The notes below the pieces were generated by a model that was not told the origin of the DNA, did no database searches, and saw only the letters and a list, made by a program, of their open reading frames with translations. The position numbers and the translations under genes are program-made. Positions 1-64,000 of a DNA stretch of 64,000 nucleotides are shown one piece after another; the stretch's first letter is position 1; the number at the start of each line of letters is the position of its first letter. Location of the stretch: the NCBI RefSeq assembly GCF_003144315.1, contig NZ_MPDK01000011.1:1-64000 (forward strand), given 5' to 3'. This DNA is from Sulfoacidibacillus thermotolerans (GTDB lineage Bacteria; Bacillota; Bacilli; Alicyclobacillales; SLC66).

Positions 1-13
1 TTTATTATTGTCC

Positions 14-115
14 CTACCCGTGTACTCCTCCAAACCAAGCCGCATCATTAAGACCGGTTGTTAAATGTATACGTTCGGGCCATGGATCGCCCGCAGGTGG
101 ACGACTTTCACTCAT
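14..115 (-). CDS. Possible 33-residue ORF after cyanophycinase
   Basis: A short ATG-initiated ORF overlaps the end of the cyanophycinase gene by a few bases (ATG inside the last codons, TAG at 16-14). I recognise no family, and it has no membrane segment or cysteine motif. A GGAGG sequence near its end (about 27-31) may serve a gene that starts beyond the window. The overlapping arrangement is its only support, so it may be fortuitous. Confidence 0.2.
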   Translation of the reverse strand: MSESRPPAGDPWPERIHLTTGLNDAAWFGGVHG

Positions 116-932
116 TTCCACTCCTCGTAAGGCGTTCTAAATTCGGTTTGCGCTCGCGCAATGAAAATTTGTACCCGGCCGGTAAAATATGCAATTTCAC
201 GCCGCACAGCGCCAATGCGTCATTGTTTCGCAACTCTCCTAAATTTGAGAACGTAAGCGCTCCTGCATCGACTACCGAAACGGCACCTCGGCCGATCACC
301 TCAAACTGAGTCCCACGTACAATCACTGCAGTATCTTCGTCGATACCCAGTCCAAGGTGGTGCGGATACTGTGCCACTGCAGACAATAGTCGACCGAGAC
401 GACCACGCTGTGCAAAATGCTGATCAATCACAACGCCGTCGATAAACTCCATCCCAGGAGCCATTTGCACAATGCCGATGCGCGGATTGGTGTCTCCTGC
501 TCCCTCGACAATCATCGTGCTGCTCATCATCGAAGCTCCCGCACTTGTGCCCGCTAATACAACTCCTTTCTCATGAGCCGTATGCAAAGCGGAGTCCACT
601 TTTGTCCCGCCAAGTAATGTTGTAATTCGAATCTGTTCACCGCCTGTAAAAAATACTCCAGTCGCTTTTTCAATCGCACGACATGCACTATCACGATCTG
701 CAGCTTCTCTGGAGGATACATCAAACGTCCGAACATCCTCGACGCCAATTTTTTCAAAGACGTCGATATAGTCTGCACCTACTTCAAGCGGCAATTCTGT
801 GGCCACAGTCATCACGACGATACGTGCGTGCGTGCCGCCGGCTAAGCGAATAAACTCGCGCAAAATCGTCATGTCTCCACGTTTGTCCTCAGCGCCCCCA
901 ATAATCACTAGAGCGCCACTGTGCTCGCCCAT
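108..932 (-). CDS. cphB: Cyanophycinase-like serine peptidase (family S51)
   Basis: A 274-residue protein of the cyanophycinase/peptidase E fold. Family members cut the beta-Asp-Arg dipeptide from cyanophycin, a nitrogen-storage polymer. The nucleophile elbow GTSAGAS is at residues 128-134, making Ser130 the likely nucleophile, and a conserved DQHF with His172 follows. An N-terminal VIIGGAEDK motif and FFTGGEQ near residue 95 also fit. Length is normal for the family and there is no signal peptide, so it acts in the cytosol. It lies downstream of sspF on the same strand, beyond a hairpin. In B. subtilis ispE would occupy this slot. A cphA partner would have to lie outside the window, so the true substrate is uncertain. 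Confidence 0.85.
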   Translation of the reverse strand: MGEHSGALVIIGGAEDKRGDMTILREFIRLAGGTHARIVVMTVATELPLEVGADYIDVFEKIGVEDVRTFDVSSREAADRDSACRAIEKATGVFFTGGEQIRITTLLGGTKVDSALHTAHEKGVVLAGTSAGASMMSSTMIVEGAGDTNPRIGIVQMAPGMEFIDGVVIDQHFAQRGRLGRLLSAVAQYPHHLGLGIDEDTAVIVRGTQFEVIGRGAVSVVDAGALTFSNLGELRNNDALALCGVKLHILPAGYKFSLRERKPNLERLTRSGNE

Positions 933-983
933 TCTTCGCCTCCAATCGCCACATACAATACTTTTTCAGCTATTCATATAGAG

Positions 984-1008
984 AGACGGCTGAGAGAACC
1001 AGCCGTCT
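984..1008 (-). terminator. Hairpin after sspF
   Basis: An 8-bp perfect inverted repeat (AGACGGCT / AGCCGTCT) with a 9-base loop lies 24 bases past the sspF stop. No strong T tract follows on the minus strand, so it is either a weak terminator or a 3' stabilising hairpin. Confidence 0.45.
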
Positions 1009-1031
1009 TGGTCGCCCATCTCCAGGTTCAA

Positions 1032-1214
1032 CTACCGGTTTTCGCGAGCTGCGAGCGACTGTTCTGCAATTTCAATAGCCCGCTTGACCATGTTGCCAGC
1101 ATCCCGAGTGGTAATGCCGCCCCAACCCTCTTTTTGAAGAGTGGGATAGAAGCCGAGATCTTTCGCGAGTTCATACTTGAATTGCTCGGACATCACGCCA
1201 CGCCTGCGCCCCAT
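1032..1214 (-). CDS. sspF: Alpha/beta-type small acid-soluble spore protein SspF
   Basis: A 60-residue SASP that coats spore DNA and protects it. The sequence opens [20 protein letters not shown] and carries the family block [22 protein letters not shown], including the GPR-type cleavage region. The start is placed at the ATG at 1214, which follows AAAGGGGGT with 9-base spacing. A longer reading upstream lacks similarity to the family. It lies downstream of veg as in B. subtilis, but a strong terminator separates the two, which fits separate forespore expression. Identity is clear from length and motifs. Confidence 0.93.
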
Positions 1215-1249
1215 GTAGTTTGACCCCCTTTGAATCCTGCGTCCAAAAT

Positions 1250-1278
1250 TAGCTTTCCCGCCATGTACTTCCGTATGC
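1250..1278 (-). promoter_or_regulatory. Possible sigma-G promoter of sspF
   Basis: On the minus strand GCATA (1278-1274), 17 bases and AAAGCTA (1256-1250) lie about 35 bases before the sspF start. The -35 fits the sigma-G consensus well but the -10 only partly. The call leans on SASP genes being sigma-G targets. Confidence 0.3.
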
Positions 1279-1287
1279 GATCTTTTC

Positions 1288-1330
1288 AAAAATAAAAGAA
1301 CTGCCCCAACGAGAAAACTCGTTAAGGCAG
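1288..1330 (-). terminator. Rho-independent terminator of veg
   Basis: The stem CTGCCTTAACGAG / CTCGTTGGGGCAG (with G-U pairs) and a TTTT loop are followed on the minus strand by TTCTTTTATTTTT. It begins about 30 bases after the veg stop and separates veg from sspF. Confidence 0.85.
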
Positions 1331-1361
1331 CTCGGAAATTCTTGGTGTATAAAATTATACG

Positions 1362-1640
1362 TTACTCTTCAAATTCTGAAATTGAGACTGGCGCATCGCC
1401 ACGATACACGGTTAACTCTACTGTTTCCGTCAAGATGTCAGCGTAGCTATACGATACGCGCTTAAATGAATTCTCTGCTTGATCCAATTTTACAACAAAT
1501 ACAGATGGGTATGTTTCTTCTAAGATGCCCGTACGTTCAACTGTCTTGCGACGACCACCATTTGCCCGCAGCAGAATCTTTTCTCCTACCAGGCCTTCCA
1601 AATTGCGCTTAATATCGTTCAAAGCGTTCTTTGCAGCCAC
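1362..1640 (-). CDS. veg: Veg protein (DUF1021)
   Basis: A small soluble protein of 92 residues belonging to the Veg family, highly expressed in vegetative B. subtilis and reported to affect biofilm formation. Diagnostic blocks are the ANGGRRKT motif, an [13 protein letters not shown] stretch, and [16 protein letters not shown]. The GTG at 1640 is chosen because it follows an AGAGGTGGAG ribosome binding site and gives a protein close to the usual 86 residues. A start farther upstream would overlap the promoter. A near-consensus sigma-A promoter and a strong terminator make it a single-gene unit between yabG and sspF, as in B. subtilis. Confidence 0.95.
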
Positions 1641-1665
1641 ACACTCCACCTCTTTCCACAGCAAA

Positions 1666-1695
1666 AGTATACCACAGTCACTTTTACTGTGTCAA
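1666..1695 (-). promoter_or_regulatory. Strong sigma-A promoter of veg
   Basis: TTGACA (1695-1690), an 18-base spacer and TATACT (1671-1666) on the minus strand, with the GTG start about 26 bases downstream. The -35 is perfect and the -10 has one mismatch. The veg promoter of B. subtilis is likewise exceptionally strong. Confidence 0.88.
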
Positions 1696-1788
1696 ATGGC
1701 GGGCAAATATTATATCAGTCGTCGTTTTTCTTTGTCAATCATATAAGGCTAGATTTTTTAGAATACCCAGTGATGAATGTTTCTATCC

Positions 1789-2652
1789 TCAATATCGAGA
1801 GCGCGGCAATCCAATGCGGTACTTGCCACGCGATTCGATCCCTCCTAACCCCTCTGTTCCTGTAATTGTCGATTTAACAACCTGAAAGATATCGATCGTC
1901 TCATTGATCGGCGTATACGCAATTTGTTCAGCAAGAAAGACCGGGTCTAGAGCATGGATCAAAATTCGCTCTGGTGAACTTGCAAAATTAGCGCCAGCCT
2001 CAAGGAGAGCCTCATAATGAGATTGACAAGCTCCAGCAAAAATAATTAATTCATCCAAGCTGCGCTCGAATTTGCGCGCCGCTCGTACCGCTCGAATAAA
2101 GTGATCTGAGTTGCGATAATTATCTAGCCGCAAGGCATCAGCACCCTTCGCACTCCTCAAGACGCTGTCATGCCCTGTAATAATAAGAATATCCGGATCA
2201 TGTTCAGTCAATAGTTGTACCATCACATCTGCCATGCGAGCTTCTGGAATGTTTTTCCCGACCGCGCGAATCCCCAAACGGCGATAAACTTCTAAACATT
2301 TTTCCAAATACGCACCATCGCCGTCCAAATGTAATACGCGGCCGGGCAATTCAAAAAAATCTGGACCTTGCTTTCTTTTCTCTGAGCGATATCCTAATTT
2401 GTCTTTCTCAACTTGCCTGCGCAATTGTACAAGACGCAATGTTTCGTGTTCTAGTTTCGCCTGTGCAACTTGATAGGATTTCCAGTCGGATTCTGTAAGA
2501 GCTGCGAGATCTTCGAAGGGAGCGTCCGCAATCAAGCGCAGATCAAGCCCCTTTAAAATGGCCATCCCAGCATTTATGTCAAGCCCGACGATCATGAAAC
2601 AAATGTCTCTGCCATATGAAGGACGTACAACCAAATCCCCCACTTTCCACAC
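1789..2652 (-). CDS. yabG: Sporulation-specific protease YabG
   Basis: A 287-residue cysteine-type protease (family U57) of the mother cell that trims spore coat proteins. The sequence shows the YabG signature: an N-terminal VGDLVVRPSYGRDICFMIVG, the central LHLDGD and DILIITGHDS blocks, and FAGACQSHYEALLEAGANFASSPERIL near residues 205-232, with a candidate catalytic cysteine in GACQSHYEA. The start is the GTG at 2652, nine bases after GGGAGG; the nearby ATG at 2656 is out of frame. Its promoter matches the sigma-K consensus, in keeping with its known regulation, and sigK itself lies in this window. Confidence 0.93.
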   Translation of the reverse strand: MWKVGDLVVRPSYGRDICFMIVGLDINAGMAILKGLDLRLIADAPFEDLAALTESDWKSYQVAQAKLEHETLRLVQLRRQVEKDKLGYRSEKRKQGPDFFELPGRVLHLDGDGAYLEKCLEVYRRLGIRAVGKNIPEARMADVMVQLLTEHDPDILIITGHDSVLRSAKGADALRLDNYRNSDHFIRAVRAARKFERSLDELIIFAGACQSHYEALLEAGANFASSPERILIHALDPVFLAEQIAYTPINETIDIFQVVKSTITGTEGLGGIESRGKYRIGLPRSRY

Positions 2653-2689
2653 GCATAACCGCCTCCCGCATCAGACCCTCTTTAGACGG

Positions 2690-2718
2690 TATCTTATGTG
2701 TGATCGTGGAGAACGGTG
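2690..2718 (-). promoter_or_regulatory. Sigma-K-type promoter of yabG
   Basis: On the minus strand CACC (2718-2715), 16 bases and CATAAGATA (2698-2690) match the mACm-N16-CATAnnnTA consensus at every defined position, about 40 bases before the yabG start. B. subtilis yabG is a sigma-K gene. Confidence 0.6.
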
Positions 2719-2779
2719 CATCCATAGCCTAGAGTCTCTGTGGGCAAAGACGGCTTCGCATTCCCACATAGGAAGATGA

Positions 2780-3259
2780 CTAGGATTTACTGTATCGATC
2801 AGCCACCTTTGAAGCACCAAAAGACTCGGGTTTAATCTTTGGCAAATATCCACTTTGCGTTACCCATCCAATTAAATCCTTAATCAACGCCTTTGTTTCA
2901 CCATCTTCCCCGACATCTAAATGTACTTCGATTGGCAGTGCCACGCGATGGGGACCGAGTGCTTTTTCTAATTCATGCACAATCTCAAGTGCCATCGAAG
3001 CTTCCATAAAGATTCTTTGACGAAGGGGAATTGGTCGCTTATAGGGGCGCTTTAAAATATAAAAACGCGCGCCTTTTCCTACCCTGTGAACAACGATAGC
3101 CGTTACAAACAAGGTAGATTGGCGCGCAAGATGCGGTTGTGAATCTGACCCGACAATGAGTCGATAGCGATCTTCAGACTGCTCTGCGATGTAAGCGCTA
3201 ATGTCTGCAGCTACATCATCCATTGTCATATTGCCCTTTGTTGGACTCATAAACCTCAT
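2780..3259 (-). CDS. YkuK/DUF458-type RNase H-like protein
   Basis: A 159-residue protein of the DUF458 family (B. subtilis YkuK), which is predicted to have an RNase H-like fold. The block LIVGSDSQPHLARQSTLFVTAIV near residue 35 carries the characteristic GSDSQ motif with an acidic residue, and IEVHLDVGEDGETKALIKDLIGW follows later. Its biochemical role is unknown. The ATG at 3259 follows GGAAGGT with 8-base spacing, and the gene overlaps the 3' end of rsmA by 44 bases, so translation is probably coupled. In B. subtilis ykuK is elsewhere in the chromosome. Confidence 0.75.
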   Translation of the reverse strand: MRFMSPTKGNMTMDDVAADISAYIAEQSEDRYRLIVGSDSQPHLARQSTLFVTAIVVHRVGKGARFYILKRPYKRPIPLRQRIFMEASMALEIVHELEKALGPHRVALPIEVHLDVGEDGETKALIKDLIGWVTQSGYLPKIKPESFGASKVADRYSKS

Positions 3260-4157
3260 GAGTTGTCACCTTCCTATCGGATGAAGAGACAAACTGTTTG
3301 AAGTGATCCGCAAGCGCTGCAAATTCTTCTAAGGTTAGTGTTTCTCCGCGACGAACCCCTTCAATACCTGAAGCAGCCAGCCATTCGCGAATCATGATCT
3401 TGGGTAGCCCAAACTCCATCGCCAGTGTATTTTCTAGCGTCTTCCTGCGCTTAGCAAATGCGCCCCGGACAACGCGAAAAAACACGTCGCGATTACAGGA
3501 GAACTCGTGTTCAACGCGCTCTAACGCAACGACAGCCGAGTCAACGTCTGGCTTTGGCACAAAACAAGTGCCTGGCACGAACGCTACAATCTGTGCTTGT
3601 GAATAGTATTGCACAGCTACACTTAAAGCACCATAGTCTTTTCCACCTGGTTTTGCAACCATGCGCTCCGCCACTTCTTTTTGTACCATCACAACGATGC
3701 GAGAGAAGGGCAACGCTCCCTCAAGGAGCCGCATCAATAAAGGTGTCGTAATATAATACGGCAAATTTGCTGCAAAACGAATCGTTGTGTCTTTTGGCAT
3801 GTCCGCCAAGAGTCCTGCAAAATCAAATTGCAGGGCATCCGCAAAACGTATGTCAACCTCTGTATAATCACCGAGTGTTTCCTGTAACAAAGGTTTTAAT
3901 GTCTGATCCTTCTCAATTGCAATGACACGATCGAATCCCCCTTCAATAAGGGCTTGCGTAAGCGTCCCGATCCCAGGTCCCACCTCAACAGCTACTTTCT
4001 GGCCCACCGCAGGCGCCCCTGCGATCGCTGCAGAAACAATCTGCGAAAGCACGTGCCCATCGATCAAAAAATTTTGCCCGAGCCCTTTTTTCATCGTAAA
4101 GCCATATCTTTTGAGGAGATCTGCTACAACACGAGGCTGATACAGCCGTGGTTTCAA
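3216..4157 (-). CDS. rsmA: 16S rRNA (adenine1518/1519-N6)-dimethyltransferase RsmA (KsgA)
   Basis: Dimethylates two adjacent adenosines in the 3' helix 45 loop of 16S rRNA, using S-adenosylmethionine, late in 30S assembly. Seen in the 313-residue product are the N-terminal KKGLGQNFLID, the SAM-binding VGPGIGTLT near residue 60, and the catalytic NLPYYITTPLL motif near residue 130, in the expected order. A C-terminal tail of some 25 residues exceeds the usual length and overlaps the next gene. Upstream rnmV overlaps by four bases. The tatD-rnmV-rsmA order is conserved across Bacilli. Confidence 0.96.
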   Translation of the reverse strand: MKPRLYQPRVVADLLKRYGFTMKKGLGQNFLIDGHVLSQIVSAAIAGAPAVGQKVAVEVGPGIGTLTQALIEGGFDRVIAIEKDQTLKPLLQETLGDYTEVDIRFADALQFDFAGLLADMPKDTTIRFAANLPYYITTPLLMRLLEGALPFSRIVVMVQKEVAERMVAKPGGKDYGALSVAVQYYSQAQIVAFVPGTCFVPKPDVDSAVVALERVEHEFSCNRDVFFRVVRGAFAKRRKTLENTLAMEFGLPKIMIREWLAASGIEGVRRGETLTLEEFAALADHFKQFVSSSDRKVTTHEVYESNKGQYDNG

Positions 4158-4708
4158 TGCCCTTCCTCCTCATCCAATGCGAAAAGTGCCTCCTCTAGCT
4201 CTGCTCGCGTTACCCCAAGTGCATTGATCCGCTGATAGAATGTTTTTGCATTCGCATACCCAATATGCAAGCGAGCACCAAGTTTTTCCCTGCGCTGTGC
4301 AGCTTTTTTGGTACCTACCAAACCGAAACTTTGCATTTCACTCCATGACATCACTACTTCAGGATGCCAAAAAACTGCGCGAACTTTTTGCAAAGCTGCT
4401 CGAATGGCCTCTGGAGATGCATTTTCCACCCCCACATCCCCCTTTTTCAGCGCTTCATCACGTGCAATATACGCGTGTTTCGCCTCAGGGAAACGCTGTG
4501 CAAGCGCTTTTCGAATTTGATTCCCAGTATAATCGGGATCTGTCAATACGATGATTCCACGGGCTTGTGCCGCCCGTTCGATCCGATCAAAAACATCTTT
4601 CTGAATATGTGATCCACCTGTAACGAGCACATCAGCAACGACAGCTTGCAAAATGCGATCGCGATCATGCGTTCCCTCTACAACGATGACCTCTTTTACT
4701 TGCATCAC
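4154..4708 (-). CDS. rnmV: Ribonuclease M5
   Basis: A 184-residue Toprim nuclease that makes the final 5S rRNA maturation cuts. The Toprim acidic motifs are visible: VVEGTHDRDRI near residues 9-19 and VLTDPDYTGNQIR near 55-67. The C-terminal part, with LGARLHIGYANAKTFYQRINALG, fits the family, and the length is normal. Overlaps of four bases with both tatD upstream and rsmA downstream indicate a tightly coupled operon. Confidence 0.95.
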   Translation of the reverse strand: MMQVKEVIVVEGTHDRDRILQAVVADVLVTGGSHIQKDVFDRIERAAQARGIIVLTDPDYTGNQIRKALAQRFPEAKHAYIARDEALKKGDVGVENASPEAIRAALQKVRAVFWHPEVVMSWSEMQSFGLVGTKKAAQRREKLGARLHIGYANAKTFYQRINALGVTRAELEEALFALDEEEGH

Positions 4709-5493
4709 TGCACATCCCCAGCAATGGAAAAGATCCGATGAGCATTCGCGTAGGTTACACGAGCAATCTCTTCGACCGGGAGTTGCCGCAACTGCGCCAA
4801 CTTATCCGCAACAAACCGTACGTGAGCAGGCTCATTTTGCTTCCCACGATAAGGTTCAGGCGTCAAATAAGGTGCATCCGTCTCAATTAACAAGCGATCC
4901 AAGGGTACTTGTGCAGCAACCTCTCGCGGTCGCTTCGCATTTTTAAACGTGATTGGACCCGCAAACGACAAGTAGAAATTCAATTGCAGACACTCTGCAG
5001 CCATCTCGCTACTCCCAGAAAAACTATGCATGATGCCGCCAATTTCTTTTGCATTTTCATCTCGCAAAATGCGAACGACGTCTCCATGTGCATCTCGATC
5101 ATGAATCACAATCGGTTTTCTCACCTGTTTTGCAATCGCAATCTGACGGCGAAAAACGTCTGCTTGAACTTCCCGTGCGGGTTCTTCATAGTGATAATCG
5201 AGTCCAATTTCCCCAATTCCTACTACTTTTTCATCCCGCACCCATACTTCTAAATCCGCAAAGTCACTCTCGCCAACAGCCGCTGCATCTTGTGGATGAA
5301 ATCCCACTACGGCAAAGACTGCCTCGTGTTGTGCAGCCAACTCCATCGCCCGCAGCGACGATTCACGGTCATATCCAGGCACTACAAAACGTGTGACCCC
5401 AACTTCTTGCGCACGGACAATCAACTCCCCGGCACGCAAAAAAAGATCCGGATCATTTAGATGGGTATGTGTATCAAATAGCATCAAGGTCAC
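4705..5493 (-). CDS. tatD: TatD family metal-dependent DNase
   Basis: A 262-residue TIM-barrel hydrolase of the TatD family (YabD of B. subtilis), members of which are Mg-dependent 3'-5' exonucleases. Metal-binding motifs are FDTHTHLND at the N terminus, GEIGLDYHY near residue 93, IVIHDRDAH near 127, and ETDAPYLTPEP near 205. The start is a GTG at 5493 overlapping the metG stop codon (GTGA), or an ATG three codons later. It lies between metG and rnmV as in other Bacilli; the yabE gene that follows tatD in B. subtilis is absent. Confidence 0.94.
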   Translation of the reverse strand: MTLMLFDTHTHLNDPDLFLRAGELIVRAQEVGVTRFVVPGYDRESSLRAMELAAQHEAVFAVVGFHPQDAAAVGESDFADLEVWVRDEKVVGIGEIGLDYHYEEPAREVQADVFRRQIAIAKQVRKPIVIHDRDAHGDVVRILRDENAKEIGGIMHSFSGSSEMAAECLQLNFYLSFAGPITFKNAKRPREVAAQVPLDRLLIETDAPYLTPEPYRGKQNEPAHVRFVADKLAQLRQLPVEEIARVTYANAHRIFSIAGDVQ

Positions 5494-7493
5494 TTGACTT
5501 TTGCCCCCAGTGGAATATCCCCAGACACTGTAGCGAGAACCAATTGCTCACCTACAGAAGCCGCCAATATCATGCCATTTGATTCAACGCCTCGCAACTT
5601 GACCGGCTTTAGATTTGAGACGAGGATCACCTTTTGTCCCACGAGTTGCTCAGGTGCATAATATTTTGCAATGCCAGAGACAACCTGTCTTTTCTCTGTT
5701 CCTAAATCCAATTGCAATTTCAGCAATTTATCTGCTTTTGGAATCGCTTCTGCGTGTATCACCTGCGCAACACGCAGATCGACTTTGGTGAAATCCTCAA
5801 TTTGAATCAGTTGCGCGACGCCAGTCATTTCCGCATCAGCTTTCTCCGCTGCTGGAATTTCAGTTGTAGAACTGCCTTGCACTTGTTCGCTCACAATTGA
5901 CGCCCCCTGTTTTTGATCCATCATCTGATCTAATGCCTCTACCTCAGCTCTTACATCAAGGCGCGGAAAAATCGGGTCACCTTTTCTGCTCTGGATTCCA
6001 CTTGGTAAAAGCCCAAACTGCTTTGCGCTCGCCCAAGTAGTGAACTCGCCAGGCTCAATCCCTATCTGTTCCCACATCTTGTGCGGCGTTTTAGGCATGA
6101 ATGGTTGCAACAACACACTGATGACGCGTAGTGCCTCAAAAACGGTATAGAGTACCGTTCCCAGCCGATTGACATCTTGTTGTTTCGCAAGTGCCCATGG
6201 TGCCGTTTCATCAATATAGCGATTGCCGCGGCGAACGAGATTCCACACCGCAGAGAGTGCACCAGCAAAATCGTAGCGATCAAGTGCCTCTTCCACCTGC
6301 TTGGCTGATTGCACGGCGAGTGCAGCAACTTCCTCTTCAAGCGCCGTGATCGTTCCTGCAGCCGGGATGACTCCTTCGCAAAACTGTCCCAACATCGAGA
6401 GCGAGCGATGTAAAAGATTACCGAGATCGTTTGCAAGGTCGAAGTTTAATCGCTCCATTAGCGCTTCTGGGGTAAATACGCCATCTTGTCCAAAAGGAAT
6501 TTCGCGCAATAAAAAGTACCGTAATGCATCAGACCCATAGCGGTCGATCAATAAATTGGGATCAATCACGTTGCCTTTGGTCTTCGACATTTTCCCATCT
6601 TTCATCAATAGCCAACCGTGTGCGACAATTTGTTTTGGCAGCGGCAAATCAAGAGCCATTAAGAAAATCGGCCAATAGATCGCGTGAAAACGGACGATTT
6701 CTTTCGCCATGAGATGAACATTGGCCGGCCAAAAATGCTCAAAACGCTCCCGCAAAATGGGATCCTGAGACAGATAGCCTAACGCCGTGATGTAGTTTGT
6801 CAGTGCGTCAAGCCAAACGTAAACTACATGTTCCGGATTTTCTCGAACGGGAATACCCCAACTGAAACTCGTGCGGGATACGCAAAGATCTTCGAGTCCA
6901 GGGCGCAAAAAATTATTCAACATCTCATGTTTACGTGATTCCGGAACAATGAATTCAGGATGCTCTTCATAATACGCAATGAGTCGGTCTGCATACTTAC
7001 TCATTTTAAAAAAGTAACTTGGTTCACGCACCAGTTCAACTGTACCCCCGCAATCCGGACAATGTCCCTCATGGAGTTGTCGCTCTGTCCAGAATGACTC
7101 GCAAGGAGTACAATACCATCCCTCATAATCAGCTAAATAAATATCGCCTTGTGAAACCAAACGGGTGAAAATCTCTTGTACCACTGTCTTGTGCCGTGGT
7201 TCCGTCGTGCGAATAAAGTCATCATAGGAAATATCAAGTCGCTCCCATAAGCGCTGAATCCAGCTGACAATGCCATCGATGTACGATTGCGGGTCTTTTC
7301 CCGCAGCCTCTGCCTTGCGTTGTAATTTTTGCCCATGCTCGTCTGTCCCGGTAAGGTAGAACACGTCGTACCCTTGCAACCGTTTATAGCGAGCCAACGT
7401 ATCCGCAACCGTCGTCGAATACGCATGACCAATATGCAATTTATCATTCGGATAATAAATTGGGGTCGTAATGTAAAATGTGCGTTCGCTCAC
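5490..7493 (-). CDS. metG: Methionyl-tRNA synthetase
   Basis: Charges tRNA-Met with methionine. The 667-residue protein has the class I HIGH signature at residues 20-23, a zinc knuckle formed by Cys128, Cys131, Cys145 and Cys148, and the KMSKT form of the KMSKS loop at 301-305. A C-terminal tRNA-binding (OB-fold) domain from about residue 565 contains VDLRVAQVIHAEAIPKADKL. The GTG start follows GGAGG by nine bases. The gene leads the metG-tatD-rnmV-rsmA operon behind its own sigma-A promoter, and no T-box is visible. Confidence 0.97.
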   Translation of the reverse strand: MSERTFYITTPIYYPNDKLHIGHAYSTTVADTLARYKRLQGYDVFYLTGTDEHGQKLQRKAEAAGKDPQSYIDGIVSWIQRLWERLDISYDDFIRTTEPRHKTVVQEIFTRLVSQGDIYLADYEGWYCTPCESFWTERQLHEGHCPDCGGTVELVREPSYFFKMSKYADRLIAYYEEHPEFIVPESRKHEMLNNFLRPGLEDLCVSRTSFSWGIPVRENPEHVVYVWLDALTNYITALGYLSQDPILRERFEHFWPANVHLMAKEIVRFHAIYWPIFLMALDLPLPKQIVAHGWLLMKDGKMSKTKGNVIDPNLLIDRYGSDALRYFLLREIPFGQDGVFTPEALMERLNFDLANDLGNLLHRSLSMLGQFCEGVIPAAGTITALEEEVAALAVQSAKQVEEALDRYDFAGALSAVWNLVRRGNRYIDETAPWALAKQQDVNRLGTVLYTVFEALRVISVLLQPFMPKTPHKMWEQIGIEPGEFTTWASAKQFGLLPSGIQSRKGDPIFPRLDVRAEVEALDQMMDQKQGASIVSEQVQGSSTTEIPAAEKADAEMTGVAQLIQIEDFTKVDLRVAQVIHAEAIPKADKLLKLQLDLGTEKRQVVSGIAKYYAPEQLVGQKVILVSNLKPVKLRGVESNGMILAASVGEQLVLATVSGDIPLGAKVK

Positions 7494-7514
7494 TCGAGGA
7501 ATCCTCCGTTTTCA

Positions 7515-7554
7515 TGAAGCATCACACGGTCTAAAGTTTGCGCAAAATGCTTCA
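7515..7554 (-). repeat. Leader inverted repeat before metG
   Basis: A perfect 8-bp inverted repeat (TGAAGCAT at 7515-7522, ATGCTTCA at 7547-7554) with a 24-base loop lies between the metG promoter and its ribosome binding site. Function is unknown. It has no T tract, and no T-box conserved elements are present. Confidence 0.35.
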
Positions 7555-7578
7555 ATGACCAAATAGATCTTGCCGCCC

Positions 7579-7608
7579 ATGGTATCAATAAACCAGAGCT
7601 ACTGTCAA
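7579..7608 (-). promoter_or_regulatory. Sigma-A promoter of the metG operon
   Basis: TTGACA (7608-7603), an 18-base spacer and TACCAT (7584-7579) on the minus strand. The -35 is perfect and the -10 matches at four of six positions. It lies about 85 bases before the GTG of metG. Confidence 0.55.
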
Positions 7609-7625
7609 TTTATTAGCCACCTAAA

Positions 7626-7652
7626 AATCCCCTGCACACTCGTGTGCAGGGG
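7626..7652 (-). terminator. Rho-independent terminator of sigK
   Basis: A ten- to eleven-base-pair GC-rich stem (CCCCTGCACA / TGTGCAGGGG) with a tight loop is followed on the minus strand by ATTTTTAG. It lies 25 bases past the sigK stop and insulates the metG operon. Confidence 0.85.
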
Positions 7653-7677
7653 GAGATCAGTGAGCAAGATTCTGTTC

Positions 7678-8415
7678 TTAACGCGGTGAACGCTGATTGC
7701 GAAACGACGAGGACACGCGTTTGGGACGTGGATGTAAAGCATGCTGCAACTTCGTTAACGCTCTCGCCTCGATGCGCGATACATAAGAGCGTGAAATCCC
7801 CATGAGTTCAGCAATCTGATTTTGCGTCCACTCCATTCCATCGATTAACCCATAACGCAAACAGACCACTTTACGCTCTCGTTCATCTAATATAGGTAAA
7901 AACGAACGCAATCGTTCTTCTTCCAAACGCTCTCCAACAAATCGCTCCAATTCATCTGAATCAGACCCTAGCACATCACGTAAAGTCAGATCATTCCCCT
8001 CTTTATCTGTGCCGATCGATTCATCCATTGAAATATCACGACTCGACTTCTTCCTAGAACGCAAATGCATAAGCATCTCATTTTCAATGCAGCGCGCCGC
8101 GTAGGTGGCAAATTTCGTGCCTGCATCTTGACGAAAACTCTTGACCGCCTTAATCAGCCCAATCGTACCAAGCGAAATCATATCGTCCTCATCAACGCCA
8201 GAATCCCGAAATTTTTTTGCAATGTAAGCGACAAGTCGCAAATTATGTTCAATGAGACGGTTGTAAGCAGCTTCATCGCCCTGTTGGATCTGAAGCAGAC
8301 ATTCCTTTTCTTCCTGTTCATTCAGTGGTTGCGGGAAAGCCTGGTTTTTTACATAGGAAACGAGTGACACCGTTTCCTTGACACATAGGGTGATGAGTGA
8401 AATTAGAGCTGGCAC
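7678..8415 (-). CDS. sigK: Sporulation sigma factor SigK (pro-sigma-K), uninterrupted
   Basis: The late mother-cell sigma factor. The 245-residue product begins with a hydrophobic pro-sequence of about 20 residues (LITLCVKETVSLVSYVKN region) that SpoIVFB would remove. Region 2 follows (NLRLVAYIAKKF, GTIGLIKAVKSF, KFATYAARCIENEMLMHLR), then region 4 with WTQNQIAELMGISRSYVSRIE. The GTG start follows AGGAGGG by seven bases. The gene is continuous, with no skin-type insertion. Its inhibitor gene bofA and its probable target yabG are both nearby. In B. subtilis sigK is elsewhere, so its place between abrB and metG is unusual. Confidence 0.95.
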   Translation of the reverse strand: MPALISLITLCVKETVSLVSYVKNQAFPQPLNEQEEKECLLQIQQGDEAAYNRLIEHNLRLVAYIAKKFRDSGVDEDDMISLGTIGLIKAVKSFRQDAGTKFATYAARCIENEMLMHLRSRKKSSRDISMDESIGTDKEGNDLTLRDVLGSDSDELERFVGERLEEERLRSFLPILDERERKVVCLRYGLIDGMEWTQNQIAELMGISRSYVSRIEARALTKLQHALHPRPKRVSSSFRNQRSPR

Positions 8416-8451
8416 TCCACGTCCCTCCTGCTATCTTGGCGGCATCAAACC

Positions 8452-8459
8452 ATCGTATG
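8452..8459 (-). promoter_or_regulatory. Possible sigma-E -10 element of sigK
   Basis: CATACGAT on the minus strand lies 37 bases before the sigK GTG and differs from the CATACAnT sigma-E -10 at one position. The -35 region is not convincing. sigK is a sigma-E target in B. subtilis. Confidence 0.3.
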
Positions 8460-8523
8460 TCAGGGGAACTGGAAGCGTTACATCAATAGGCCCATGTTTG
8501 ACGCAAAAAAGTAAAAAAAACTA

Positions 8524-8552
8524 TTGCATCTCTATGGTCTAAGTGGTAGACT
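8524..8552 (+). promoter_or_regulatory. Sigma-A promoter of abrB
   Basis: TTGCAT (8524-8529), a 17-base spacer and TAGACT (8547-8552), giving a leader of about 138 bases. The leader also contains a six-base-pair dyad, ACCTGT-GAAT-ACAGGT (8625-8640), that might be an operator or a small hairpin. Confidence 0.55.
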
Positions 8553-8696
8553 TTCACTAGTAAATAAGTGGGTAAACCTTAATAAAATCCGCTAGTTTGT
8601 GAAACTTGCGGAAGATTGCATTTTACCTGTGAATACAGGTTATGCAAGGAGATAGAAAAAATAAAAAGTAACCAATCATGGGGAGGAACACTCACA

Positions 8697-8945
8697 ATGA
8701 TGAAGTCCACAGGCATTGTCCGTAAGGTTGACGAATTAGGGCGTGTTGTCATTCCGATTGAACTGCGCCGCACCTTAGGAATTGGAGAAAAAGATGCTCT
8801 AGAAATTTACGTCGACGGCGATCGCATCGTTCTGAAAAAATACGAGCCTGCCTGCATTTTCTGTGGTCAAGCGGACGAAATTATCCACTTCAAAGGGAAA
8901 AATATCTGCCCGAATTGCATTGCTGAAATGGCACAACAAAAATAA
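8697..8945 (+). CDS. abrB: Transition-state regulator AbrB
   Basis: An 82-residue global DNA-binding regulator of the exponential-to-stationary transition. The N-terminal swapped-hairpin domain is almost identical to the Bacillus protein (MMKSTGIVRKVDELGRVVIP, RRTLGI.EKDALEIYVDGD). The C-terminal third has two cysteine pairs, CIFC and CPNC, which could bind zinc; B. subtilis AbrB lacks them, but I recall similar tails in other Bacilli. The start at 8697 follows GGGGAGGA by about nine bases. It is one of few plus-strand genes in this part and faces rsmI. Confidence 0.95.
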   Translation: MMKSTGIVRKVDELGRVVIPIELRRTLGIGEKDALEIYVDGDRIVLKKYEPACIFCGQADEIIHFKGKNICPNCIAEMAQQK

Positions 8946-8972
8946 GCGATTCGATACTCAATAGATCTATCT

Positions 8973-9854
8973 TTATGATTTATTTTCTAATAGTGCACGG
9001 TAAACGTCCCGCCGCGAAATGCTGCGGGCTTTTGCCACTTCTCGCATGGCTTCTTTTTGCGTTAATCCTTCAGCCATCCATTGTGCGACATGTTCAGCGA
9101 TAGACAATTGCTCCCCTAAAACCGATTGATGATTCTGCGTTACATGAGGATCCCATTGGGGGTCCGCCCCTACGAGAACCACCATCTCTCCACGCTTCAT
9201 CTCTTCGGGCAACAACTGCTGATGTTCCGCAAGGCGTCCTCGTACATAGCACTCATGGTGCTTTGTCAATTCTTTCGCGATGACGACCGGACAATTTCCC
9301 AATCCTTCATATAAATCTGCCAACATCTTATCAATGCGATGAGGAGCTTCGTAAAAAATGAGCGTTTCCGATCGCCCACGCAATTGCTCGATGATAGCTC
9401 GCCGCTCTTTCGCAACACGAGGCAGAAAGCCGTGAAAAGAAAAGTTTTTCGTATCTAGTCCGGATCCTACTAGAGCGGTCATCGCCGCATTGGGCCCAGG
9501 CAGAACGACATAGGGTAATTGTTCTGCCACCAACAGTGCAATTAAATCAAATCCGGGATCAGAGATCGCTGGCATTCCTGCATCAGAGACTAGAGCGCCC
9601 GAGTAACCCGCTTGAAGAAGGCGAATCACACTCTCCCCTGCAGTGCGCACATTATGTTCATGATATGAAAAAAACTGCTTCGGTCGAATCGCAAAATGTG
9701 TCAATAGTTTTCTTGTGTGACGAGTATCTTCTGCAGCAATAAAATCAACTTCTTGGAGGACGCGTAAAGCACGCAAAGTAATATCCTCGAGATTTCCTAT
9801 AGGTGTAGGCACTACATATAAAGTTCCGACTGACATCGCATGGGAATCACTCAT
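8973..9854 (-). CDS. rsmI: 16S rRNA (cytidine1402-2'-O)-methyltransferase RsmI
   Basis: Methylates the ribose of C1402 in the decoding site of 16S rRNA. The 293-residue protein shows the tetrapyrrole methylase fold signatures: TLYVVPTPIGNLEDITLRAL near the N terminus, AAEDTRHTRKLL, a GALVSDAGMPAISDPG block, and LVVLPGPNA-like residues (YVVLPGPNAAMTAL). The ATG at 9854 is preferred because AAGGA precedes it by nine bases; a start at 9887 would add eleven unrelated residues. It lies beside yabA, as in B. subtilis, though yabB and yazA are missing. Confidence 0.95.
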   Translation of the reverse strand: MSDSHAMSVGTLYVVPTPIGNLEDITLRALRVLQEVDFIAAEDTRHTRKLLTHFAIRPKQFFSYHEHNVRTAGESVIRLLQAGYSGALVSDAGMPAISDPGFDLIALLVAEQLPYVVLPGPNAAMTALVGSGLDTKNFSFHGFLPRVAKERRAIIEQLRGRSETLIFYEAPHRIDKMLADLYEGLGNCPVVIAKELTKHHECYVRGRLAEHQQLLPEEMKRGEMVVLVGADPQWDPHVTQNHQSVLGEQLSIAEHVAQWMAEGLTQKEAMREVAKARSISRRDVYRALLENKS

Positions 9855-9893
9855 GAGCGGCCATCCTTCGATTGAGGCACATGGCAATCTTCT

Positions 9894-10208
9894 CTATACA
9901 CGCTGCAGACTTTGTAAACAAAACAGACATTCTCCTTTGCGCAAGCTCCCATAATTAACATTGCAGATATGAAACCCATCTTCGTACAGCTGTCCAAGAT
10001 AACGGGCCGCTTCACCCTGTATTGGGGTTTTTTCTTCCGCATAGAGACGTGCACGTTCACGTAACTTCACATTTTCAAGCGCTAATTGCCCATTTTCCTC
10101 TATCAAATCGCTAATCAGCAGCTTCAATTCTCCAAGTTCCTGATAAAATTCCCCGATTCGATCTTGTAGTTGCTCGATCTGCCGCAACATGGCCTGTTTG
10201 TCGATCAT
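9894..10208 (-). CDS. yabA: Replication initiation control protein YabA
   Basis: A 104-residue negative regulator of DnaA that links it to DnaN in Bacilli. The N-terminal two thirds form a coiled coil of heptad leucines (LRQIEQLQDRIGEF, ELKLLISDLIEENGQLALEN), the tetramerisation zipper. The C-terminal zinc domain has GFHICNVNYGS followed by GECLFCLQ, supplying the His and Cys ligands. It follows holB directly, whereas in B. subtilis yaaT/ricT lies between the two. Confidence 0.94.
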   Translation of the reverse strand: MIDKQAMLRQIEQLQDRIGEFYQELGELKLLISDLIEENGQLALENVKLRERARLYAEEKTPIQGEAARYLGQLYEDGFHICNVNYGSLRKGECLFCLQSLQRV

Positions 10209-10237
10209 GAGATTTCACCCCTCAGCTACTGCAAGCG

Positions 10238-11185
10238 TCACGCTGACTCCCTTTGAAACTGAAGAAATACGGCTTCTAAAGCTGTTGCGACTTGAACGTG
10301 ACTTGATAAGCGTCTGCGTAACGCGCCAAGCTCTACGGCGATACGAGCATAGTGGTCGATTTGTTCGCCCTTTGCTACATGCTGTAATTGCCGTATTTGT
10401 GCGCGAAAATGAGAGACGGGTTGCGAACAACTCACTGCGATGAGATCTCGGAAATACGCAATCAACAAATCTACAATCGCGTAACCTTGCTCTGCTTTAA
10501 AATTCATCTTTGCAAATCGATCAGCAACAGCATGCCAACCGTGTGGCTCTTGTGTTGCTAAAGACTGTCCCAATTCTAGCACTAGCGACAGGGCATCAGC
10601 AAACTGCGCTTGAACCTTCGCAAAATCCCCATCTTCTTCCTCTTTGTTTGGCCATAACGCGAACAAGCCGTCATCGTCTGTCTCTTGCAGGTTTAGTGAA
10701 TTTTTATCAATGCGCAAAAGTGCACAACGCGAACGCAATGTGGGCAAGAGTGCTGCCAGTGAGACTGTTAAAAACAAAAATAAACGATTTTCACCTGGTT
10801 CCTCTACCCATTTGAGAATGGCATTCGTCGCTTCGACCGTTAACTTTTGAGCATCCTCTACGACAATCATGCGCAAGGTGACACCGCTAGCCTTTCTCGT
10901 ATCCGCAGACCATGCCGAACGCATTTGAGCAATTTTGAGAGAGGCCCCATCTGGCGCAATCCAAGTCATTCCGAGGTGATTGCCCGATGCAATACGCAAA
11001 CATTCATCACACGTCTGGCAAGCATCTCCTGAAGGAGAAACTCGTGAACAGTAGAGACCTTGTACGATTTGGTGTGCCGTTTGGCGCAAAACGGTGAGAG
11101 ATTCACCTAGTAAAATATAGGCATGTCCAAGGCGATGCAGATCGTGCAGACGTCTCATTTTGTTTGCTATTTCCGTCGCGTCCAT
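10238..11185 (-). CDS. holB: DNA polymerase III delta' subunit
   Basis: A clamp-loader subunit of 315 residues. It resembles the AAA+ part of DnaX but lacks a good Walker A motif, as expected for delta', with a degraded ILLGES at the P-loop position. A cysteine cluster (CQTCDECLRIASG) and the SRC-type motif LRSRCALLRID (near residue 150) are visible. It lies between yaaR and yabA in the conserved order, with start at the ATG at 11185 behind GAGG. Confidence 0.92.
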   Translation of the reverse strand: MDATEIANKMRRLHDLHRLGHAYILLGESLTVLRQTAHQIVQGLYCSRVSPSGDACQTCDECLRIASGNHLGMTWIAPDGASLKIAQMRSAWSADTRKASGVTLRMIVVEDAQKLTVEATNAILKWVEEPGENRLFLFLTVSLAALLPTLRSRCALLRIDKNSLNLQETDDDGLFALWPNKEEEDGDFAKVQAQFADALSLVLELGQSLATQEPHGWHAVADRFAKMNFKAEQGYAIVDLLIAYFRDLIAVSCSQPVSHFRAQIRQLQHVAKGEQIDHYARIAVELGALRRRLSSHVQVATALEAVFLQFQRESA

Positions 11186-11203
11186 CTCATAAGAACCTCA
11201 TTT

Positions 11204-11638
11204 CTACAAGCGAAGACTGACCAACAAGCCCTTGATTTCCCCGACAATCCGCAATACATCAATCGGTTCTTGTTGCTGCTGCAACACCGAATGCATCAGG
11301 TCGAGTAAGTGACGATCAATTTGCTCGACTTGCATAAAAATTTTCTGTCGACCTAATCGCCCTTTCGTCACTGCTTGGTGAACGGTTAACCCGTTTTGAA
11401 CTGCACGTTGCACAAACTCCATCACTGCATCACGATAAGCTTGTGCAGTTTCGACCGAAGGATGCCGCACTAGTTTCTCTCCTCGTTTCGTCACAGCATC
11501 CATCAATCTCCCCCACTCTTGCTCTTCTAAAACCTGCTGCGTGGCGACTAATTGGCTCTGAAAAGCGGACGATTCTTTCGCTGCGCCCACATTTGCCACT
11601 GGGGGATGTCCAGAATCTAAGAGATTAGAACGCTCCAT
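11204..11638 (-). CDS. yaaR: YaaR family protein (DUF327)
   Basis: A 144-residue helical protein of unknown function found beside darA and holB in Bacilli. The C-terminal block VEQIDRHLLDLMHSVLQQQQEPIDVLRIVGEIKGLL is typical of DUF327. The ATG at 11638 is chosen because AAGG precedes it; a TTG four codons upstream is the alternative. Position between darA and holB supports the call. Confidence 0.87.
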   Translation of the reverse strand: MERSNLLDSGHPPVANVGAAKESSAFQSQLVATQQVLEEQEWGRLMDAVTKRGEKLVRHPSVETAQAYRDAVMEFVQRAVQNGLTVHQAVTKGRLGRQKIFMQVEQIDRHLLDLMHSVLQQQQEPIDVLRIVGEIKGLLVSLRL

Positions 11639-11671
11639 CTTTACCTTCAAATATAACGCCCCCGCACGTGA

Positions 11672-12001
11672 TCAATACTGTTCAAAGCGATCCACTTGTA
11701 CAATAAACACCGTGGCTCCGCCAACTTGGACAGACACCGGATACGAGACAAAGGATTCAACTTGATTGCCAAGCGGCGTAAGTGGTGTCACGAGTTGCTC
11801 ACGCGCGCGGCAACTTTGTCGAATGTGTGAGAGTGCTTCCTCAACGCGAGAGTCTTCTACGCCAATCATGAATGTCGTATTGCCCGAACGCAAGAATCCC
11901 CCTGTCGAAGCTAACTTCGTCGCGCGAATCCCGGCTTTAACCAGTCGTTCTGAGAGACGAGCCACGTCTTTATCTTGAACCACCGCAAAGATCAATTGCA
12001 T
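11672..12001 (-). CDS. darA: Cyclic-di-AMP receptor DarA (PstA/YaaQ)
   Basis: A 109-residue PII-like trimeric protein that binds cyclic di-AMP. It begins MQLIFAVVQDKDVARLSERL and contains the family motif ATKLASTGGFLRSGNTTFMIGVED at residues 28-51, where the nucleotide binds. The start at 12001 follows GGGAGGG by six bases and overlaps the last codons of tmk. An earlier start would add 15 residues outside the family. Its downstream partner is not established. Cyclic di-AMP commonly governs potassium uptake, and a large kdp region lies in the same window. Confidence 0.93.
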   Translation of the reverse strand: MQLIFAVVQDKDVARLSERLVKAGIRATKLASTGGFLRSGNTTFMIGVEDSRVEEALSHIRQSCRAREQLVTPLTPLGNQVESFVSYPVSVQVGGATVFIVQVDRFEQY

Positions 12002-12654
12002 GGAGAACCCTCCCCCCCATTTATCAATTGAGAGACGATGCGCCAAATCTCCTGTTCAACAGTTTCTGGTGACCCTGTAGCATCTAGCCAAAGCATTCGC
12101 TGCTGGTCTTGTTCATATAACTGGTTTAATCCGCTGCGCACCGCGCGGAAAAAGTCAGCATTACGCTGCTCCATACGATCCTTCTTCCCCATTCCACTGC
12201 GTGCATTCAAGCGTTGTTCAGCTACTTCCACTGGAACATCTAGAATGAAGGTTACATGCGGAAGAATCCCTTGCAAGGCAGGTTGATTTAACGCCCACAC
12301 CAATTCTGGTGTCACCTCGTCCGCCGCACTGCCATACCCCTGGTAGACAACACTCGCATCGACAAACCGATCACAGATCACAATCTTCCCAGCTGCAAGC
12401 GCGGGCGCAATCACGCGCTGCACATGTTCTGCACGCGCGGCTGCATATAAATACGCCTCTGTGAGCGAGGTCATCACAGATTCGGGATCTAGTAAAAGCG
12501 CGCGAATCGCGTCTCCGATCGGAGTGCCGCCTGGCTCGCGCGTGCAAATATATTCATGCGAAGTTTCCCGGAGACGCGCGCAAAGCCGCTCAACTTGCGT
12601 CGTTTTCCCAGAACCATCAATGCCCTCAAAGGTGATAAAAACACCCCGATTCAA
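11992..12654 (-). CDS. tmk: Thymidylate kinase
   Basis: Phosphorylates dTMP to dTDP. The 220-residue protein has the P-loop FEGIDGSGKTTQV at residues 8-20, the DR(F/Y) motif ICDRFVDASVVYQGYG near 94, and a LID segment with RSGMGKKDRME. The start is a TTG overlapping the stop of the upstream decarboxylase gene (TTGA), with AAGGAGG about 13 bases upstream. The overlap with darA downstream shows tight coupling. Confidence 0.95.
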   Translation of the reverse strand: MNRGVFITFEGIDGSGKTTQVERLCARLRETSHEYICTREPGGTPIGDAIRALLLDPESVMTSLTEAYLYAAARAEHVQRVIAPALAAGKIVICDRFVDASVVYQGYGSAADEVTPELVWALNQPALQGILPHVTFILDVPVEVAEQRLNARSGMGKKDRMEQRNADFFRAVRSGLNQLYEQDQQRMLWLDATGSPETVEQEIWRIVSQLINGGEGSPCN

Positions 12655-14126
12655 GATACAGCCTCGCCTCCTTGTTCTTCCGCAGCCTCTAGATAATATC
12701 GAATCCTCGGCGGATTTTGCTCTAACAGGCCATCGATTCTCTGCTGAGCCGCGTGATGTTGCAAAAGCACTTGTGCAGTCTCGGCAGTCAGCGTCTCACC
12801 CGGAAGCACATAAGGAATTCCTGGCGGATACGGCACAATAGCATCAGCGACCACATGCCCAATCGCATCTTGTAACGCCCCCTCTACTTCATGAAGGACG
12901 CGCTGCCCAAGGTTATGCAACACAAGAGGGTGCGTCACCACCTGCTGTGTGTGTGTGGTGAGATCTACGGGAGAAGTGACAGATGAGATCCCCTCTCCGA
13001 TCGCGAGTAATGCCTCCACCACCATCTCCATATCGCGATGTGTCGATGCGTAAGTCCAGACAAACAACACGTGACGTTCTGTTGCTAGTTCCACATATAC
13101 TCCAAAACGTTCTCGCAAAAGGCGTTCGACTTCAAATCCCGTACGCTGCAATCGGCCCGCATCCAATACCCATTTGAAAGGGTCTGCAAAACCGACAGGA
13201 GCAACTTCAACAATCAATCCAGGCCTCTTCTCTATGACGCGCATTTTTGCACTTCGTAAAGCCGCTAACGTGTTCGATAACATTTGTTTCCCCTGAGTGG
13301 CCATTTGCTGGCGCGCACTATCTATAGATGCGAGCAACAAATAAGAAGGAGAACTGGACTGAAGGGTGCGCAACCATTTCTTTAGTCTGGACCGATCGAC
13401 CCGTTCACCACAAACGTGCAGAAGTCCGGATTGTGTAAATGCCCCCAACATTTTATGAGCGCTGTGGATCACGAGGTCTGCGCCTACTTGTACAGCTGAG
13501 GTTGGCAGATCTGCATGAAAAGAAAAATGCGCACCATGCGCTTCATCCACAATGACAAGCACGTCATTTTGGTGAGCCAATTTAACGATCGCTGCCAAAT
13601 CCGAAGCCGCGCCATAATACGTTGGACTCGTGACAATTAGCGTCTTGCAAGATGGAAAATGGGACAAAGCTTGTTCCACAGTCGCAAGCGATAGGGCTCC
13701 TGCAACTCCTCCTTGCACCTCCGGAAAAACAGGAACGATCTGTGCGCCTGCAAGCTCTAATGCAGACCATATTGACTGATGGGCATTACGCGCTACAATC
13801 GCAAGATCTCCAGGTCCAACAGCTGTTAAGATCGCAGCAAGATTCCCTACTGTGCTGCCCCCTACCAAAAAATAAGTCTCTTGTGCCCCCCAAGCTGCGG
13901 CAGCTAGCTGTTGCGCTGCTAAAATCGGGCCTGTAGGATGATGAAGATCATCCGCACCGGGTAACTCTGTAATATCAAGACGTCCTACATGTCCTACGTA
14001 GGCAGCCAATTCTTCAGAAAGGCCTTGTCCCGCTTTATGTCCTGGCACATGTAGCGAGACTCGTTCACGCGCTTGGTGCGCGCGGACTGCTTCAACAATC
14101 GGCATTGCCTTTTGATCGATTCTCAT
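12651..14126 (-). CDS. Orn/Lys/Arg decarboxylase family PLP enzyme (YaaO-like)
   Basis: A 491-residue PLP enzyme of fold type I related to B. subtilis YaaO and SpeA. The PLP-lysine motif is HSAHKMLGAFTQSG near residues 219-232, preceded by VIVDEAHGAHF, and the N terminus has VSLHVPGHKAG. The C-terminal domain ends in PYPPGIPYVLPGE, typical of arginine/lysine decarboxylases. The substrate cannot be told from sequence: arginine, lysine or another amine precursor. It precedes tmk with a four-base overlap, as yaaO does in B. subtilis. Confidence 0.9.
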   Translation of the reverse strand: MRIDQKAMPIVEAVRAHQARERVSLHVPGHKAGQGLSEELAAYVGHVGRLDITELPGADDLHHPTGPILAAQQLAAAAWGAQETYFLVGGSTVGNLAAILTAVGPGDLAIVARNAHQSIWSALELAGAQIVPVFPEVQGGVAGALSLATVEQALSHFPSCKTLIVTSPTYYGAASDLAAIVKLAHQNDVLVIVDEAHGAHFSFHADLPTSAVQVGADLVIHSAHKMLGAFTQSGLLHVCGERVDRSRLKKWLRTLQSSSPSYLLLASIDSARQQMATQGKQMLSNTLAALRSAKMRVIEKRPGLIVEVAPVGFADPFKWVLDAGRLQRTGFEVERLLRERFGVYVELATERHVLFVWTYASTHRDMEMVVEALLAIGEGISSVTSPVDLTTHTQQVVTHPLVLHNLGQRVLHEVEGALQDAIGHVVADAIVPYPPGIPYVLPGETLTAETAQVLLQHHAAQQRIDGLLEQNPPRIRYYLEAAEEQGGEAVS

Positions 14127-14198
14127 AACTCACCTTAGGAATACAATTTCGTGACGCGATGACAGAATCCTTCTGCTTCACTCTATTGTATGCAACAT

Positions 14199-14417
14199 TT
14201 ATGATAAGGTCGACCCATTGGCTTCTTCTTTGTCTAAGTTTAAAACATCGATCCACAAACCGCGCAGACGACCGACAAAATAGTCATAGAGATCGTCCTC
14301 TACATTGGTGCGGCAGATATCTTGCTCACACTCCAAGCAAATAAATTGTGTCAAAATATGAATTCCTTCTGTACATTCGCGTTCACAAATCATGCATACC
14401 GAACGGTTTGTCTCCAT
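14199..14417 (-). CDS. csfB: Anti-sigma factor Gin/CsfB
   Basis: A 72-residue zinc protein that inhibits sigma-G (and sigma-E) during sporulation. Two cysteine pairs, CMICERE near residue 8 and FICLECEQDICR near 27-38, form the zinc site, followed by DLYDYFVGRLRGLW. The ATG at 14417 is preferred over a GTG three codons upstream. It lies upstream of yaaO; the xpaC and yaaN genes that separate these two in B. subtilis are missing. Confidence 0.9.
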   Translation of the reverse strand: METNRSVCMICERECTEGIHILTQFICLECEQDICRTNVEDDLYDYFVGRLRGLWIDVLNLDKEEANGSTLS

Positions 14418-14455
14418 CTCAACCACTATCCCCTAGTTATTCAATCCTAGCAATC

Positions 14456-14484
14456 AGTATACCTCTCTTTGATTGCTGTTATAC
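14456..14484 (-). promoter_or_regulatory. Possible forespore (sigma-F/sigma-G) promoter of csfB
   Basis: GTATA (14484-14480), 16 bases and GGTATACT (14463-14456) on the minus strand. The -35 fits GYATA and the -10 partly fits either the sigma-F or the sigma-G consensus. csfB is transcribed in the forespore in B. subtilis. Confidence 0.4.
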
Positions 14485-14602
14485 GAGAGCATATAGATCC
14501 GACTTCTGTGCACCTACCGTATGCATTTCGACGTGAAAAGGTTCCTCATGTGCTATACTACGTGCAGTGTGCGCAAGGACTTGGCAAGGGAGGAGCAAAG
14601 TC

Positions 14603-16240
14603 TTGTCTTCGGAATCACAAGGGCGATTTGGACGTGGGGCGTCTTCAATGGTAAGCGCAGTATTCATCTCAAAAGTACTCGGACTGCTTTTTATCATCCC
14701 CCTGCAAAATATGATCGGCGGTTACGCCTATGGACTCTATTATCTAGCTTATCCACTTTATACTGTGATGCTGACGTTATCTACAGCCGGATTTCCACTT
14801 GCTCTCTCCAAATCCATCAGCGACTTGTCGGCACGCGGTCGACATCGCGAGGCAACCGCAACCTTTCGCATTGTTGGACGAGCGATGCTTGTATTTGGCC
14901 TTGTTTCTTTTTTCCTCATGTGGTTTATGGGGCCCCTCTACCTGCGATTGGCAGTCCCCCAACAGCAACATGCACTTTTGCATGACGCACTGCCTGCCGT
15001 TCGCGCACTAGCGCTTGCCTTACTCCTGCTTCCTCTGATGAGTGCCATGCGAGGATATTTACAAGGATATTTAAACCTTCAACCTTCTGGTACTTCTCAA
15101 GTTGTTGAACAGATCGTTCGTGTGATTTTCATTTTGGCCGGCGCCTTTCTCGCAATTCAACTCGGTTATGGACCGCGCGTAACTGCCGCAGTAGCCACAT
15201 TGGGTGCGGTCGTTGGTGCGATCCCGGCATTTATCGTCTTGCGTCACGCGGTGATCAAAACGCGCCGGGCTCATTTGCAAAAATCACGCGTTGCGCAGAT
15301 GCCCCGCCTGCCTGCACGCTCGATTTTATGGCGTCTCTTCCTCTACTCGCTACCTATTGCCATGGGAAGCTTAGTTCTTCCACTGTCCCAGCAAGTCGAC
15401 GCTTGGACTGTGCCGCGCGAACTCGTCGCAAGTGGCCTTAGCGTCGTTGCAGCTACAGTGCAATATGGCATTTACAGTGGCGAAGCGCTAAAACTCATTC
15501 AGCTCCCACTTGCGTTTGCTAACGCGATCGGGGCTTCTGTCATGCCCGCAATCACTGAAGCCATGGCACGCAAAGATCGCAAATTGGGTGAAGATCGCCT
15601 CTTGCTTACGCTTCGCATGACAGCTTTTATCACGCTTCCAGGCGCACTGATTCTCAGCGTTCTCGCGTTACCGATCAATCTGGCCCTGTTTAAAAGTACA
15701 GCCGGCACAGACGCGATTGCGCTTGCCGGCGTGATGAGCATTTATAGTGCGATTGAACTCGTATCTACCTATATTTTACAAGGATACGATCGCTTTTATA
15801 CACCTGTTTGGCATATGGGAGTAGGGCTCCTCATAAAGCTAGGATTAAACCTCACCTTGATTCCACTCTTTGGCATCGATGGCGCGGCAATCGCCGGGAT
15901 CGTCGGATATTTCGTTTCTTCCTGGCTAAATATGGCAGCCATTCGCCGTGCCACAGGTCTTCGTGTGTACTTTTTACGCTTAACTTGGCGCACTTTCGTC
16001 GCCTCTGGGGCCGTTGGACTTCTCTCTTATGGCATTTTGCGCCTCTATGAATTCATGACCACGTGGCTTCCAGCTTTTCACGCCTCTCGGATGTTGGCGC
16101 TAGGCGCTGTCCTTGTGAGCTTAGTCCTTGGCGTTCCAGTTTATATCGCCACCGCATTAATGTTGCGCGCCGTTGATCAGGAGGAATTGCTCCGCATGCC
16201 GATGATCGGCCCTTTACTTATAAAATTGGCGCGGGCGTAA
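14603..16240 (+). CDS. Polysaccharide/lipid II flippase-like protein (SpoVB/MurJ family)
   Basis: A 545-residue integral membrane protein with about 14 helices, of the MOP exporter superfamily that includes SpoVB and MurJ. The N-terminal GASSMVSAVFISKVLGLLFIIPL and the later GYLQGYLNLQPSGTSQVVEQIVRV are typical of the SpoVB branch. The TTG at 14603 is the likely start because GGAGGA lies eight bases before it. It stands alone on the plus strand between csfB and bofA. The cargo is probably an undecaprenyl-linked precursor for cell wall or spore cortex. Whether it is SpoVB itself or a YabM-like paralogue cannot be settled here. Confidence 0.85.
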   Translation: MSSESQGRFGRGASSMVSAVFISKVLGLLFIIPLQNMIGGYAYGLYYLAYPLYTVMLTLSTAGFPLALSKSISDLSARGRHREATATFRIVGRAMLVFGLVSFFLMWFMGPLYLRLAVPQQQHALLHDALPAVRALALALLLLPLMSAMRGYLQGYLNLQPSGTSQVVEQIVRVIFILAGAFLAIQLGYGPRVTAAVATLGAVVGAIPAFIVLRHAVIKTRRAHLQKSRVAQMPRLPARSILWRLFLYSLPIAMGSLVLPLSQQVDAWTVPRELVASGLSVVAATVQYGIYSGEALKLIQLPLAFANAIGASVMPAITEAMARKDRKLGEDRLLLTLRMTAFITLPGALILSVLALPINLALFKSTAGTDAIALAGVMSIYSAIELVSTYILQGYDRFYTPVWHMGVGLLIKLGLNLTLIPLFGIDGAAIAGIVGYFVSSWLNMAAIRRATGLRVYFLRLTWRTFVASGAVGLLSYGILRLYEFMTTWLPAFHASRMLALGAVLVSLVLGVPVYIATALMLRAVDQEELLRMPMIGPLLIKLARA

Positions 16241-16317
16241 GCAGGATTTTTCAACTGCCTGCGCTTAAAAAGGCCAGATTGCTCGGCAGCGGTGGCACTT
16301 CCTCACTCGTGGCATTC

Positions 16318-16587
16318 TTAGAGAAGCCAGTGTTGGACAATCGCAAGTGCCGCGACACCGGGCACCCCTAATACACTCGCGACGCCAGCTGTTTGCAGAT
16401 TGAGTGGAACGTGAATGCCCATTCCCTTCCCTACATAATCAATCGCCGCGAGAGCAAGCAAGCCCACGCTCAAGTTACGCAAAAGAACGCCAAAAAAAGA
16501 CAGCGGATCACGCAAAATTTGAGCAGCCACAATGAGCACCACTAAAATGCCAAGTGCCATCCAAAGTGCAGTCTGATCGCTAAACAT
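16318..16587 (-). CDS. bofA: Pro-sigma-K processing inhibitor BofA
   Basis: An 89-residue membrane protein that, with SpoIVFA, holds the SpoIVFB protease inactive until the forespore signals. Two to three hydrophobic segments are visible (LWMALGILVVLIVAAQIL, LRNLSVGLLALAAIDYVG), followed by the conserved C-terminal half with VPLNLQTAGVASVLGVPGVAAL. A GGAGGAGG site precedes the ATG. It stands between recR-yaaL and csfB, as in B. subtilis, and its ultimate target sigK is in the same window. Confidence 0.93.
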   Translation of the reverse strand: MFSDQTALWMALGILVVLIVAAQILRDPLSFFGVLLRNLSVGLLALAAIDYVGKGMGIHVPLNLQTAGVASVLGVPGVAALAIVQHWLL

Positions 16588-16602
16588 CGTACGCCTCCTC
16601 CG

Positions 16603-16911
16603 TTAAAAGGAATCAGAGTCGCGCGCAAAAGATAGATTCACACGAGGAAAGTCTTGACGATCAGACCGATACGAACGGAAATTTACATGGTTTGGGATGT
16701 TCACGACAATTCGCAAACGCCTAGCCACGCGCATTAACCCTTCAAATCGCATTTCCGCCGCATTTAACAGATAGATGGCATCGTCGATAACAACCTCGTC
16801 CATCGCGTTGTTAAACTGTTGCAAGGCCAGTTGCCACTGCGCATGTGCGTCTGCAATTTGCGCAAGGAGCTCTGCGCGCTGCTCGTCCGAAAACCCCTCG
16901 AATTCCTCCAT
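16603..16911 (-). CDS. yaaL: YaaL family protein (DUF2508)
   Basis: A 102-residue soluble helical protein of unknown function. The block DDAIYLLNAAEMRFEGLMRVAR is the DUF2508 signature. The start at 16911 follows GAGGG; an upstream extension of 32 residues in the same frame looks non-homologous and would overlap recR. It lies between recR and bofA, the conserved position for yaaL. Confidence 0.82.
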   Translation of the reverse strand: MEEFEGFSDEQRAELLAQIADAHAQWQLALQQFNNAMDEVVIDDAIYLLNAAEMRFEGLMRVARRLRIVVNIPNHVNFRSYRSDRQDFPRVNLSFARDSDSF

Positions 16912-16978
16912 AGGCCGGCCCTCTACTTTCCGTATGGTTAGTAGAGTATAGTGAGCAAGCAGAGGTTTTATGACAACT

Positions 16979-17581
16979 TTAGATTGGACGGCGAAATTCC
17001 ATCGCACGTTTAAGCGTTATTTCATCCGCATATTCCAAATCGCCACCCACAGGGATCCCATGTGCGATACGTGTAACTTGCAACTGATCAAAGTGATGTG
17101 CCAAGCGCGCGATGTACATCGCTGTAGCCTCGCCTTCCACTGTTGAATTGGTTGCTAAAATTAGCTCAGTTACTTGTTCATTCGCGATGCGCTGCAACAA
17201 TTCACGCAGGTGAAGCTGGTCTGGACCAATCCCATCCATCGGGGAAATTGCCCCGCCAAGTACGTGATAGAGCCCGTCATATGCTTGCATTCGCTCAATT
17301 GCAAGCATATCGCGAGTGTCTTGCACTACACAAATGACACTGCGATCGCGTAGGGGATCTCCACATACCGGGCAAGGGCTGCGATCGCTGATTGCGCAAC
17401 ACTGTTCACAAATGGTTAACTCCTGTTTCATACGCAACAGCGCCTGCGCGAATTCTTGCACTTGCTCATCTGCCATCGTCGTCACATAAAATGCAAGACG
17501 TTGTGCGGACTTTGGACCGATTCCAGGCAGTCGCTCAAACTGTTGAATCAGCCGCAAAATAGGTTCTGGAAACTGCAACAT
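16979..17581 (-). CDS. recR: Recombination mediator RecR
   Basis: A 200-residue protein that helps RecO load RecA on single-stranded DNA. It has the N-terminal helix-hairpin-helix LPGIGPKSAQRLAFY near residue 19, a zinc finger CEQC-x9-CPVC near residues 58-74, and a Toprim domain beginning ICVVQDTRDMLAIE and including ATNSTVEGEATAMYI. The GGDLEYADEITLKRAM C terminus is diagnostic. Start and ebfC stop overlap (TAATG), so the pair is translated together. Confidence 0.97.
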   Translation of the reverse strand: MLQFPEPILRLIQQFERLPGIGPKSAQRLAFYVTTMADEQVQEFAQALLRMKQELTICEQCCAISDRSPCPVCGDPLRDRSVICVVQDTRDMLAIERMQAYDGLYHVLGGAISPMDGIGPDQLHLRELLQRIANEQVTELILATNSTVEGEATAMYIARLAHHFDQLQVTRIAHGIPVGGDLEYADEITLKRAMEFRRPI

Positions 17582-17892
17582 TAGAATAACCCAGGGATGT
17601 TCAATCCCCTTGTGTATTTGCCCATTTGTTCTTCAATGAGCGCTTCGACTTTCTGATTGGCATCATGCAGTGCCGTTAAAATTAAATCTTCCAGCATCTC
17701 TACATCTTCAGGGTCGACCACTTCCGGCTTAATTTTCACAACTTCCACTTTGCGATGTCCATTCATCTGAATCGTCACTGCATCTCCACTCGCAGACCCC
17801 GTTACCGTCATGGAACCGAGCGCCTCTTGCGCCTTACTCATATCCTCTTGCAATTTCTTGGCTTGCTTCATCAACTGATTCATATTTTTCAT
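17581..17892 (-). CDS. ebfC: Nucleoid-associated protein EbfC/YaaK
   Basis: A 103-residue YbaB/EbfC family DNA-binding protein that forms a dimer with long helices. It begins MKNMNQLMKQAKKLQEDMSK and includes GDAVTIQMNGHRKVEVVKIKPEVVDPED and LEDLILTALHDANQKVE, all family hallmarks. It lies between dnaX and recR in the nearly universal dnaX-ebfC-recR order. Confidence 0.96.
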   Translation of the reverse strand: MKNMNQLMKQAKKLQEDMSKAQEALGSMTVTGSASGDAVTIQMNGHRKVEVVKIKPEVVDPEDVEMLEDLILTALHDANQKVEALIEEQMGKYTRGLNIPGLF

Positions 17893-17909
17893 TAGACCAT
17901 CTCCTGTTC

Positions 17910-19688
17910 CTATTCTTCGATTACAATTTGCACTCGATCTTCACCGAGTAATTCTATCACTTTTTCCACCCACGGCTCACGTCCTTTCGACTGTATGGGT
18001 TCAGTATCCAGCGGATGCTCTTGTTGCAATTGTCCCCATTTGTCCTCAAGGATTGTAGCGATTGATAACGTGCATTGAAAGAGTCTTTGCAACACCTCTT
18101 CAATGAATTCGCGGTGAGGACTGCGCATCACGGTCTCCGCATGCAAAGAAGACTTAAAAGCGACCACAAGATGTTCTCCAAACACAGCTACAGGACGTCC
18201 CGCCAACAACCATGCCCTAGACTGTATGCTCACCTTCTTCACTTCTTCTAAAACGAGATTCCACTTTTGCTCAATCGCAGCAAGTCGATCTTGATCATTT
18301 TGTGACATTTTCTTTCCACGCCATGGCTCTATTCCCCTCATCGCCACCTTTTGAGGATGTATCGGAGAGACTCGCACCTCTGAAGCAGGAGCAAAATCCG
18401 CTTGCGCCATGTAGTCAGGAGTTTTCCCCTCAGTAAAAGGTGTACGCACTTCCTCACTTGTGATGGGGGAACTCCTTTCTTTACGCAAATTCTCATGCCG
18501 TTGTTCAAACGCCTCAATGCGTTTCGTCAGTTGCGATACCTCTTGCTGTAATTCCTGCAATACCTCCGCTTGTACCAACTGCCCTGCTTTTTGCTGAGCC
18601 TGTATTTCGTTTATAAAAGAGACCAGACTCACTTCGACATAAAGCCGAGTCTGTGCTTGATAACGCAATTCCGACTGTAGGCTGCCCATTCGCTGCGCAA
18701 AGGTCAGCAAAATTTCAGGAGTCACACGTTGAATGACGATTGGGAATGTGGGATCATACGCGGAGCGATCTCCGGATTTTTCCTCTACTCCCCCACAACG
18801 CTGTAAAATCGCATCGCGTAAATAGGACGAAATCTCTACTACAAGCTGCGACGGATCCACTCCTTGTTCCCAAAATGACGCCAGCAGTGATAACAATGCC
18901 GCATAGTCACGCGTAAAAACATGAGTGCAAAGCTGGCCAATCTTTTCACTCGCAACCCCCCCTGTCACTTGCGCCACTTGCTCTACGCCAACTTGTAAAT
19001 CAGAAAATGCGACCACCTGATCTAACAGCGCGAGCGCATCACGCAATCCTCCTTCTGTCAAACGCGCAATCAGCCACAAGGCCGCATCCTCAATCTCAAC
19101 TGGGAGCGTTGCGACCACTTCTCGCAAGCGATCGACCACACGTTCAATCTTGACACGGCCAAAAGTAAAGCGTTGGCACCGTGAAGCGACAGTGGGAGGC
19201 ACTTTATGCAATTCTGTCGTGGCCAAAATAAAAAGGCAATAATCGGGGGGCTCCTCGAGTGTTTTTAGCAATGCATTAAACGCTTCCGGCGTTAACATGT
19301 GGACTTCATCGATAATGTACACTTTCTTTTGAACTTCAGTCGGTGCATATCGCACTTGTTCCAACAGAGAGCGAATTTCATCAATTCCGCGGTTCGACGC
19401 CGCGTCCATCTCAATCACATCCATAACCGCGCCAGCTGTAATCCCAGTACAAGCCGGGCAGACATTACAAGGCTCAACCCCTTGCGGATGCTCACAATTG
19501 ACCGCTTTTGCCAAAATCTTTGCTAAGCTGGTTTTCCCAGTACCACGTGGCCCGGCAAATAAGTATGCATGTGCCAAGCGGTTCATCTGGAGCGCGTGCG
19601 TCAGTGTGGTCACCACATGCTCCTGTCCAATTACGTCCGCAAAGCGCTGCGGTCGCCACGCGCGATACAAAGCCACATAAGACACCAT
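17910..19688 (-). CDS. dnaX: DNA polymerase III gamma/tau subunit
   Basis: The clamp-loader ATPase, 592 residues. Walker A is FAGPRGTGKTSLAK near residue 45, followed by the four-cysteine zinc module (CEHPQGVEPCNVCPAC), Walker B IIDEVHML and the SRC motif TVASRCQRF. The C-terminal third, with coiled-coil segments, corresponds to tau. The ATG at 19688 sits five bases after AAGGAG; a GTG two codons upstream is less likely. The start nearly touches the stop of the kinase gene upstream. I saw no obvious slippery A-run for a gamma frameshift. Confidence 0.96.
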   Translation of the reverse strand: MVSYVALYRAWRPQRFADVIGQEHVVTTLTHALQMNRLAHAYLFAGPRGTGKTSLAKILAKAVNCEHPQGVEPCNVCPACTGITAGAVMDVIEMDAASNRGIDEIRSLLEQVRYAPTEVQKKVYIIDEVHMLTPEAFNALLKTLEEPPDYCLFILATTELHKVPPTVASRCQRFTFGRVKIERVVDRLREVVATLPVEIEDAALWLIARLTEGGLRDALALLDQVVAFSDLQVGVEQVAQVTGGVASEKIGQLCTHVFTRDYAALLSLLASFWEQGVDPSQLVVEISSYLRDAILQRCGGVEEKSGDRSAYDPTFPIVIQRVTPEILLTFAQRMGSLQSELRYQAQTRLYVEVSLVSFINEIQAQQKAGQLVQAEVLQELQQEVSQLTKRIEAFEQRHENLRKERSSPITSEEVRTPFTEGKTPDYMAQADFAPASEVRVSPIHPQKVAMRGIEPWRGKKMSQNDQDRLAAIEQKWNLVLEEVKKVSIQSRAWLLAGRPVAVFGEHLVVAFKSSLHAETVMRSPHREFIEEVLQRLFQCTLSIATILEDKWGQLQQEHPLDTEPIQSKGREPWVEKVIELLGEDRVQIVIEE

Positions 19689-19690
19689 GA

Positions 19691-20824
19691 TCACTCCTTG
19701 ACCGCAGCCGGTAAAATGATCGAAAAAGTCGTACCAAATCCCTTAGAAAAGACGCGAATTTCTCCGCCAAATTCAGTGACAATGCGTTGACAAATCGCCA
19801 ACCCTAGACCTGTTCCATGTTCCTTCATGGTAAAAAATGCATCAAAAATTCGATCAATCATATAAGATGGAATGCCTGGTCCCGTATCAGAGATGTCGAT
19901 GTGAACATTTTTTCTGTCTGCATCATCATGTGTCGCAATCGTTAACGTCCCCCCTCCGCTATCTTCCATCGCATCCAGTGCATTACTCACAAGATTAAGC
20001 AGCACTTGTTTGAGATGATTGCGATCCACGCGCACAAGAGACGTAGGTTCTAAAAGAAACTGACAATCTATGTTGCGCAACAGGGCATCGGATTGAACAA
20101 TAGAGGCAATGCTCTCAATCACTTCATTGGATGTAATCATCTCCAGCACAAGATCTGCTGGCTTTGCAAGAAGCAACATTTGGTTGACGAGTTGATTCAC
20201 CCGATCAATTTCAGATAGCATCAGTTGAATATAAACTTGCTCCTTTTCTAATCCTACAGCAACGAGATCCCGTTCTAATACCTGTAGAAAACCTCGGATC
20301 GAAGTCAGTGGGTTGCGAATTTCATGCGCTATCCCCGCCGCCATTTTCCCTGCAGTCGCCAATTTATCATGTCGCAATACCTGCGCCTCAATGGTCATCA
20401 AGTTGTCGATCTCGCGACAAGCAAATATTGATCCATATACCTCTTGGTGTTGCTGAATGACATGGGCGTCAACAAGTAAATGAACAAGTTTTTCTTTGCG
20501 CTCAAAATGAACCAAGCGAGAACGATATTCGCTCTGCTCCAGAAACGTCTTTTCAAAAAGCGCAATCAAAGGGGGGTATTTACTAAGGATCACGTGGAGT
20601 GGTTGCGGAGCGTCCATCACCGGCAATTCAACGAGCTCAGCAAAGGGATGATTATATTCGATCATCAATTGATGCGAATCCGTATATATGTAGGAAATAG
20701 GCAGTATTGACATCATCCACTGCATCAAATGCAAAATAGGGGTCGGATCTACCTGATCCTCCGAACTTCCCGATAGTCCAAACATTTCGAATAGAGTTGA
20801 TAACTCCGAGTGAGATTTGCGCAT
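19691..20824 (-). CDS. Soluble PAS-domain histidine kinase (sporulation-kinase-like)
   Basis: A 377-residue cytoplasmic kinase with no membrane segment. An N-terminal PAS-like region spans about residues 35-140, followed by HisKA with GIAHEIRNPLTSIRG (His167 the phosphoacceptor) and a C-terminal HATPase with NLVSNALDAM, DTGPGIP and GTGLGLAIC. This layout resembles the Bacillus Kin kinases that feed Spo0F, but no cognate regulator is adjacent. The ATG at 20824 follows AAGGGGAACG. It lies just downstream of the SRP RNA, and its stop nearly touches dnaX, so it is probably cotranscribed with both. No such kinase occupies this place in B. subtilis. Confidence 0.85.
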   Translation of the reverse strand: MRKSHSELSTLFEMFGLSGSSEDQVDPTPILHLMQWMMSILPISYIYTDSHQLMIEYNHPFAELVELPVMDAPQPLHVILSKYPPLIALFEKTFLEQSEYRSRLVHFERKEKLVHLLVDAHVIQQHQEVYGSIFACREIDNLMTIEAQVLRHDKLATAGKMAAGIAHEIRNPLTSIRGFLQVLERDLVAVGLEKEQVYIQLMLSEIDRVNQLVNQMLLLAKPADLVLEMITSNEVIESIASIVQSDALLRNIDCQFLLEPTSLVRVDRNHLKQVLLNLVSNALDAMEDSGGGTLTIATHDDADRKNVHIDISDTGPGIPSYMIDRIFDAFFTMKEHGTGLGLAICQRIVTEFGGEIRVFSKGFGTTFSIILPAAVKE

Positions 20825-20867
20825 GCACACGTTCCCCTTGCCGTACGACGACCGAAAAACATGAAGA

Positions 20868-21015
20868 TTTAGCCGAACTCTCAGCGCCACCTAGCCAGGC
20901 GGGACTGCGGCACCCGTCTGACATCTCTTAGTGCTGCTTCCGTCAGGACCTGACACAGTTCGAGAGCAAGCGTTGCGCAGGACCCAACTAGATGAGCGCT
21001 GAGACTCCGGCTAAA
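20868..21015 (-). ncRNA. ffs: Signal recognition particle RNA, short form
   Basis: The conserved domain IV core reads GTCAGGTCC-TGAC-GGAAGCAGCA on the minus strand (about 20932-20954). The ends pair over a long stem: TTTAGCCG with CGGCTAAA and TCTCAGCGC with GCGCTGAGA. The RNA is about 148 nucleotides, ends inferred from pairing, and lies 8 bases after the tRNA-Ser gene, leaving no room for the Alu domain of the B. subtilis RNA. The apical loop is TGAC, not GGAA. Confidence 0.88.
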
Positions 21016-21023
21016 TATAGAAA

Positions 21024-21113
21024 TGGCGGAGAGAGTGGGATTCGAACCCACGAGCCCCGTTAAGGACTACTCGCTTTCGAGGCGAGCTCCTTCGACCACT
21101 CGGACATCTCTCC
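21024..21113 (-). tRNA. tRNA-Ser (anticodon CGA)
   Basis: A full cloverleaf with a long variable arm: acceptor GGAGAGA / TCTCTCC, anticodon stem CTCGC / GCGAG around CTCGAAA (anticodon CGA, reading UCG), T-arm with GGTTCGAATCC, discriminator G, and an encoded CCA at 21026-21024. It lies between tadA and the SRP RNA; in B. subtilis a tRNA-Ser gene is also close to this locus. Confidence 0.97.
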
Positions 21114-21143
21114 GCAGGTCGCGTCAAAACAGCTACTCATGAA

Positions 21144-21617
21144 TTAGCGCAAGCGTTTTTCGCGAAAGAAATCTTGAATTATATTACCACATTGTTGAGC
21201 CAAAATGCCACCGGTAACAACTGGATAATGATTGAGTCGTTCAAATGCATACGCATGACCAGATGACCGGAGTGCTCCACCCTTAGGATTTTCAGCTCCA
21301 TAAACTACATGCGAGATCCTGCTAAGTTGAATCGCACCTGCACACATCATACAGGGTTCGATCGTAACATACAAGCGGCAGTCGTGAAGTCGCCAGTGCT
21401 TGCGCTTAGCAGCCGCAGCCTGAATGGCTAACATCTCCGCATGAGCCGTAGGATCGCCGCGCCACTCACGCAGATTATATCCCCTTCCCAATACCTGCCC
21501 CTCTTTATCTATTACAACAGCACCAATCGGAACTTCCCCCAAATCATAGGCCCGCCTCGCCTCATGTAAGGCTAGCTCCATAAAATACTCGTGATCTTCG
21601 CGTATCATCTTGCCCAC
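21144..21617 (-). CDS. tadA: tRNA-specific adenosine deaminase
   Basis: Converts A34 to inosine in tRNA-Arg(ACG). The 157-residue protein has the zinc deaminase motifs TAHAEMLAI (His ligand, catalytic Glu) near residue 52 and EPCMMCAGAI near 82, with N-terminal YFMELALHEARRAYDLGEVPIGAVVV-type sequence. The start is either the GTG at 21617 or the ATG at 21608. It precedes the SRP RNA and dnaX, as yaaJ does in B. subtilis. Confidence 0.95.
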   Translation of the reverse strand: MGKMIREDHEYFMELALHEARRAYDLGEVPIGAVVIDKEGQVLGRGYNLREWRGDPTAHAEMLAIQAAAAKRKHWRLHDCRLYVTIEPCMMCAGAIQLSRISHVVYGAENPKGGALRSSGHAYAFERLNHYPVVTGGILAQQCGNIIQDFFREKRLR

Positions 21618-21645
21618 AATCTCCTTTCCCTCATTGTATCATCGA

Positions 21646-21673
21646 CACACCTTTTTGGCCTCTTGCATACATT
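21646..21673 (+). promoter_or_regulatory. Possible mother-cell (sigma-K/sigma-E) promoter of asnB
   Basis: CACA (21646-21649), 16 bases and CATACATT (21666-21673) precede asnB by about 54 bases. CATACATT is a perfect sigma-E-type -10 (CATACAnT), while the CACA at 16-base spacing fits sigma-K. No better sigma-A promoter was seen in the 109-base gap. Confidence 0.4.
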
Positions 21674-21726
21674 GTGAAAGACCTGGGCTCATAAATCCCT
21701 GAACAGTTTACTAGGAGGAATCTGAC

Positions 21727-23577
21727 ATGTGCGGAATTGCAGGATATGTCGATTGGGAAGGTGCCACAAAAGAACGTTTGAACACGATAGAGCACATGGG
21801 CACAACCTTAGTCTGTCGGGGACCGGACGCGGATGGGACCTTTGTCCATGGGCCCGTGGCGTTTGCTCACCGCAGACTCATTGTCATCGATCCAGAAGGC
21901 GGGATCCAACCGATGGTGCGCCGTGTAGACGGTCGCAGATATGTCATCACCTATAATGGTGAACTGTACAATATGGATGAATTGCGGCGAGAACTCGAAC
22001 TGTGCGGACACACCTTTGAAACGCGATCTGACACAGAATTACTCCTGCTCTCTTATGTCCAATGGGGTCCCCAATGCGTAGAAAAACTCAACGGAATTTT
22101 CGCTTTTGGCATCTGGAGTGAGACCGACCAAACCCTCTTTTTGGCGCGTGATCGCTTAGGTGTAAAACCTCTATTCTACACGGAACGTGGTCACTTATTC
22201 GTGTTTGGCTCAGAATTGAAAGCTCTTCTTGCACATCCAAACGTGCCAGCTGAAGTCGATTTGGAAGGGCTCGCCGAATTACTTCTCATCGGTCCGGCCC
22301 ACACACCCGGTCACGCTGTATTTAAAGGAATTCATGAACTACGGCCTGGTTACTCTCTGCTCTACTCTCAGTCAGGGACAAAAATCACCCAGTACTGGAG
22401 ACTCGAGAGCCATCCACACGAAGATGACGTCGAAACAACTGCTGACACGGTGCGCGAATTACTGCGAGATGCCGTATCGCGCCAACTCGTCTCCGATGTG
22501 CCTGTAGTCACTTTTTTATCGGGAGGACTCGATTCCAGTGCAGTCAGTGCACTTGCTGCGGAAGCTTTTCAGGCAGATGGACGCGGCCCCTTGCATACTT
22601 ACTCGATCGATTTTGCAAATATGGATGAATACTTTGAAGCGAACGCCTTTCAGACTGGGCGCGATACGCCATTTGCCCGCCGCGTGTCCAAATATCTTGG
22701 CACCATACACCATGAAATCGTCTTTGACACACCTGATTTGATCGAACATTTAACTCGCCCGCTCGCCGCTCGCGACCTTCCTGGCATGGCAGACATTGAC
22801 ACGTCACTCTATCTTTTCTGCAAGGAAATAAAAAAAGAGGCGACAGTCGCGCTGTCAGGCGAAGCCGCTGACGAAGTGTTTGGCGGATACCCTTGGTTCC
22901 ATCGAGAAGACGCATTACAAGCTGATACTTTTCCCTGGTCACTTCAACTCGAAGAACGTATACGGCTTTTGTCCAAGGAATTCCTCGCACGACTTAACCC
23001 GATTGAATACGTGAAGGAACGCTACCATGAGGCGCTGGCCGAAGTGCCAAAACTACCTGGTGAAACCCGTGAGGAAGAGCGCTTGCGTGAAATCTCTTAT
23101 TTAAACATCACACGCTTTTTAACGACTTTACTTGAACGCAAGGATCGCATGAGTATGGCGACAGGGTTGGAGGTTCGAGTTCCTTTTTGTGACCATCGAT
23201 TGGTCGAGTATGTGTGGAATATTCCTTGGAAGATTAAGCGTTTTGATGGGACTGCGAAGGCCATTTTGCGTAAAGCAATGGTGGGCATTCTACCTGATGA
23301 CGTCGTCTATCGACGCAAAAGCCCCTATCCTTCTACCCATAACCCCGCTTATTTAGCTGCTGTACGAGAGTGGGTAGAGCAGATTCTCGACGATAAAACG
23401 CAACCTATTCACGCCTTAATAAACGAATCGGCCGTTCGCGAACTGATTCAAGCAAGTTACAATAAACTCGAACATCGGCCTTGGTTTGGTCAAATCATGG
23501 CAACCCCACAGATGTTTGACTATCTGATTCAAATCAACACGTGGTTAAAAACGTACAACGTTCAAATTACATGGTAA
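21727..23577 (+). CDS. asnB: Asparagine synthase (glutamine-hydrolysing)
   Basis: Makes asparagine from aspartate, glutamine and ATP. The 616-residue protein starts MCGIAGYVDW, leaving Cys2 as the glutaminase nucleophile. The N-terminal domain includes RRLIVIDPEGGIQPM and YNGELYN. The synthetase domain has the PP-loop VTFLSGGLDSSAV near residue 262 and ALSGEAADEVFGGYPW. AGGAGG precedes the ATG. It stands alone between tadA and the guanylate kinase-like gene. A possible mother-cell promoter suggests the sporulation paralogue (AsnO-like), which is inference. Confidence 0.94.
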   Translation: MCGIAGYVDWEGATKERLNTIEHMGTTLVCRGPDADGTFVHGPVAFAHRRLIVIDPEGGIQPMVRRVDGRRYVITYNGELYNMDELRRELELCGHTFETRSDTELLLLSYVQWGPQCVEKLNGIFAFGIWSETDQTLFLARDRLGVKPLFYTERGHLFVFGSELKALLAHPNVPAEVDLEGLAELLLIGPAHTPGHAVFKGIHELRPGYSLLYSQSGTKITQYWRLESHPHEDDVETTADTVRELLRDAVSRQLVSDVPVVTFLSGGLDSSAVSALAAEAFQADGRGPLHTYSIDFANMDEYFEANAFQTGRDTPFARRVSKYLGTIHHEIVFDTPDLIEHLTRPLAARDLPGMADIDTSLYLFCKEIKKEATVALSGEAADEVFGGYPWFHREDALQADTFPWSLQLEERIRLLSKEFLARLNPIEYVKERYHEALAEVPKLPGETREEERLREISYLNITRFLTTLLERKDRMSMATGLEVRVPFCDHRLVEYVWNIPWKIKRFDGTAKAILRKAMVGILPDDVVYRRKSPYPSTHNPAYLAAVREWVEQILDDKTQPIHALINESAVRELIQASYNKLEHRPWFGQIMATPQMFDYLIQINTWLKTYNVQITW

Positions 23578-23579
23578 AC

Positions 23580-23620
23580 AAGCGGGAGAAGCTGTGCCTT
23601 TATTGTGGCACTTCCCGCTT
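23580..23620 (+). terminator. Hairpin between converging asnB and gmk-like genes
   Basis: Outer arms AAGCGGGA (23580-23587) and TCCCGCTT (23613-23620) enclose an inner GTGCC / GGCAC pairing. The 3' arm lies within the last codons of the converging gene. TTTTT follows 11 bases later on the plus strand. Confidence 0.5.
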
Positions 23621-24244
23621 CCCCTTGAAGTTTTTACTAGTTCTCACTTCTTGAATAATCTCTCGCAACTGCTGCGCACTCTCGTCGAGATTGTCATTTA
23701 CAACCACAAAGTCATACTTGTCTTGATATTTCATCTCAAGCTCCACACGCTCTAGTCGCTTCTGAATATTGCGTTGGTCTGCATCCCGACTATACAGGCG
23801 ATTTGACAATTCATCGAGTGAAGGTGGCATTATAAAAATTGTACAAATGTGTTCTGGAAAAGCCGCGACAGCATCTGCACAACCGAGCACATCCATGTCT
23901 GTGATAATATCGTAGCCATTTTCAATCGCATAGCGAATCGATGGTAAATGTGTACCATAGTAGTCATTCGTATGAATTTTCTTCCACTCGAGAAACTGCC
24001 CACGCTCGATCATTTCCTCAAATTCATCCTTAGAAACAAAAACGTAAGGATTCAGTTGACTTTCACCAGGACGCATGGGGCGAGTCGTGGCCGAAGGCAT
24101 ATAATACACGCCTGACAACCCCTGCAAAACGATGCCAAGCAGTGTGTTTTTCCCTACACCAGAAGGACCAGATAAAATAAAAAAATAGCCTGGTCGATCT
24201 TGTTGATCCTCCGGTCGAAATGGAATAAAGATTTCCGGAACCAT
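23600..24244 (-). CDS. Guanylate kinase-like protein
   Basis: A 214-residue kinase of the GMP kinase family (GMP + ATP to GDP). It has the P-loop ILSGPSGVGKNTLL near residue 25, the GMP-binding SATTRPMRPGE near 48 and NDYYGT, and the LID block NRLYSRDADQRNIQKRLER. The usual GK(G/S)T appears as GKNT, and an acidic PFRPEDQQDRPG extension precedes the P-loop. The ATG at 24244 follows a G-rich site by six bases. The housekeeping gmk normally sits near rpoZ and priA, so this may be a second copy with its own dyad-bearing promoter. Confidence 0.82.
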   Translation of the reverse strand: MVPEIFIPFRPEDQQDRPGYFFILSGPSGVGKNTLLGIVLQGLSGVYYMPSATTRPMRPGESQLNPYVFVSKDEFEEMIERGQFLEWKKIHTNDYYGTHLPSIRYAIENGYDIITDMDVLGCADAVAAFPEHICTIFIMPPSLDELSNRLYSRDADQRNIQKRLERVELEMKYQDKYDFVVVNDNLDESAQQLREIIQEVRTSKNFKGKREVPQ

Positions 24245-24309
24245 CCTCATCCCCCCTTTACACGTGTCGCGGCATCGCACAAATCCCTGCCAAGCACATG
24301 GTTTACCAC

Positions 24310-24351
24310 ATTATGATGGGTATGTAGGAGCTCTGTCAACGCTACATACCC
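24310..24351 (-). promoter_or_regulatory. Promoter with dyad operator before the guanylate kinase-like gene
   Basis: TTGACA (24339-24334), an 18-base spacer and CATAAT (24315-24310) form a sigma-A promoter 66 bases before the start. A perfect 10-bp inverted repeat, GGGTATGTAG / CTACATACCC (24318-24327 and 24342-24351), brackets the -35 so that TTGACA falls in its 14-base centre. A repressor site is the simplest reading. Confidence 0.5.
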
Positions 24352-24419
24352 TATCCGGTCATAAAACAGTAAAAAACGAGTGAAATGGGCATTCTCAGGA
24401 TTTTCGATCATACAAAGTA

Positions 24420-24444
24420 GGGGGCAAGCATTTTAGCTCCCCCC
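24420..24444 (-). terminator. Terminator-like hairpin after copZ
   Basis: On the minus strand a GGGGGGAGC / GCTTGCCCCC stem with a small bulge and a TAAAAT loop follows the copZ stop by 26 bases. The T-rich tail (TACTTTGTA) is weak. Confidence 0.5.
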
Positions 24445-24469
24445 ATTAAACTCATGTATAAATTATTGA

Positions 24470-24676
24470 TCACTCAGTATCGTATCCGGCTTCTTCTATC
24501 GCTTCTTTCAAAGACTCCACCGTGGTTTTTGTTTCATCAAACGTAACTGTGGCCTTTGCACTTGCTAGATCCACCTTTGCTTCGCGTACCCCCTGTACAC
24601 GATTCAGTGCATTCGTAACTGATTTCACACATCCACCACAGGTCATACCCTTTACTGCAATTGTAATTGTCGACAT
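24470..24676 (-). CDS. copZ: Copper chaperone CopZ
   Basis: A 68-residue cytosolic HMA-domain protein that carries Cu(I) to CopA. The metal site GMTCGGCV is at residues 9-16, and the fold ends with LKEAIEEAGYDTE. The ATG at 24676 follows AGGAG by nine bases; starts upstream overlap that site. It is the second gene of the copA-copZ operon, 60 bases after copA. Confidence 0.95.
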   Translation of the reverse strand: MSTITIAVKGMTCGGCVKSVTNALNRVQGVREAKVDLASAKATVTFDETKTTVESLKEAIEEAGYDTE

Positions 24677-24736
24677 GACTTCCATCTCCTTTTTTCTATG
24701 CAACCGCTCCGTATGCAACGTCTTGTCACATAGACA

Positions 24737-27115
24737 TTACACACTTCTTCCCAAGCGAAGACAACGCAATAACAAGCTATTTGAAACTACGCTTACTGAA
24801 CTCATTGCCATAGCCGCCCCAGCAATGACTGGACTAAGAATTCCAGAAGCAGCAAGCGGAATCCCAAGTACATTGTAAAAAAATGCCCAGAAGAGATTTT
24901 GTCGAATCTTTTTCATTGTCGCTTTAGATAACCGAATCGCATCAACCACACCATACGTCCTTGCATTCATCAGTGCAATGTCGGCTGCTTCAATCGCAAC
25001 GTCTGCACCTGTCCCCATCGCAATGCCAATGTCAGCTGCCGCCAATGCCGGAGCATCATTGATTCCATCCCCCACCATCGCCACAATGCGCCCATCCTTA
25101 CGGAGCGATTCCACCTTCGACGCCTTCTCTGTAGGGAGGACACTGGCAATGACGTTCGTGATTCCAACTTGTGTAGCGACCGCCTTTGCTGTTCGTTCAT
25201 TGTCACCAGTAATCATCCACACTTCGATGCCCATCCGATGAAGTTCACGCACTGTTTCAGCTGCATCTTCTTTAATAGGGTCCGAGATGGCCAAAATACC
25301 CAGCACTTGCTTTGAATCAGCTACTAAAATCGCCGTTTTCCCAGTTTCCTCATAACGAACAAGGATCTCGTTAGGAATGTTGTCAATCCCGTGTTCAAGC
25401 AGCCACTTGTCATTCCCAATTCGAATCAGTTGATCATCAATCTGGCCCTCGATTCCCTTCCCAGGGATTGCTTCTACATTCGATACTGTTTGAAGAGCAA
25501 CTCCGAGTTCCTCTGCGTATCGCACGACAGCTGTACCTAGTGGATGTTCACTCTGCGCCTCTAGTGAGGCTGCTAGCCGAATCAATTCTGTTTCAGTTAC
25601 TCCTGATGCCGTCCAAACATCAGTCACCCTAGGTTTCCCAGTTGTGAGGGTCCCTGTTTTATCCAGTATCACAGTGTTTATTTTGTGTGCCAACTCAAGA
25701 TGTTCTCCGCCCTTAATGAGGATCCCAGATTCTGCACCTAGACCTGTACCGACCATGATGGCTGTCGGTGTCGCTAAGCCTAACGAACATGGGCAAGCAA
25801 TGACCAGTACTGCAACTGCTGCAAATAACGCATGTGACCAACCACTGAATATTCCCCAAAGAATCAACGTGAAAAGTGCAATGATCAGTACAATAGGTAC
25901 AAAAATACCTGATATTTTGTCAGCAAGTCTTTGTACAGGCGCCTTAGACCCTTGCGCTTGGTCTACCAAGCGAATCACTTGTGCCAATGCAGTATCAGAG
26001 CCCACTTTTGTGACTTCCATCGTGAATGCTCGCGTTTGGTTTACTGAAGCACCCACTACCGGATCGCCGACCTCTTTTGAGACGGGGAGTGGCTCCCCCG
26101 TTAAAAAGGATTCATCCACGAATGTATTGCCTTCTGTAATCACACCGTCTGTCGGAATTTTCTCCCCAGGGCGAACTCGTACCGTATCCCCCACTTGCAA
26201 CTGTTCTACCGACACATCACTTTCCTGCCCATCCCGAATGACATGGGCAACTTTAGCACCCAATTTGGCCAGAGCTTCCAAAGCCGAGCTCGATTGCGCT
26301 TTCGCTCTCGTCTCCAATAACTTCCCCATAAAAATAAGTGTGATGACTGTAGCGGAGGAATCAAAATACGTATCTGGACTTCCTATCCATGTTAAGATTA
26401 CACTGTATACGTACGCAACAGATGTTCCAAGAGCGACTAACACGTCCATGTTGGCCGCTCCACCCCGCAGGGAATGATATGCTCCTTTATAAAATCGCCA
26501 ACCGACGTAAAATTGAACGGGCGTAGCCAAGATAAAACTCAGCCAATTCGGCATATAGGCCTGACCGCCAAACAACATATACAGCATTTGTATTACGAGC
26601 GGCATTGTGAGAATGACAGAAAACCAGAACTTCGCTAGTTCCCGTTTATATTCTTGCTTTTTACGAAGTTTTTCTTCTTCAACTACCTGTTTCGATGCAA
26701 GTGTTGCCTCATATCCGGCCTTTTCAACAGCCTTTATGAGATCATCCTCTTGAATCAACCCTGGGATGTAAGAGATATGGGCCTTCTCAGAAGCTAAATT
26801 GACATGAATCGATTTGACGGAATCAACTTTCCCCACCACTTTTTCAATTCGAGCTGCGCAAGATGCACAGGTCATTCCCTTGATGTTCAGATCCACTTCT
26901 CGAATTGGAACAGAGTAGCCAGACTTCTCAATTTTTTGAACGACATCTTGCCAAGTAGATTCACTATCCAAAATGACGCGTGCTCGTTCCGAGGCGAGAT
27001 TCACATTGATTTCTTTGACCCCGGGAAGTTTCGCAACGTTTTTTTCGATTCGGATCGCGCAGGATGCACAAGTCATCCCCTCAATCGGTATACTGAGTTC
27101 TTCGATCTTTGCCAC
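24737..27115 (-). CDS. copA: Copper-exporting P1B-type ATPase CopA
   Basis: Exports Cu(I) across the cytoplasmic membrane. The 792-residue protein has two N-terminal HMA domains (GMTCASC at residues 13-19 and 80-86), eight membrane helices, the intramembrane [11 protein letters not shown] motif, the phosphorylation site [17 protein letters not shown] and [22 protein letters not shown]. The start is a GTG at 27115, seven bases after AGGAGGG. Here copA precedes copZ, the reverse of B. subtilis. A CsoR-type operator overlaps the promoter, so copper induction is expected. Confidence 0.96.
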
Positions 27116-27241
27116 GAAGATTCCCTCCTGCCTTCTATTCCCCTCCGACAATCGTATCTTTTACGAATTACGAGTGTATGATTCCAGACTAGATAAAGTT
27201 GCTTAGTGAGAAGCTGCTTGATCACATCAAACCGCCTTCAC

Positions 27242-27272
27242 ATACTATACCCCCGTACAGTATGTATGTCAA
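27242..27272 (-). promoter_or_regulatory. CsoR-type operator within the copA promoter
   Basis: TTGACA (27272-27267), 17 bases and TATAGT (27249-27244) on the minus strand. The spacer and -10 are covered by a 22-bp pseudo-palindrome (27242-27263) centred on TACGGGGGTA, closely resembling the CsoR operator of B. subtilis copZA. Apart from this and the ROK promoter, I see nothing in 27116-27455. Confidence 0.78.
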
Positions 27273-27378
27273 ATGCGCATAATACCAAATACTCGAAATG
27301 GACTCCTCCAAACAACTGCATAGATGATCTCGCGTTTAAAACTCAGCAATTTCCTTTTTAATTACAAATACATGTTAC

Positions 27379-27407
27379 TTCAAACACTTATGTAAATGTG
27401 TTAAACT
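27379..27407 (+). promoter_or_regulatory. Possible promoter of the ROK gene
   Basis: TTCAAA (27379-27384), 17 bases and TAAACT (27402-27407) match sigma-A at four of six positions each. The spacer contains an imperfect dyad (AACAC...GTGTT) that could be an autoregulatory site. Confidence 0.35.
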
Positions 27408-27455
27408 ATGTAGTAAATTCACACGCTCTCATTTATAAGGAGAATCTGAAATGCT

Positions 27456-28655
27456 ATGATGAATATCGATGCGTCCGCCATGCGATTGCTCAACCGAGCA
27501 AGCGTCTTGCGTTATATCCGCGATCATAAGTTGACGACGCGAATTGCAATTTCCGAGGCTACAGGACTCACACGAGCCACTGTATCGTCATTGGTTGAAA
27601 CACTACTTGAAGAAGGATTTGTTGATGAAGTGGGGTATGGCGCTTCCAGCGGAGGACGCAAACCTGTAATGCTGCGATTCAATGCCGACGCAGCATATAG
27701 CATTGGCGTTGATGTGCAAATTTCGCATATGACCACAGTGGTATGTAATATTCGAGGCGATATCGCATACAAAAATGTACGTCGATTACTTAACGCTCAA
27801 ACGGGGCAAAAAATTGACCAACTCTCTTTATTAGAGTGGATTCAAACGGAAGTCAAAGCTGCACTTGCACATGTGCCGCCATCGCCGCACGGGATCACAG
27901 GGATTGGCCTAGCCGTTCCAGGACTTGTGAATTTCACTACTGGATTTATTTATCATCTTCCGAATTTATCGATATCAAACTGGGGGATAAGAGAAGTCCT
28001 TCAAGAACAATTTGCGCTTCCTGTCTATGTGGATAATGACGCAAACTGTGGCGCCTTTGCCGAATATGAAAAACGCAATGTGCCAAAATCAAGTATTATC
28101 TATGTGAACGCTGGAATCGGTGTAGGCGTAGGACTTATTTTAAACGGTCAATTATTCCGAGGTAGAGATGGTCTAGCTGGCGAATTTGGACATATGACGA
28201 TCGAAGAAAACGGCGTTCCCTGTAGTTGTGGAAATCGTGGGTGTTTTGAACAATACGCATCAGAACAAAGTCTGATGCGCTATTTAGAGGAATTACAAAT
28301 TCATGTGTCCCCATCTGCGGAAATTAGCAGCATCCTTGAACAAGTCATTTACGAATCTTATCTTGGCTCTGAGAAATATCAATTCGCTTTCGAACGTTTA
28401 GGCACTTATCTAGGCATTGGTATGGCCAATATTGCTAACGCCTTAAATCCTGATGAAATTGTCCTTGGTGGAAGAGTGTCTATGGCCTATAAATTTCTTT
28501 CAGAACGAATGATCTCCACTTTTAAACAACGCGCAATTTCTCAAAACCGAGAAATCCCAATTGTCATGGGATATGTCAATGGTGTGGCGATTGGCGCAGC
28601 TGGCATTGCGATGAATGAATCGCTGTTTGCCAGTCCGGTTGCCTCTGTTGGTTAA
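27456..28655 (+). CDS. ROK family transcriptional regulator
   Basis: A 399-residue repressor-type ROK protein. The N-terminal winged helix has TRIAISEATGLTRATVSSLVETLLEEGFV, followed by SSGGRKPVML. The C-terminal sugar-kinase-like domain has YVNAGIGVGVGLIL, the ExGH motif AGEFGHM and the zinc cluster CSCGNRGCFEQYAS. XylR and NagC are of this class, so a sugar ligand is likely, but no sugar genes are adjacent. The best-placed ribosome binding site (AAGGAG) serves a two-codon ORF whose stop overlaps this start, which may weaken or couple translation. Confidence 0.88.
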   Translation: MMNIDASAMRLLNRASVLRYIRDHKLTTRIAISEATGLTRATVSSLVETLLEEGFVDEVGYGASSGGRKPVMLRFNADAAYSIGVDVQISHMTTVVCNIRGDIAYKNVRRLLNAQTGQKIDQLSLLEWIQTEVKAALAHVPPSPHGITGIGLAVPGLVNFTTGFIYHLPNLSISNWGIREVLQEQFALPVYVDNDANCGAFAEYEKRNVPKSSIIYVNAGIGVGVGLILNGQLFRGRDGLAGEFGHMTIEENGVPCSCGNRGCFEQYASEQSLMRYLEELQIHVSPSAEISSILEQVIYESYLGSEKYQFAFERLGTYLGIGMANIANALNPDEIVLGGRVSMAYKFLSERMISTFKQRAISQNREIPIVMGYVNGVAIGAAGIAMNESLFASPVASVG

Positions 28656-28659
28656 GTCC

Positions 28660-28702
28660 CCTCCCAATCTACAAAAGTTTGCAACCATTGTAGATTGGGA
28701 GG
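28660..28702. terminator. Perfect 15-bp hairpin between converging genes
   Basis: CCTCCCAATCTACAA (28660-28674) and TTGTAGATTGGGAGG (28688-28702) form a perfect stem with a 13-base loop between the ROK gene and the converging ligase gene. T tracts are lacking on either side, but the position fits a shared terminator. Confidence 0.6.
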
Positions 28703-28710
28703 TCACTGCA

Positions 28711-30321
28711 TTATAGTTGACCTGAGTTGTATTGCTCACGCAATGTTTTTTTAGAAAATTTACCAACACTTGTTTTGGGGATCTCTGATACAAAGACAAG
28801 ATCGTCAGGAAGCCACCACCGCGCCACCCGCGCTTCTAAAAACGCCATCAAAGCTTCCTTTGTCAGCGTCTCCCCAGGCTTCACGACCACACAAGCGAGG
28901 GGACGTTCTTGCCACCTCTCATGAGGGATCCCAATCACAGCCGCCTCAGCGACAGCTGGGTGCCCCATGATGGCGTTTTCAAGATCAACCGATGAAATCC
29001 ACTCCCCACCACTCTTTATAAGATCGCGGGTGCGATCGACGATCTGCAGATACCCATCTTGATCCATCGTGACAATATCCCCCGTGCGAAACCACCCATC
29101 CTTAAAACTTTCTTTCGTCTTCTCAGGATCTTGATAATACTCTTTGATTACCCATGGACCTTTTAAGAGTAACTCCCCCATTTCTACACCGTCATGAGCA
29201 ATTTCTTCTCCTCCCGCATTGATGATTTTCATCTCCAATCCCGGAACAAGTAATCCTGACTTCGCTCGTTTTTGCAGTTGTTCAGCATAGGGGAGAGACT
29301 GAAATTTTGCTTTTTGCATCCCAATAAAAGTGACAGGTGTCGTTTCAGTTTGTCCATACCCTTGATAGAGATGAATGTTTAACTCTTTCTCATAGGCCTC
29401 GATCAATGCCATTGGCAAGGCAGAACCACCTGAGAGAAAATAGCGAACGTGACGAAAATCAAATTTTCCTGGATGTTGTCGAACGTAGTTCAAAATCCCC
29501 ATCCATACGGTAGGCACGCCTACGCTGTACGTAACTTTCTCTTGGTCTATAAGTGTACACAAGTCAGAAATTTGGGGGCGACTGCCTGGATAGACTTGTT
29601 TTGCGCCAATCCAAGTGTCTGAATATGGCCTTCCCCAGGCATTGACATGAAACATAGGGACAATTGGTAGTGTCACGTCAGATTCGTCTGTCCCAAGCTC
29701 TCCTGTCAGTGCCATCAAACAGTGTAGATATAATCCCCGATGCGAATACTCCACACCTTTTGGCATGCCTGTCGTCGCCGATGTGTACCCTAAAATTGCA
29801 GTCGTATTTTCATCAAAAATCGGCCACTCGTAATCTTTTTCTTCATGAGCAATCAAATTTTCATAAGAAATTGCATTCGGAAGCGAAGTTGCAGGGAGTT
29901 CTGACTTATCTGTCATTACGATATACGTGTGCACTGTGGGTAATTCAGTAGCAATTTCCTCAATCACGGGCAACAGATCTTCATCGACAAAAAGAACACG
30001 GTCTTTGGCGTGATTGATCACATAGATGAGTTGTTCCTTAAACAAGCGGATATTTACTGTATGCAACACTCGCTGAGAACAAGGTACAGCAAAATAAAGT
30101 TCAAGATGGCGATGATGATTCCATGCAAAAGACGCTACATGTTCATGCGCATCAATCCCTAAACGGTCGAGCGCCCTTGCCAGCTGACTAACCCGTTGAT
30201 AAAGCGCGCGATACGTATATCGGAAAATACCTGAGTAATCACGCGACACAATCTCTTTCTCAGGAAAAACTGTGTTCGCACGATACAACACTGACCGCAA
30301 AAGCAATGGATAATCCATCAT
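28711..30321 (-). CDS. Acyl-CoA synthetase (AMP-binding)
   Basis: A 536-residue adenylate-forming ligase, probably activating fatty or related organic acids. The AMP-binding motif is LGYTSATTGMPKGVEYSHRG near residue 170, followed by GYGQTETTP, the GWFRTGD hinge and the catalytic-lysine region IPKTSVGKFSKK near the C terminus. The first ATG of a pair at 30321 follows GGAGGG by ten bases. It resembles the medium/long-chain ligase group including AlkK and DmdB; the exact substrate is uncertain. A hotdog thioesterase gene lies 100 bases upstream on the same strand. Confidence 0.88.
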   Translation of the reverse strand: MMDYPLLLRSVLYRANTVFPEKEIVSRDYSGIFRYTYRALYQRVSQLARALDRLGIDAHEHVASFAWNHHRHLELYFAVPCSQRVLHTVNIRLFKEQLIYVINHAKDRVLFVDEDLLPVIEEIATELPTVHTYIVMTDKSELPATSLPNAISYENLIAHEEKDYEWPIFDENTTAILGYTSATTGMPKGVEYSHRGLYLHCLMALTGELGTDESDVTLPIVPMFHVNAWGRPYSDTWIGAKQVYPGSRPQISDLCTLIDQEKVTYSVGVPTVWMGILNYVRQHPGKFDFRHVRYFLSGGSALPMALIEAYEKELNIHLYQGYGQTETTPVTFIGMQKAKFQSLPYAEQLQKRAKSGLLVPGLEMKIINAGGEEIAHDGVEMGELLLKGPWVIKEYYQDPEKTKESFKDGWFRTGDIVTMDQDGYLQIVDRTRDLIKSGGEWISSVDLENAIMGHPAVAEAAVIGIPHERWQERPLACVVVKPGETLTKEALMAFLEARVARWWLPDDLVFVSEIPKTSVGKFSKKTLREQYNSGQL

Positions 30322-30421
30322 CAGCGATTTTCCCTCCCCCACAAATTCGCACTCGCATCTACTATACCCAGTGAGTCTCTTTGGGGTCAATTGGGGAAGG
30401 GAAATCGCATACACAACAGAT

Positions 30422-30910
30422 TTACACTTTATGGTAGAAAGATCCTGTCGCAGTCGCCATCACTTTCCCCGTTTCATCTACAACCTCACATGTAGTGATA
30501 TTAATGCGTCCCCCTGATGAAATTACTTTAGCTCGCGCGGTCGTATGTGTCCCACGAATTGGTTGATGATAGCGAATATGCAAATCCAGTGTGACCCCTG
30601 GTCGTTTTTTATCCAAGAAGCTAGCTAACCCCATCACATTATCACAAAGCAAAGCAGTCACACCGCCATGCAACATATTCAGCGGATTGAGCACTAATTG
30701 ATTCACGGGTAACTGGATCGAAGCGTCATAACCCGCAATTTCCACTTGTTTCTCACCTAAAAAATGATGTAGGAAATAAAATCCATGTTCACCCCGATTT
30801 TCCCTCGAGGCTTCCGCAGCATGCAAAGCGACTAGCAAGTCTTCTGCATCAAAATCAGCTAATTTCTGCAAATATACCTGTTTCTCTTTCTCACGACTGT
30901 CGTGCATCAT
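30422..30910 (-). CDS. PaaI-type hotdog thioesterase
   Basis: A 162-residue hotdog-fold protein that probably hydrolyses an acyl-CoA. The diagnostic block is NPLNMLHGGVTALLCDNVMGLA near residues 70-90, with the catalytic Asp/Asn region, followed by VTLDLHIRYHQPI. The ATG at 30910 follows AGGGG by eight bases. It is read together with the acyl-CoA ligase gene downstream, so the pair may balance an acyl-CoA pool, for example in fatty acid breakdown. Confidence 0.83.
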   Translation of the reverse strand: MMHDSREKEKQVYLQKLADFDAEDLLVALHAAEASRENRGEHGFYFLHHFLGEKQVEIAGYDASIQLPVNQLVLNPLNMLHGGVTALLCDNVMGLASFLDKKRPGVTLDLHIRYHQPIRGTHTTARAKVISSGGRINITTCEVVDETGKVMATATGSFYHKV

Positions 30911-31120
30911 TTCAACCACCCCTAAAACACACTATTAGATGATCTTACCACAGAACAAGTGTACTTGCAGAAAAGGAGACTCTATAAAATCGCCAACTTC
31001 CCTTTCATGGATGAACCGGTTAATACATCGTCATCCCACACATACTAACGTCGCGCCATTTGAATGAAGAACACCCATAGTTTGCATTCCACGCACTTGC
31101 CCTATAAGGAGGAACGTGAA

Positions 31121-31246
31121 TTGAAACAAAATGCGAATGAAGGATTAAGTAAAACATTTTGGGCTGTCATCATCATTTTTGCACTATTTTTTCTCATGGG
31201 AGCAGTACTTTGGTGGTTCGACGGGTATCTACTCCGCTATAAATAA
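31121..31246 (+). CDS. 41-residue membrane protein upstream of qox genes
   Basis: A TTG-initiated ORF preceded by AAGGAGG at eight bases. Its single hydrophobic segment (WAVIIIFALFFLMGAVLWWF) spans about residues 13-32, between a polar N terminus and a short basic C terminus. I recognise no family. Position, strong ribosome binding site and the similar next ORF suggest a small accessory subunit or assembly factor of the quinol oxidase, in the manner of the tiny subunits of other oxidases. Confidence 0.55.
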   Translation: MKQNANEGLSKTFWAVIIIFALFFLMGAVLWWFDGYLLRYK

Positions 31247-31308
31247 GGAATATTTTTCTTTATTTTGGTTATCTTATGTAATCCATATCGATCTCTGGAG
31301 GCTGAGTT

Positions 31309-31461
31309 GTGGAAGGAAAACCAAGACACACGCCAAAAAGAAGACGTTTGTCACGTCGAGACTTTGCTGTCGGAATTACCGTCGTGATGCTAGTTGTTCT
31401 CTTAATCCTTTTATGGGAATTTCATGGATATTTATATCAGTTTTTCACAGGTTCGCTCTAG
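31309..31461 (+). CDS. 50-residue membrane protein upstream of qoxA
   Basis: A GTG-initiated ORF with GGAGG seven bases upstream. A strongly basic N terminus (PKRRRLSRRD) precedes one transmembrane helix (VGITVVMLVVLLILLWEF) and a short aromatic tail, so the basic end should be cytoplasmic. No family recognised. It lies 62 bases after the 41-residue ORF and just before qoxA, and shares the 'helix plus HGYLY / DGYLL' ending with that neighbour, which hints that the two are related. Confidence 0.55.
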   Translation: MEGKPRHTPKRRRLSRRDFAVGITVVMLVVLLILLWEFHGYLYQFFTGSL

Positions 31462-31480
31462 GGAAAGGGGCACCATCCAC

Positions 31481-31513
31481 ATGATGATAACAACGAGGTT
31501 GATCTCCCTATGA
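31481..31513 (+). CDS. Possible 10-residue leader ORF overlapping qoxA start
   Basis: ATGATG at 31481 opens a 10-codon frame (MMITTRLISL) whose TGA overlaps the qoxA ATG pair. AAAGGGG lies about ten bases before it, whereas qoxA itself has only a weak GAGG. It could couple translation of qoxA; it may also be chance. Confidence 0.25.
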   Translation: MMITTRLISL

Positions 31514-32412
31514 TGCAAAAAAGAACGGGCACATACACCTTGATTGCTGCCCTCTGCGCGACGTTATTCCTGCTCCCCGGGTGCGGAGAACAGGTACTCG
31601 TCTTTCACCCCGTGGGTCCTGTCGGCCAAGTAGAAAAACAGATGATCATTCTTTCCATTGTGATGGTTTCCATTGTAGTTATACCCGTAATCGCGCTGCT
31701 TTGGGTCATTGTCGTTCGATACCGCGATACCCCTGATAACCCAACACCCTATCGCCCAGAATGGTCAGAAAGTAGGACATTAGAATTTCTATGGTGGGCT
31801 GTACCTATCGTCATCATCGGAGTTCTAGGATTTGTCACTGTACAAAAAACCTTTGCATTAGTCCGTCCACCGGGTAAAGTGATCAATCCCTTAACCATTC
31901 AAGTAACCTCTCTTGACTGGAAATGGTTATTCCAATATCCCGGACAAAAAATTGCAACGGTAAACTATTGTGAAATCCCTGCCAATCGTCCTATTGAATT
32001 TGTTTTAACTTCAAATGCACCGATGAACTCTTTTTGGGTTCCTCAATTAGGCGGACAAGAATACACGATGCCAGGCATGGCAATGAAGTTGTGGCTTGAA
32101 GCAGACCAACCAGGCGTCTATTTTGGTTCCGGGGCAAACTTTAGCGGAGAAGGTTTCTCACACATGCATTTTCATGTGATTGCACGTCCGCAAAGTGATT
32201 TTGATCATTGGGTACAAAGAATAAAATCCACAGCCCCCCCGCTTACGACTCAACAATATGCGGTTTTGGCACAACGGACGATCGTTCAACCGATGTCCTT
32301 TTCTACCAATCAACCTGGACTGTTCGAGAAAATTGTCAGTCAGGATGGCGGCATGTATATGCGGCGCGATCTCATGAAAGGGAAAGTTAACACCCACGTG
32401 GGAACAGATTAG
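31510..32412 (+). CDS. qoxA: Quinol oxidase subunit II (QoxA), lipoprotein
   Basis: Subunit II of an aa3-type menaquinol oxidase, 300 residues. An N-terminal lipoprotein signal ends in LLPGC (Cys25), then two membrane helices and an extracytoplasmic cupredoxin domain. SVDWKW-like TSLDWKWLFQYPGQ, SFWVPQLGGQEYTMPGMAM and ANFSGEGFSHMHFHV match QoxA. The CuA ligands (CxxxC) of cytochrome c oxidases are absent, so quinol is the donor. It heads qoxABCD; membrane-bound, exposed to the outside. Confidence 0.94.
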   Translation: MMQKRTGTYTLIAALCATLFLLPGCGEQVLVFHPVGPVGQVEKQMIILSIVMVSIVVIPVIALLWVIVVRYRDTPDNPTPYRPEWSESRTLEFLWWAVPIVIIGVLGFVTVQKTFALVRPPGKVINPLTIQVTSLDWKWLFQYPGQKIATVNYCEIPANRPIEFVLTSNAPMNSFWVPQLGGQEYTMPGMAMKLWLEADQPGVYFGSGANFSGEGFSHMHFHVIARPQSDFDHWVQRIKSTAPPLTTQQYAVLAQRTIVQPMSFSTNQPGLFEKIVSQDGGMYMRRDLMKGKVNTHVGTD

Positions 32413-32456
32413 AAAAGCCTGTTGCAGTCAAACCTCATTTGGAAAGAAGGACATAC

Positions 32457-34424
32457 ATGCTGTACAACGTGGAAAACTTTGCGAGTCACTTTTTTGTTCT
32501 AGGAGATCCTCTGATTTACGGTGCCGATGTATCGATTGTACTGGTCAGTTTAGCAATTGTTTTTGTCCTCACGTACTACAAAAAATGGGGCTGGCTATGG
32601 CGAGAGTGGCTGACGACCGTCGACCACAAAAAAATTGGCATTATGTACATGATTGCTGCCCTGCTCATGTTATTTCGTGGCGGTGTCGATGCCATTTTGA
32701 TGCGAACGCAATTAATCATGCCAAATATGCCCTTTTTAAAGGCACAACATTACAATGAAATATTTACTACACACGGAACGATTATGATCTTATTCATGGC
32801 TATGCCATTTATCTTTGCCATGATGAACATTGCCGTGCCACTACAAATTGGCGCGCGCGATGTAGCATTTCCCTATCTAAATGCCATCAGTTTTTGGCTC
32901 TTTTTCTTTGCTGCCATGCTACTTAACTTGTCGTTTGTCATCGGTGGATCACCAGATGCAGGATGGACAAGCTATGCTCCACTCGCTGGACTCACTTTTG
33001 ATAAAGGGCCAGGAGAAAATTATTATCTGCTCGCGCTTCAAATTACAGGAATAGGAAGTATGGCGACGGGCATCAACTTTTTTGTGACCATCATGAAAAT
33101 GCGCGCGCCGGGGATGACGCTCATGCGCATGCCACTCTTTACATGGTCAATTCTCGCCGCCTGCATCATCATCATCTTTGCTTTTCCACCACTGACCGCT
33201 GCGTTGACTTTATTGCTGATGGATCGGCTCGCAGGAGCCCACTTTTTCACCATTTTTGACGGCGGTAATCCAATGATGTATGTCAATATGTTTTGGATGT
33301 GGGGCCATCCCGAAGTATATATTGTTGTTCTGCCCGCTTTCGGAGTGTTTTCAGAAGTTGTCGCAACGTTTTCGAAAAAACGTACTTTTGGCTATGCATC
33401 GATGGTCGCTTCGCTCATTGCAATCGCCGTCATCAGTTTCTTCACTTGGGTGCACCACTTTTTCACGATGGGTGCTGGACCTGGCGTGAATAGCTTCTTT
33501 GCTGTCGCAACGATGATCATTGCCATTCCGACAGGCGTCAAAGTGTTTAACTGGCTCTTTACGATGTATCAAGGAAGAATCCGCACCAAACTCCCTATGT
33601 TGTGGGCGATTGCGTTTATTCCCAACTTCGCAATTGGCGGTGCAAGCGGCGTGATGCTTGCTGTTGCACCTGCTGATTACCAATTCCATAACAGCTACTT
33701 TCTCGTAGCTCATTTTCACCAAGTACTGATCGGCGGCGTCGTGTTTGGCATGCTGGCAGGCATGTATTACTGGTGGCCAAAGATGTTTGGATTTATGCTC
33801 AATGAAAGGTTAGGACGGATTGCCTTTTGGTTTTTCAACATCGGATTCTATGTCTGCTTCCTTCCACAATATTGGTTAGGCTGGATGGGAATGACCCGCC
33901 GGATCTATACCTATTTACCAGGTATGGGTTGGACTTTTTGGAATATTATTTCCACATTTGGCGCTTATTTGATGGGGGTTGGATTCGTCTTTATCGTTTT
34001 ACAAATTCTCTATAGCATTCGCTATGGCGAACGAGATCTTACAGGTGACCCTTGGGATGGGCGCACACTTGAATGGTCATTGCCGTCGCCTGTACCTCAC
34101 TACAATTTTGCGCGCATCCCCGAAGTTACTGGACGTGACGCTTGGTGGACAATGAAAGAAGCCAAGCAAAAAGGAGAAATGCAACCCGAGCTTGAGCCGC
34201 TAAAGCCCATCCATATGCCAAACGATTCGGGCCGACCCTTTATTCTCTCTGTTCTATTTTTCATCTTTGGATTTGGCATGGTATTCACGTGGTATCCAAT
34301 GGCAGCGGTCGCATTCATCGGCATCTTGCTCTCTCTTATTTTGCGATCTTTTGAATACGACACAGATCACACCCTGTCCGTCGATGAAATCCGACGTACG
34401 GAAGCAGCCTATGGGAGGGTATAG
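32457..34424 (+). CDS. qoxB: Quinol oxidase subunit I (QoxB)
   Basis: The catalytic haem-copper subunit, 655 residues and about 14-15 helices. THGTIMILFMAMPF carries a haem-ligand His, WGHPEVYIVVLPAFG the CuB His and cross-linked Tyr, and TWVHHFFTMG the two other CuB His; YFLVAHFHQVLIGG holds the axial His ligands. The ATG at 32457 is chosen, with AGAAGGA five bases before it; a TTG at 32439 is less likely. It is 44 bases after qoxA and 3 bases before qoxC. Confidence 0.95.
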   Translation: MLYNVENFASHFFVLGDPLIYGADVSIVLVSLAIVFVLTYYKKWGWLWREWLTTVDHKKIGIMYMIAALLMLFRGGVDAILMRTQLIMPNMPFLKAQHYNEIFTTHGTIMILFMAMPFIFAMMNIAVPLQIGARDVAFPYLNAISFWLFFFAAMLLNLSFVIGGSPDAGWTSYAPLAGLTFDKGPGENYYLLALQITGIGSMATGINFFVTIMKMRAPGMTLMRMPLFTWSILAACIIIIFAFPPLTAALTLLLMDRLAGAHFFTIFDGGNPMMYVNMFWMWGHPEVYIVVLPAFGVFSEVVATFSKKRTFGYASMVASLIAIAVISFFTWVHHFFTMGAGPGVNSFFAVATMIIAIPTGVKVFNWLFTMYQGRIRTKLPMLWAIAFIPNFAIGGASGVMLAVAPADYQFHNSYFLVAHFHQVLIGGVVFGMLAGMYYWWPKMFGFMLNERLGRIAFWFFNIGFYVCFLPQYWLGWMGMTRRIYTYLPGMGWTFWNIISTFGAYLMGVGFVFIVLQILYSIRYGERDLTGDPWDGRTLEWSLPSPVPHYNFARIPEVTGRDAWWTMKEAKQKGEMQPELEPLKPIHMPNDSGRPFILSVLFFIFGFGMVFTWYPMAAVAFIGILLSLILRSFEYDTDHTLSVDEIRRTEAAYGRV

Positions 34425-34427
34425 CAA

Positions 34428-35054
34428 ATGGCCATGGCCGATTCATTCGTCAAGTCACAAGGGTCTCAAAGTGTCCCGTTGGAATATACGCACGAGGAAG
34501 ACGCGCTGCGTATATTTGGATTTTGGATTTTTCTCGCGACCGATTTACTGCTCTTTGCAAGTTTATTTGCAACCTATTCTGTTTTATATCGGCACGTAGG
34601 ACACGGCCCTGGACCGTTGCAAATCTTTGATATCACAGGATTTTCCGCGGAGACATTCATCCTGTTGACCAGCAGTTTTACATGTGGACTGGCCACCTAT
34701 TCAATGCATCGCGGTCAAAAAGCAGCCATGATGGCTTGGATGATTGTTACCATTTTGCTCGGTGTCTCTTTTATCAGTTTAGAATTGAGTGAATTTGCAA
34801 GTGATATAGCACGCGGGGCCACACTACAGACCAGCGCCTTCTTGTCGGCTTTCTTTACTTTAGTCGGCACACATGGAGCACACGTTTCTTTTGGAATCGT
34901 GTGGATGACACTCATTCTCATTCAACTCGCAATTCATGGGTTAACCCCGACAACAGCACGTAAAGCGTTTATTGTCAGCCTTTATTGGCATTTTCTCGAC
35001 GTTGTCTGGATCTTTATCTTCACCATCGTCTACTTACTAGGAGTGATGAGTTAA
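34428..35054 (+). CDS. qoxC: Quinol oxidase subunit III (QoxC)
   Basis: A 208-residue membrane subunit with five predicted helices. Family features include the N-terminal EEDALRIFGFWIFLATDLLLFASLFATY and VGTHGAHVSFGIVWM, and a C-terminal YWHFLDVVWIFIFTIVYL. GGGAGGG precedes the ATG. It lies immediately after qoxB and two bases before qoxD. Confidence 0.94.
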   Translation: MAMADSFVKSQGSQSVPLEYTHEEDALRIFGFWIFLATDLLLFASLFATYSVLYRHVGHGPGPLQIFDITGFSAETFILLTSSFTCGLATYSMHRGQKAAMMAWMIVTILLGVSFISLELSEFASDIARGATLQTSAFLSAFFTLVGTHGAHVSFGIVWMTLILIQLAIHGLTPTTARKAFIVSLYWHFLDVVWIFIFTIVYLLGVMS

Positions 35055-35055
35055 A

Positions 35056-35424
35056 ATGTCGACGATAGATGACGGAATTCAAGAACATGCGCACAGCTAT
35101 CATCATGGAGGCCCCTCTGCAGGGAAAGAAGATCACGGGCCTTGGAAACACATCATTGGCTTTGTGATCTCTCTGCTCTTCACTGCACTTGCACTGTGGA
35201 TGGTTGTTGCACATATTGCACATGCCAGCATGTTGTTTGCGGTGATTTTAGCATTGGCGATTGCTCAGGCATTTGTGCAACTCTTTTTCTTCATGCACAT
35301 CAGTGAAAGCCATGCTCCACAGTGGCCCTTTCACGTATGGATGTTGACACTGGGTTTGCTTTTTACGATCACAGTGATTGTCGGTTCCATTTGGATCATG
35401 AGTTTTGGAACGGAATCCTATTAA
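35056..35424 (+). CDS. qoxD: Quinol oxidase subunit IV (QoxD)
   Basis: A 122-residue membrane subunit with three helices and a His-rich N terminus (HAHSYHHGG). HIIGFVISLLFTALALWMVV and QLFFFMHI are typical of the CyoD/QoxD family. It is the last gene of the operon and is followed by a bidirectional terminator. Confidence 0.93.
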   Translation: MSTIDDGIQEHAHSYHHGGPSAGKEDHGPWKHIIGFVISLLFTALALWMVVAHIAHASMLFAVILALAIAQAFVQLFFFMHISESHAPQWPFHVWMLTLGLLFTITVIVGSIWIMSFGTESY

Positions 35425-35451
35425 TTGAAAATGACAGTGCGATACTTTTGC

Positions 35452-35499
35452 AAAAAAAAAGGGATCGCAAGAAACACATCCTCTTGCCACCCTTTTTTT
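35452..35499. terminator. Bidirectional terminator between qoxD and thiC
   Basis: An A-run plus GGG pairs with CCC plus a T-run, and inside them GCAAGA pairs with TCTTGC. The T run on the plus strand and the A run at the other side make it usable from both qoxD and thiC. Confidence 0.85.
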
Positions 35500-35509
35500 G
35501 CGCTCACGA

Positions 35510-37306
<1,797 letters not shown>

Positions 37307-37327
37307 TTATGATTTTTTTACAAAATA

Positions 37328-37357
37328 CAAAAAGCCGCTTGGAGATCCCAACGGCTT
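37328..37357 (-). terminator. Attenuator terminator of the thiC riboswitch
   Basis: On the minus strand AAGCCGTTGG / CCAAGCGGCTT with a short loop is followed by TTTGTATTTTG. It lies between the TPP aptamer and the thiC start, so it would end transcription when TPP binds. Confidence 0.85.
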
Positions 37358-37379
37358 CACACACATTCATCCTATGCTG

Positions 37380-37466
37380 TGTCCCTCCGCTGGCATTATC
37401 CAGATCAGGTCATCGGTCGATAGCAGATGCGGCTACCCTCTCAGCCTGGCTCAACCAAGCTCCCGT
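37380..37466 (-). promoter_or_regulatory. TPP riboswitch (THI box)
   Basis: The minus strand shows the conserved elements in order: GGGAGC, GGCTGAGAGGG, a variable arm, ACCTGATCTGGATAATGCCAGCG (37387-37409) and AGGGA. Together with the terminator downstream it forms a transcription-attenuating TPP switch for thiC. Confidence 0.96.
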
Positions 37467-37479
37467 TCTTTCAAAATTC

Positions 37480-37488
37480 ATTATAGCA
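37480..37488 (-). promoter_or_regulatory. Extended -10 promoter of thiC
   Basis: TGCTATAAT on the minus strand (37488-37480) is a perfect extended -10. A start point about six bases downstream would begin transcription just before the TPP aptamer. No good -35 is visible. Confidence 0.6.
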
Positions 37489-37516
37489 TATGCCTCGCAA
37501 CGGCCACGTATTTTTT

Positions 37517-39847
37517 TTACTCGCGAGAATTCGCCACAATATAGAGATCGACAAAATCTGCGTGGGCCAATACGTAATCGATCGGGTTTCCCTGCAGTCG
37601 ACGAAGCCATTGAGTAGAGGGAAGAGGCTGACCTGTCACAAATTGTGAAATGCCAAGTTCCCCAGCCACCGCGACAATCGTAGCCCCTACCCCTTGTTCA
37701 AGCGCCCTACGTGTAATAAAGGTTGCCTCAAACTGCTGACTAAGTTTTTGAATGCGCAAGAGATCTCGCTGATCCTCCTCAGACAGAGACTCTTGAGTAA
37801 GAACGACAAGTACCCACAATTGCGCCTGCAAACGATCGGCTAAGCGCCACCCTCTGCGAATTAATTTTTCTGAATGCGGACGATGGTTGACTGCGACAAG
37901 GATACGCTCCTGCCGTGCAGAATCCGATTGTCCCTTATCAAGTTCGCGATCAAGTCGCTGATCCACATCATCTGCTACCTCTAAAAGCGCCAACTCGCGC
38001 AGGGCAGATAAATTGCCAATTTGAAAAAAGTGATCAAGCGCATGTTGAATCTTATCTTCTGAGTAAATTTTCCCATCAATTAATCGTTGTTGCAACGTTT
38101 CAGGGGTCACATCGATGAGTTTTACTTCGCGCGCTAATTTCATGAACCAATCAGGTACTCTCTCGCGTACTTTGACACCTGTAATGTGCTCTACTTTATC
38201 GTGTAAACTCTCCAGATGTTGAATATTTACGGCTGTGACCACATGGATGCCGTGGTCGAGCAAATATTCAATATCCTGATATCTTTTTTCACGTATACTC
38301 CCAGGTACATTGGAGTGCGCAAGCTCATCAATGATCACAATTTCGGGTTTGCGTTGCAAAATGGCATCCACATCTAAATCTTCATATAGTCTTCCCTGAA
38401 ATCGATGCAAGCGCTTTGGAAGCACTTCAAGATCCTCAATTTGCGCAGCCGTTTCAACTCGCCCATGAGTTTCGATTAATCCGATGACGACATCTTTTCC
38501 ACGTCGTCGCCAATCGTGGGCATCGCGTAGCATCTTGTACGTTTTTCCGACCCCAGGCGCAGCTCCCACATAGATCGTCAGTCTGCCTTTGCGCAACTCC
38601 CCCTTCATGGATGGCAAAGCTAGAGAAGTAGAGCGACTCTTTACAGGATCTAAGGGCTTAGGCCCACACACTTGCTCTCCCCTCTGGCTGTGGTGATCCT
38701 CTTTCCAACCCACAATGCGCACATCCATATACTTCATATGACGCAATAAATAGCGTACAGGCGCATCCTTCCAAAATCGCTTCCAGCGCTTCGCATGTGC
38801 TGGCTGCCCGATCACCACCTGTGTGACATTGCATCGCTCAGCCGTTTCAAGGATGGCTTTACCGATCGGTCTGTCATTTTGCGCTTCCAAAATCCACTCT
38901 GCGCCACAATCTAACGCGATTTGCTGCAGTTTATCCAGGCGTTCTTTCTCGCGGCCTTTTAGCTGACCCTCTCCCGTGTTAAAGACAGACAGCACATATA
39001 ATTCTGCCTTCATGCGCTGTGCCATACGATAGCCGCGTTGGATCAGTTGTACCGCGCGCGGTAGATAATTCACGCACACCATAATCGACTCGCGCGCACC
39101 AACTGGCCCTGGGATGCGCGATCGCGCATAAGAACGCTGCAATCGCTCATCTACGTCTTCTGCGACAAGACGCAACGCAAGTTCGCGCAATCCAAATAAG
39201 TTTGACTTACGAAAAAAATGCTCGAGTGCCTGATGAATTTTATCTGGCGGATAAATGCTGCCATCTCGCATCCGCTGGCGCAATGTCTCAGGTGTAACAT
39301 CAATGACTTCCACTTCTTGCGCACGTTTGACAAATGCAGCTGGAATTAACTCCTGCACGCGAATCCCCGTAATCTCTTGTGCCTCTTCATGAATTCCCTC
39401 GATGTGCTGAACATTCACAGCCGTTAAAACAGAAATCCCTTGATCAAGTAAGTACTCCACATCCATATAACGCTTAGGAAAAGTAGAGCCAGGCGCATTT
39501 GAGTGCGCCAGCTCATCAATCACGACCACATCAGGTTTACGTGCACAGATCGCTTCCAAGTCTACCTCTTCAAATCTCCGCCCACGATAGTGAATTACAC
39601 GCCGCGGAATCATCTCAAGTGGACCAATTTGCTCTTGGGTTTCAGGACGCCCATGTGTATCAATGTATCCAATCACAACATCTACACCGCGCTCGCGCAA
39701 GCGATTGGCCTCAGCCAACATCGTATACGTTTTTCCTACACCTGGCGCTGCACCGATAAATAACTTCAATTCACTGTCTGATCCACCACCGAACAATTCG
39801 TTTGCCATGTACTCTACTTCCATCACTTTCTGCTCTTCTTTTTTCAA
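37517..39847 (-). CDS. Tandem KdpD sensor/USP protein without kinase domain
   Basis: A 776-residue soluble protein built from two copies of the KdpD N-terminal half. Copy 1 has Walker A GAAPGVGKT at 32-40, DELAHSNAPG at 111-120 and a USP-like domain at about 253-380. Copy 2 has GAAPGVGKT at 428-436, DELAHSN at 507-513 and USP at about 648-773. A linker at about 385-420 joins them. There is no membrane segment, HisKA or HATPase. In S. aureus the KdpD USP domain binds cyclic di-AMP; whether these do is unknown. It is the last gene of the kdp operon, 17 bases after kdpC. The start may be the TTG at 39847 or ATGs at 39823 or 39808. The kinase half is encoded at 45367-46977. Confidence 0.92.
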   Translation of the reverse strand: MKKEEQKVMEVEYMANELFGGGSDSELKLFIGAAPGVGKTYTMLAEANRLRERGVDVVIGYIDTHGRPETQEQIGPLEMIPRRVIHYRGRRFEEVDLEAICARKPDVVVIDELAHSNAPGSTFPKRYMDVEYLLDQGISVLTAVNVQHIEGIHEEAQEITGIRVQELIPAAFVKRAQEVEVIDVTPETLRQRMRDGSIYPPDKIHQALEHFFRKSNLFGLRELALRLVAEDVDERLQRSYARSRIPGPVGARESIMVCVNYLPRAVQLIQRGYRMAQRMKAELYVLSVFNTGEGQLKGREKERLDKLQQIALDCGAEWILEAQNDRPIGKAILETAERCNVTQVVIGQPAHAKRWKRFWKDAPVRYLLRHMKYMDVRIVGWKEDHHSQRGEQVCGPKPLDPVKSRSTSLALPSMKGELRKGRLTIYVGAAPGVGKTYKMLRDAHDWRRRGKDVVIGLIETHGRVETAAQIEDLEVLPKRLHRFQGRLYEDLDVDAILQRKPEIVIIDELAHSNVPGSIREKRYQDIEYLLDHGIHVVTAVNIQHLESLHDKVEHITGVKVRERVPDWFMKLAREVKLIDVTPETLQQRLIDGKIYSEDKIQHALDHFFQIGNLSALRELALLEVADDVDQRLDRELDKGQSDSARQERILVAVNHRPHSEKLIRRGWRLADRLQAQLWVLVVLTQESLSEEDQRDLLRIQKLSQQFEATFITRRALEQGVGATIVAVAGELGISQFVTGQPLPSTQWLRRLQGNPIDYVLAHADFVDLYIVANSRE

Positions 39848-39864
39848 GCCTGATCACCCGCTTT

Positions 39865-40440
39865 TTAACGTCGCGTGCCGATCTGTTTGACAATGGCCAT
39901 ATTCAATTGCATCACGTTGACCATAGGTTCTCCCCAGATGCCAAGTGTACGTCCAGTCGTAGAGTTTGTGATTAACTGCCGCAAATAAATCGGGCTTAAC
40001 CCTGAAGCCCTTGCAATACGTGGCACCTGCAAAAATGCGTCTTGAAGTGAGATATCAGGATCCAACCCAGAAGCAGAAGACTCGACCATGTCTGTAGGGA
40101 TCTGCGAAACCGCAATCCCTGGGTTTTGCCGTTCCACAACTTGCAAATTGTGATGAATTTCTGCGATTAACGCCGGATTTGTCGGCCCTAGGTTTGATCC
40201 CCCCGAATTGTTGGCCGCGTAGTTTACCGCAGAAGGTCGCGGATGAAATAGCCAAGGAACTGTTGTCATCTGTGCGATCAACTCAGAACCCACAATTCGT
40301 CCTCGCCAAGTAACCATACTTCCTTGTGCTTGATAAGGGAACAATAAATTCCCGATTCCCGTCACACACAACGGATACACGAACCCGAGTAAGACTGCAA
40401 ATACAATTGTAAACCGAAGTGCGCGCCAAAAATTCACCAT
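39865..40440 (-). CDS. kdpC: Potassium-transporting ATPase KdpC subunit
   Basis: A 191-residue subunit with one N-terminal helix (LRFTIVFAVLLGFVYPLCVTGIG) and an extracytoplasmic domain carrying VTWRGRIVGSELIAQ, FHPRPSAVNY, NNSGGSNLGPTNP and SASGLDPDIS, all KdpC hallmarks. The ATG at 40440 follows AAAGGGG by nine bases; a GTG seven codons upstream is possible. It assembles with KdpF, KdpA and KdpB. Confidence 0.95.
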   Translation of the reverse strand: MVNFWRALRFTIVFAVLLGFVYPLCVTGIGNLLFPYQAQGSMVTWRGRIVGSELIAQMTTVPWLFHPRPSAVNYAANNSGGSNLGPTNPALIAEIHHNLQVVERQNPGIAVSQIPTDMVESSASGLDPDISLQDAFLQVPRIARASGLSPIYLRQLITNSTTGRTLGIWGEPMVNVMQLNMAIVKQIGTRR

Positions 40441-40494
40441 TCTTGTATACCCCTTTATCACACAATCACTCGCTGATTTCTCATTGCAACCATC

Positions 40495-42549
40495 TTAGAC
40501 ATGCGCAAAACCAAGTGCCGTAATGAGAAGATCAATAAGCTTAATGCCAATAAACGGGGCAATCACACCACCGACGCCGTACAACAACAAATTGCGCAAT
40601 AGCAATGAGGTCGCACTCATGGGACGATATTGAACCCCTTTCATTGCTAGTGGAATTAGCATTGGGATAATGATGGCATTAAAGATCAACGCAGATAGAA
40701 TTGCACTTTGTGGGCTCGTCAAACGCATCACATTTAACGCTTGTAGACTTGGAATCATTTTCACGAAAATGGCAGGTATAATCGCAAAATACTTTGCTAC
40801 GTCATTTGCAATTGAAAATGTCGTAATTGCACCGCGCGTAATCAATAGCTGCTTGCCGATCGAAACCACTTCAATCAGCTTTGTTGGATCAGAATCCAAG
40901 TCCACCATGTTTCCTGCTTCTTTCGCCGCCATTGTCCCAGAGTTCATCGCCAAACCAACATCAGCCTGCGCAAGCGCGGGTGCGTCATTGGTGCCGTCGC
41001 CAGACATCGCCACGAGCTTCCCTTGTTCTTGCTCAGCTTTAATCAGTCGCATCTTGTCTTCCGGTTTAGCCTCTGCAATAAAATCATCGACTCCCGCTTC
41101 CTTAGCAATTGTCGCAGCGGTTAGAGGATTATCCCCTGTACACATCACCGTTTTAATTCCCATTCGGCGCAATTTTTCAAAGCGTTCACGCATTCCTGGT
41201 TTTACGATATCTTTTAAATAGATCAGACCATATACTTCTGTACCGCGTAGAACAGCAAGCGGCGTGCCCCCCTCTTTTGCAATTCCTTCTGTCTTTTGCG
41301 CGAGATCACTAGGGACACTTTCTCCGTGTTCTTCGACATAGCGGCGAATGGCATCCACTGCCCCTTTGCGATAGATCGTCCCATCGGCTAAATTCAGTCC
41401 ACTCATCCGAGTATCCGCGCTAAATTCTATATTTTCAGCGTCCGTATACGCCTCACGTGCGAATGAAACGCCACGTTCACGAGCTAAATCCACTACTGAG
41501 CGTCCCTCTGGCGTTTCATCAAACAGAGAAGAGATCACCGCAGACTCAATTAACTCTTTTTCTGTATGTCCCCCGACCGGAATAAATTCACTGGCTAATC
41601 GATTCCCAATTGTAATCGTTCCTGTTTTATCGAGGATGAGTGTATTGATATCGCCCGCTGCTTCCACCGCTTTCCCCGACTTAGCAATCACATTGAAACG
41701 GATCACACGATCCATACCTGCAATCCCAATTGCAGATAGCAAAGCTCCAATTGTCGTTGGAATGAGGCATACGAGTAATGCAATGAGCGTTGCAATGCCA
41801 ATGCTCCCATGCACATACGTTGCCATCGGCTCCAACGTATCGACAACAATCCCAAAAATAAGCGTAAGCCCCGCCAGAAGTACAGACAATGCCAGTTCAT
41901 TTGGCGTTTTTTGTCTGCTTGCCCCTTCTACTAGGCGAATCATTTGGTCGAGAAACGATTCGCCCGGGTCTACCTTCACCTGAATCATTAACTCATCGGA
42001 CAATAGTTTTGTCCCACCTGTCACGGAACTAAAGTCTCCCCCTGCACCGCGAATCACAGGTGCTGACTCGCCAGTTATCGCGGATTCATCAACACTTCCA
42101 AGTCCCTCCAAAACCTCTCCGTCCGCAGGAATCATATCTCCAGCAATCACCCGTACGATATCGCCTTTGCGAAGTGTTGTTGCTGGAACCACTTCATACT
42201 CGCCCGACGATTTCCTTCGTTGCGCCGTCAAATCTGTCTTTGCCTTGCGCAGCGAATCCGCTTGCGCTTTGCCACGTCCTTCCGCTACTGCCTCAGCAAA
42301 ATTGCCAAATAGAATCGTGATCAATAAAATGACTGCCACGAGCAGATCATATGTGCGCTGACCAGGATGGTGATAGCCGCCAAAGATCGTCGGATCTAGC
42401 GATAAAATACACGTAATAAGAAATCCAATTTCAACGACAAACATAACGGGATTGCGGATCAGAATGCGTGGATCTAATTTCACAAACGCCTCTCTGATCG
42501 CATGTGACACGATCTCGCCTGTCAAAGTTTTTGCAGACTGCTTAGCCAT
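40495..42549 (-). CDS. kdpB: Potassium-transporting ATPase KdpB subunit
   Basis: The P-type ATPase catalytic subunit, 684 residues. It shows the phosphorylation motif [14 protein letters not shown], a [13 protein letters not shown] actuator region, the TGESAPV loop, [30 protein letters not shown] and [31 protein letters not shown] precedes the ATG. Eighteen bases separate it from kdpA. Confidence 0.97.
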
Positions 42550-42567
42550 TGCAACTTCTCCTTTTCC

Positions 42568-44280
42568 CTAATGACCGACTATATGGCTCATCATTTGCAA
42601 CTGTTCTCCGATGGGTCCAATCGCCAAAGCCGGAAAAAAAGTAAGGGCCCCAACGATGACAAACACCGCTACAAATACACTGCCAAATGCAAATGTGTCT
42701 GTTCGTAACGTTCCGCTCGTTTGTGGGATAATTGCTTTCTTCGCCAAGGAACCGGCAATTGCAAACATCGCAATGATCGATACATAGCGACCAAGCAACA
42801 TGACAATGCCAAGAGACAGATTGTAAAACACCGTGTTCCCGTTTAATCCTGCAAATGCAGACCCATTGTTTGCGGCAGCACTTGTAAAAGCATAAAGCAC
42901 TTCTGTAAACCCATGTAATCCTGGATTTAACATCGATGAGGTGCCCGCTTTTGTAACGACGGCGATTGCTGTCGGCACGAGGATCAAAAACGGATGCACA
43001 AGCATCGCAACAGTCGCCAATTTCATTTCACGCGCTTCGATTTTTTTCCCAAAGATCTCGGGAGTTCTCCCAACCATCAACCCTGAAAGAAATACAGTAA
43101 TTAAAAGAAACATCAGGATGTTTAATAAACCTACTCCTTTGCCGCCAAAAATGAGATTAAACATCATAAACAACAAGGGGACAAGTTGACTTAATGGCAT
43201 CAAACTATCGTGCATCGTATTCACCGCACCCGTCGTAAAGGCAGTCGTCATGGCAACAAAAGCGCTGCTAAGAGCGGGTCCAAACCGCCATTCTTTCCCT
43301 TCCATATTCGGGCCGCTCAAGCCAAGGGCTTGATGAACAAGTGGATTCCCACCAACTTCATTGGCATAAACAATAAATGCACCTATGATAAGAAGAGCGG
43401 TCAACAGAACATAGAGCACAACTGCTTGGCGACGATTTGCGATAAATTTCCCAAATGTCGCAAGTAAAGCTGTCGGAATCAAACCCATCGCAATCATTTC
43501 AAGTACTGAAGTGAGCGCTGTAGGATCTTCAAAAGGATGCGCCGAATTGGCATTAAAAAAGCCACCACCATTTGTCCCTAGCTGCTTGATCGCTTCAAGT
43601 GATGCGACAGGACCCCGTGAGATCGTCTGCGTAGACCCTTGTAACGTATGAGCAATTTGCGCACCAAGTAGTGTCTGAGGTACCCCTAAGCCAACGAGTA
43701 CAACAGCAAACACGACGGCAAGTGGCAACAAAACGCGCGTATGCACCTTAATTAAGTCCACCCAAAAATTTCCCAAAGATTCCGACTTATGTGCGACCAG
43801 CCCTCGCAAAAAAGCAATAGCTGCCACAAATCCCGTTGCAGCAGACGTGAATTGTAAATAGGTAATCGCGAGCATCTGTCCGAGATAAGACATAGATTGT
43901 TCGCCTGCATAATTTTGCCAATTTGTATTTGTGATAAAACTCGCTGCTGTATTAAACGCCAAATCCCAACTCATCCCTGGAATGTGATCTGGATTAAACG
44001 GCAAGATGCCTTGTAAACGAAAAATCAGGTAAGCAAAGATCATCATCATGAAATTGACAAGCATCAGCGCGCGCAGATACGCTTTCCAATCCATTTGCAC
44101 GGAGGGATTTACCCCCACCAACCGATAGAGAAGTCGCTCAAACGGAGCAAAAACCGCTTCAAATCTGCTGTGTCCACCCGTAAATACACGATATAAATAG
44201 CCCCCAAACGGAATTCCCAGTCCTAGAATGATTGCAATAATCGCCAAAATCCCGATCGAACCGGCTACAGTAAACCTCAT
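42568..44280 (-). CDS. kdpA: Potassium-transporting ATPase KdpA subunit
   Basis: The potassium-binding channel-like subunit, 570 residues, with about ten helices. Selectivity-loop segments seen are NTNWQNYAGEQ near residue 115, LGTNGGGFFNANSAHPFEDPT near 230, a loop near 345 and SAAANNGSAFAGL near 465. RBS AGGAG precedes the ATG. First large gene of the kdpFABC operon. Confidence 0.97.
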   Translation of the reverse strand: MRFTVAGSIGILAIIAIILGLGIPFGGYLYRVFTGGHSRFEAVFAPFERLLYRLVGVNPSVQMDWKAYLRALMLVNFMMMIFAYLIFRLQGILPFNPDHIPGMSWDLAFNTAASFITNTNWQNYAGEQSMSYLGQMLAITYLQFTSAATGFVAAIAFLRGLVAHKSESLGNFWVDLIKVHTRVLLPLAVVFAVVLVGLGVPQTLLGAQIAHTLQGSTQTISRGPVASLEAIKQLGTNGGGFFNANSAHPFEDPTALTSVLEMIAMGLIPTALLATFGKFIANRRQAVVLYVLLTALLIIGAFIVYANEVGGNPLVHQALGLSGPNMEGKEWRFGPALSSAFVAMTTAFTTGAVNTMHDSLMPLSQLVPLLFMMFNLIFGGKGVGLLNILMFLLITVFLSGLMVGRTPEIFGKKIEAREMKLATVAMLVHPFLILVPTAIAVVTKAGTSSMLNPGLHGFTEVLYAFTSAAANNGSAFAGLNGNTVFYNLSLGIVMLLGRYVSIIAMFAIAGSLAKKAIIPQTSGTLRTDTFAFGSVFVAVFVIVGALTFFPALAIGPIGEQLQMMSHIVGH

Positions 44281-44302
44281 TCACTCCTAACAAAACCTCA
44301 TT

Positions 44303-44380
44303 CTAAAATTGTTCAGGATGGAAAATGACATAGGTCAAATAGCCCATCACGCCCACAGAAAGGACCAGCAATACCCACAT
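44303..44380 (-). CDS. kdpF: KdpF, small stabilising subunit
   Basis: A 25-residue single-helix peptide (MWVLLVLSVGVMGYLTYVIF, then HPEQF). The YL-x-hydrophobic-PE-x-F ending is the KdpF signature; the family peptide stabilises the KdpABC complex. AGGGGG lies seven bases before the ATG. It sits 22 bases upstream of kdpA. Confidence 0.87.
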   Translation of the reverse strand: MWVLLVLSVGVMGYLTYVIFHPEQF

Positions 44381-44391
44381 TGAAATTCCCC

Positions 44392-44475
44392 CTAAACCTT
44401 ATCAAATACCCGAAAAATCACGTAAAATAGGCCAAATATCAAAAAAAACAATAAAAAAGAGAAGATATCCCCCAT
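44392..44475 (-). CDS. 27-residue hydrophobic peptide before kdpF
   Basis: ATG at 44475 with GGGGG about seven bases upstream, reading one helix (FSFLLFFLIFGLFYVIFRVF) that ends in DKV. It stops 11 bases before kdpF. I recall small hydrophobic ORFs upstream of kdpF in other bacteria, including a gene called kdpZ in A. acidocaldarius, but I cannot confirm homology. A Kdp accessory peptide is the likely reading. The codons are very TTT-rich, and the start and spacing look genuine. Confidence 0.55.
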   Translation of the reverse strand: MGDIFSFLLFFLIFGLFYVIFRVFDKV

Positions 44476-44623
44476 CTCACAGCCCCCATTTCCTTTTTCT
44501 ACTATGAGTTAGGTCCTTGAGAATTATGCGCCAAAGACCTATTTTCGTAGACCCACACGTAATGACGATTCCGATTGTACTGCCTCCTCACATAAAAAAG
44601 GCGGTCGATAATCAACGCACCCA

Positions 44624-44643
44624 TGTAAAAAGAATATAAAAAT
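44624..44643 (-). promoter_or_regulatory. Putative KdpE binding site
   Basis: The minus strand reads ATTTTTATATTCTTTTTACA, which differs at only two positions from the E. coli kdp operator as I remember it. It lies about 150 bases upstream of the first small kdp ORF, with a weak promoter (TTGATT, spacer, TATGTG) downstream. The rest of 44476-44705 shows nothing else convincing. Confidence 0.5.
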
Positions 44644-44705
44644 AGCCATTTGCTACATCGCAAACGGCCGAATCTGCTTATGCCTATTTCGTCTCTATCC
44701 ATAAA

Positions 44706-45392
44706 TCATTGAAAGTCTTTGAACCGATAGCCGATCCCAGGTTCCGTAAGAATCAGCGTCGGCCTCGTGGGATCATCCTCCAATTTTTTGCGCAAATGCC
44801 CGATATAGACTCGCAGATAATGTGCGGTCGCCTCTGAATTCTGCTCTCCCCACACTTCTTTTACAAGTTGATGATGGGTTAATACTCGACCTGCGTGCAA
44901 TACGAGCGTCTTTAATAAATCGTACTCGATCGGTGTGAGACGAACCAATTGCCCTTGTTTCTCTACCACTCGACGCGCCAAATCCATCTGCACATCGCCA
45001 ATCTGCAAGACTGGCTCCGTGAGCGCGTGTGCGGCATGTCGCAAGGCTACCCGAATTCGCGCGACCAGTTCCCCCATCGCAAACGGCTTTGTCATATAAT
45101 CGTCAGCCCCAGAATCGAGAATGGTCACAGTCTCAGACTCTTTGTCACGAACTGTAAGTACAATGACAGGAAGTTGCGACCACTCACGGATTTGCCGTAA
45201 TACCTCAGCGCCATCCAAATCGGGCAATCCAAGGTCAAGTACTGCTAAATCTGGCCGCTCCATCGCCACAGAAACAAGTCCATCCGCCCCCGTTCCTGCT
45301 TCGATTACAGTGAATCCATGAGCTTGTAAGGTGACTTTTAGTAATTTTCGAATCTGCAGTTCATCGTCAATCACTAAGATTTTTGCGCCCAT
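44706..45392 (-). CDS. kdpE: KdpE-type response regulator
   Basis: A 228-residue OmpR-class regulator. Receiver motifs are ILVIDDE at the N terminus, LAVLDLGLPDLDG with the phosphoacceptor Asp near residue 52, and the conserved TKPF. A C-terminal winged helix has LTPIEYDLLKTLVLHAGRVLTH and HLRKKLEDDPTRPTLILTEPGIGYRF. The ATG at 45392 follows AGGAGGAG and overlaps the kinase gene by 26 bases. It should activate the kdp operon downstream. Confidence 0.95.
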   Translation of the reverse strand: MGAKILVIDDELQIRKLLKVTLQAHGFTVIEAGTGADGLVSVAMERPDLAVLDLGLPDLDGAEVLRQIREWSQLPVIVLTVRDKESETVTILDSGADDYMTKPFAMGELVARIRVALRHAAHALTEPVLQIGDVQMDLARRVVEKQGQLVRLTPIEYDLLKTLVLHAGRVLTHHQLVKEVWGEQNSEATAHYLRVYIGHLRKKLEDDPTRPTLILTEPGIGYRFKDFQ

Positions 45393-46977
45393 CCCCGCTC
45401 TCCTCCTGGCTTTCGGCAATCGGCAACTGAATGACCATACGGATACCCGTTGGCACTTTACGCCTAGCGAAGATCTGCCCACCATGTGCCTCGACAATTC
45501 CTTTGCAGATCGCGAGACCGAGTCCAGTGCCAGGAATTCGTTTTGCTGACTCCGCACGGTAAAACTTATCGAATATTTTCTCCTCTTCACCCTCTGGAAT
45601 GCCGATTCCTTCATCTTCAACAATTATGACAGCAACCCCATCTTGCTCTCTCACCTGGATGTCAATCTGACTGCCATCGAATGAATACTTTACCGCGTTA
45701 CTCAAGATATTGACAAGCACTTGTTCGATCAATACGTCATCGACATAAAAAGGAGGCAGCTCTGCAGGCATCTGGATCTGCACCTTTCGTCGCAAAAGCG
45801 GATCTTGCAACTGGCGCAAAACTACGCCAAGCATATCAGCTACATCACATAAACGCCGTCGTAATGTCAACATACCACTTTCCAAGCGGACCATGCCTAA
45901 CAAGTTGGTCACTAATCGATTCATGCGCATCGCACTATCGCGGATTGTAAACAGTAAATCGCGCTGGTCCTCTGGACTAAGTACCTCTGCATGTTCGATC
46001 ATTCCCGTTACAGAACCGATAATGCCAGCAAGCGGCGTGCGTAACTCATGTGAAATCGAATCGAGCAACGCCGTGCGCAATCGTTCAGATTCTGCAGATA
46101 GACGCGCAATCCGCGCCTCCCGCTCTAATTGAATACGTGCAACTGAGACGGTCGCCAATCCGACAAACGCTTCGACCAAGTGCTGTCTCACCCCAATCCC
46201 TTCATGAAGATCTGAGGTTGCACCAATGACCAAAACACCTCGGACAACTTCCTCCGTCTTCAGAAGAAAATAGCGTGCAGCTTCGCGAGAAAAATTTTCT
46301 GTTCCCAGTCCAGCCGATTTGCCATTTTGAAGTACATAGAGACAAGCATCAACACACAAATCACTCTCAGCTAATGCACAACGTTCGACCCCTACATCAT
46401 GCAACGGTTCCATGAAATCCTTTTTCACACATCCATAGGCATCTCCCTTAGGAAGCACAATCCACACAGGTGCATGGAATGTATCTGCGACATGCGAGAC
46501 AATTGCTGTAGCCATGTCATCAAGATCATCGAGAGCCGTCATACGTTTGCTTAACTGGTATAAAGAAGCCGTGTCTGCTTCGCGCTGCTGAGATTCATAC
46601 ACCTGCTGACGCAGACGAAAGGCGAGTGTCGCTGTAAGAATCGCCACGACTAAAAACACAGCAAAAGAAATCAAGTAACGCAAATCACTTACAGAAAAAC
46701 TGAAAATAGGCGGGACAAAAAAATAGTCAAATGCAACCACACCCACAGCAGCTGCATAGATGGAAGGCCCAACCCCCCATCTCGTCGCGCTAAAAAGGAC
46801 CGGAAGTAAGAATAACAGTGCAATGTTTGCCAGTTGAAATGAGAGACCCACTTTCAACAAAGCCAATGTCAGCAGTCCGATCGCGACGGTGACCAGTAAA
46901 TAAGGCCACACTCCTTGGTTTAAACGTTCGCTTTTTTTGCGACGAACCTCCACCTTTGTTCCCTCAAATCTTTCCAC
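45367..46977 (-). CDS. C-terminal (membrane/kinase) half of a split KdpD
   Basis: A 536-residue histidine kinase equal to the second half of standard KdpD. Four helices at about residues 25-120 (DUF4118, with FDYFFVPP) are followed by a GAF-like region (about 145-285), HisKA with SISHELRTPLAGIIGS (His310), and HATPase with NILSNAVKYS, DEGIGIP and GTGLGLAI. The KdpD sensor and USP domains are missing here; they are supplied, in duplicate, by the separate protein at 37517-39847. The gene precedes kdpE with overlap. Confidence 0.94.
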   Translation of the reverse strand: MERFEGTKVEVRRKKSERLNQGVWPYLLVTVAIGLLTLALLKVGLSFQLANIALLFLLPVLFSATRWGVGPSIYAAAVGVVAFDYFFVPPIFSFSVSDLRYLISFAVFLVVAILTATLAFRLRQQVYESQQREADTASLYQLSKRMTALDDLDDMATAIVSHVADTFHAPVWIVLPKGDAYGCVKKDFMEPLHDVGVERCALAESDLCVDACLYVLQNGKSAGLGTENFSREAARYFLLKTEEVVRGVLVIGATSDLHEGIGVRQHLVEAFVGLATVSVARIQLEREARIARLSAESERLRTALLDSISHELRTPLAGIIGSVTGMIEHAEVLSPEDQRDLLFTIRDSAMRMNRLVTNLLGMVRLESGMLTLRRRLCDVADMLGVVLRQLQDPLLRRKVQIQMPAELPPFYVDDVLIEQVLVNILSNAVKYSFDGSQIDIQVREQDGVAVIIVEDEGIGIPEGEEEKIFDKFYRAESAKRIPGTGLGLAICKGIVEAHGGQIFARRKVPTGIRMVIQLPIAESQEESGDGRKNLSD

Positions 46978-46997
46978 TCAATTTCCTATTCCCGAAT

Positions 46998-48278
46998 TTA
47001 TGTGCGCGTCTGCCCCGTCCCCCGCACTCGATATTTATAACTCGTCAATTCGCGCAATCCCATCGGTCCACGCGCGTGTAATTTTTGCGTGGAAATTCCA
47101 ATTTCCGCTCCAAAGCCAAATTCAAATCCGTCAGTAAACCGCGTTGAGGCATTATGATAGACTGCCGCTGCATCGACACGACGCAAAAACTCCTCTGCGG
47201 TTGCAAGATCCTCTGTCACAATCGCCTCAGAATGACCGGTTCCATATCGTCCGATGTGATCAATGGCCTCATCTAATGAGGATACAACCTTTACTGCAAG
47301 AATGAGCCCAAGAAATTCAGTCGCATAATCTTCTTCAACTGCTCGCTGTAAAAGAGCAAGCGTACGTTCTTCATTGTGAGAAAGCGCTGAGTGATTTTGC
47401 AGAACAAAAAAAGAAGGTTCATCAAGTCGCAGTTCCACGCCAGACGCAATCATGCGACGAGCTATCAAGGGTAAGAAATCCTGCGCAATCGCTTCATGGA
47501 TAAGCAACGTTTCCGCCGCGTTACATACAGAAGGTCGCTGTGTCTTTGCATTCAAGGTAATCTCTACAGCCATATCTAACTTCGCGTTTGCATCGACATA
47601 GACATGACAATTGCCCACACCCGTCTCAATCACTGGCACAGTTGCATGTTCAACCACATGACGGATTAACCCGGCCCCACCCCTTGGAATCACAAGATCA
47701 ACCATGCCCCGCGCACGAATCAATGCGTCAACCGAGCGCCGATCCGTATCTGTCACCATCATCACAAGGTCACTCGGCAACCCAACCTCTTCAAGTGCCC
47801 TGCGCAATGCCCCCGTAAGTGCAGCGTTCGTTTCATACGCCTCTTTCCCACCGCGCAACACGACAACATTTCCCGTCTTCAGTGTTAATGCCGCTGTATC
47901 CACGGTCACATTCGGACGAGCCTCATAAATGACGCCTACCACACCAAAGGGAACCCGCACTTGTTCGATCAGTAACCCATTTGGACGTGTCCACGATGCC
48001 ATCACTTCCCCGATCGGATCATCGAGGGCAATAACTGCATGCAATCCTTGCACCATCGCCAAAATACGTTGTTCATCCAAAGCAAGTCGATCTAGCCGCG
48101 CTTGCGTCTCAAATGCCTCCTGTGCACGGGTCAGATCCTTTTTATTTGCCGTTAAGATTTCATCTGTCGCACGTAAAATGTGCTCTCCCATCACTGCAAG
48201 AGCTTGATCCTTTTGCTCACGAGTTAACATATTGGCCGCTTTTGCCGCCTCACGGGCTCGTAAGAGTTCTTTTTCCAC
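46998..48278 (-). CDS. proA: Glutamate-5-semialdehyde dehydrogenase (gamma-glutamyl phosphate reductase)
   Basis: The second enzyme of proline synthesis, NADPH-dependent, 426 residues. It has PFGVVGVIYEARPNVTVDTAALTLKTGN, the LRGGKEA motif, VIPRGGAGLIRHV and the catalytic-cysteine segment QRPSVCNAAETLL. The C-terminal GPMGLRELTSYKY is diagnostic. The GTG at 48278 follows GGGGAG by eight bases. It lies 22 bases after proB; the kinase gene begins 20 bases further on. Confidence 0.96.
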   Translation of the reverse strand: MEKELLRAREAAKAANMLTREQKDQALAVMGEHILRATDEILTANKKDLTRAQEAFETQARLDRLALDEQRILAMVQGLHAVIALDDPIGEVMASWTRPNGLLIEQVRVPFGVVGVIYEARPNVTVDTAALTLKTGNVVVLRGGKEAYETNAALTGALRRALEEVGLPSDLVMMVTDTDRRSVDALIRARGMVDLVIPRGGAGLIRHVVEHATVPVIETGVGNCHVYVDANAKLDMAVEITLNAKTQRPSVCNAAETLLIHEAIAQDFLPLIARRMIASGVELRLDEPSFFVLQNHSALSHNEERTLALLQRAVEEDYATEFLGLILAVKVVSSLDEAIDHIGRYGTGHSEAIVTEDLATAEEFLRRVDAAAVYHNASTRFTDGFEFGFGAEIGISTQKLHARGPMGLRELTSYKYRVRGTGQTRT

Positions 48279-48300
48279 TATGCTCACTCCCCAAGTGATC

Positions 48301-49398
48301 TCACAAAAGCAGTGCGAGGTCATTGCGATGCACAACTTCCGGCAGACCGTGTAATTGACCTTTCAGCGACTTGTTTTTAATGAAATATTCTAAATCACGT
48401 GCAGAAAACGACACGATGCCTTTTGCGATGGCTCTCCCTTCAGGGTCGATTAACTCTACAATCGCTCCTTCGTCAAATCGCCCCTCCACCCGCTCAATAC
48501 CCGGTAGCAATAAACTGCCACCTGTCGTTCGCACAGCACGCGCCGCGCCAGCATCAATGTACAGCCGACCCACGCTGCGCGAACCGTGAACAAGCCAAGA
48601 CTTTCGCGCATTCCAATGACTCTTCTCCGGAAGAAAGCGTGTGCCAAGCCTTTCCCCTCTTAGCAATCGCATCAGCACATTAGGCTCAGAAGCCGCTGCA
48701 ATCACCACTTCAATCCCCGAATGGATTGCCATTTCTGCCGCGCGGATTTTTGTGTGCATGCCGCCAGTCCCAACTGACGACCCGACCCCACCTGCAAGCT
48801 CACGAATTGAACTGTCGATTTTCTCAACTTCTTCGATCCGTTTGGCATCTGGCACAACTCTTGGATCCTCTGTATAGAGTCCATCAATATCCGTTAGTAA
48901 GATCAGATGCTGCGCACATATCAAAATGGCAACTAACGCCGCGAGCGAATCATTATCTCCAAAGCGAATTTCATTCACTGCAACCGTATCATTTTCATTG
49001 ACAATCGGTAAAACGCCCGCCTCAAGCAACGTCTCCAAGGTATTTCGAATGTTCACAAAGCGACGCCGATTCTCCATGTCTGAACGCGTCAGCAAAATCT
49101 GTGCAACCACACGATTTAAGGACATAAACTCACGTTGGTATAAATCGATTAAGAGACTCTGTCCAACCGCAGAAGCCGCCTGTTTCTCAGGTACCGTGCG
49201 CGCTGATCGCCATCCTAACCGTCCCCGGCCTGCAGCGATCGCTCCAGATGAGACTAAAATCACCTCATAAGCAGGATCCTTTAAGACTGGCGCTAGTCGT
49301 TCAACAATCCCATGCACTTTTTGCGAAGACAACAGACCCGTAGTAGGATCTGTCAAACTGCTCGAACCCACCTTGACCACTATCCGTAAACGTTGCAC
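48301..49398 (-). CDS. proB: Glutamate 5-kinase
   Basis: The first enzyme of proline synthesis. The 365-residue protein has IVVKVGSSSLTDP, LVSSGAIAAGRGRLGW, NENDTVAVNEIRFGDND and LLTDIDGLYTEDPR, then a C-terminal PUA domain from about residue 275. The GTG at 49398 follows GAGGTGAGAGT. It leads proB-proA. No T-box or other leader element was seen upstream. Confidence 0.96.
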   Translation of the reverse strand: MQRLRIVVKVGSSSLTDPTTGLLSSQKVHGIVERLAPVLKDPAYEVILVSSGAIAAGRGRLGWRSARTVPEKQAASAVGQSLLIDLYQREFMSLNRVVAQILLTRSDMENRRRFVNIRNTLETLLEAGVLPIVNENDTVAVNEIRFGDNDSLAALVAILICAQHLILLTDIDGLYTEDPRVVPDAKRIEEVEKIDSSIRELAGGVGSSVGTGGMHTKIRAAEMAIHSGIEVVIAAASEPNVLMRLLRGERLGTRFLPEKSHWNARKSWLVHGSRSVGRLYIDAGAARAVRTTGGSLLLPGIERVEGRFDEGAIVELIDPEGRAIAKGIVSFSARDLEYFIKNKSLKGQLHGLPEVVHRNDLALLL

Positions 49399-49689
49399 AC
49401 TCTCACCTCGTACATGAATAACAGTATACACCGTAACCCTTCTTGTAGGAATTCTCTTGAATATAGTTGGAATTCGATTGATGGCATAACCTCATTTGAA
49501 TAGGAAGCATGGACTTGAAATCATCACGTTGTTTTCTGCTCGGTTGCTATTTCAAATGCTGATCCCCCATCACCTCAACACCCCCACCAATGAATAGGTA
49601 ATTATTGGATGGAGAGACTAAGGGTACACAATTGTTGAACAGGGCGTCATCAGAATCAATCCATATTTCGAGCGAGGATCAGATAGCGG
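49399..49689. other. Intergenic region between proB and gerA
   Basis: A divergent gap of about 290 bases that must hold promoters for proB and the ger operon. I found no convincing sigma-A or sigma-G promoter, T-box or hairpin. Weak matches such as GAATA followed by GAGACTA after 17 bases did not meet the sigma-G pattern. Confidence 0.3.
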
Positions 49690-51273
49690 ATGAAAGCAAA
49701 AAAGTTAATTGGACGCAAACTATCCAACATCAAAACATGTCGGTCACAGCGTACTCATCGTAAATTACCCCATCCCACATCAGGTGATGCGACAGAACGC
49801 ACACTCCCTGCACAAATCGCGAAGGTACAAGAATGGATAGAGCAGGAATGGCATCCTTGTACGGATTTACAATTTCGTACACTCCGCGTCAATCAACATG
49901 AACTTCTTTTAGTCTGGATTCAAGGACTAGTTGCAAAAGAATATATTCAAAGCGGCATTCTTCAACCGTTACTTTCTGGTGATCTCACGTTAGAAACGCT
50001 ACGTGACGTTGCAGACCACCTCCAAACAGTCACAATTGATCCTATCCATACGCTCGATGATTGCAATGTGGCCCTAGAAGATGGAAAAGTCGTGATCAGC
50101 CTCGATGGACAATCGCGGGGCCTTGCCGTCGACGTGAGTAAAATTCCCGGAAGATCGCTCGAAAAAGCTGAAAATGAACCCACCCTGCATGGACCGCAAG
50201 AAGCTTTTGTCGAAAATGCAGCCACGAATATTTCATTGTTGCGCAAGCGAATTCGCAGTCCACGCCTAAAAATCGAAACGTATATACTTGGCAGTTACTC
50301 GAAAACAAGCGTATCTATTCTTTACATTGAAGGAATTACAAAGCCTGCTTTGCTAACCGAAATGAGAGAACGGCTGTTGCGCATCCATACCGATATGGTA
50401 CACGATCTCAATGATCTTCAAGAGTATATCGCGGATGAAGCTTTCACCTTATTTCCGCTCACTGAAGAGACAGAGCGCCCTGAGCGCGTTGCCGCCAACT
50501 TATTGCAAGGACGCGCTGGAATCATCGCCGATGGTTCTCCATTTTGCTTAATGGTACCCGCAACTTTCGTCAATTTCTTGACGTCACCCGATGACTATTA
50601 CATGCAATATTCCCTCGTGTTGCCATTGCGTGTGTTGCGTCACGTGATGTACTGGATCTCGATCTTACTCCCTGCCATGTATGTGGCGCTCTTGACCTAT
50701 AATCAAGACCTGCTCCCCACTCCACTACTGATCAGTGTCACAGCGCAACACGCGGGCATCCCCTTTCCGACCGTCGTGGAAGCTTTACTCATGCTCGCAG
50801 CTTTTGAGGCTCTGCGTGAAGCAGGTACGCGTTTGCCACGCGCTGTGGGCCAGTCGGTGAGTATTGTTGGCACGCTAATTATTGGTGATGCTGCTGTTCG
50901 CGCCGGACTTGTGTCTCCCGGCATCATTATTGCAGTCGCTAGTACCGGGGTCGCATCCTTCACTTTGCCTGCTCTTGGATTAGTAAGTTCCAGTCGCAAC
51001 ATCCAGTTTTTATTTGTCATTGTCGCAGGATTATTAGGTCTTTATGGAATCTTGTTGTTAGGGATGCTATTGGTCGGACATCTCGTCTCTTTGCGTTCCT
51101 TTGGTGTGCCTTACATGTCACCCATTGCCCCAATGATCTGGTCGGATATGAAAGATGTCGTGATTCGCAGTCCTTGGTGGGCGATGAAACGCCGTCCCAG
51201 ACAATTCGAACCACAAAATCCAGTCCGTAGCGATCGGATGCCACCAGGCCCCAAACAGCAAAAACGTATATGA
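49690..51273 (+). CDS. Spore germinant receptor A subunit (GerA family)
   Basis: A 527-residue inner-membrane protein of dormant spores. Its N-terminal soluble domain (to about residue 290) has IYIEGITKP-type and GRAGIIADGSPFCLMVP sequences; a membrane domain with four to five helices follows, including TPLLISVTAQHAGIPFPTVVEALLM and LPRAVGQSVSIVGTLIIGDAAVRAGLVSPG. These are hallmarks of GerAA. The strongly basic N terminus (MKAKKLIGRKL) is typical. First gene of an A-C-D-B operon. The germinant cannot be predicted. Confidence 0.94.
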   Translation: MKAKKLIGRKLSNIKTCRSQRTHRKLPHPTSGDATERTLPAQIAKVQEWIEQEWHPCTDLQFRTLRVNQHELLLVWIQGLVAKEYIQSGILQPLLSGDLTLETLRDVADHLQTVTIDPIHTLDDCNVALEDGKVVISLDGQSRGLAVDVSKIPGRSLEKAENEPTLHGPQEAFVENAATNISLLRKRIRSPRLKIETYILGSYSKTSVSILYIEGITKPALLTEMRERLLRIHTDMVHDLNDLQEYIADEAFTLFPLTEETERPERVAANLLQGRAGIIADGSPFCLMVPATFVNFLTSPDDYYMQYSLVLPLRVLRHVMYWISILLPAMYVALLTYNQDLLPTPLLISVTAQHAGIPFPTVVEALLMLAAFEALREAGTRLPRAVGQSVSIVGTLIIGDAAVRAGLVSPGIIIAVASTGVASFTLPALGLVSSSRNIQFLFVIVAGLLGLYGILLLGMLLVGHLVSLRSFGVPYMSPIAPMIWSDMKDVVIRSPWWAMKRRPRQFEPQNPVRSDRMPPGPKQQKRI

Positions 51274-51284
51274 GGAGTCTGTTG

Positions 51285-52487
51285 ATGAAAAGAATCCTGA
51301 TCGTTGCAGCTCTATTCGTATGTTGTTTATCACTTACGAGTTGTGCAGATCATACAGAGGTCAACGACATGAATGTAGTTGTCGGATTAGGGCTTGACGA
51401 GACAAAAGATGGAATGACTAGAGTGACTGCGGAATTTGTCAATCCGCAAAACTCGCCGATCTCAGGGGGTCAAGGTGGAAGCAGCGGCGGATCTAGTAAG
51501 AGTAAAGCCTACTTTATTCGAGACACTACAGGTCCATCCTTAGAAGACGCGATTAAACAATTTGATCAAATCCTTCCTCACCGCATGTATATGGCACACA
51601 ATACTGTAGTGGTTTTCGGCGCAACATACCTAAAACATGGAATTGAGCGAGCTTTTGATTATTTAGAGCGGAACCGCTATTTGCGTCGTAACCAAATGAT
51701 GATCGCGACGACAGGATCAGCAAATCGCCTCTTAGCCGCGCCGACAGATCCGGAGCCGACCAATGCCTTTGGCCTGCGCGCGTTAGCTGAACAAGCAGCT
51801 GCCACATCACCTGTTATGGACAGCGAACAATTGCACATCATTAAGCAGTACCTATCTCCTTCGCACGCCCCAGTCCTCATTTGGATGGATTTAGATCAAA
51901 AGGGTAGGCCCATGCAAAAAGGAGTCGCTCTTTTGCATGGAGGGAAGATCGTAGATTATTTGGATTTACCACATGCAGAAGGTCTTTTCTGGCTCAAGGG
52001 AGAAACGCACCAAATTCAAGTTTCTGTCCCATGCGCAAATCATCACAAAACTACATTTCGCATTGTGCGCTCCAATACGAAGGTGACTGCTATCCAAAAT
52101 CCGCATCATAAGCTTACATTCATCGTCTCCTTGCAAGGCACTGCGGAAATAGAGAGCTTTTGCAGCACTGAACTTTTTGACCAAACACTGTATCAACGCA
52201 TAAGCCAACAGGTGGATACTGCTGTGTTAGATAAGATGCGCCAAACGATGAAGACCCTTCAAACTGATGACGTTGATGCAGTCCAATTTGCGGCACAACT
52301 CTACCGCCATCACCCACAACTATGGCGCAAATTGAAAGGTTCATGGAATCAAGACTTTACACATCTGCCAGTGTCTTATCACGTACATATTCAAGTTGAG
52401 CGCTCTGGTCTTATTGCACAAACGCCTACGCGGTGGCTCGAAGATCAAGGGAAGCCACCTCGCGTGCAAGGAGGAGGTGCAAAGTGA
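51285..52487 (+). CDS. Spore germinant receptor C subunit, lipoprotein (Ger(x)C family)
   Basis: A 400-residue lipoprotein with a signal ending in SLTSC near residue 20, followed by GerC-type VNDMNVVVGLGLDE and later blocks. It should be anchored outside the inner spore membrane by its lipid. The ATG at 51285 follows AGGAG by seven bases; an earlier ATG overlaps gerA but has poorer spacing. Its end overlaps the next gene by four bases (GTGA). Confidence 0.93.
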   Translation: MKRILIVAALFVCCLSLTSCADHTEVNDMNVVVGLGLDETKDGMTRVTAEFVNPQNSPISGGQGGSSGGSSKSKAYFIRDTTGPSLEDAIKQFDQILPHRMYMAHNTVVVFGATYLKHGIERAFDYLERNRYLRRNQMMIATTGSANRLLAAPTDPEPTNAFGLRALAEQAAATSPVMDSEQLHIIKQYLSPSHAPVLIWMDLDQKGRPMQKGVALLHGGKIVDYLDLPHAEGLFWLKGETHQIQVSVPCANHHKTTFRIVRSNTKVTAIQNPHHKLTFIVSLQGTAEIESFCSTELFDQTLYQRISQQVDTAVLDKMRQTMKTLQTDDVDAVQFAAQLYRHHPQLWRKLKGSWNQDFTHLPVSYHVHIQVERSGLIAQTPTRWLEDQGKPPRVQGGGAK

Positions 52488-52708
52488 GTGAAATGTCTAT
52501 CCTCTTTGCACTTGTTTTATGGTTTGCACAACGCCGGCAACTGCGTGCAGCGCCAATTCGTGAACGCGTAATCTGGTACGCCATGGTCGGTCTCGCTATA
52601 AGTTTTGCATTCGTAATCAGTTGGCATCTCGCTCCGAATCTCCAACCACTTGCCTGGATCGATCGATTGTTTGATCCTCTGACACACAAACTCTATCAAA
52701 TTCTTTGA
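52484..52708 (+). CDS. Small membrane protein, likely germinant receptor D subunit
   Basis: A 74-residue protein with two helices (MSILFALVLWFAQ, VIWYAMVGLAISFAFVISWHL) and a polar tail. The GTG start overlaps the C subunit stop (GTGA) and follows GGAGG. Small two-helix D proteins of about this length occur in several Bacillus ger operons and modulate receptor activity; the gene position fits. Confidence 0.7.
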   Translation: MSEMSILFALVLWFAQRRQLRAAPIRERVIWYAMVGLAISFAFVISWHLAPNLQPLAWIDRLFDPLTHKLYQIL

Positions 52709-52724
52709 GAGGAGACGTCACGAG

Positions 52725-53801
52725 ATGCAAATCCAAATTTCGCGTGTGCAACTCATCACCATCCTAGTTTGGGTTGTATTAGGCACAGGTATTGTGACGA
52801 TTCCTGCAGCAATCGCACAATTCACCATTCATGACGCGTGGATGATCCCCCTCTTTTTCCTTTTTGGCGGCGGCGGCGTCGCCCTTGTAGCACACCTTTT
52901 CATGAAAACCTTCCCACATCAATCCCTCGCACAGGCAGCAGAAAACTCCTTGGGACACATCTTTGGCTCTGGTCTCGTAATCTGGATTCTCATTTGGCTT
53001 TATCTCGCAGTGACCACGATTGCGCGCGAATTAAGTGCCTTTGCTACCACAGTAATCTTGCCACACACACCTGAATACGTCATCTCTGCATTCAATCTGT
53101 TCGTCGTTGCATACTTAGTCTACCTTGGCTTAGAAGTGATTGCGCGCGTAAATGAATTTATTACACCCCTCGTATTGATCAGCGTTCCTATTCTATTTAT
53201 TTTATCCGTGCGAAATTTCGAATTCGAACAATTTCTCCCCATGTTCGCTGACGGAATGAGTCCGATTGCAAGAGCTGCTGTCGTTCAGCTACTCGATTAT
53301 TCCCTCGAAATGCTTATCGTTCTGCAGATCATACCCACCTTAGAAAGTCCACAAACAATTGGTAAAGACATTTTGATCGCATCGGCCATCATTACAGGCA
53401 TTCTCAGTTTAATCGTGACGCTCACGGTCGGAATCGTCGGTCCCTCTACCAGCTATCTGAATTATCCTGTGCTCGAAATTGTTCGCTCCATTCGCATCGG
53501 AAAATTCATAGAGCGACTCGATACACTCTACGTGATGGGCGTTGTGAGCACTCTAATTTTAAAAGTAGCGATGTTTCATTACTGCCTATGCGATACTTGG
53601 AAGGACCTTTTCCACTTATCCTCCATCCGATTACTCGCTTGGAGCGGCGGACTTGTCGTGTGGACAGGAAGTCTATTCCTTTTTGGAAATATGGCAGATG
53701 TATACCATTTCATTATGGACACTGCCCCCATCTATTTCCTTCTGACAATGGTCGGAATTCCCCTTCTCCTCATCGCCACTCAGAAACTTTTTAAAAAATA
53801 G
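52725..53801 (+). CDS. Spore germinant receptor B subunit (GerAB/APC family)
   Basis: A 358-residue permease-like protein with ten helices. It has the family opening ISRVQLITILVWVVLGTGIVTIPAAIA and the internal LGLEVIARVNEFITPLVLISVPIL. This fold binds the germinant in characterised receptors. AGGAG precedes the ATG. Last gene of the operon, apparently intact to its C terminus. Confidence 0.93.
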   Translation: MQIQISRVQLITILVWVVLGTGIVTIPAAIAQFTIHDAWMIPLFFLFGGGGVALVAHLFMKTFPHQSLAQAAENSLGHIFGSGLVIWILIWLYLAVTTIARELSAFATTVILPHTPEYVISAFNLFVVAYLVYLGLEVIARVNEFITPLVLISVPILFILSVRNFEFEQFLPMFADGMSPIARAAVVQLLDYSLEMLIVLQIIPTLESPQTIGKDILIASAIITGILSLIVTLTVGIVGPSTSYLNYPVLEIVRSIRIGKFIERLDTLYVMGVVSTLILKVAMFHYCLCDTWKDLFHLSSIRLLAWSGGLVVWTGSLFLFGNMADVYHFIMDTAPIYFLLTMVGIPLLLIATQKLFKK

Positions 53802-53802
53802 A

Positions 53803-53837
53803 AATGATCGATAGATGCGAACCTTGGTCGTTTTTTG
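53803..53837 (+). terminator. Weak terminator after the ger operon
   Basis: AATGATC pairs with GGTCGTT (including G-U pairs) and is followed by a run of T. The stem is short. It ends just where the direct repeats of the next operon begin. Confidence 0.35.
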
Positions 53838-53866
53838 TGACTCTATTGTGACTCTCCGATGATATT
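53835..53866 (+). promoter_or_regulatory. 11-bp-period direct repeat and -10, SARP-type promoter candidate
   Basis: TTGTGACTCT occurs at 53835-53844 and again at 53846-53855, one helical turn apart; a poorer copy beginning TTG lies at 53824. Counting the core as TTGTGAC (53846-53852), eight bases separate it from GATATT (53861-53866), a plausible -10. BTAD activators of the SARP type bind this arrangement. The operon's own regulator has a BTAD domain. Confidence 0.5.
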
Positions 53867-54922
53867 TTGAAGACAAGTTTAGTATGCGCTTTCATCATTC
53901 AAAATAGCAAAGGAGGAACCGATCAGGTGGATGGAAATCCAATTCAGGTGATCTGGAAAGATGATAACTCCACTCCTAGCCAAGCAGTCACTGACGCCAA
54001 AACACTCTTGCAGGACGATCAAGTGAACATTCTTGCTGGCGGTGTAAACAGTGCGAGCGCAATTGCGATGGAACCACTCGCCCTCAAATACCACACCGTC
54101 TACATGGTTGGCCCTGCCGTCGCTGACAGCATTACAGGACAGTATTACAACAAGTACATCTTTAAAATTTCGCCCAATTCATATATGGAGGCCAAGGCGG
54201 CTGTCTTGTCCATCGGTACTCCCGGCTCAACTGTCGCTCAACTAGCGCCAAGTTATGCATTTGGCTATGACTCTGTAACCGCCTTTCAAAAACTCGCTAC
54301 ACAAGCAGGTCTAAAAGATGTTCTCAATGTTTTTGCGGACCCAACGGCCACTGACTTTACGCCTCAGCTAACAAGAATTCTGCAGGTTCATCCGAAGTAC
54401 CTATTTGTGACCTGGGCAGGAGCACCTGGCCCCTGGAATTCCATTGCAAATATGAAACTGCAGCAACAAGGAATCACTGTTGTTACCGGAATTCCTAATA
54501 TTGCGGCGATTCAGGCGTTGTTTGGTCAATTTGCAGGTATGCGCGGGTTTACAACGTATTATTACCAACTACCGCATAACCCGATCAATGAGTACCTCAT
54601 TCAACATGATGAGTCCGAGTTTCATACTGTGCCAGACTTGTTCGATCCAGACGGCATGGCAGCAGCGATTGCGTTGGTTGACGGGCTTAAAAAAACAGCT
54701 GGGAACGCAAACGGCAATGCTCTTTCTACAGCTCTTTCGGGTATGTCATTTAAAGGGCCAAAAGGGACCTACACTTTTCGTGCTTCTGACCATCAAGCTC
54801 TGCAAAATCAATACAGCGTGATTCTCAAAAATGAGCCAGGTTACGCGTATCCCGTACCTACTTTACTCAAAGTGATACCTGCTAGTGAAACGATTCCCCC
54901 GGTACTAAACGGTGGACAATAA
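53867..54922 (+). CDS. Branched-chain-amino-acid-type ABC substrate-binding protein, N terminus missing
   Basis: At most 351 residues of a Liv-type (peripla_BP_6) binding protein. Homology starts near NSKGG and continues with IQVIWKDDNSTPSQAVTDAKTLLQ, VNILAGGVNSASA and PEGY-like C-terminal features, but the signal peptide and first strand (about 60-70 residues) are absent. The ORF begins with a TTG lacking a ribosome binding site; a GTG at 53927 has AAAGGAGG ten bases before it, although those bases also encode homologous KGG. Without a signal it would stay in the cytosol. Either a recent deletion crippled it, or it has been repurposed. It heads an operon with livG, F, H and M. Confidence 0.75.
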   Translation: MKTSLVCAFIIQNSKGGTDQVDGNPIQVIWKDDNSTPSQAVTDAKTLLQDDQVNILAGGVNSASAIAMEPLALKYHTVYMVGPAVADSITGQYYNKYIFKISPNSYMEAKAAVLSIGTPGSTVAQLAPSYAFGYDSVTAFQKLATQAGLKDVLNVFADPTATDFTPQLTRILQVHPKYLFVTWAGAPGPWNSIANMKLQQQGITVVTGIPNIAAIQALFGQFAGMRGFTTYYYQLPHNPINEYLIQHDESEFHTVPDLFDPDGMAAAIALVDGLKKTAGNANGNALSTALSGMSFKGPKGTYTFRASDHQALQNQYSVILKNEPGYAYPVPTLLKVIPASETIPPVLNGGQ

Positions 54923-54950
54923 AACGCAAGCAGCAGAAGAGGGCGAAACC

Positions 54951-55709
54951 GTGACAATACTAGAGGCTATAGAGATTTCGATAGGATACCGCGGACATCA
55001 GGTCATTGAAAATGCATCTCTAAAACTGGATCAAGGGCAATTTGTTTCTCTCATTGGTCCAAATGGTGCTGGAAAAACAACACTACTCAATGCACTTGGA
55101 GGCCAGTTACGCATACAAACCGGGGATATTCAGTTCGAAGGAAAATCGATTGCAAATTGGTCGGCGGATCGCCGTGCAAGAGCCGGGATCGGTCGTTCCT
55201 TTCAAGCGGTACACCTTTTCCCAAATCTAACAACGGAGCAAAATATACAGCTCGCCGTGCAAGCAAAACGCCGACTGCGACTGCACCACCTGCTAGGTAA
55301 AGTGGATCAAGAGGTCACGGCCGCAACAAGACAGATTCTCAATGAGATCGGGCTACTCCACGTAGCCCGTGTTGCAGCAAAAGCCCTTTCACATGGAGAT
55401 AAACGAAAGTTAGAACTTGCCATGCTCCTCTCACTGCAACCGCGCGTCTTGTTGCTTGATGAACCAACCGCGGGCATGAGCATGACAGAGACGCCGATGA
55501 TGCTAAAGTTAATCGCACAGCTCAAAGCAACAGGGCATTATGCCATTCTTCTAGTGGAACACAAAATCGATATGGTCATGCAACTTTCCGACCGCATCGT
55601 AGTACTGCACCAAGGTCATATCTTGGCACAGGGAACTCCGTCTGAAGTGATGAACGATCAAGAAGTCACAAACGCGTATTTAGGGGGTCACTATGAAGGC
55701 ATTACTTGA
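54951..55709 (+). CDS. Liv-type ABC transporter ATPase (LivG)
   Basis: A 252-residue ATPase. Walker A GPNGAGKTT is near residue 38, the signature LSHGDKRKLELAM near 145 and Walker B VLLLDEPTAGMS follow. The LivG-type insertion with FQAVHLFPNLTTEQNI is present. The GTG at 54951 is preferred (AGAGGG seven bases before); an earlier GTG at 54912 overlaps the binding-protein gene. It overlaps the next gene by 17 bases. Confidence 0.92.
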   Translation: MTILEAIEISIGYRGHQVIENASLKLDQGQFVSLIGPNGAGKTTLLNALGGQLRIQTGDIQFEGKSIANWSADRRARAGIGRSFQAVHLFPNLTTEQNIQLAVQAKRRLRLHHLLGKVDQEVTAATRQILNEIGLLHVARVAAKALSHGDKRKLELAMLLSLQPRVLLLDEPTAGMSMTETPMMLKLIAQLKATGHYAILLVEHKIDMVMQLSDRIVVLHQGHILAQGTPSEVMNDQEVTNAYLGGHYEGIT

Positions 55710-56424
55710 GGTCGAAAACCTTCACACCAAGATTGGCCAGTTCTCTATTTTGCAAGGGGTTTCACTGTCTGTGTGCGAGCATACCATCCATGTCCTGTTG
55801 GGGCGTAATGGAGCAGGAAAAACGACGACACTTCGCACCATGATGGGATATCTGCGCCCGGTGCCAGGCATCATTCGCTTTGAAGATCAAGAGTTAACTG
55901 GTATTGCGACTTTTCGCATTGCAAGATACGGCATCGGTTATATGCCTGAAGACCATAACCTATTTGCAAATCTTACTGTGGAAGAAAATTTACTTCTCTC
56001 TTTGCCAAAACAGGACACCCACGTCAGATCACAAATTGCCAAGATGCTAGACTTGTTCCCAGATCTCCGTGTGGCGTGGCGACGTCCTGCAGGTACGCTC
56101 AGTGGCGGACAAAGACAGATGCTCGCACTTGCTTCCGTCCTGGTTTCCAAACCGCGACTACTCCTTGTTGATGAACCGAGCAAAGGACTATCTCCTCGCT
56201 TCGTTGAGCGTATCGGCGACGCTCTTGAACAACTTCGTTCAGAGACGACCATTGTACTGGTAGAACAAAACTTCTATCTAGCAAAACGTATAGGAGATTA
56301 CGTGACGGTACTCGATGAAGGTCACACGGTATATTCCGGAGAAATGCAATCATTCGCTGCATCTGATGAACTGCAAAAGCGATATCTCGGATTACAGACG
56401 GACAAGAAGGGGGGCGCCAAATGA
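55693..56424 (+). CDS. Liv-type ABC transporter ATPase (LivF)
   Basis: A 243-residue ATPase with Walker A LLGRNGAGKTTTLRT near residue 36, the LSGGQRQMLALA signature near 138 and LLLVDEPSKGLSP. YMPEDHNLFANLTVEENL is typical of LivF. It pairs with the ATPase upstream and overlaps the permease gene by four bases. Confidence 0.93.
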   Translation: MKALLEVENLHTKIGQFSILQGVSLSVCEHTIHVLLGRNGAGKTTTLRTMMGYLRPVPGIIRFEDQELTGIATFRIARYGIGYMPEDHNLFANLTVEENLLLSLPKQDTHVRSQIAKMLDLFPDLRVAWRRPAGTLSGGQRQMLALASVLVSKPRLLLVDEPSKGLSPRFVERIGDALEQLRSETTIVLVEQNFYLAKRIGDYVTVLDEGHTVYSGEMQSFAASDELQKRYLGLQTDKKGGAK

Positions 56425-57290
56425 TGAGTACTTTTTTTACACTTGCGTTGGACGGCATATCGAACAGTGCACTCTATTTTCTCATGGCTGCTGGACTTAC
56501 TTTAATTTTTGGACTCCTACGTGTTATCAATTTTGCTCATGGTGGACTTTTTGTATGGGGCGCCTATGCAGCAACCTTTCTGTATAGCGCGATGCACCAA
56601 TTTTGGTTATCCCTATGTGCAGGCATTTTAATTGGCGGATTACTCGGATGGCTGCTGGAAAGGGGATTGCTCACCGCGGTCTATGGAGATGGAAATCAGC
56701 AACTGCTTCTTACGATGGGAGTCCTGATTTTGCTGTCGGAACTCATAGAAATTCCGTTTGGACGTGATCCTGTATTAGCAACCGTACCCCCTATACTTCA
56801 TCACTCATGGGTAATTGATCACGTAACCATAGTTGCCTATTCCCTTTTCACAATCGGAATGGGTGCATGTATCTTTGGTATACTTGTTTACCTTCTACAA
56901 AAAACACGAGTAGGCCTCATCATTCGAGCAGGGGTCAACAATCAATCTTTAGTCGAAGCGCGAGGAATTCCGATCCGCCGCCTATTTACGATCGTCTTCC
57001 TACTTGGTGCAGCACTGGCTGGATTTGCTGGAGCCCTTGCGGGGCCGTACTATGGATCAATCACTCCTTCGATGGGAATGGATATGCAGTTGAATGCCTT
57101 TATCACCGTCGTTCTTGGGGGACTGGGGAGTTTAAGTGGATCGCTAATCGGCAGTTTGCTGATCGGTCTTACCACGTCATTTGTCAGCTACTATACTCCC
57201 TCTTTTGCCGTACTTGCCAATGTCCTTTTGATGACTCTCGTACTGCTCGTTCGGCCCCAAGGACTCTTTGGCGAAGGGGAGATTGTTTAA
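56421..57290 (+). CDS. Liv-type ABC transporter permease (LivH)
   Basis: A 289-residue permease with about eight helices. LTLIFGLLRVINFAHGGLFVWGAY at the N terminus and LGGLGSLSGSLIGSLLIGLTTSF near the C terminus match LivH. It forms the channel with LivM. The last base is shared with the next start (TAATG). Confidence 0.93.
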   Translation: MMSTFFTLALDGISNSALYFLMAAGLTLIFGLLRVINFAHGGLFVWGAYAATFLYSAMHQFWLSLCAGILIGGLLGWLLERGLLTAVYGDGNQQLLLTMGVLILLSELIEIPFGRDPVLATVPPILHHSWVIDHVTIVAYSLFTIGMGACIFGILVYLLQKTRVGLIIRAGVNNQSLVEARGIPIRRLFTIVFLLGAALAGFAGALAGPYYGSITPSMGMDMQLNAFITVVLGGLGSLSGSLIGSLLIGLTTSFVSYYTPSFAVLANVLLMTLVLLVRPQGLFGEGEIV

Positions 57291-58279
57291 TGCGTCCAGT
57301 TCGCCTCGCTTGGCTTCTACTCAGTACGCTATTTCTCATGGGCTTTCCGTTTGTTTTCGGCAGTGGAGGCGGAACGTCATTACTCGAGCAAATCTTTGTA
57401 TTTGGCGCATTTGCCATGTCCTACGACTTGTTAATCGGATATACGGGGATTGTCTCTTTCGGCCACGCAATGTTTTTTGGTACCGGTGCATACGCAGTCG
57501 CTATTGTACTCTCAAAAACAGGGGGATCAACCGTTGGTTTATTGCTAGGATTCTTGATTGCAATGACTATTTCCATACTACTGAGTTTGGTCGTCGCGTT
57601 TTTATCACTGCGTGTGCGTCACACATATTTTGCCATGGTTACATTAGCAGTAGGTCAAGTGTTTTTTGTTCTAGCTGGCTCACAGCCTTTGCGTCCTCTT
57701 ACAAACGCTAATGATGGGATTAGCGTCCTGACACCCGTGTGGTTAAATAGCAATCTAGCTGTTTACTATTTTATTTTGATATTTCTAGCAATTGTCACCC
57801 TGTTCTTACATCGCTTCATTCATTCTCCTTTTGGTGAGGTTTTGCGCGCGCTGCGAGAAAACGAATCTCGCGCCAAAGCGCTCGGATATCGTATATTTCA
57901 CTATAAAACGCTGGCGTTTTTACTTTCTGGTCTGATCGCAACACTAGCGGGGGGAATGTATGTCGTTGTCGAATCCTTTGTAAGTACATCTGTTTATGAT
58001 ATCGGTTCAGTATCATTGCAAGTCGTTCTCATGACAATCGTGGGCGGTGTCGGAACCTTATACGGTGGGCTTATTGGCGCGGGAATCATTCTTTGGTTGC
58101 AAAATGAACTAGCAAATTTAGCTGGCTCCTATCCCGTGTTTAATCACGCGGAAATTGCTTTCGGTGTTCTCTATGTACTGGTAGTTCGCTTTCTGCCTAA
58201 TGGAATCCTTGGTACCCTCAAAGGACGGAAAGGAAGATGGAGATGGACATCACAAACATTCAAGAAATCACAGACTTAA
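57290..58279 (+). CDS. Liv-type ABC transporter permease (LivM)
   Basis: A 329-residue permease with about nine helices. Family blocks are YDLLIGYTGIVSFGHAMFFGTGAYA, RALRENESRAKALGY and VVGGVGTLYGGLIGA-like. The ATG at 57290 overlaps the livH stop. Its end overlaps the hydrolase gene by 37 bases, tying the transporter to the catabolic genes. Confidence 0.93.
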   Translation: MRPVRLAWLLLSTLFLMGFPFVFGSGGGTSLLEQIFVFGAFAMSYDLLIGYTGIVSFGHAMFFGTGAYAVAIVLSKTGGSTVGLLLGFLIAMTISILLSLVVAFLSLRVRHTYFAMVTLAVGQVFFVLAGSQPLRPLTNANDGISVLTPVWLNSNLAVYYFILIFLAIVTLFLHRFIHSPFGEVLRALRENESRAKALGYRIFHYKTLAFLLSGLIATLAGGMYVVVESFVSTSVYDIGSVSLQVVLMTIVGGVGTLYGGLIGAGIILWLQNELANLAGSYPVFNHAEIAFGVLYVLVVRFLPNGILGTLKGRKGRWRWTSQTFKKSQT

Positions 58280-59502
58280 CCACACGTGGTTGCGGTGTGA
58301 ATGCGGATGCAGATGCACTCGTCTATCGCGCCCCAAAGGTTCTTACACCCATCCCGGGTACCTTGTGGCACGGTAAAATCGGGCGCGCTAATGCTTTAGT
58401 ACGCCTGCCTACAGCTAGTCATTGGAATGGGAAACTATTGATCGCGGCCACTCCTGCAGTGCGCAATGAGTATTCGATGGATTTATTGTTAAGCGACATC
58501 GCTTTACAGCTTGGATATGCATACGCAGCCTGCGATAAGGCCACACCCGGCCTAACACTGCGCGATCCGTCTCGAGGCATGGGCGAATGGGAAAAAGTAC
58601 ATCTTGATTTAGTTCACTTCGCCACCCAATTGACAGAACAGAAATACGGACGTTTGCCTACCTACAGATACATTTCTGGTGTGAGTAATGGCGGATATGT
58701 AACCCGATTCATGTTAGAACGCCACCCAAACTTGTTTGATGGAGGTGTTGAATGGGAAGGTGTATTGTGGCGAAAAGAAGGACGCCACCTACTGACTACA
58801 CTTGCAGATTATGTAGCCAATTACCCCATCTATTGTAATTGGCGAGGCGACTGGACACAACATGAACGGATGGCTGCCTATCAACGACTTTTGAGTGCCG
58901 GACTACACCCAGCTTCGGAACCGCATTGGCAACGTTATTTTCTCACTTACTGGGTCATATCCTTGTGGCTCTATGGATTCCAGTTGGACCCACAGTGGGA
59001 GCCTTTTCAAAGACCTTGGTCTAACGAGTGGCTGAGTCATCCCGAAAGCATTGCTTCATACCCCTGGCAGGAACGCTTGGATCAGATGGCTCTGCAGATT
59101 GCACCGCTCGAGAATTCAGGGAAAATTGGAAAGCCGCCCTTATCTGTTGCAGGAAATGAAGATTGTCTAGTACCATTTTCCTACCATGCCAAAGACTACG
59201 CAAAATTAGTTGCGAACGCCGGGGCGGGAGCTAGGCATCGCAGCTACGAAATCTCTTTTGGCAATCACGTCGATGGATTGCTTCGTAAGAATCGGGGACG
59301 TCAACAACCTGTTCAGCCGTTCTACGAAGCCGCCTTACTACATCTTGAGAATTGGGTGGAACACGGAATTGAACCCCCAAACGCGGGATGCTATACATCC
59401 ATCCAAGACTTTGCACCGAATGTCTCTTTGTTTTCAAACGTAGATATAAACGAATCAGATACTCAGGTAGTTACGAAACTAAAGGAGGTCCCATCCGAAT
59501 GA
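58243..59502 (+). CDS. Alpha/beta hydrolase, candidate 3-hydroxybutyrate-oligomer hydrolase
   Basis: A 419-residue alpha/beta hydrolase of the tannase/PHB-depolymerase type. The nucleophile elbow GVSNGGY gives Ser148 (counting from the chosen start), followed by GNEDCLVPF with the likely Asp, and FGNHVDGLL with the likely His. No signal peptide is seen, so it works in the cytosol. It sits directly before 3-hydroxybutyrate dehydrogenase with a four-base overlap, which suggests cleavage of 3HB dimers or oligomers; a related ester is possible. The ATG at 58243 follows AAAGGA by eight bases. Confidence 0.72.
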   Translation: MDITNIQEITDLTTRGCGVNADADALVYRAPKVLTPIPGTLWHGKIGRANALVRLPTASHWNGKLLIAATPAVRNEYSMDLLLSDIALQLGYAYAACDKATPGLTLRDPSRGMGEWEKVHLDLVHFATQLTEQKYGRLPTYRYISGVSNGGYVTRFMLERHPNLFDGGVEWEGVLWRKEGRHLLTTLADYVANYPIYCNWRGDWTQHERMAAYQRLLSAGLHPASEPHWQRYFLTYWVISLWLYGFQLDPQWEPFQRPWSNEWLSHPESIASYPWQERLDQMALQIAPLENSGKIGKPPLSVAGNEDCLVPFSYHAKDYAKLVANAGAGARHRSYEISFGNHVDGLLRKNRGRQQPVQPFYEAALLHLENWVEHGIEPPNAGCYTSIQDFAPNVSLFSNVDINESDTQVVTKLKEVPSE

Positions 59503-60287
59503 TCCGATATGAATTAAAAGGGAAAACAGCTGTGATCACAGGCGCTGCAAGCGGCATTGGACTAGCCATTGCGGAGCGATTTGCACAAATTGGCACGCGC
59601 GTTGTGCTCTCTGATTTACGCGCAGACGCAGCTAGATCTGCGGCGGAGACACTGCGTTCGCAAGGACTCACGGTCGCTGACATCGCCGTCGATGCAAGTG
59701 TAGAAACAGATATCGAAAAGTTGATCGATTTTGCTAGCGAGCAATTTGGCACAATTGATATTTTCGTGAATAATGCAGGATTTCAACATATATCACCGAT
59801 TGAAGAATTTCCTACTAAAACATTTCAAGCGTTGATTGATTTGATGCTCGTCGGCCCATTCCTTTCGATCAAGCATGTATTCCCTATAATGAAGAGACAA
59901 GGGTACGGGCGTATTCTTAACATCGCTTCTGTAAATGGCCTTATCGGTTTCGCCGGAAAAGCAGCCTACAACGCGGCAAAACATGGGGTCATCGGACTTA
60001 CCAAGGTAGCGGCGCTAGAAGGAGCAACGTCTGGCATTACAGTCAACGCACTCTGCCCTGGCTATGTCGACACGCCCCTCGTCCGAAATCAACTCAAGGA
60101 TCTTGCTGCAACACGAGGCATTCCTGTGGACAAAGTATTAGAAGAAGTCATTTATCCACTCGTGCCGCAGCGCCGTCTGCTAGATCCGCTTGAAATTGCC
60201 GATTATGCAGTCTTTTTAGCCTCTGCACAAGGACGATCGATTACAGGACAGGCAGTTGTGATTGATGGGGGATATCTCGCTCAGTAA
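59499..60287 (+). CDS. 3-hydroxybutyrate dehydrogenase (short-chain dehydrogenase)
   Basis: A 262-residue SDR enzyme oxidising D-3-hydroxybutyrate to acetoacetate with NAD. The cofactor motif is TGAASGIG near residue 13, NNAG near 90, and the catalytic Ser-Tyr-Lys set spans IASVNGLIGFAGKAAYNAAKHG. VPQRRLLDPLEIADYAVFLAS and VVIDGGYLAQ fit the BdhA group. AAAGGAGG precedes the ATG, which overlaps the hydrolase stop (ATGA). Confidence 0.88.
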   Translation: MIRYELKGKTAVITGAASGIGLAIAERFAQIGTRVVLSDLRADAARSAAETLRSQGLTVADIAVDASVETDIEKLIDFASEQFGTIDIFVNNAGFQHISPIEEFPTKTFQALIDLMLVGPFLSIKHVFPIMKRQGYGRILNIASVNGLIGFAGKAAYNAAKHGVIGLTKVAALEGATSGITVNALCPGYVDTPLVRNQLKDLAATRGIPVDKVLEEVIYPLVPQRRLLDPLEIADYAVFLASAQGRSITGQAVVIDGGYLAQ

Positions 60288-60330
60288 CCACCAAGCAGAC
60301 ATTCAATTCCGCGATGGAGGTGAAATCTAG

Positions 60331-63300
60331 ATGCGCACAGCGCGTTTCGAACGGGATCAGCCGCCGCGTATGCGTCGGACAAATATGCCAAGACCGCGTA
60401 TGATGAACCTCTTATCAGATATCCCAGATTACCCTGTTACTGTGGTAAAAGCGGGGGCAGGATATGGAAAAACAACTGCCGTAGCGAATTACTTACATCA
60501 AAGTGGATTACGCAAACGATGGTTGACGTTGTCCGCAGAAGATCGAGATACGACCTTGTTCGTAAGGCGTATCTTACTGTCTCTTTTGCCTAAACATGTT
60601 TCTTCAGAGGAATTGGAAGCCGTTGTTCTCGCAAGTCATTCTCCTATCACTTGGATGGCGACCGCCCTTTCAGCAGCCACCTTAATCTCATACTATCTGC
60701 AGGAGGAAACGATTCTTGTACTCGATGATTTCCATGTAATCCAAGACGAAGTTGCACTGCAATCTTGGATGGATGCTTGGATGCAGGAGATCCCCCAACA
60801 CCTGCACATCGTTTTCATCACACGGACAAAGCCTACGTTGCCGCACCTTCAACAATTAATGTTGCGTGGCGAGGTGCTCATGATTCGGGAGCGTGATTTG
60901 GTCTTTGATGAAGATGAAATTGCCGCTTTGTTTCGACTTAATGCGGAACAAAACGCCCCAGAGCTAAACAGCCGGCAAATTCACTATTTATTAGAGTGGA
61001 CGGGGGGAATGGCGCTTGTTTTATCTATGTTGCTACGTGAATGGCGCAATACCCCTTCATTTCTTCGATTGCAAGAATTACTTTCTCAGGAGACTTCTTT
61101 ACTGGACCAAATTGGACGGCTATTTGAAATTGGATTATCCACGGAGGAGCAGGAGTTTTTCCGCTCCACAAGCGTATTAACGACGCTCCATCCAGACATT
61201 TGCAATGATCTACTCCATCGCACCGACAGTCAACAAATTTTATCGGAAGTAGAACGCCGCGGACATATTTTGCATGTCGCTGAATCCGCAGACTACGAAG
61301 TACATCCGTTAGTACGAGAATATCTTTTACGCAAACTGTCTGAATCACAGCGTAAAAGATTACTCGAACGGGCAATTCACTGGTATCAGGAAAAAGGTGA
61401 TGAGACTCGCTCAATTGGCTATATTTTCGATCTACCAGATAAAAAAGATCAAGCTGTTCGCCTGTTCCCATTGATTACGCGCTATATTGAAAAAGGACAG
61501 CTATCAACAGTACAAGCATGGTTGGATCGCTTGTCCCCTGTACCTTATGAGTATTCTGCGCGCTGGATTTGGGCGCAAGCAGAAGTAGATCGACTCAGTA
61601 ATCGTTTTACCCAAGCCCAAGTAAGATATGAAAAAAGTAAACAGATCGCCAAGACCATGGGGGATCAAACAAGCATCGCCGATGCATTCATTGGTTTAGG
61701 CCAATTGTATCTAGATACCATTCAACCCAAACCCGCTGCACACGTGATTCGCGAGGCGCGTAATGTAATTCCTAGACGTTTCACGAAACATCGCATCATA
61801 CGAATCCAACTTGCTTTTGAAAACGCAATCAACAGTGGCAAACCGCTTCGTGCAAAACGTCTCCTTCATAATTTGATCCAAATGGGGATCGGAGCTCCAC
61901 CAAACAATAGCGACTTGCGACTTCTCCTTCGAACAGGTCATGTGCGAGAAGCTTTAACACAAGTAAAACGTCGCCTGATTAAGAATGATACGGAAGTACG
62001 CACATCCTTAGCTCATCGAGAAACTTCACTTCTATTCTCGCTGCTATGCTCTATGCTGGGAGACCCTGATACTGCTAAATTAGAAGCAGAGCGTGGAAGG
62101 TGGATCGCTGACTCGCTAAATGCCCCATTCGTTCGTGCAGTGGGCTTCATTCGACTCGGTCATGCACAACATCTAGCACAACCATTTGAAGAAGAGGCTC
62201 TCACATCATATGAAACCGCAATTGGTCTCATGGATGAGATGGATGTTGCACGAGGAAAGTCCGAGGCCCTTCTTGGACTCTGTTTAGCGCATGGCTATCG
62301 CGGAAAATTTCCATTAGCCAAACTTTATGCGGAACAGGGAATTGCCTTGGCAGCACAGGCGGGTGATCTTTGGATGGAAAATCTTGTTCGCACTGCGTAT
62401 GGACAGATCTGCACAATCCATGGGTACCATCATCTGGCGAATAAAGAATTGACTCATGCCATGCAAGCCTTCATAGACTGCGGAGATTTATTTATGCATA
62501 ACGCTGCTCAATTATGGAATATATTCACACTCCATGCCCTAAATGATCAGAAATGGCATGAAGAATTAGATGATTTACTCCGCTCGGAATTCACACTCTC
62601 AAGATTAGAACTATTGTCTAAACCTACACTGTTCGGAATGAAAGATGTGCAACGCATCGTTCCTCTTTTATTGGAGCAGAAACAGTCACAGAGTATAGAA
62701 CAGGAATTGACAATACGCCTTCTAGAAGTACTTGACGCACATCAAATCGAGCATCATCCAGGCTACACCCTCTACGTGCAAACATTTGGAACATTTGAAG
62801 TCTATCGCGGGTTTACAAAAGTGACACGGCGAGAGTGGCAACGTGAAAAAGCGCGTCAACTTTTTCAATTTCTTGTCACGCATCGAGGCAGTTGGTTCCA
62901 TCGTGAAGAAATTTGCGATCGCCTATGGGGAGATCTTTCTCCAGATACGGCAGAACGCGACTTTAAAGTTGCACTGAATGTCTTATCGGCCGCTCTTGAA
63001 CCGAAGCGCCCTGAACGAAGTACCACCGTATTTATTGTCCGTCAAGGAAGTCTTTATAGTTTGACCATGCATCCGATGCTTCAAATTGACCGTGACCTTT
63101 TTTTAAATAAAATCCGGGAAGCAGATGGAACTCGTGACCCTCATCGACAACGGCGACTTCTCGCCGTTGCCCTGCAATTGTATCGAGGCGCCTATTTAGA
63201 GGAGGCGCGCTATGAACCATGGTGTGAAGATGAACGTGAGCGCCTGCGATTGCTTTATTTGCGAGCAGCCACAAAATACTCCCGATTGTGTTTAGACGCT

Positions 63301-63543
63301 GAAGACTGGGAGGACGCCATTCAAACATGCGAGAACTTACTTCAATGGGAAGCTGCTTGGGAAGATGCGTATATTGACTTAATGGAAGCATATGCTCACC
63401 TAGGAAATCGATCGATGGTCATTCAAACTTATCTCTTGTGCCAACGTGCCTTACAACGCGAAGTAGGAATCAGCGTCTCTGAGAGGACAACCACCCTTTT
63501 TCGTCAACTCATCCCCGAGAAAGACTACAAAGAGCTTTCGTGA
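60331..63543 (+). CDS. Large STAND-TPR-BTAD transcriptional activator
   Basis: A 1070-residue regulator. The N-terminal STAND ATPase has Walker A AGAGYGKTT at 41-49 and Walker B ILVLDDFHVI at 128-137, resembling MalT. A helical TPR-like middle spans about 340-780. From about 815 an OmpR-type winged helix (ARQLFQFLVTHRGSWFHREEI) leads into a C-terminal BTAD domain (about 915-1065). It lacks the LuxR helix-turn-helix of MalT. The ATG follows GGAGG by eight to nine bases. Located 43 bases after the dehydrogenase gene, it probably senses the pathway's ligand and binds the 11-bp repeats upstream. Confidence 0.86.
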   Translation: MRTARFERDQPPRMRRTNMPRPRMMNLLSDIPDYPVTVVKAGAGYGKTTAVANYLHQSGLRKRWLTLSAEDRDTTLFVRRILLSLLPKHVSSEELEAVVLASHSPITWMATALSAATLISYYLQEETILVLDDFHVIQDEVALQSWMDAWMQEIPQHLHIVFITRTKPTLPHLQQLMLRGEVLMIRERDLVFDEDEIAALFRLNAEQNAPELNSRQIHYLLEWTGGMALVLSMLLREWRNTPSFLRLQELLSQETSLLDQIGRLFEIGLSTEEQEFFRSTSVLTTLHPDICNDLLHRTDSQQILSEVERRGHILHVAESADYEVHPLVREYLLRKLSESQRKRLLERAIHWYQEKGDETRSIGYIFDLPDKKDQAVRLFPLITRYIEKGQLSTVQAWLDRLSPVPYEYSARWIWAQAEVDRLSNRFTQAQVRYEKSKQIAKTMGDQTSIADAFIGLGQLYLDTIQPKPAAHVIREARNVIPRRFTKHRIIRIQLAFENAINSGKPLRAKRLLHNLIQMGIGAPPNNSDLRLLLRTGHVREALTQVKRRLIKNDTEVRTSLAHRETSLLFSLLCSMLGDPDTAKLEAERGRWIADSLNAPFVRAVGFIRLGHAQHLAQPFEEEALTSYETAIGLMDEMDVARGKSEALLGLCLAHGYRGKFPLAKLYAEQGIALAAQAGDLWMENLVRTAYGQICTIHGYHHLANKELTHAMQAFIDCGDLFMHNAAQLWNIFTLHALNDQKWHEELDDLLRSEFTLSRLELLSKPTLFGMKDVQRIVPLLLEQKQSQSIEQELTIRLLEVLDAHQIEHHPGYTLYVQTFGTFEVYRGFTKVTRREWQREKARQLFQFLVTHRGSWFHREEICDRLWGDLSPDTAERDFKVALNVLSAALEPKRPERSTTVFIVRQGSLYSLTMHPMLQIDRDLFLNKIREADGTRDPHRQRRLLAVALQLYRGAYLEEARYEPWCEDERERLRLLYLRAATKYSRLCLDAEDWEDAIQTCENLLQWEAAWEDAYIDLMEAYAHLGNRSMVIQTYLLCQRALQREVGISVSERTTTLFRQLIPEKDYKELS

Positions 63544-63591
63544 ACTGACCCAAGCCTGAAAGTTAGTGGATAAAGCAGCCTCTAAGGCGAA

Positions 63592-63873
63592 TCAGGAAAA
63601 GAATTGAATCAAGAGATCACTCACATAAGGGCGAAAATACTGTTTAGAAAACTCCACATGCTTCTCATGCGCCATATACTGTTCATGAGCCTGCATACTG
63701 TCAAAATCTACGGTAATCAGATAATGATATTGGAGATCTCCTTCGTTTATCGCCTCACGGAAGGAAACATTTTGGGCTCCAGGCACATGCGCGAGCAACT
63801 CCATCGTTTTCTCACGAATGACATTGACTTTGTCAAACTCCTTAACGTTAAACAACAAAATTTTATGAATCAA
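63592..63873 (-). CDS. Dabb (stress-responsive alpha-beta barrel) domain protein
   Basis: A 93-residue dimeric ferredoxin-like protein. LLFNVKEF, YHYLITVDFDSMQAHEQYMAHEKHVEF and DLLIQFF match the Dabb family. The start is a TTG with AGGGG eight bases before it. It is convergent with the large regulator gene. Function unknown. Confidence 0.8.
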   Translation of the reverse strand: MIHKILLFNVKEFDKVNVIREKTMELLAHVPGAQNVSFREAINEGDLQYHYLITVDFDSMQAHEQYMAHEKHVEFSKQYFRPYVSDLLIQFFS

Positions 63874-63923
63874 CTGTAAATATCCCCTTTTTCCGTTTCA
63901 TATTTATCTGTACATCAACAAAG

Positions 63924-63951
63924 AATAGGCACTGAACATCAAGTGCCTATT
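63924..63951 (-). terminator. Hairpin after a gene entering from the right edge
   Basis: A perfect 10-bp stem, AATAGGCACT / AGTGCCTATT, with an 8-base loop; on the minus strand CTTTGTTG follows. It lies 22 bases after the probable stop at 63974. Confidence 0.6.
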
Positions 63952-63973
63952 CATCTAACTTCTACGCCCTACA

Positions 63974-64000
63974 TTATTTCCCTTGCAATGCCTGAACCAA
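63974..64000 (-). CDS. 3' end of a minus-strand gene (partial)
   Basis: The last 27 bases read, on the minus strand, eight sense codons (LVQALQGK) and TAA. A terminator-like hairpin follows. The gene continues beyond the window and cannot be identified. Confidence 0.4.
   Translation of the reverse strand: MVQALQGK

Follow-up and report, generated by a model that had tools for sequence, protein, structure and literature searches.

Tandem KdpN, largely the usual form in the order Alicyclobacillales, keeps two intact KdpD kinase sites and is a candidate two-site kinase of KdpB

The window analysed here, a stretch of 64,000 nucleotides from Sulfoacidibacillus thermotolerans, contains a gene (37517..39847; ORF list, Pfam and NCBIfam) whose product has the make-up (KdpD domain + Usp) x2. 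It raises the question of what such a doubled chain does beside the genes of a potassium pump, and why both of its copies are kept. This gene and all other features of the window given below lie on the minus strand. We refer to the product as tandem KdpN, KdpN being, as we take it, the name of the split-KdpD product of Alicyclobacillus acidocaldarius. The protein has 776 amino acids when read from its TTG start, and the true start may be an ATG at codon 9 or 14.

In Pfam, PF02702 matches twice within the one frame (E 2.1e-181). The first KdpD (PF02702, ASK) domain, d1 (39152..39775, genome profile search), carries the Walker A motif GAAPGVGKT at residues 32-40 (39728..39754; sequence and alignment), followed by Tyr41, and Walker B Asp111-Glu112 (39512..39517), aligned with E. 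coli D109/E110. The second, d2 (37964..38590; Pfam and genome profile search), repeats Walker A at residues 428-436 (38540..38566; sequence and alignment), followed by Tyr437, and by alignment has its Walker B at Asp507-Glu508 (38324..38329). The DELAHSN motifs occupy residues 111-117 and 507-513, in agreement with the preliminary description, which had read two KdpD halves with both motifs intact in a single ORF. It had also placed a Usp domain in each half. The second one (residues 646-776, 37520..37912) is supported by Pfam, alignment and fold; protein and genome profile searches agree in calling Usp in this half only. The first (residues 251-383, 38699..39097) falls below the Pfam threshold and is evident from its alignment with the second Usp, as a homolog, and from the predicted fold. 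Between the two modules lies a linker (residues 384-418, 38594..38698) with pLDDT <50 in the AlphaFold model. As described previously, the chain has no membrane or histidine kinase part: the Pfam listing contains neither a membrane domain nor HisKA or HATPase, which places the chain outside the sensor histidine kinase KdpD. In NCBIfam it is matched twice (920 bits, cut-off 550) by NF038185, "KdpD-like non-kinase potassium sensor", a model of 373 positions. Since it holds two modules per frame rather than a single one of ~370 aa, we regard it as a variant of this short KdpD and not as a plain member.

The tandem gene closes a one-strand kdp cluster in the order kdpZ-like, kdpF-like, kdpA, kdpB, kdpC, tandem gene. 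Pfam assigns kdpC (39865..40461), 17 nt upstream of the tandem gene, kdpB (40495..42549) and kdpA (42568..44280). KdpB contains T159-G160-E161-S162, and the codon of Ser162, the presumed target, is at 42064-42066. A 25-aa ORF (44303..44380) was assigned as kdpF-like by eye and place. The 27-aa hydrophobic ORF in front of it (44392..44475) is called kdpZ-like from its place, which by name and place is presumably that of kdpZ in A. acidocaldarius. Just upstream of the cluster, on the same strand, are the genes of a separate membrane histidine kinase (45367..46977; DUF4118, HisKA and HATPase_c by Pfam and NCBIfam) and of the response regulator KdpE (44706..45623, Pfam), the true start of which is probably downstream of the listed TTG. 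Promoter and terminator scans were at chance level (13 vs 14.0 and 10 vs 9.8, respectively).

We then looked at how common this architecture is in a sample of 61 genomes: the window's own, 58 others of its order and two of its class. A profile search found PF02702 above the cut-off in 39 of the 61. By hand tally, the pair of modules to which the window's tandem belongs, here T1, is present in 37 of these 39; it is fused in one frame in 33 genomes, the window's included, and forms two neighbouring genes in eight, four of which also have a fused copy. In the remaining two PF02702-positive genomes we observed only a tandem of a second family, T2 (G010), and a broken remnant (G018). The search for double-PF02702 proteins lacking a histidine kinase part, as proposed in the preliminary description, returned fused chains from 33 genomes of the order. 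An assembly artefact or a recent tandem copy was rejected, since the two halves are 46.6% identical (354 columns), the same architecture occurs in 33 genomes and the pair is found in 37 of the 39 PF02702-positive ones. For the same reason, and because a putative A. acidocaldarius genome is among those 37, the tandem is largely the usual KdpN of this order. The fused duplicate had been presented as unfamiliar. This does not hold within the order, where it is the standard form, putatively in A. acidocaldarius too. Within the literature that our searches covered, we saw no description of a doubled KdpD form; the 2006 study of the split kdpD or the domain tables of PMC11018627 (KdpD of 5495 species) may contain one, and the main text of PMC11018627 lacks the words "duplicat", "two KdpD" and "fused". 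The tandem architecture itself is the rule in the order, and the unusual point is that both kinase sites are kept intact. In one genome (G044), both kdp loci (L061 and L062) have the tandem gene in one frame but a fragmented kdpB, of 429+246 aa and 201+228+246 aa. Another locus (L069, G052) has a fused tandem followed by an unfused pair, four consecutive modules in all.

According to excerpts of PMC11018627, KdpD was reported in 2024 to phosphorylate KdpB on Ser162; the N-terminal domain of E. coli KdpD is sufficient for this reaction, which needs Walker A, D109, E110 and the adenine pair W39/R190. The same excerpts describe that a short KdpD/Usp chain from Deinococcus phosphorylates KdpB and that c-di-AMP stimulates it. 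Each copy of the window tandem shows the two motifs expected of a KdpD serine kinase, with G-X5-GKT as Walker A and Asp-Glu as Walker B, and keeps the equivalent of R190 (Arg192). All 36 other fused T1 loci, two of them repeat fetches of one contig, retain Lys and Thr of Walker A, Asp-Glu of Walker B and the Arg in each copy. Among 15 unfused T1 copies, Lys, Asp, Glu and Arg are found in 15/15 and Thr is replaced by Ser in one. Where E. coli has its stacking W39, Tyr is found in both window copies, in the 15 unfused modules except for a Phe in one, and in 23/23 single short chains examined. As for the target, KdpB ORFs above 400 bits in the loci contain TGES in 101 cases and lack it in five, all of them pieces of 246-404 aa.

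We therefore consider it probable, by analogy with these KdpD proteins, that tandem KdpN acts as a serine kinase with two sites, phosphorylating Ser162 of KdpB and shutting KdpFABC. The conserved catalytic sites, the retained target Ser and the position of the gene 17 nt behind kdpC argue for it, as do points taken up below: the lost Glu of full-length KdpDs that have a separate chain in their locus, the age of the duplication, the predicted Usp pair and the diadenylate cyclase genes. The Tyr in place of W39, the missing c-di-AMP motif (see below), the Glu losses in full-length KdpDs with no such chain and the three of 33 fused loci where kdpC is not found nearby argue against it. A soluble two-site atypical serine kinase (ASK) would be co-produced with the pump that it restrains. 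With ATP bound by its Walker motifs, each KdpD domain would, at ample potassium, phosphorylate Ser162 of the KdpB TGES loop and so halt KdpFABC. The two Usp domains may pair within the chain as a pseudodimer, through which the kinase sites would receive their switching signal, and transcription would be left to the separate histidine kinase and KdpE. The domain make-up, the gene order, the conserved kinase sites and target Ser and the old duplication are results from the sequences; the Ser162 kinase activity of the tandem, the Usp-Usp pairing, the need for both sites and the identity of the ligand are inferred. Another substrate is conceivable for either site or for both.

Gene order bears on a different target. 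The preliminary description had suggested the separate histidine kinase, on which the tandem chain would act in trans; taken as the missing input half of a split KdpD, the chain would tune transcription through KdpE. We fetched 33 fused T1 loci from the sample besides the window: in 26 of them kdpC precedes the tandem gene by at most 350 nt or overlaps it, in four it is 0.77-1.84 kb upstream, and HK-kdpE is divergent in many, an order mostly at odds with this suggestion. Some loci do point in its direction. In the three where kdpC was not found near the fused gene (L069, L071, L073), the kinase gene or HK-kdpE adjoins the tandem gene and the pump genes are absent from the fetched stretch, and in five others (L036, L056, L061, L062, L075) the tandem gene or split pair stands between kdpC and the kinase gene on one strand. 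In addition, the Pfam listing of the window's histidine kinase, encoded in the same region, contains neither PF02702 nor Usp, its match to the NCBIfam KdpD model begins at model position 390, and the NF038185 family is named a non-kinase potassium sensor. Nevertheless, the activity demonstrated for the module, in excerpts of PMC11018627, is the phosphorylation of the KdpB Ser, and in one genome (G007) the paired chains occur alongside a full-length KdpD with an input domain of its own, a degenerate one. Action in trans on the histidine kinase is thus quite unlikely, and we retain KdpB as the probable target.

To place the two copies, we built a tree of 148 module sequences, from which near copies and ends (L046, L047, L049, L052, L062, L077, L079, L098, L071, L073), eight T2 loci (L090-L095, L101, L102), most full-length KdpDs of the contig scan described below and the cut d2 of L068 were dropped; the residue counts given here do include the fused T1 and T2 loci among these. 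One clade (SH-aLRT 100) holds the first modules of T1 (28 fused, 8 unfused), another (SH-aLRT 100) the second ones (28 fused, 7 unfused); the two clades join (95), next to four single short KdpD chains from Bacilli (98). A careful tree of 65 rows agrees, with 100/100 for each T1 clade, 100/94 for their union and 100/97 with the single chains. Since d1 and d2 are sister clades in both trees, one old duplication, which a short chain underwent at an early stage of the order, would explain the pair, and split pairs are scattered among the fused ones. Both copies have been kept in the order d1-d2 since before the lineages of A. acidocaldarius and the window separated. Two old, separate clades that both retain catalytic residues are also what one would expect if one module had shifted to a second protein substrate, a transporter or regulator, and the other phosphorylated KdpB; given that the gene is near kdpC in 26/33 fused loci, we regard such a division of labour as highly improbable.

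The second tandem family, T2, occurs in Paenibacillaceae, in Bacillus methanolicus and in five genomes of this order (loci L031, L034, L037, L042, L044, L080-L083, L085-L097, L099, L101, L102 and L163-L165). Its chain also comprises two KdpD-Usp modules (758-841 aa), and kdp genes adjoin it in most loci. Within the order, its neighbour in three genomes (G002, G006, G013) is a second, divergent kdp operon; in G010 it is near kdpA close to a contig end, and in G001 no kdp gene was found within the 14 kb fetched. T2 modules form clades of their own (100), and a single origin of the tandems, tested as a clade of T1 d1 with T2 d1, was weakly rejected (p-AU 0.029, T2 d1 being a long branch). The first T2 modules have no Walker B Glu in 28/28 cases (Gly in 19, Asp in 8, His in 1) and the second ones have it in 28/28. 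T2 is in this respect a natural pseudokinase-kinase pair, a Glu-less KdpD domain fused to an intact one.

A similar loss was observed in full-length KdpDs of Bacillota that share a locus with a separate chain: the Glu is missing in 4/4 (Gly, Asn, Arg and Asp), namely L039:12065-14734, L091:9359-12046, L088:2-1429, which is cut by the locus end and was read by eye, and L163:2459-5212. This count covers Bacillota only; L125 (Mycolicibacter) is excluded, and L133 and L136 are second copies outside it. In L125, a second full-length KdpD with Asp for Glu lies beside an intact one. As a control we took 29 long, non-tandem KdpD frames (>=670 aa) from Bacillota genomes in which no separate chain was found; Glu is kept in 23 and lost in six, and the difference between 4/4 and 6/29 gives a Fisher p of 0.005, not corrected for kinship. 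Loss of Glu is therefore possible without a partner, as these six lone proteins indicate. Second copies often lose the kinase site, and T1 retains both.

These observations bear on the simplest account of the duplication, in which it serves dosage or redundancy, both copies doing the same job with the same input. The catalytic residues are indeed alike in both copies, and the comparison of 36 first with 35 second modules revealed only six positions fixed (>=90%) to differing residues. One of the six, however, is Arg264 (codon 39056-39058, first Usp domain; 36/36 first modules) versus His658 (codon 37874-37876, second Usp domain; 35/35 second modules), which by motif spacing lie at the place of Tyr248 of S. 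aureus, a c-di-AMP contact in excerpts of PMC8214093. Together with the decay of second copies elsewhere (T2 first modules 28/28, full-length KdpDs beside a chain 4/4) and the survival of both T1 copies in the same order since before the A. acidocaldarius/window split, this makes plain redundancy unlikely, and we keep to a kinase in which both sites would be used.

Other tandems exist. Among 299 genomes of the phylum (the window's included), in many of which scoring covered only nine first-look candidates, at least five others have a one-frame tandem in which the first copy is weak (205-229 bits). Further tandems were sought in contigs with the peptide APGVGKTY, and those given here are among the matches listed; the scan favours an intact Walker A, as this peptide was the only query. 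In 146 genomes of the Cyanaurora phylum, 52 were above the cut-off and four, two of them already in our set, have a one-frame tandem (L084, L100, G437, G465), with both Walker B Glu present. A tandem from Dormiibacterota has a degenerate second copy. The Cyanaurora/Melainabacteria-type tandems L084, L100, L166 and L167 retain both Walker B Glu, like T1, and are possibly a separate two-site form; the Cyanaurora, Melainabacteria and Dormiibacterota rows are long branches, of unsure placement in the tree.

The preliminary description had imagined an intramolecular dimer of the two sensor units. We modelled tandem KdpN with AlphaFold from 17 sequences (4 T1, 11 T2, 2 others), which gave pLDDT 76.7 and pTM 0.67, the value on which the placement of the domains rests. 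The second kinase domain superposes on P. syringae KdpD 2r8r (Z 26.5, rmsd 2.0, 207 residues), the second Usp on 7ji4, a KdpD Usp with c-di-AMP bound (Z 14.2, rmsd 2.1, 124 residues), and the first Usp (residues 252-383) on Usp 3tnj (Z 14.0, rmsd 2.4, 114 residues). Both Usp domains together match the tandem-type proteins UspE, Rv2623 and TTHA0350 (Z 18.3-21.2, 226-251 residues, rmsd 3.1-3.9), the contact being judged by superposition only. A model of a T2 tandem (pLDDT 74.6, pTM 0.61), the alignment of which shares 11 rows with that of T1, places its Usp pair in the same way (Z 17.3-21.3, 222-255 residues, rmsd 3.1-4.2). AlphaFold may pair two like domains of one chain by habit. The dimer therefore stands as a prediction, that of an internal Usp-Usp pair within one tandem chain, on which two models agree. 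Fold matches of the two models also include KCC/NKCC/NCC transporters (Z 12.7-15.9), whose cytosolic parts hold Usp-like pairs.

What the Usp domains bind can be approached through the c-di-AMP motif of KdpD, (A/G/C)XSXSX2N in the beta1-alpha1 loop according to excerpts of PMC8214093. Scored on four positions, Tyr/Phe271 excluded, this excerpted motif reaches three positions in 0/28 d1 and 0/28 d2, with a best score of two in d1 and one in d2 (28 rows each). At the Ser244 position, 28/28 second modules have Asn and the first ones Ser, Asn or Gly. The full motif is also missing from the single cyanobacterial chains in our rows, and the KdpD of Synechococcus elongatus, outside these rows, binds c-di-AMP (excerpts of PMC8214093), so that absence of the motif is compatible with c-di-AMP binding. 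The genome has two diadenylate cyclase genes and three c-di-AMP riboswitches. A riboswitch in front of kdp was sought and discarded: none lies in the 30-52 kb part of the window, and the three are elsewhere in the genome.

One may tentatively go further and imagine a two-input, two-site kinase: the Usp domains would form an asymmetric pair that reads two different ligands (e.g. c-di-AMP and ATP or AMP) and sets two active kinase sites on KdpB, T2 would follow the same plan with a pseudokinase and a kinase, and a kinase pair would have been built from KdpD modules more than once in evolution. We hold this extension to be possible but doubtful. The tandem forms are in any case natural experiments, T1 with two intact sites, T2 with a Glu-less and an intact one, and full-length KdpDs that have a separate chain in their locus with the Glu lost in all four observed; they may reveal if the kinase operates in pairs and which part Usp plays.

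Among known systems, the closest is that of A. acidocaldarius, for which Schleussinger et al. reportedly described a split kdpD in 2006. The putative genome of this species in our sample (G021) has the same tandem gene behind kdpC, alike in domain make-up, with d1 55% and d2 61% identical to those of the window; its HK-kdpE is divergent, unlike that of the window, which precedes the cluster on one strand with it. The short KdpD/Usp chain of Deinococcus geothermalis, compared by description and represented by NF038185, resembles the window's chain in having KdpD and Usp without a membrane or histidine kinase part. It is single, whereas the window's chain is doubled, and it is for the single form that a response to c-di-AMP is reported in excerpts of PMC11018627. 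T2 differs from T1 of the window by its first module, which lacks the Walker B Glu, and by its separate clades. The ASK domain of E. coli KdpD shares Walker A G-X5-GKT, Walker B DE, the Arg190 equivalent and the KdpB Ser162 target with the window protein, which in contrast is a soluble tandem with Tyr for Trp39 and has no K+-sensing membrane/GAF part. Finally, the tandem-type Usp proteins UspE, Rv2623 and TTHA0350 are like the predicted Usp pair, both halves superposing at once; unlike in these proteins, the two Usp domains of the window are split in sequence by a kinase domain, and their pairing is a predicted one.
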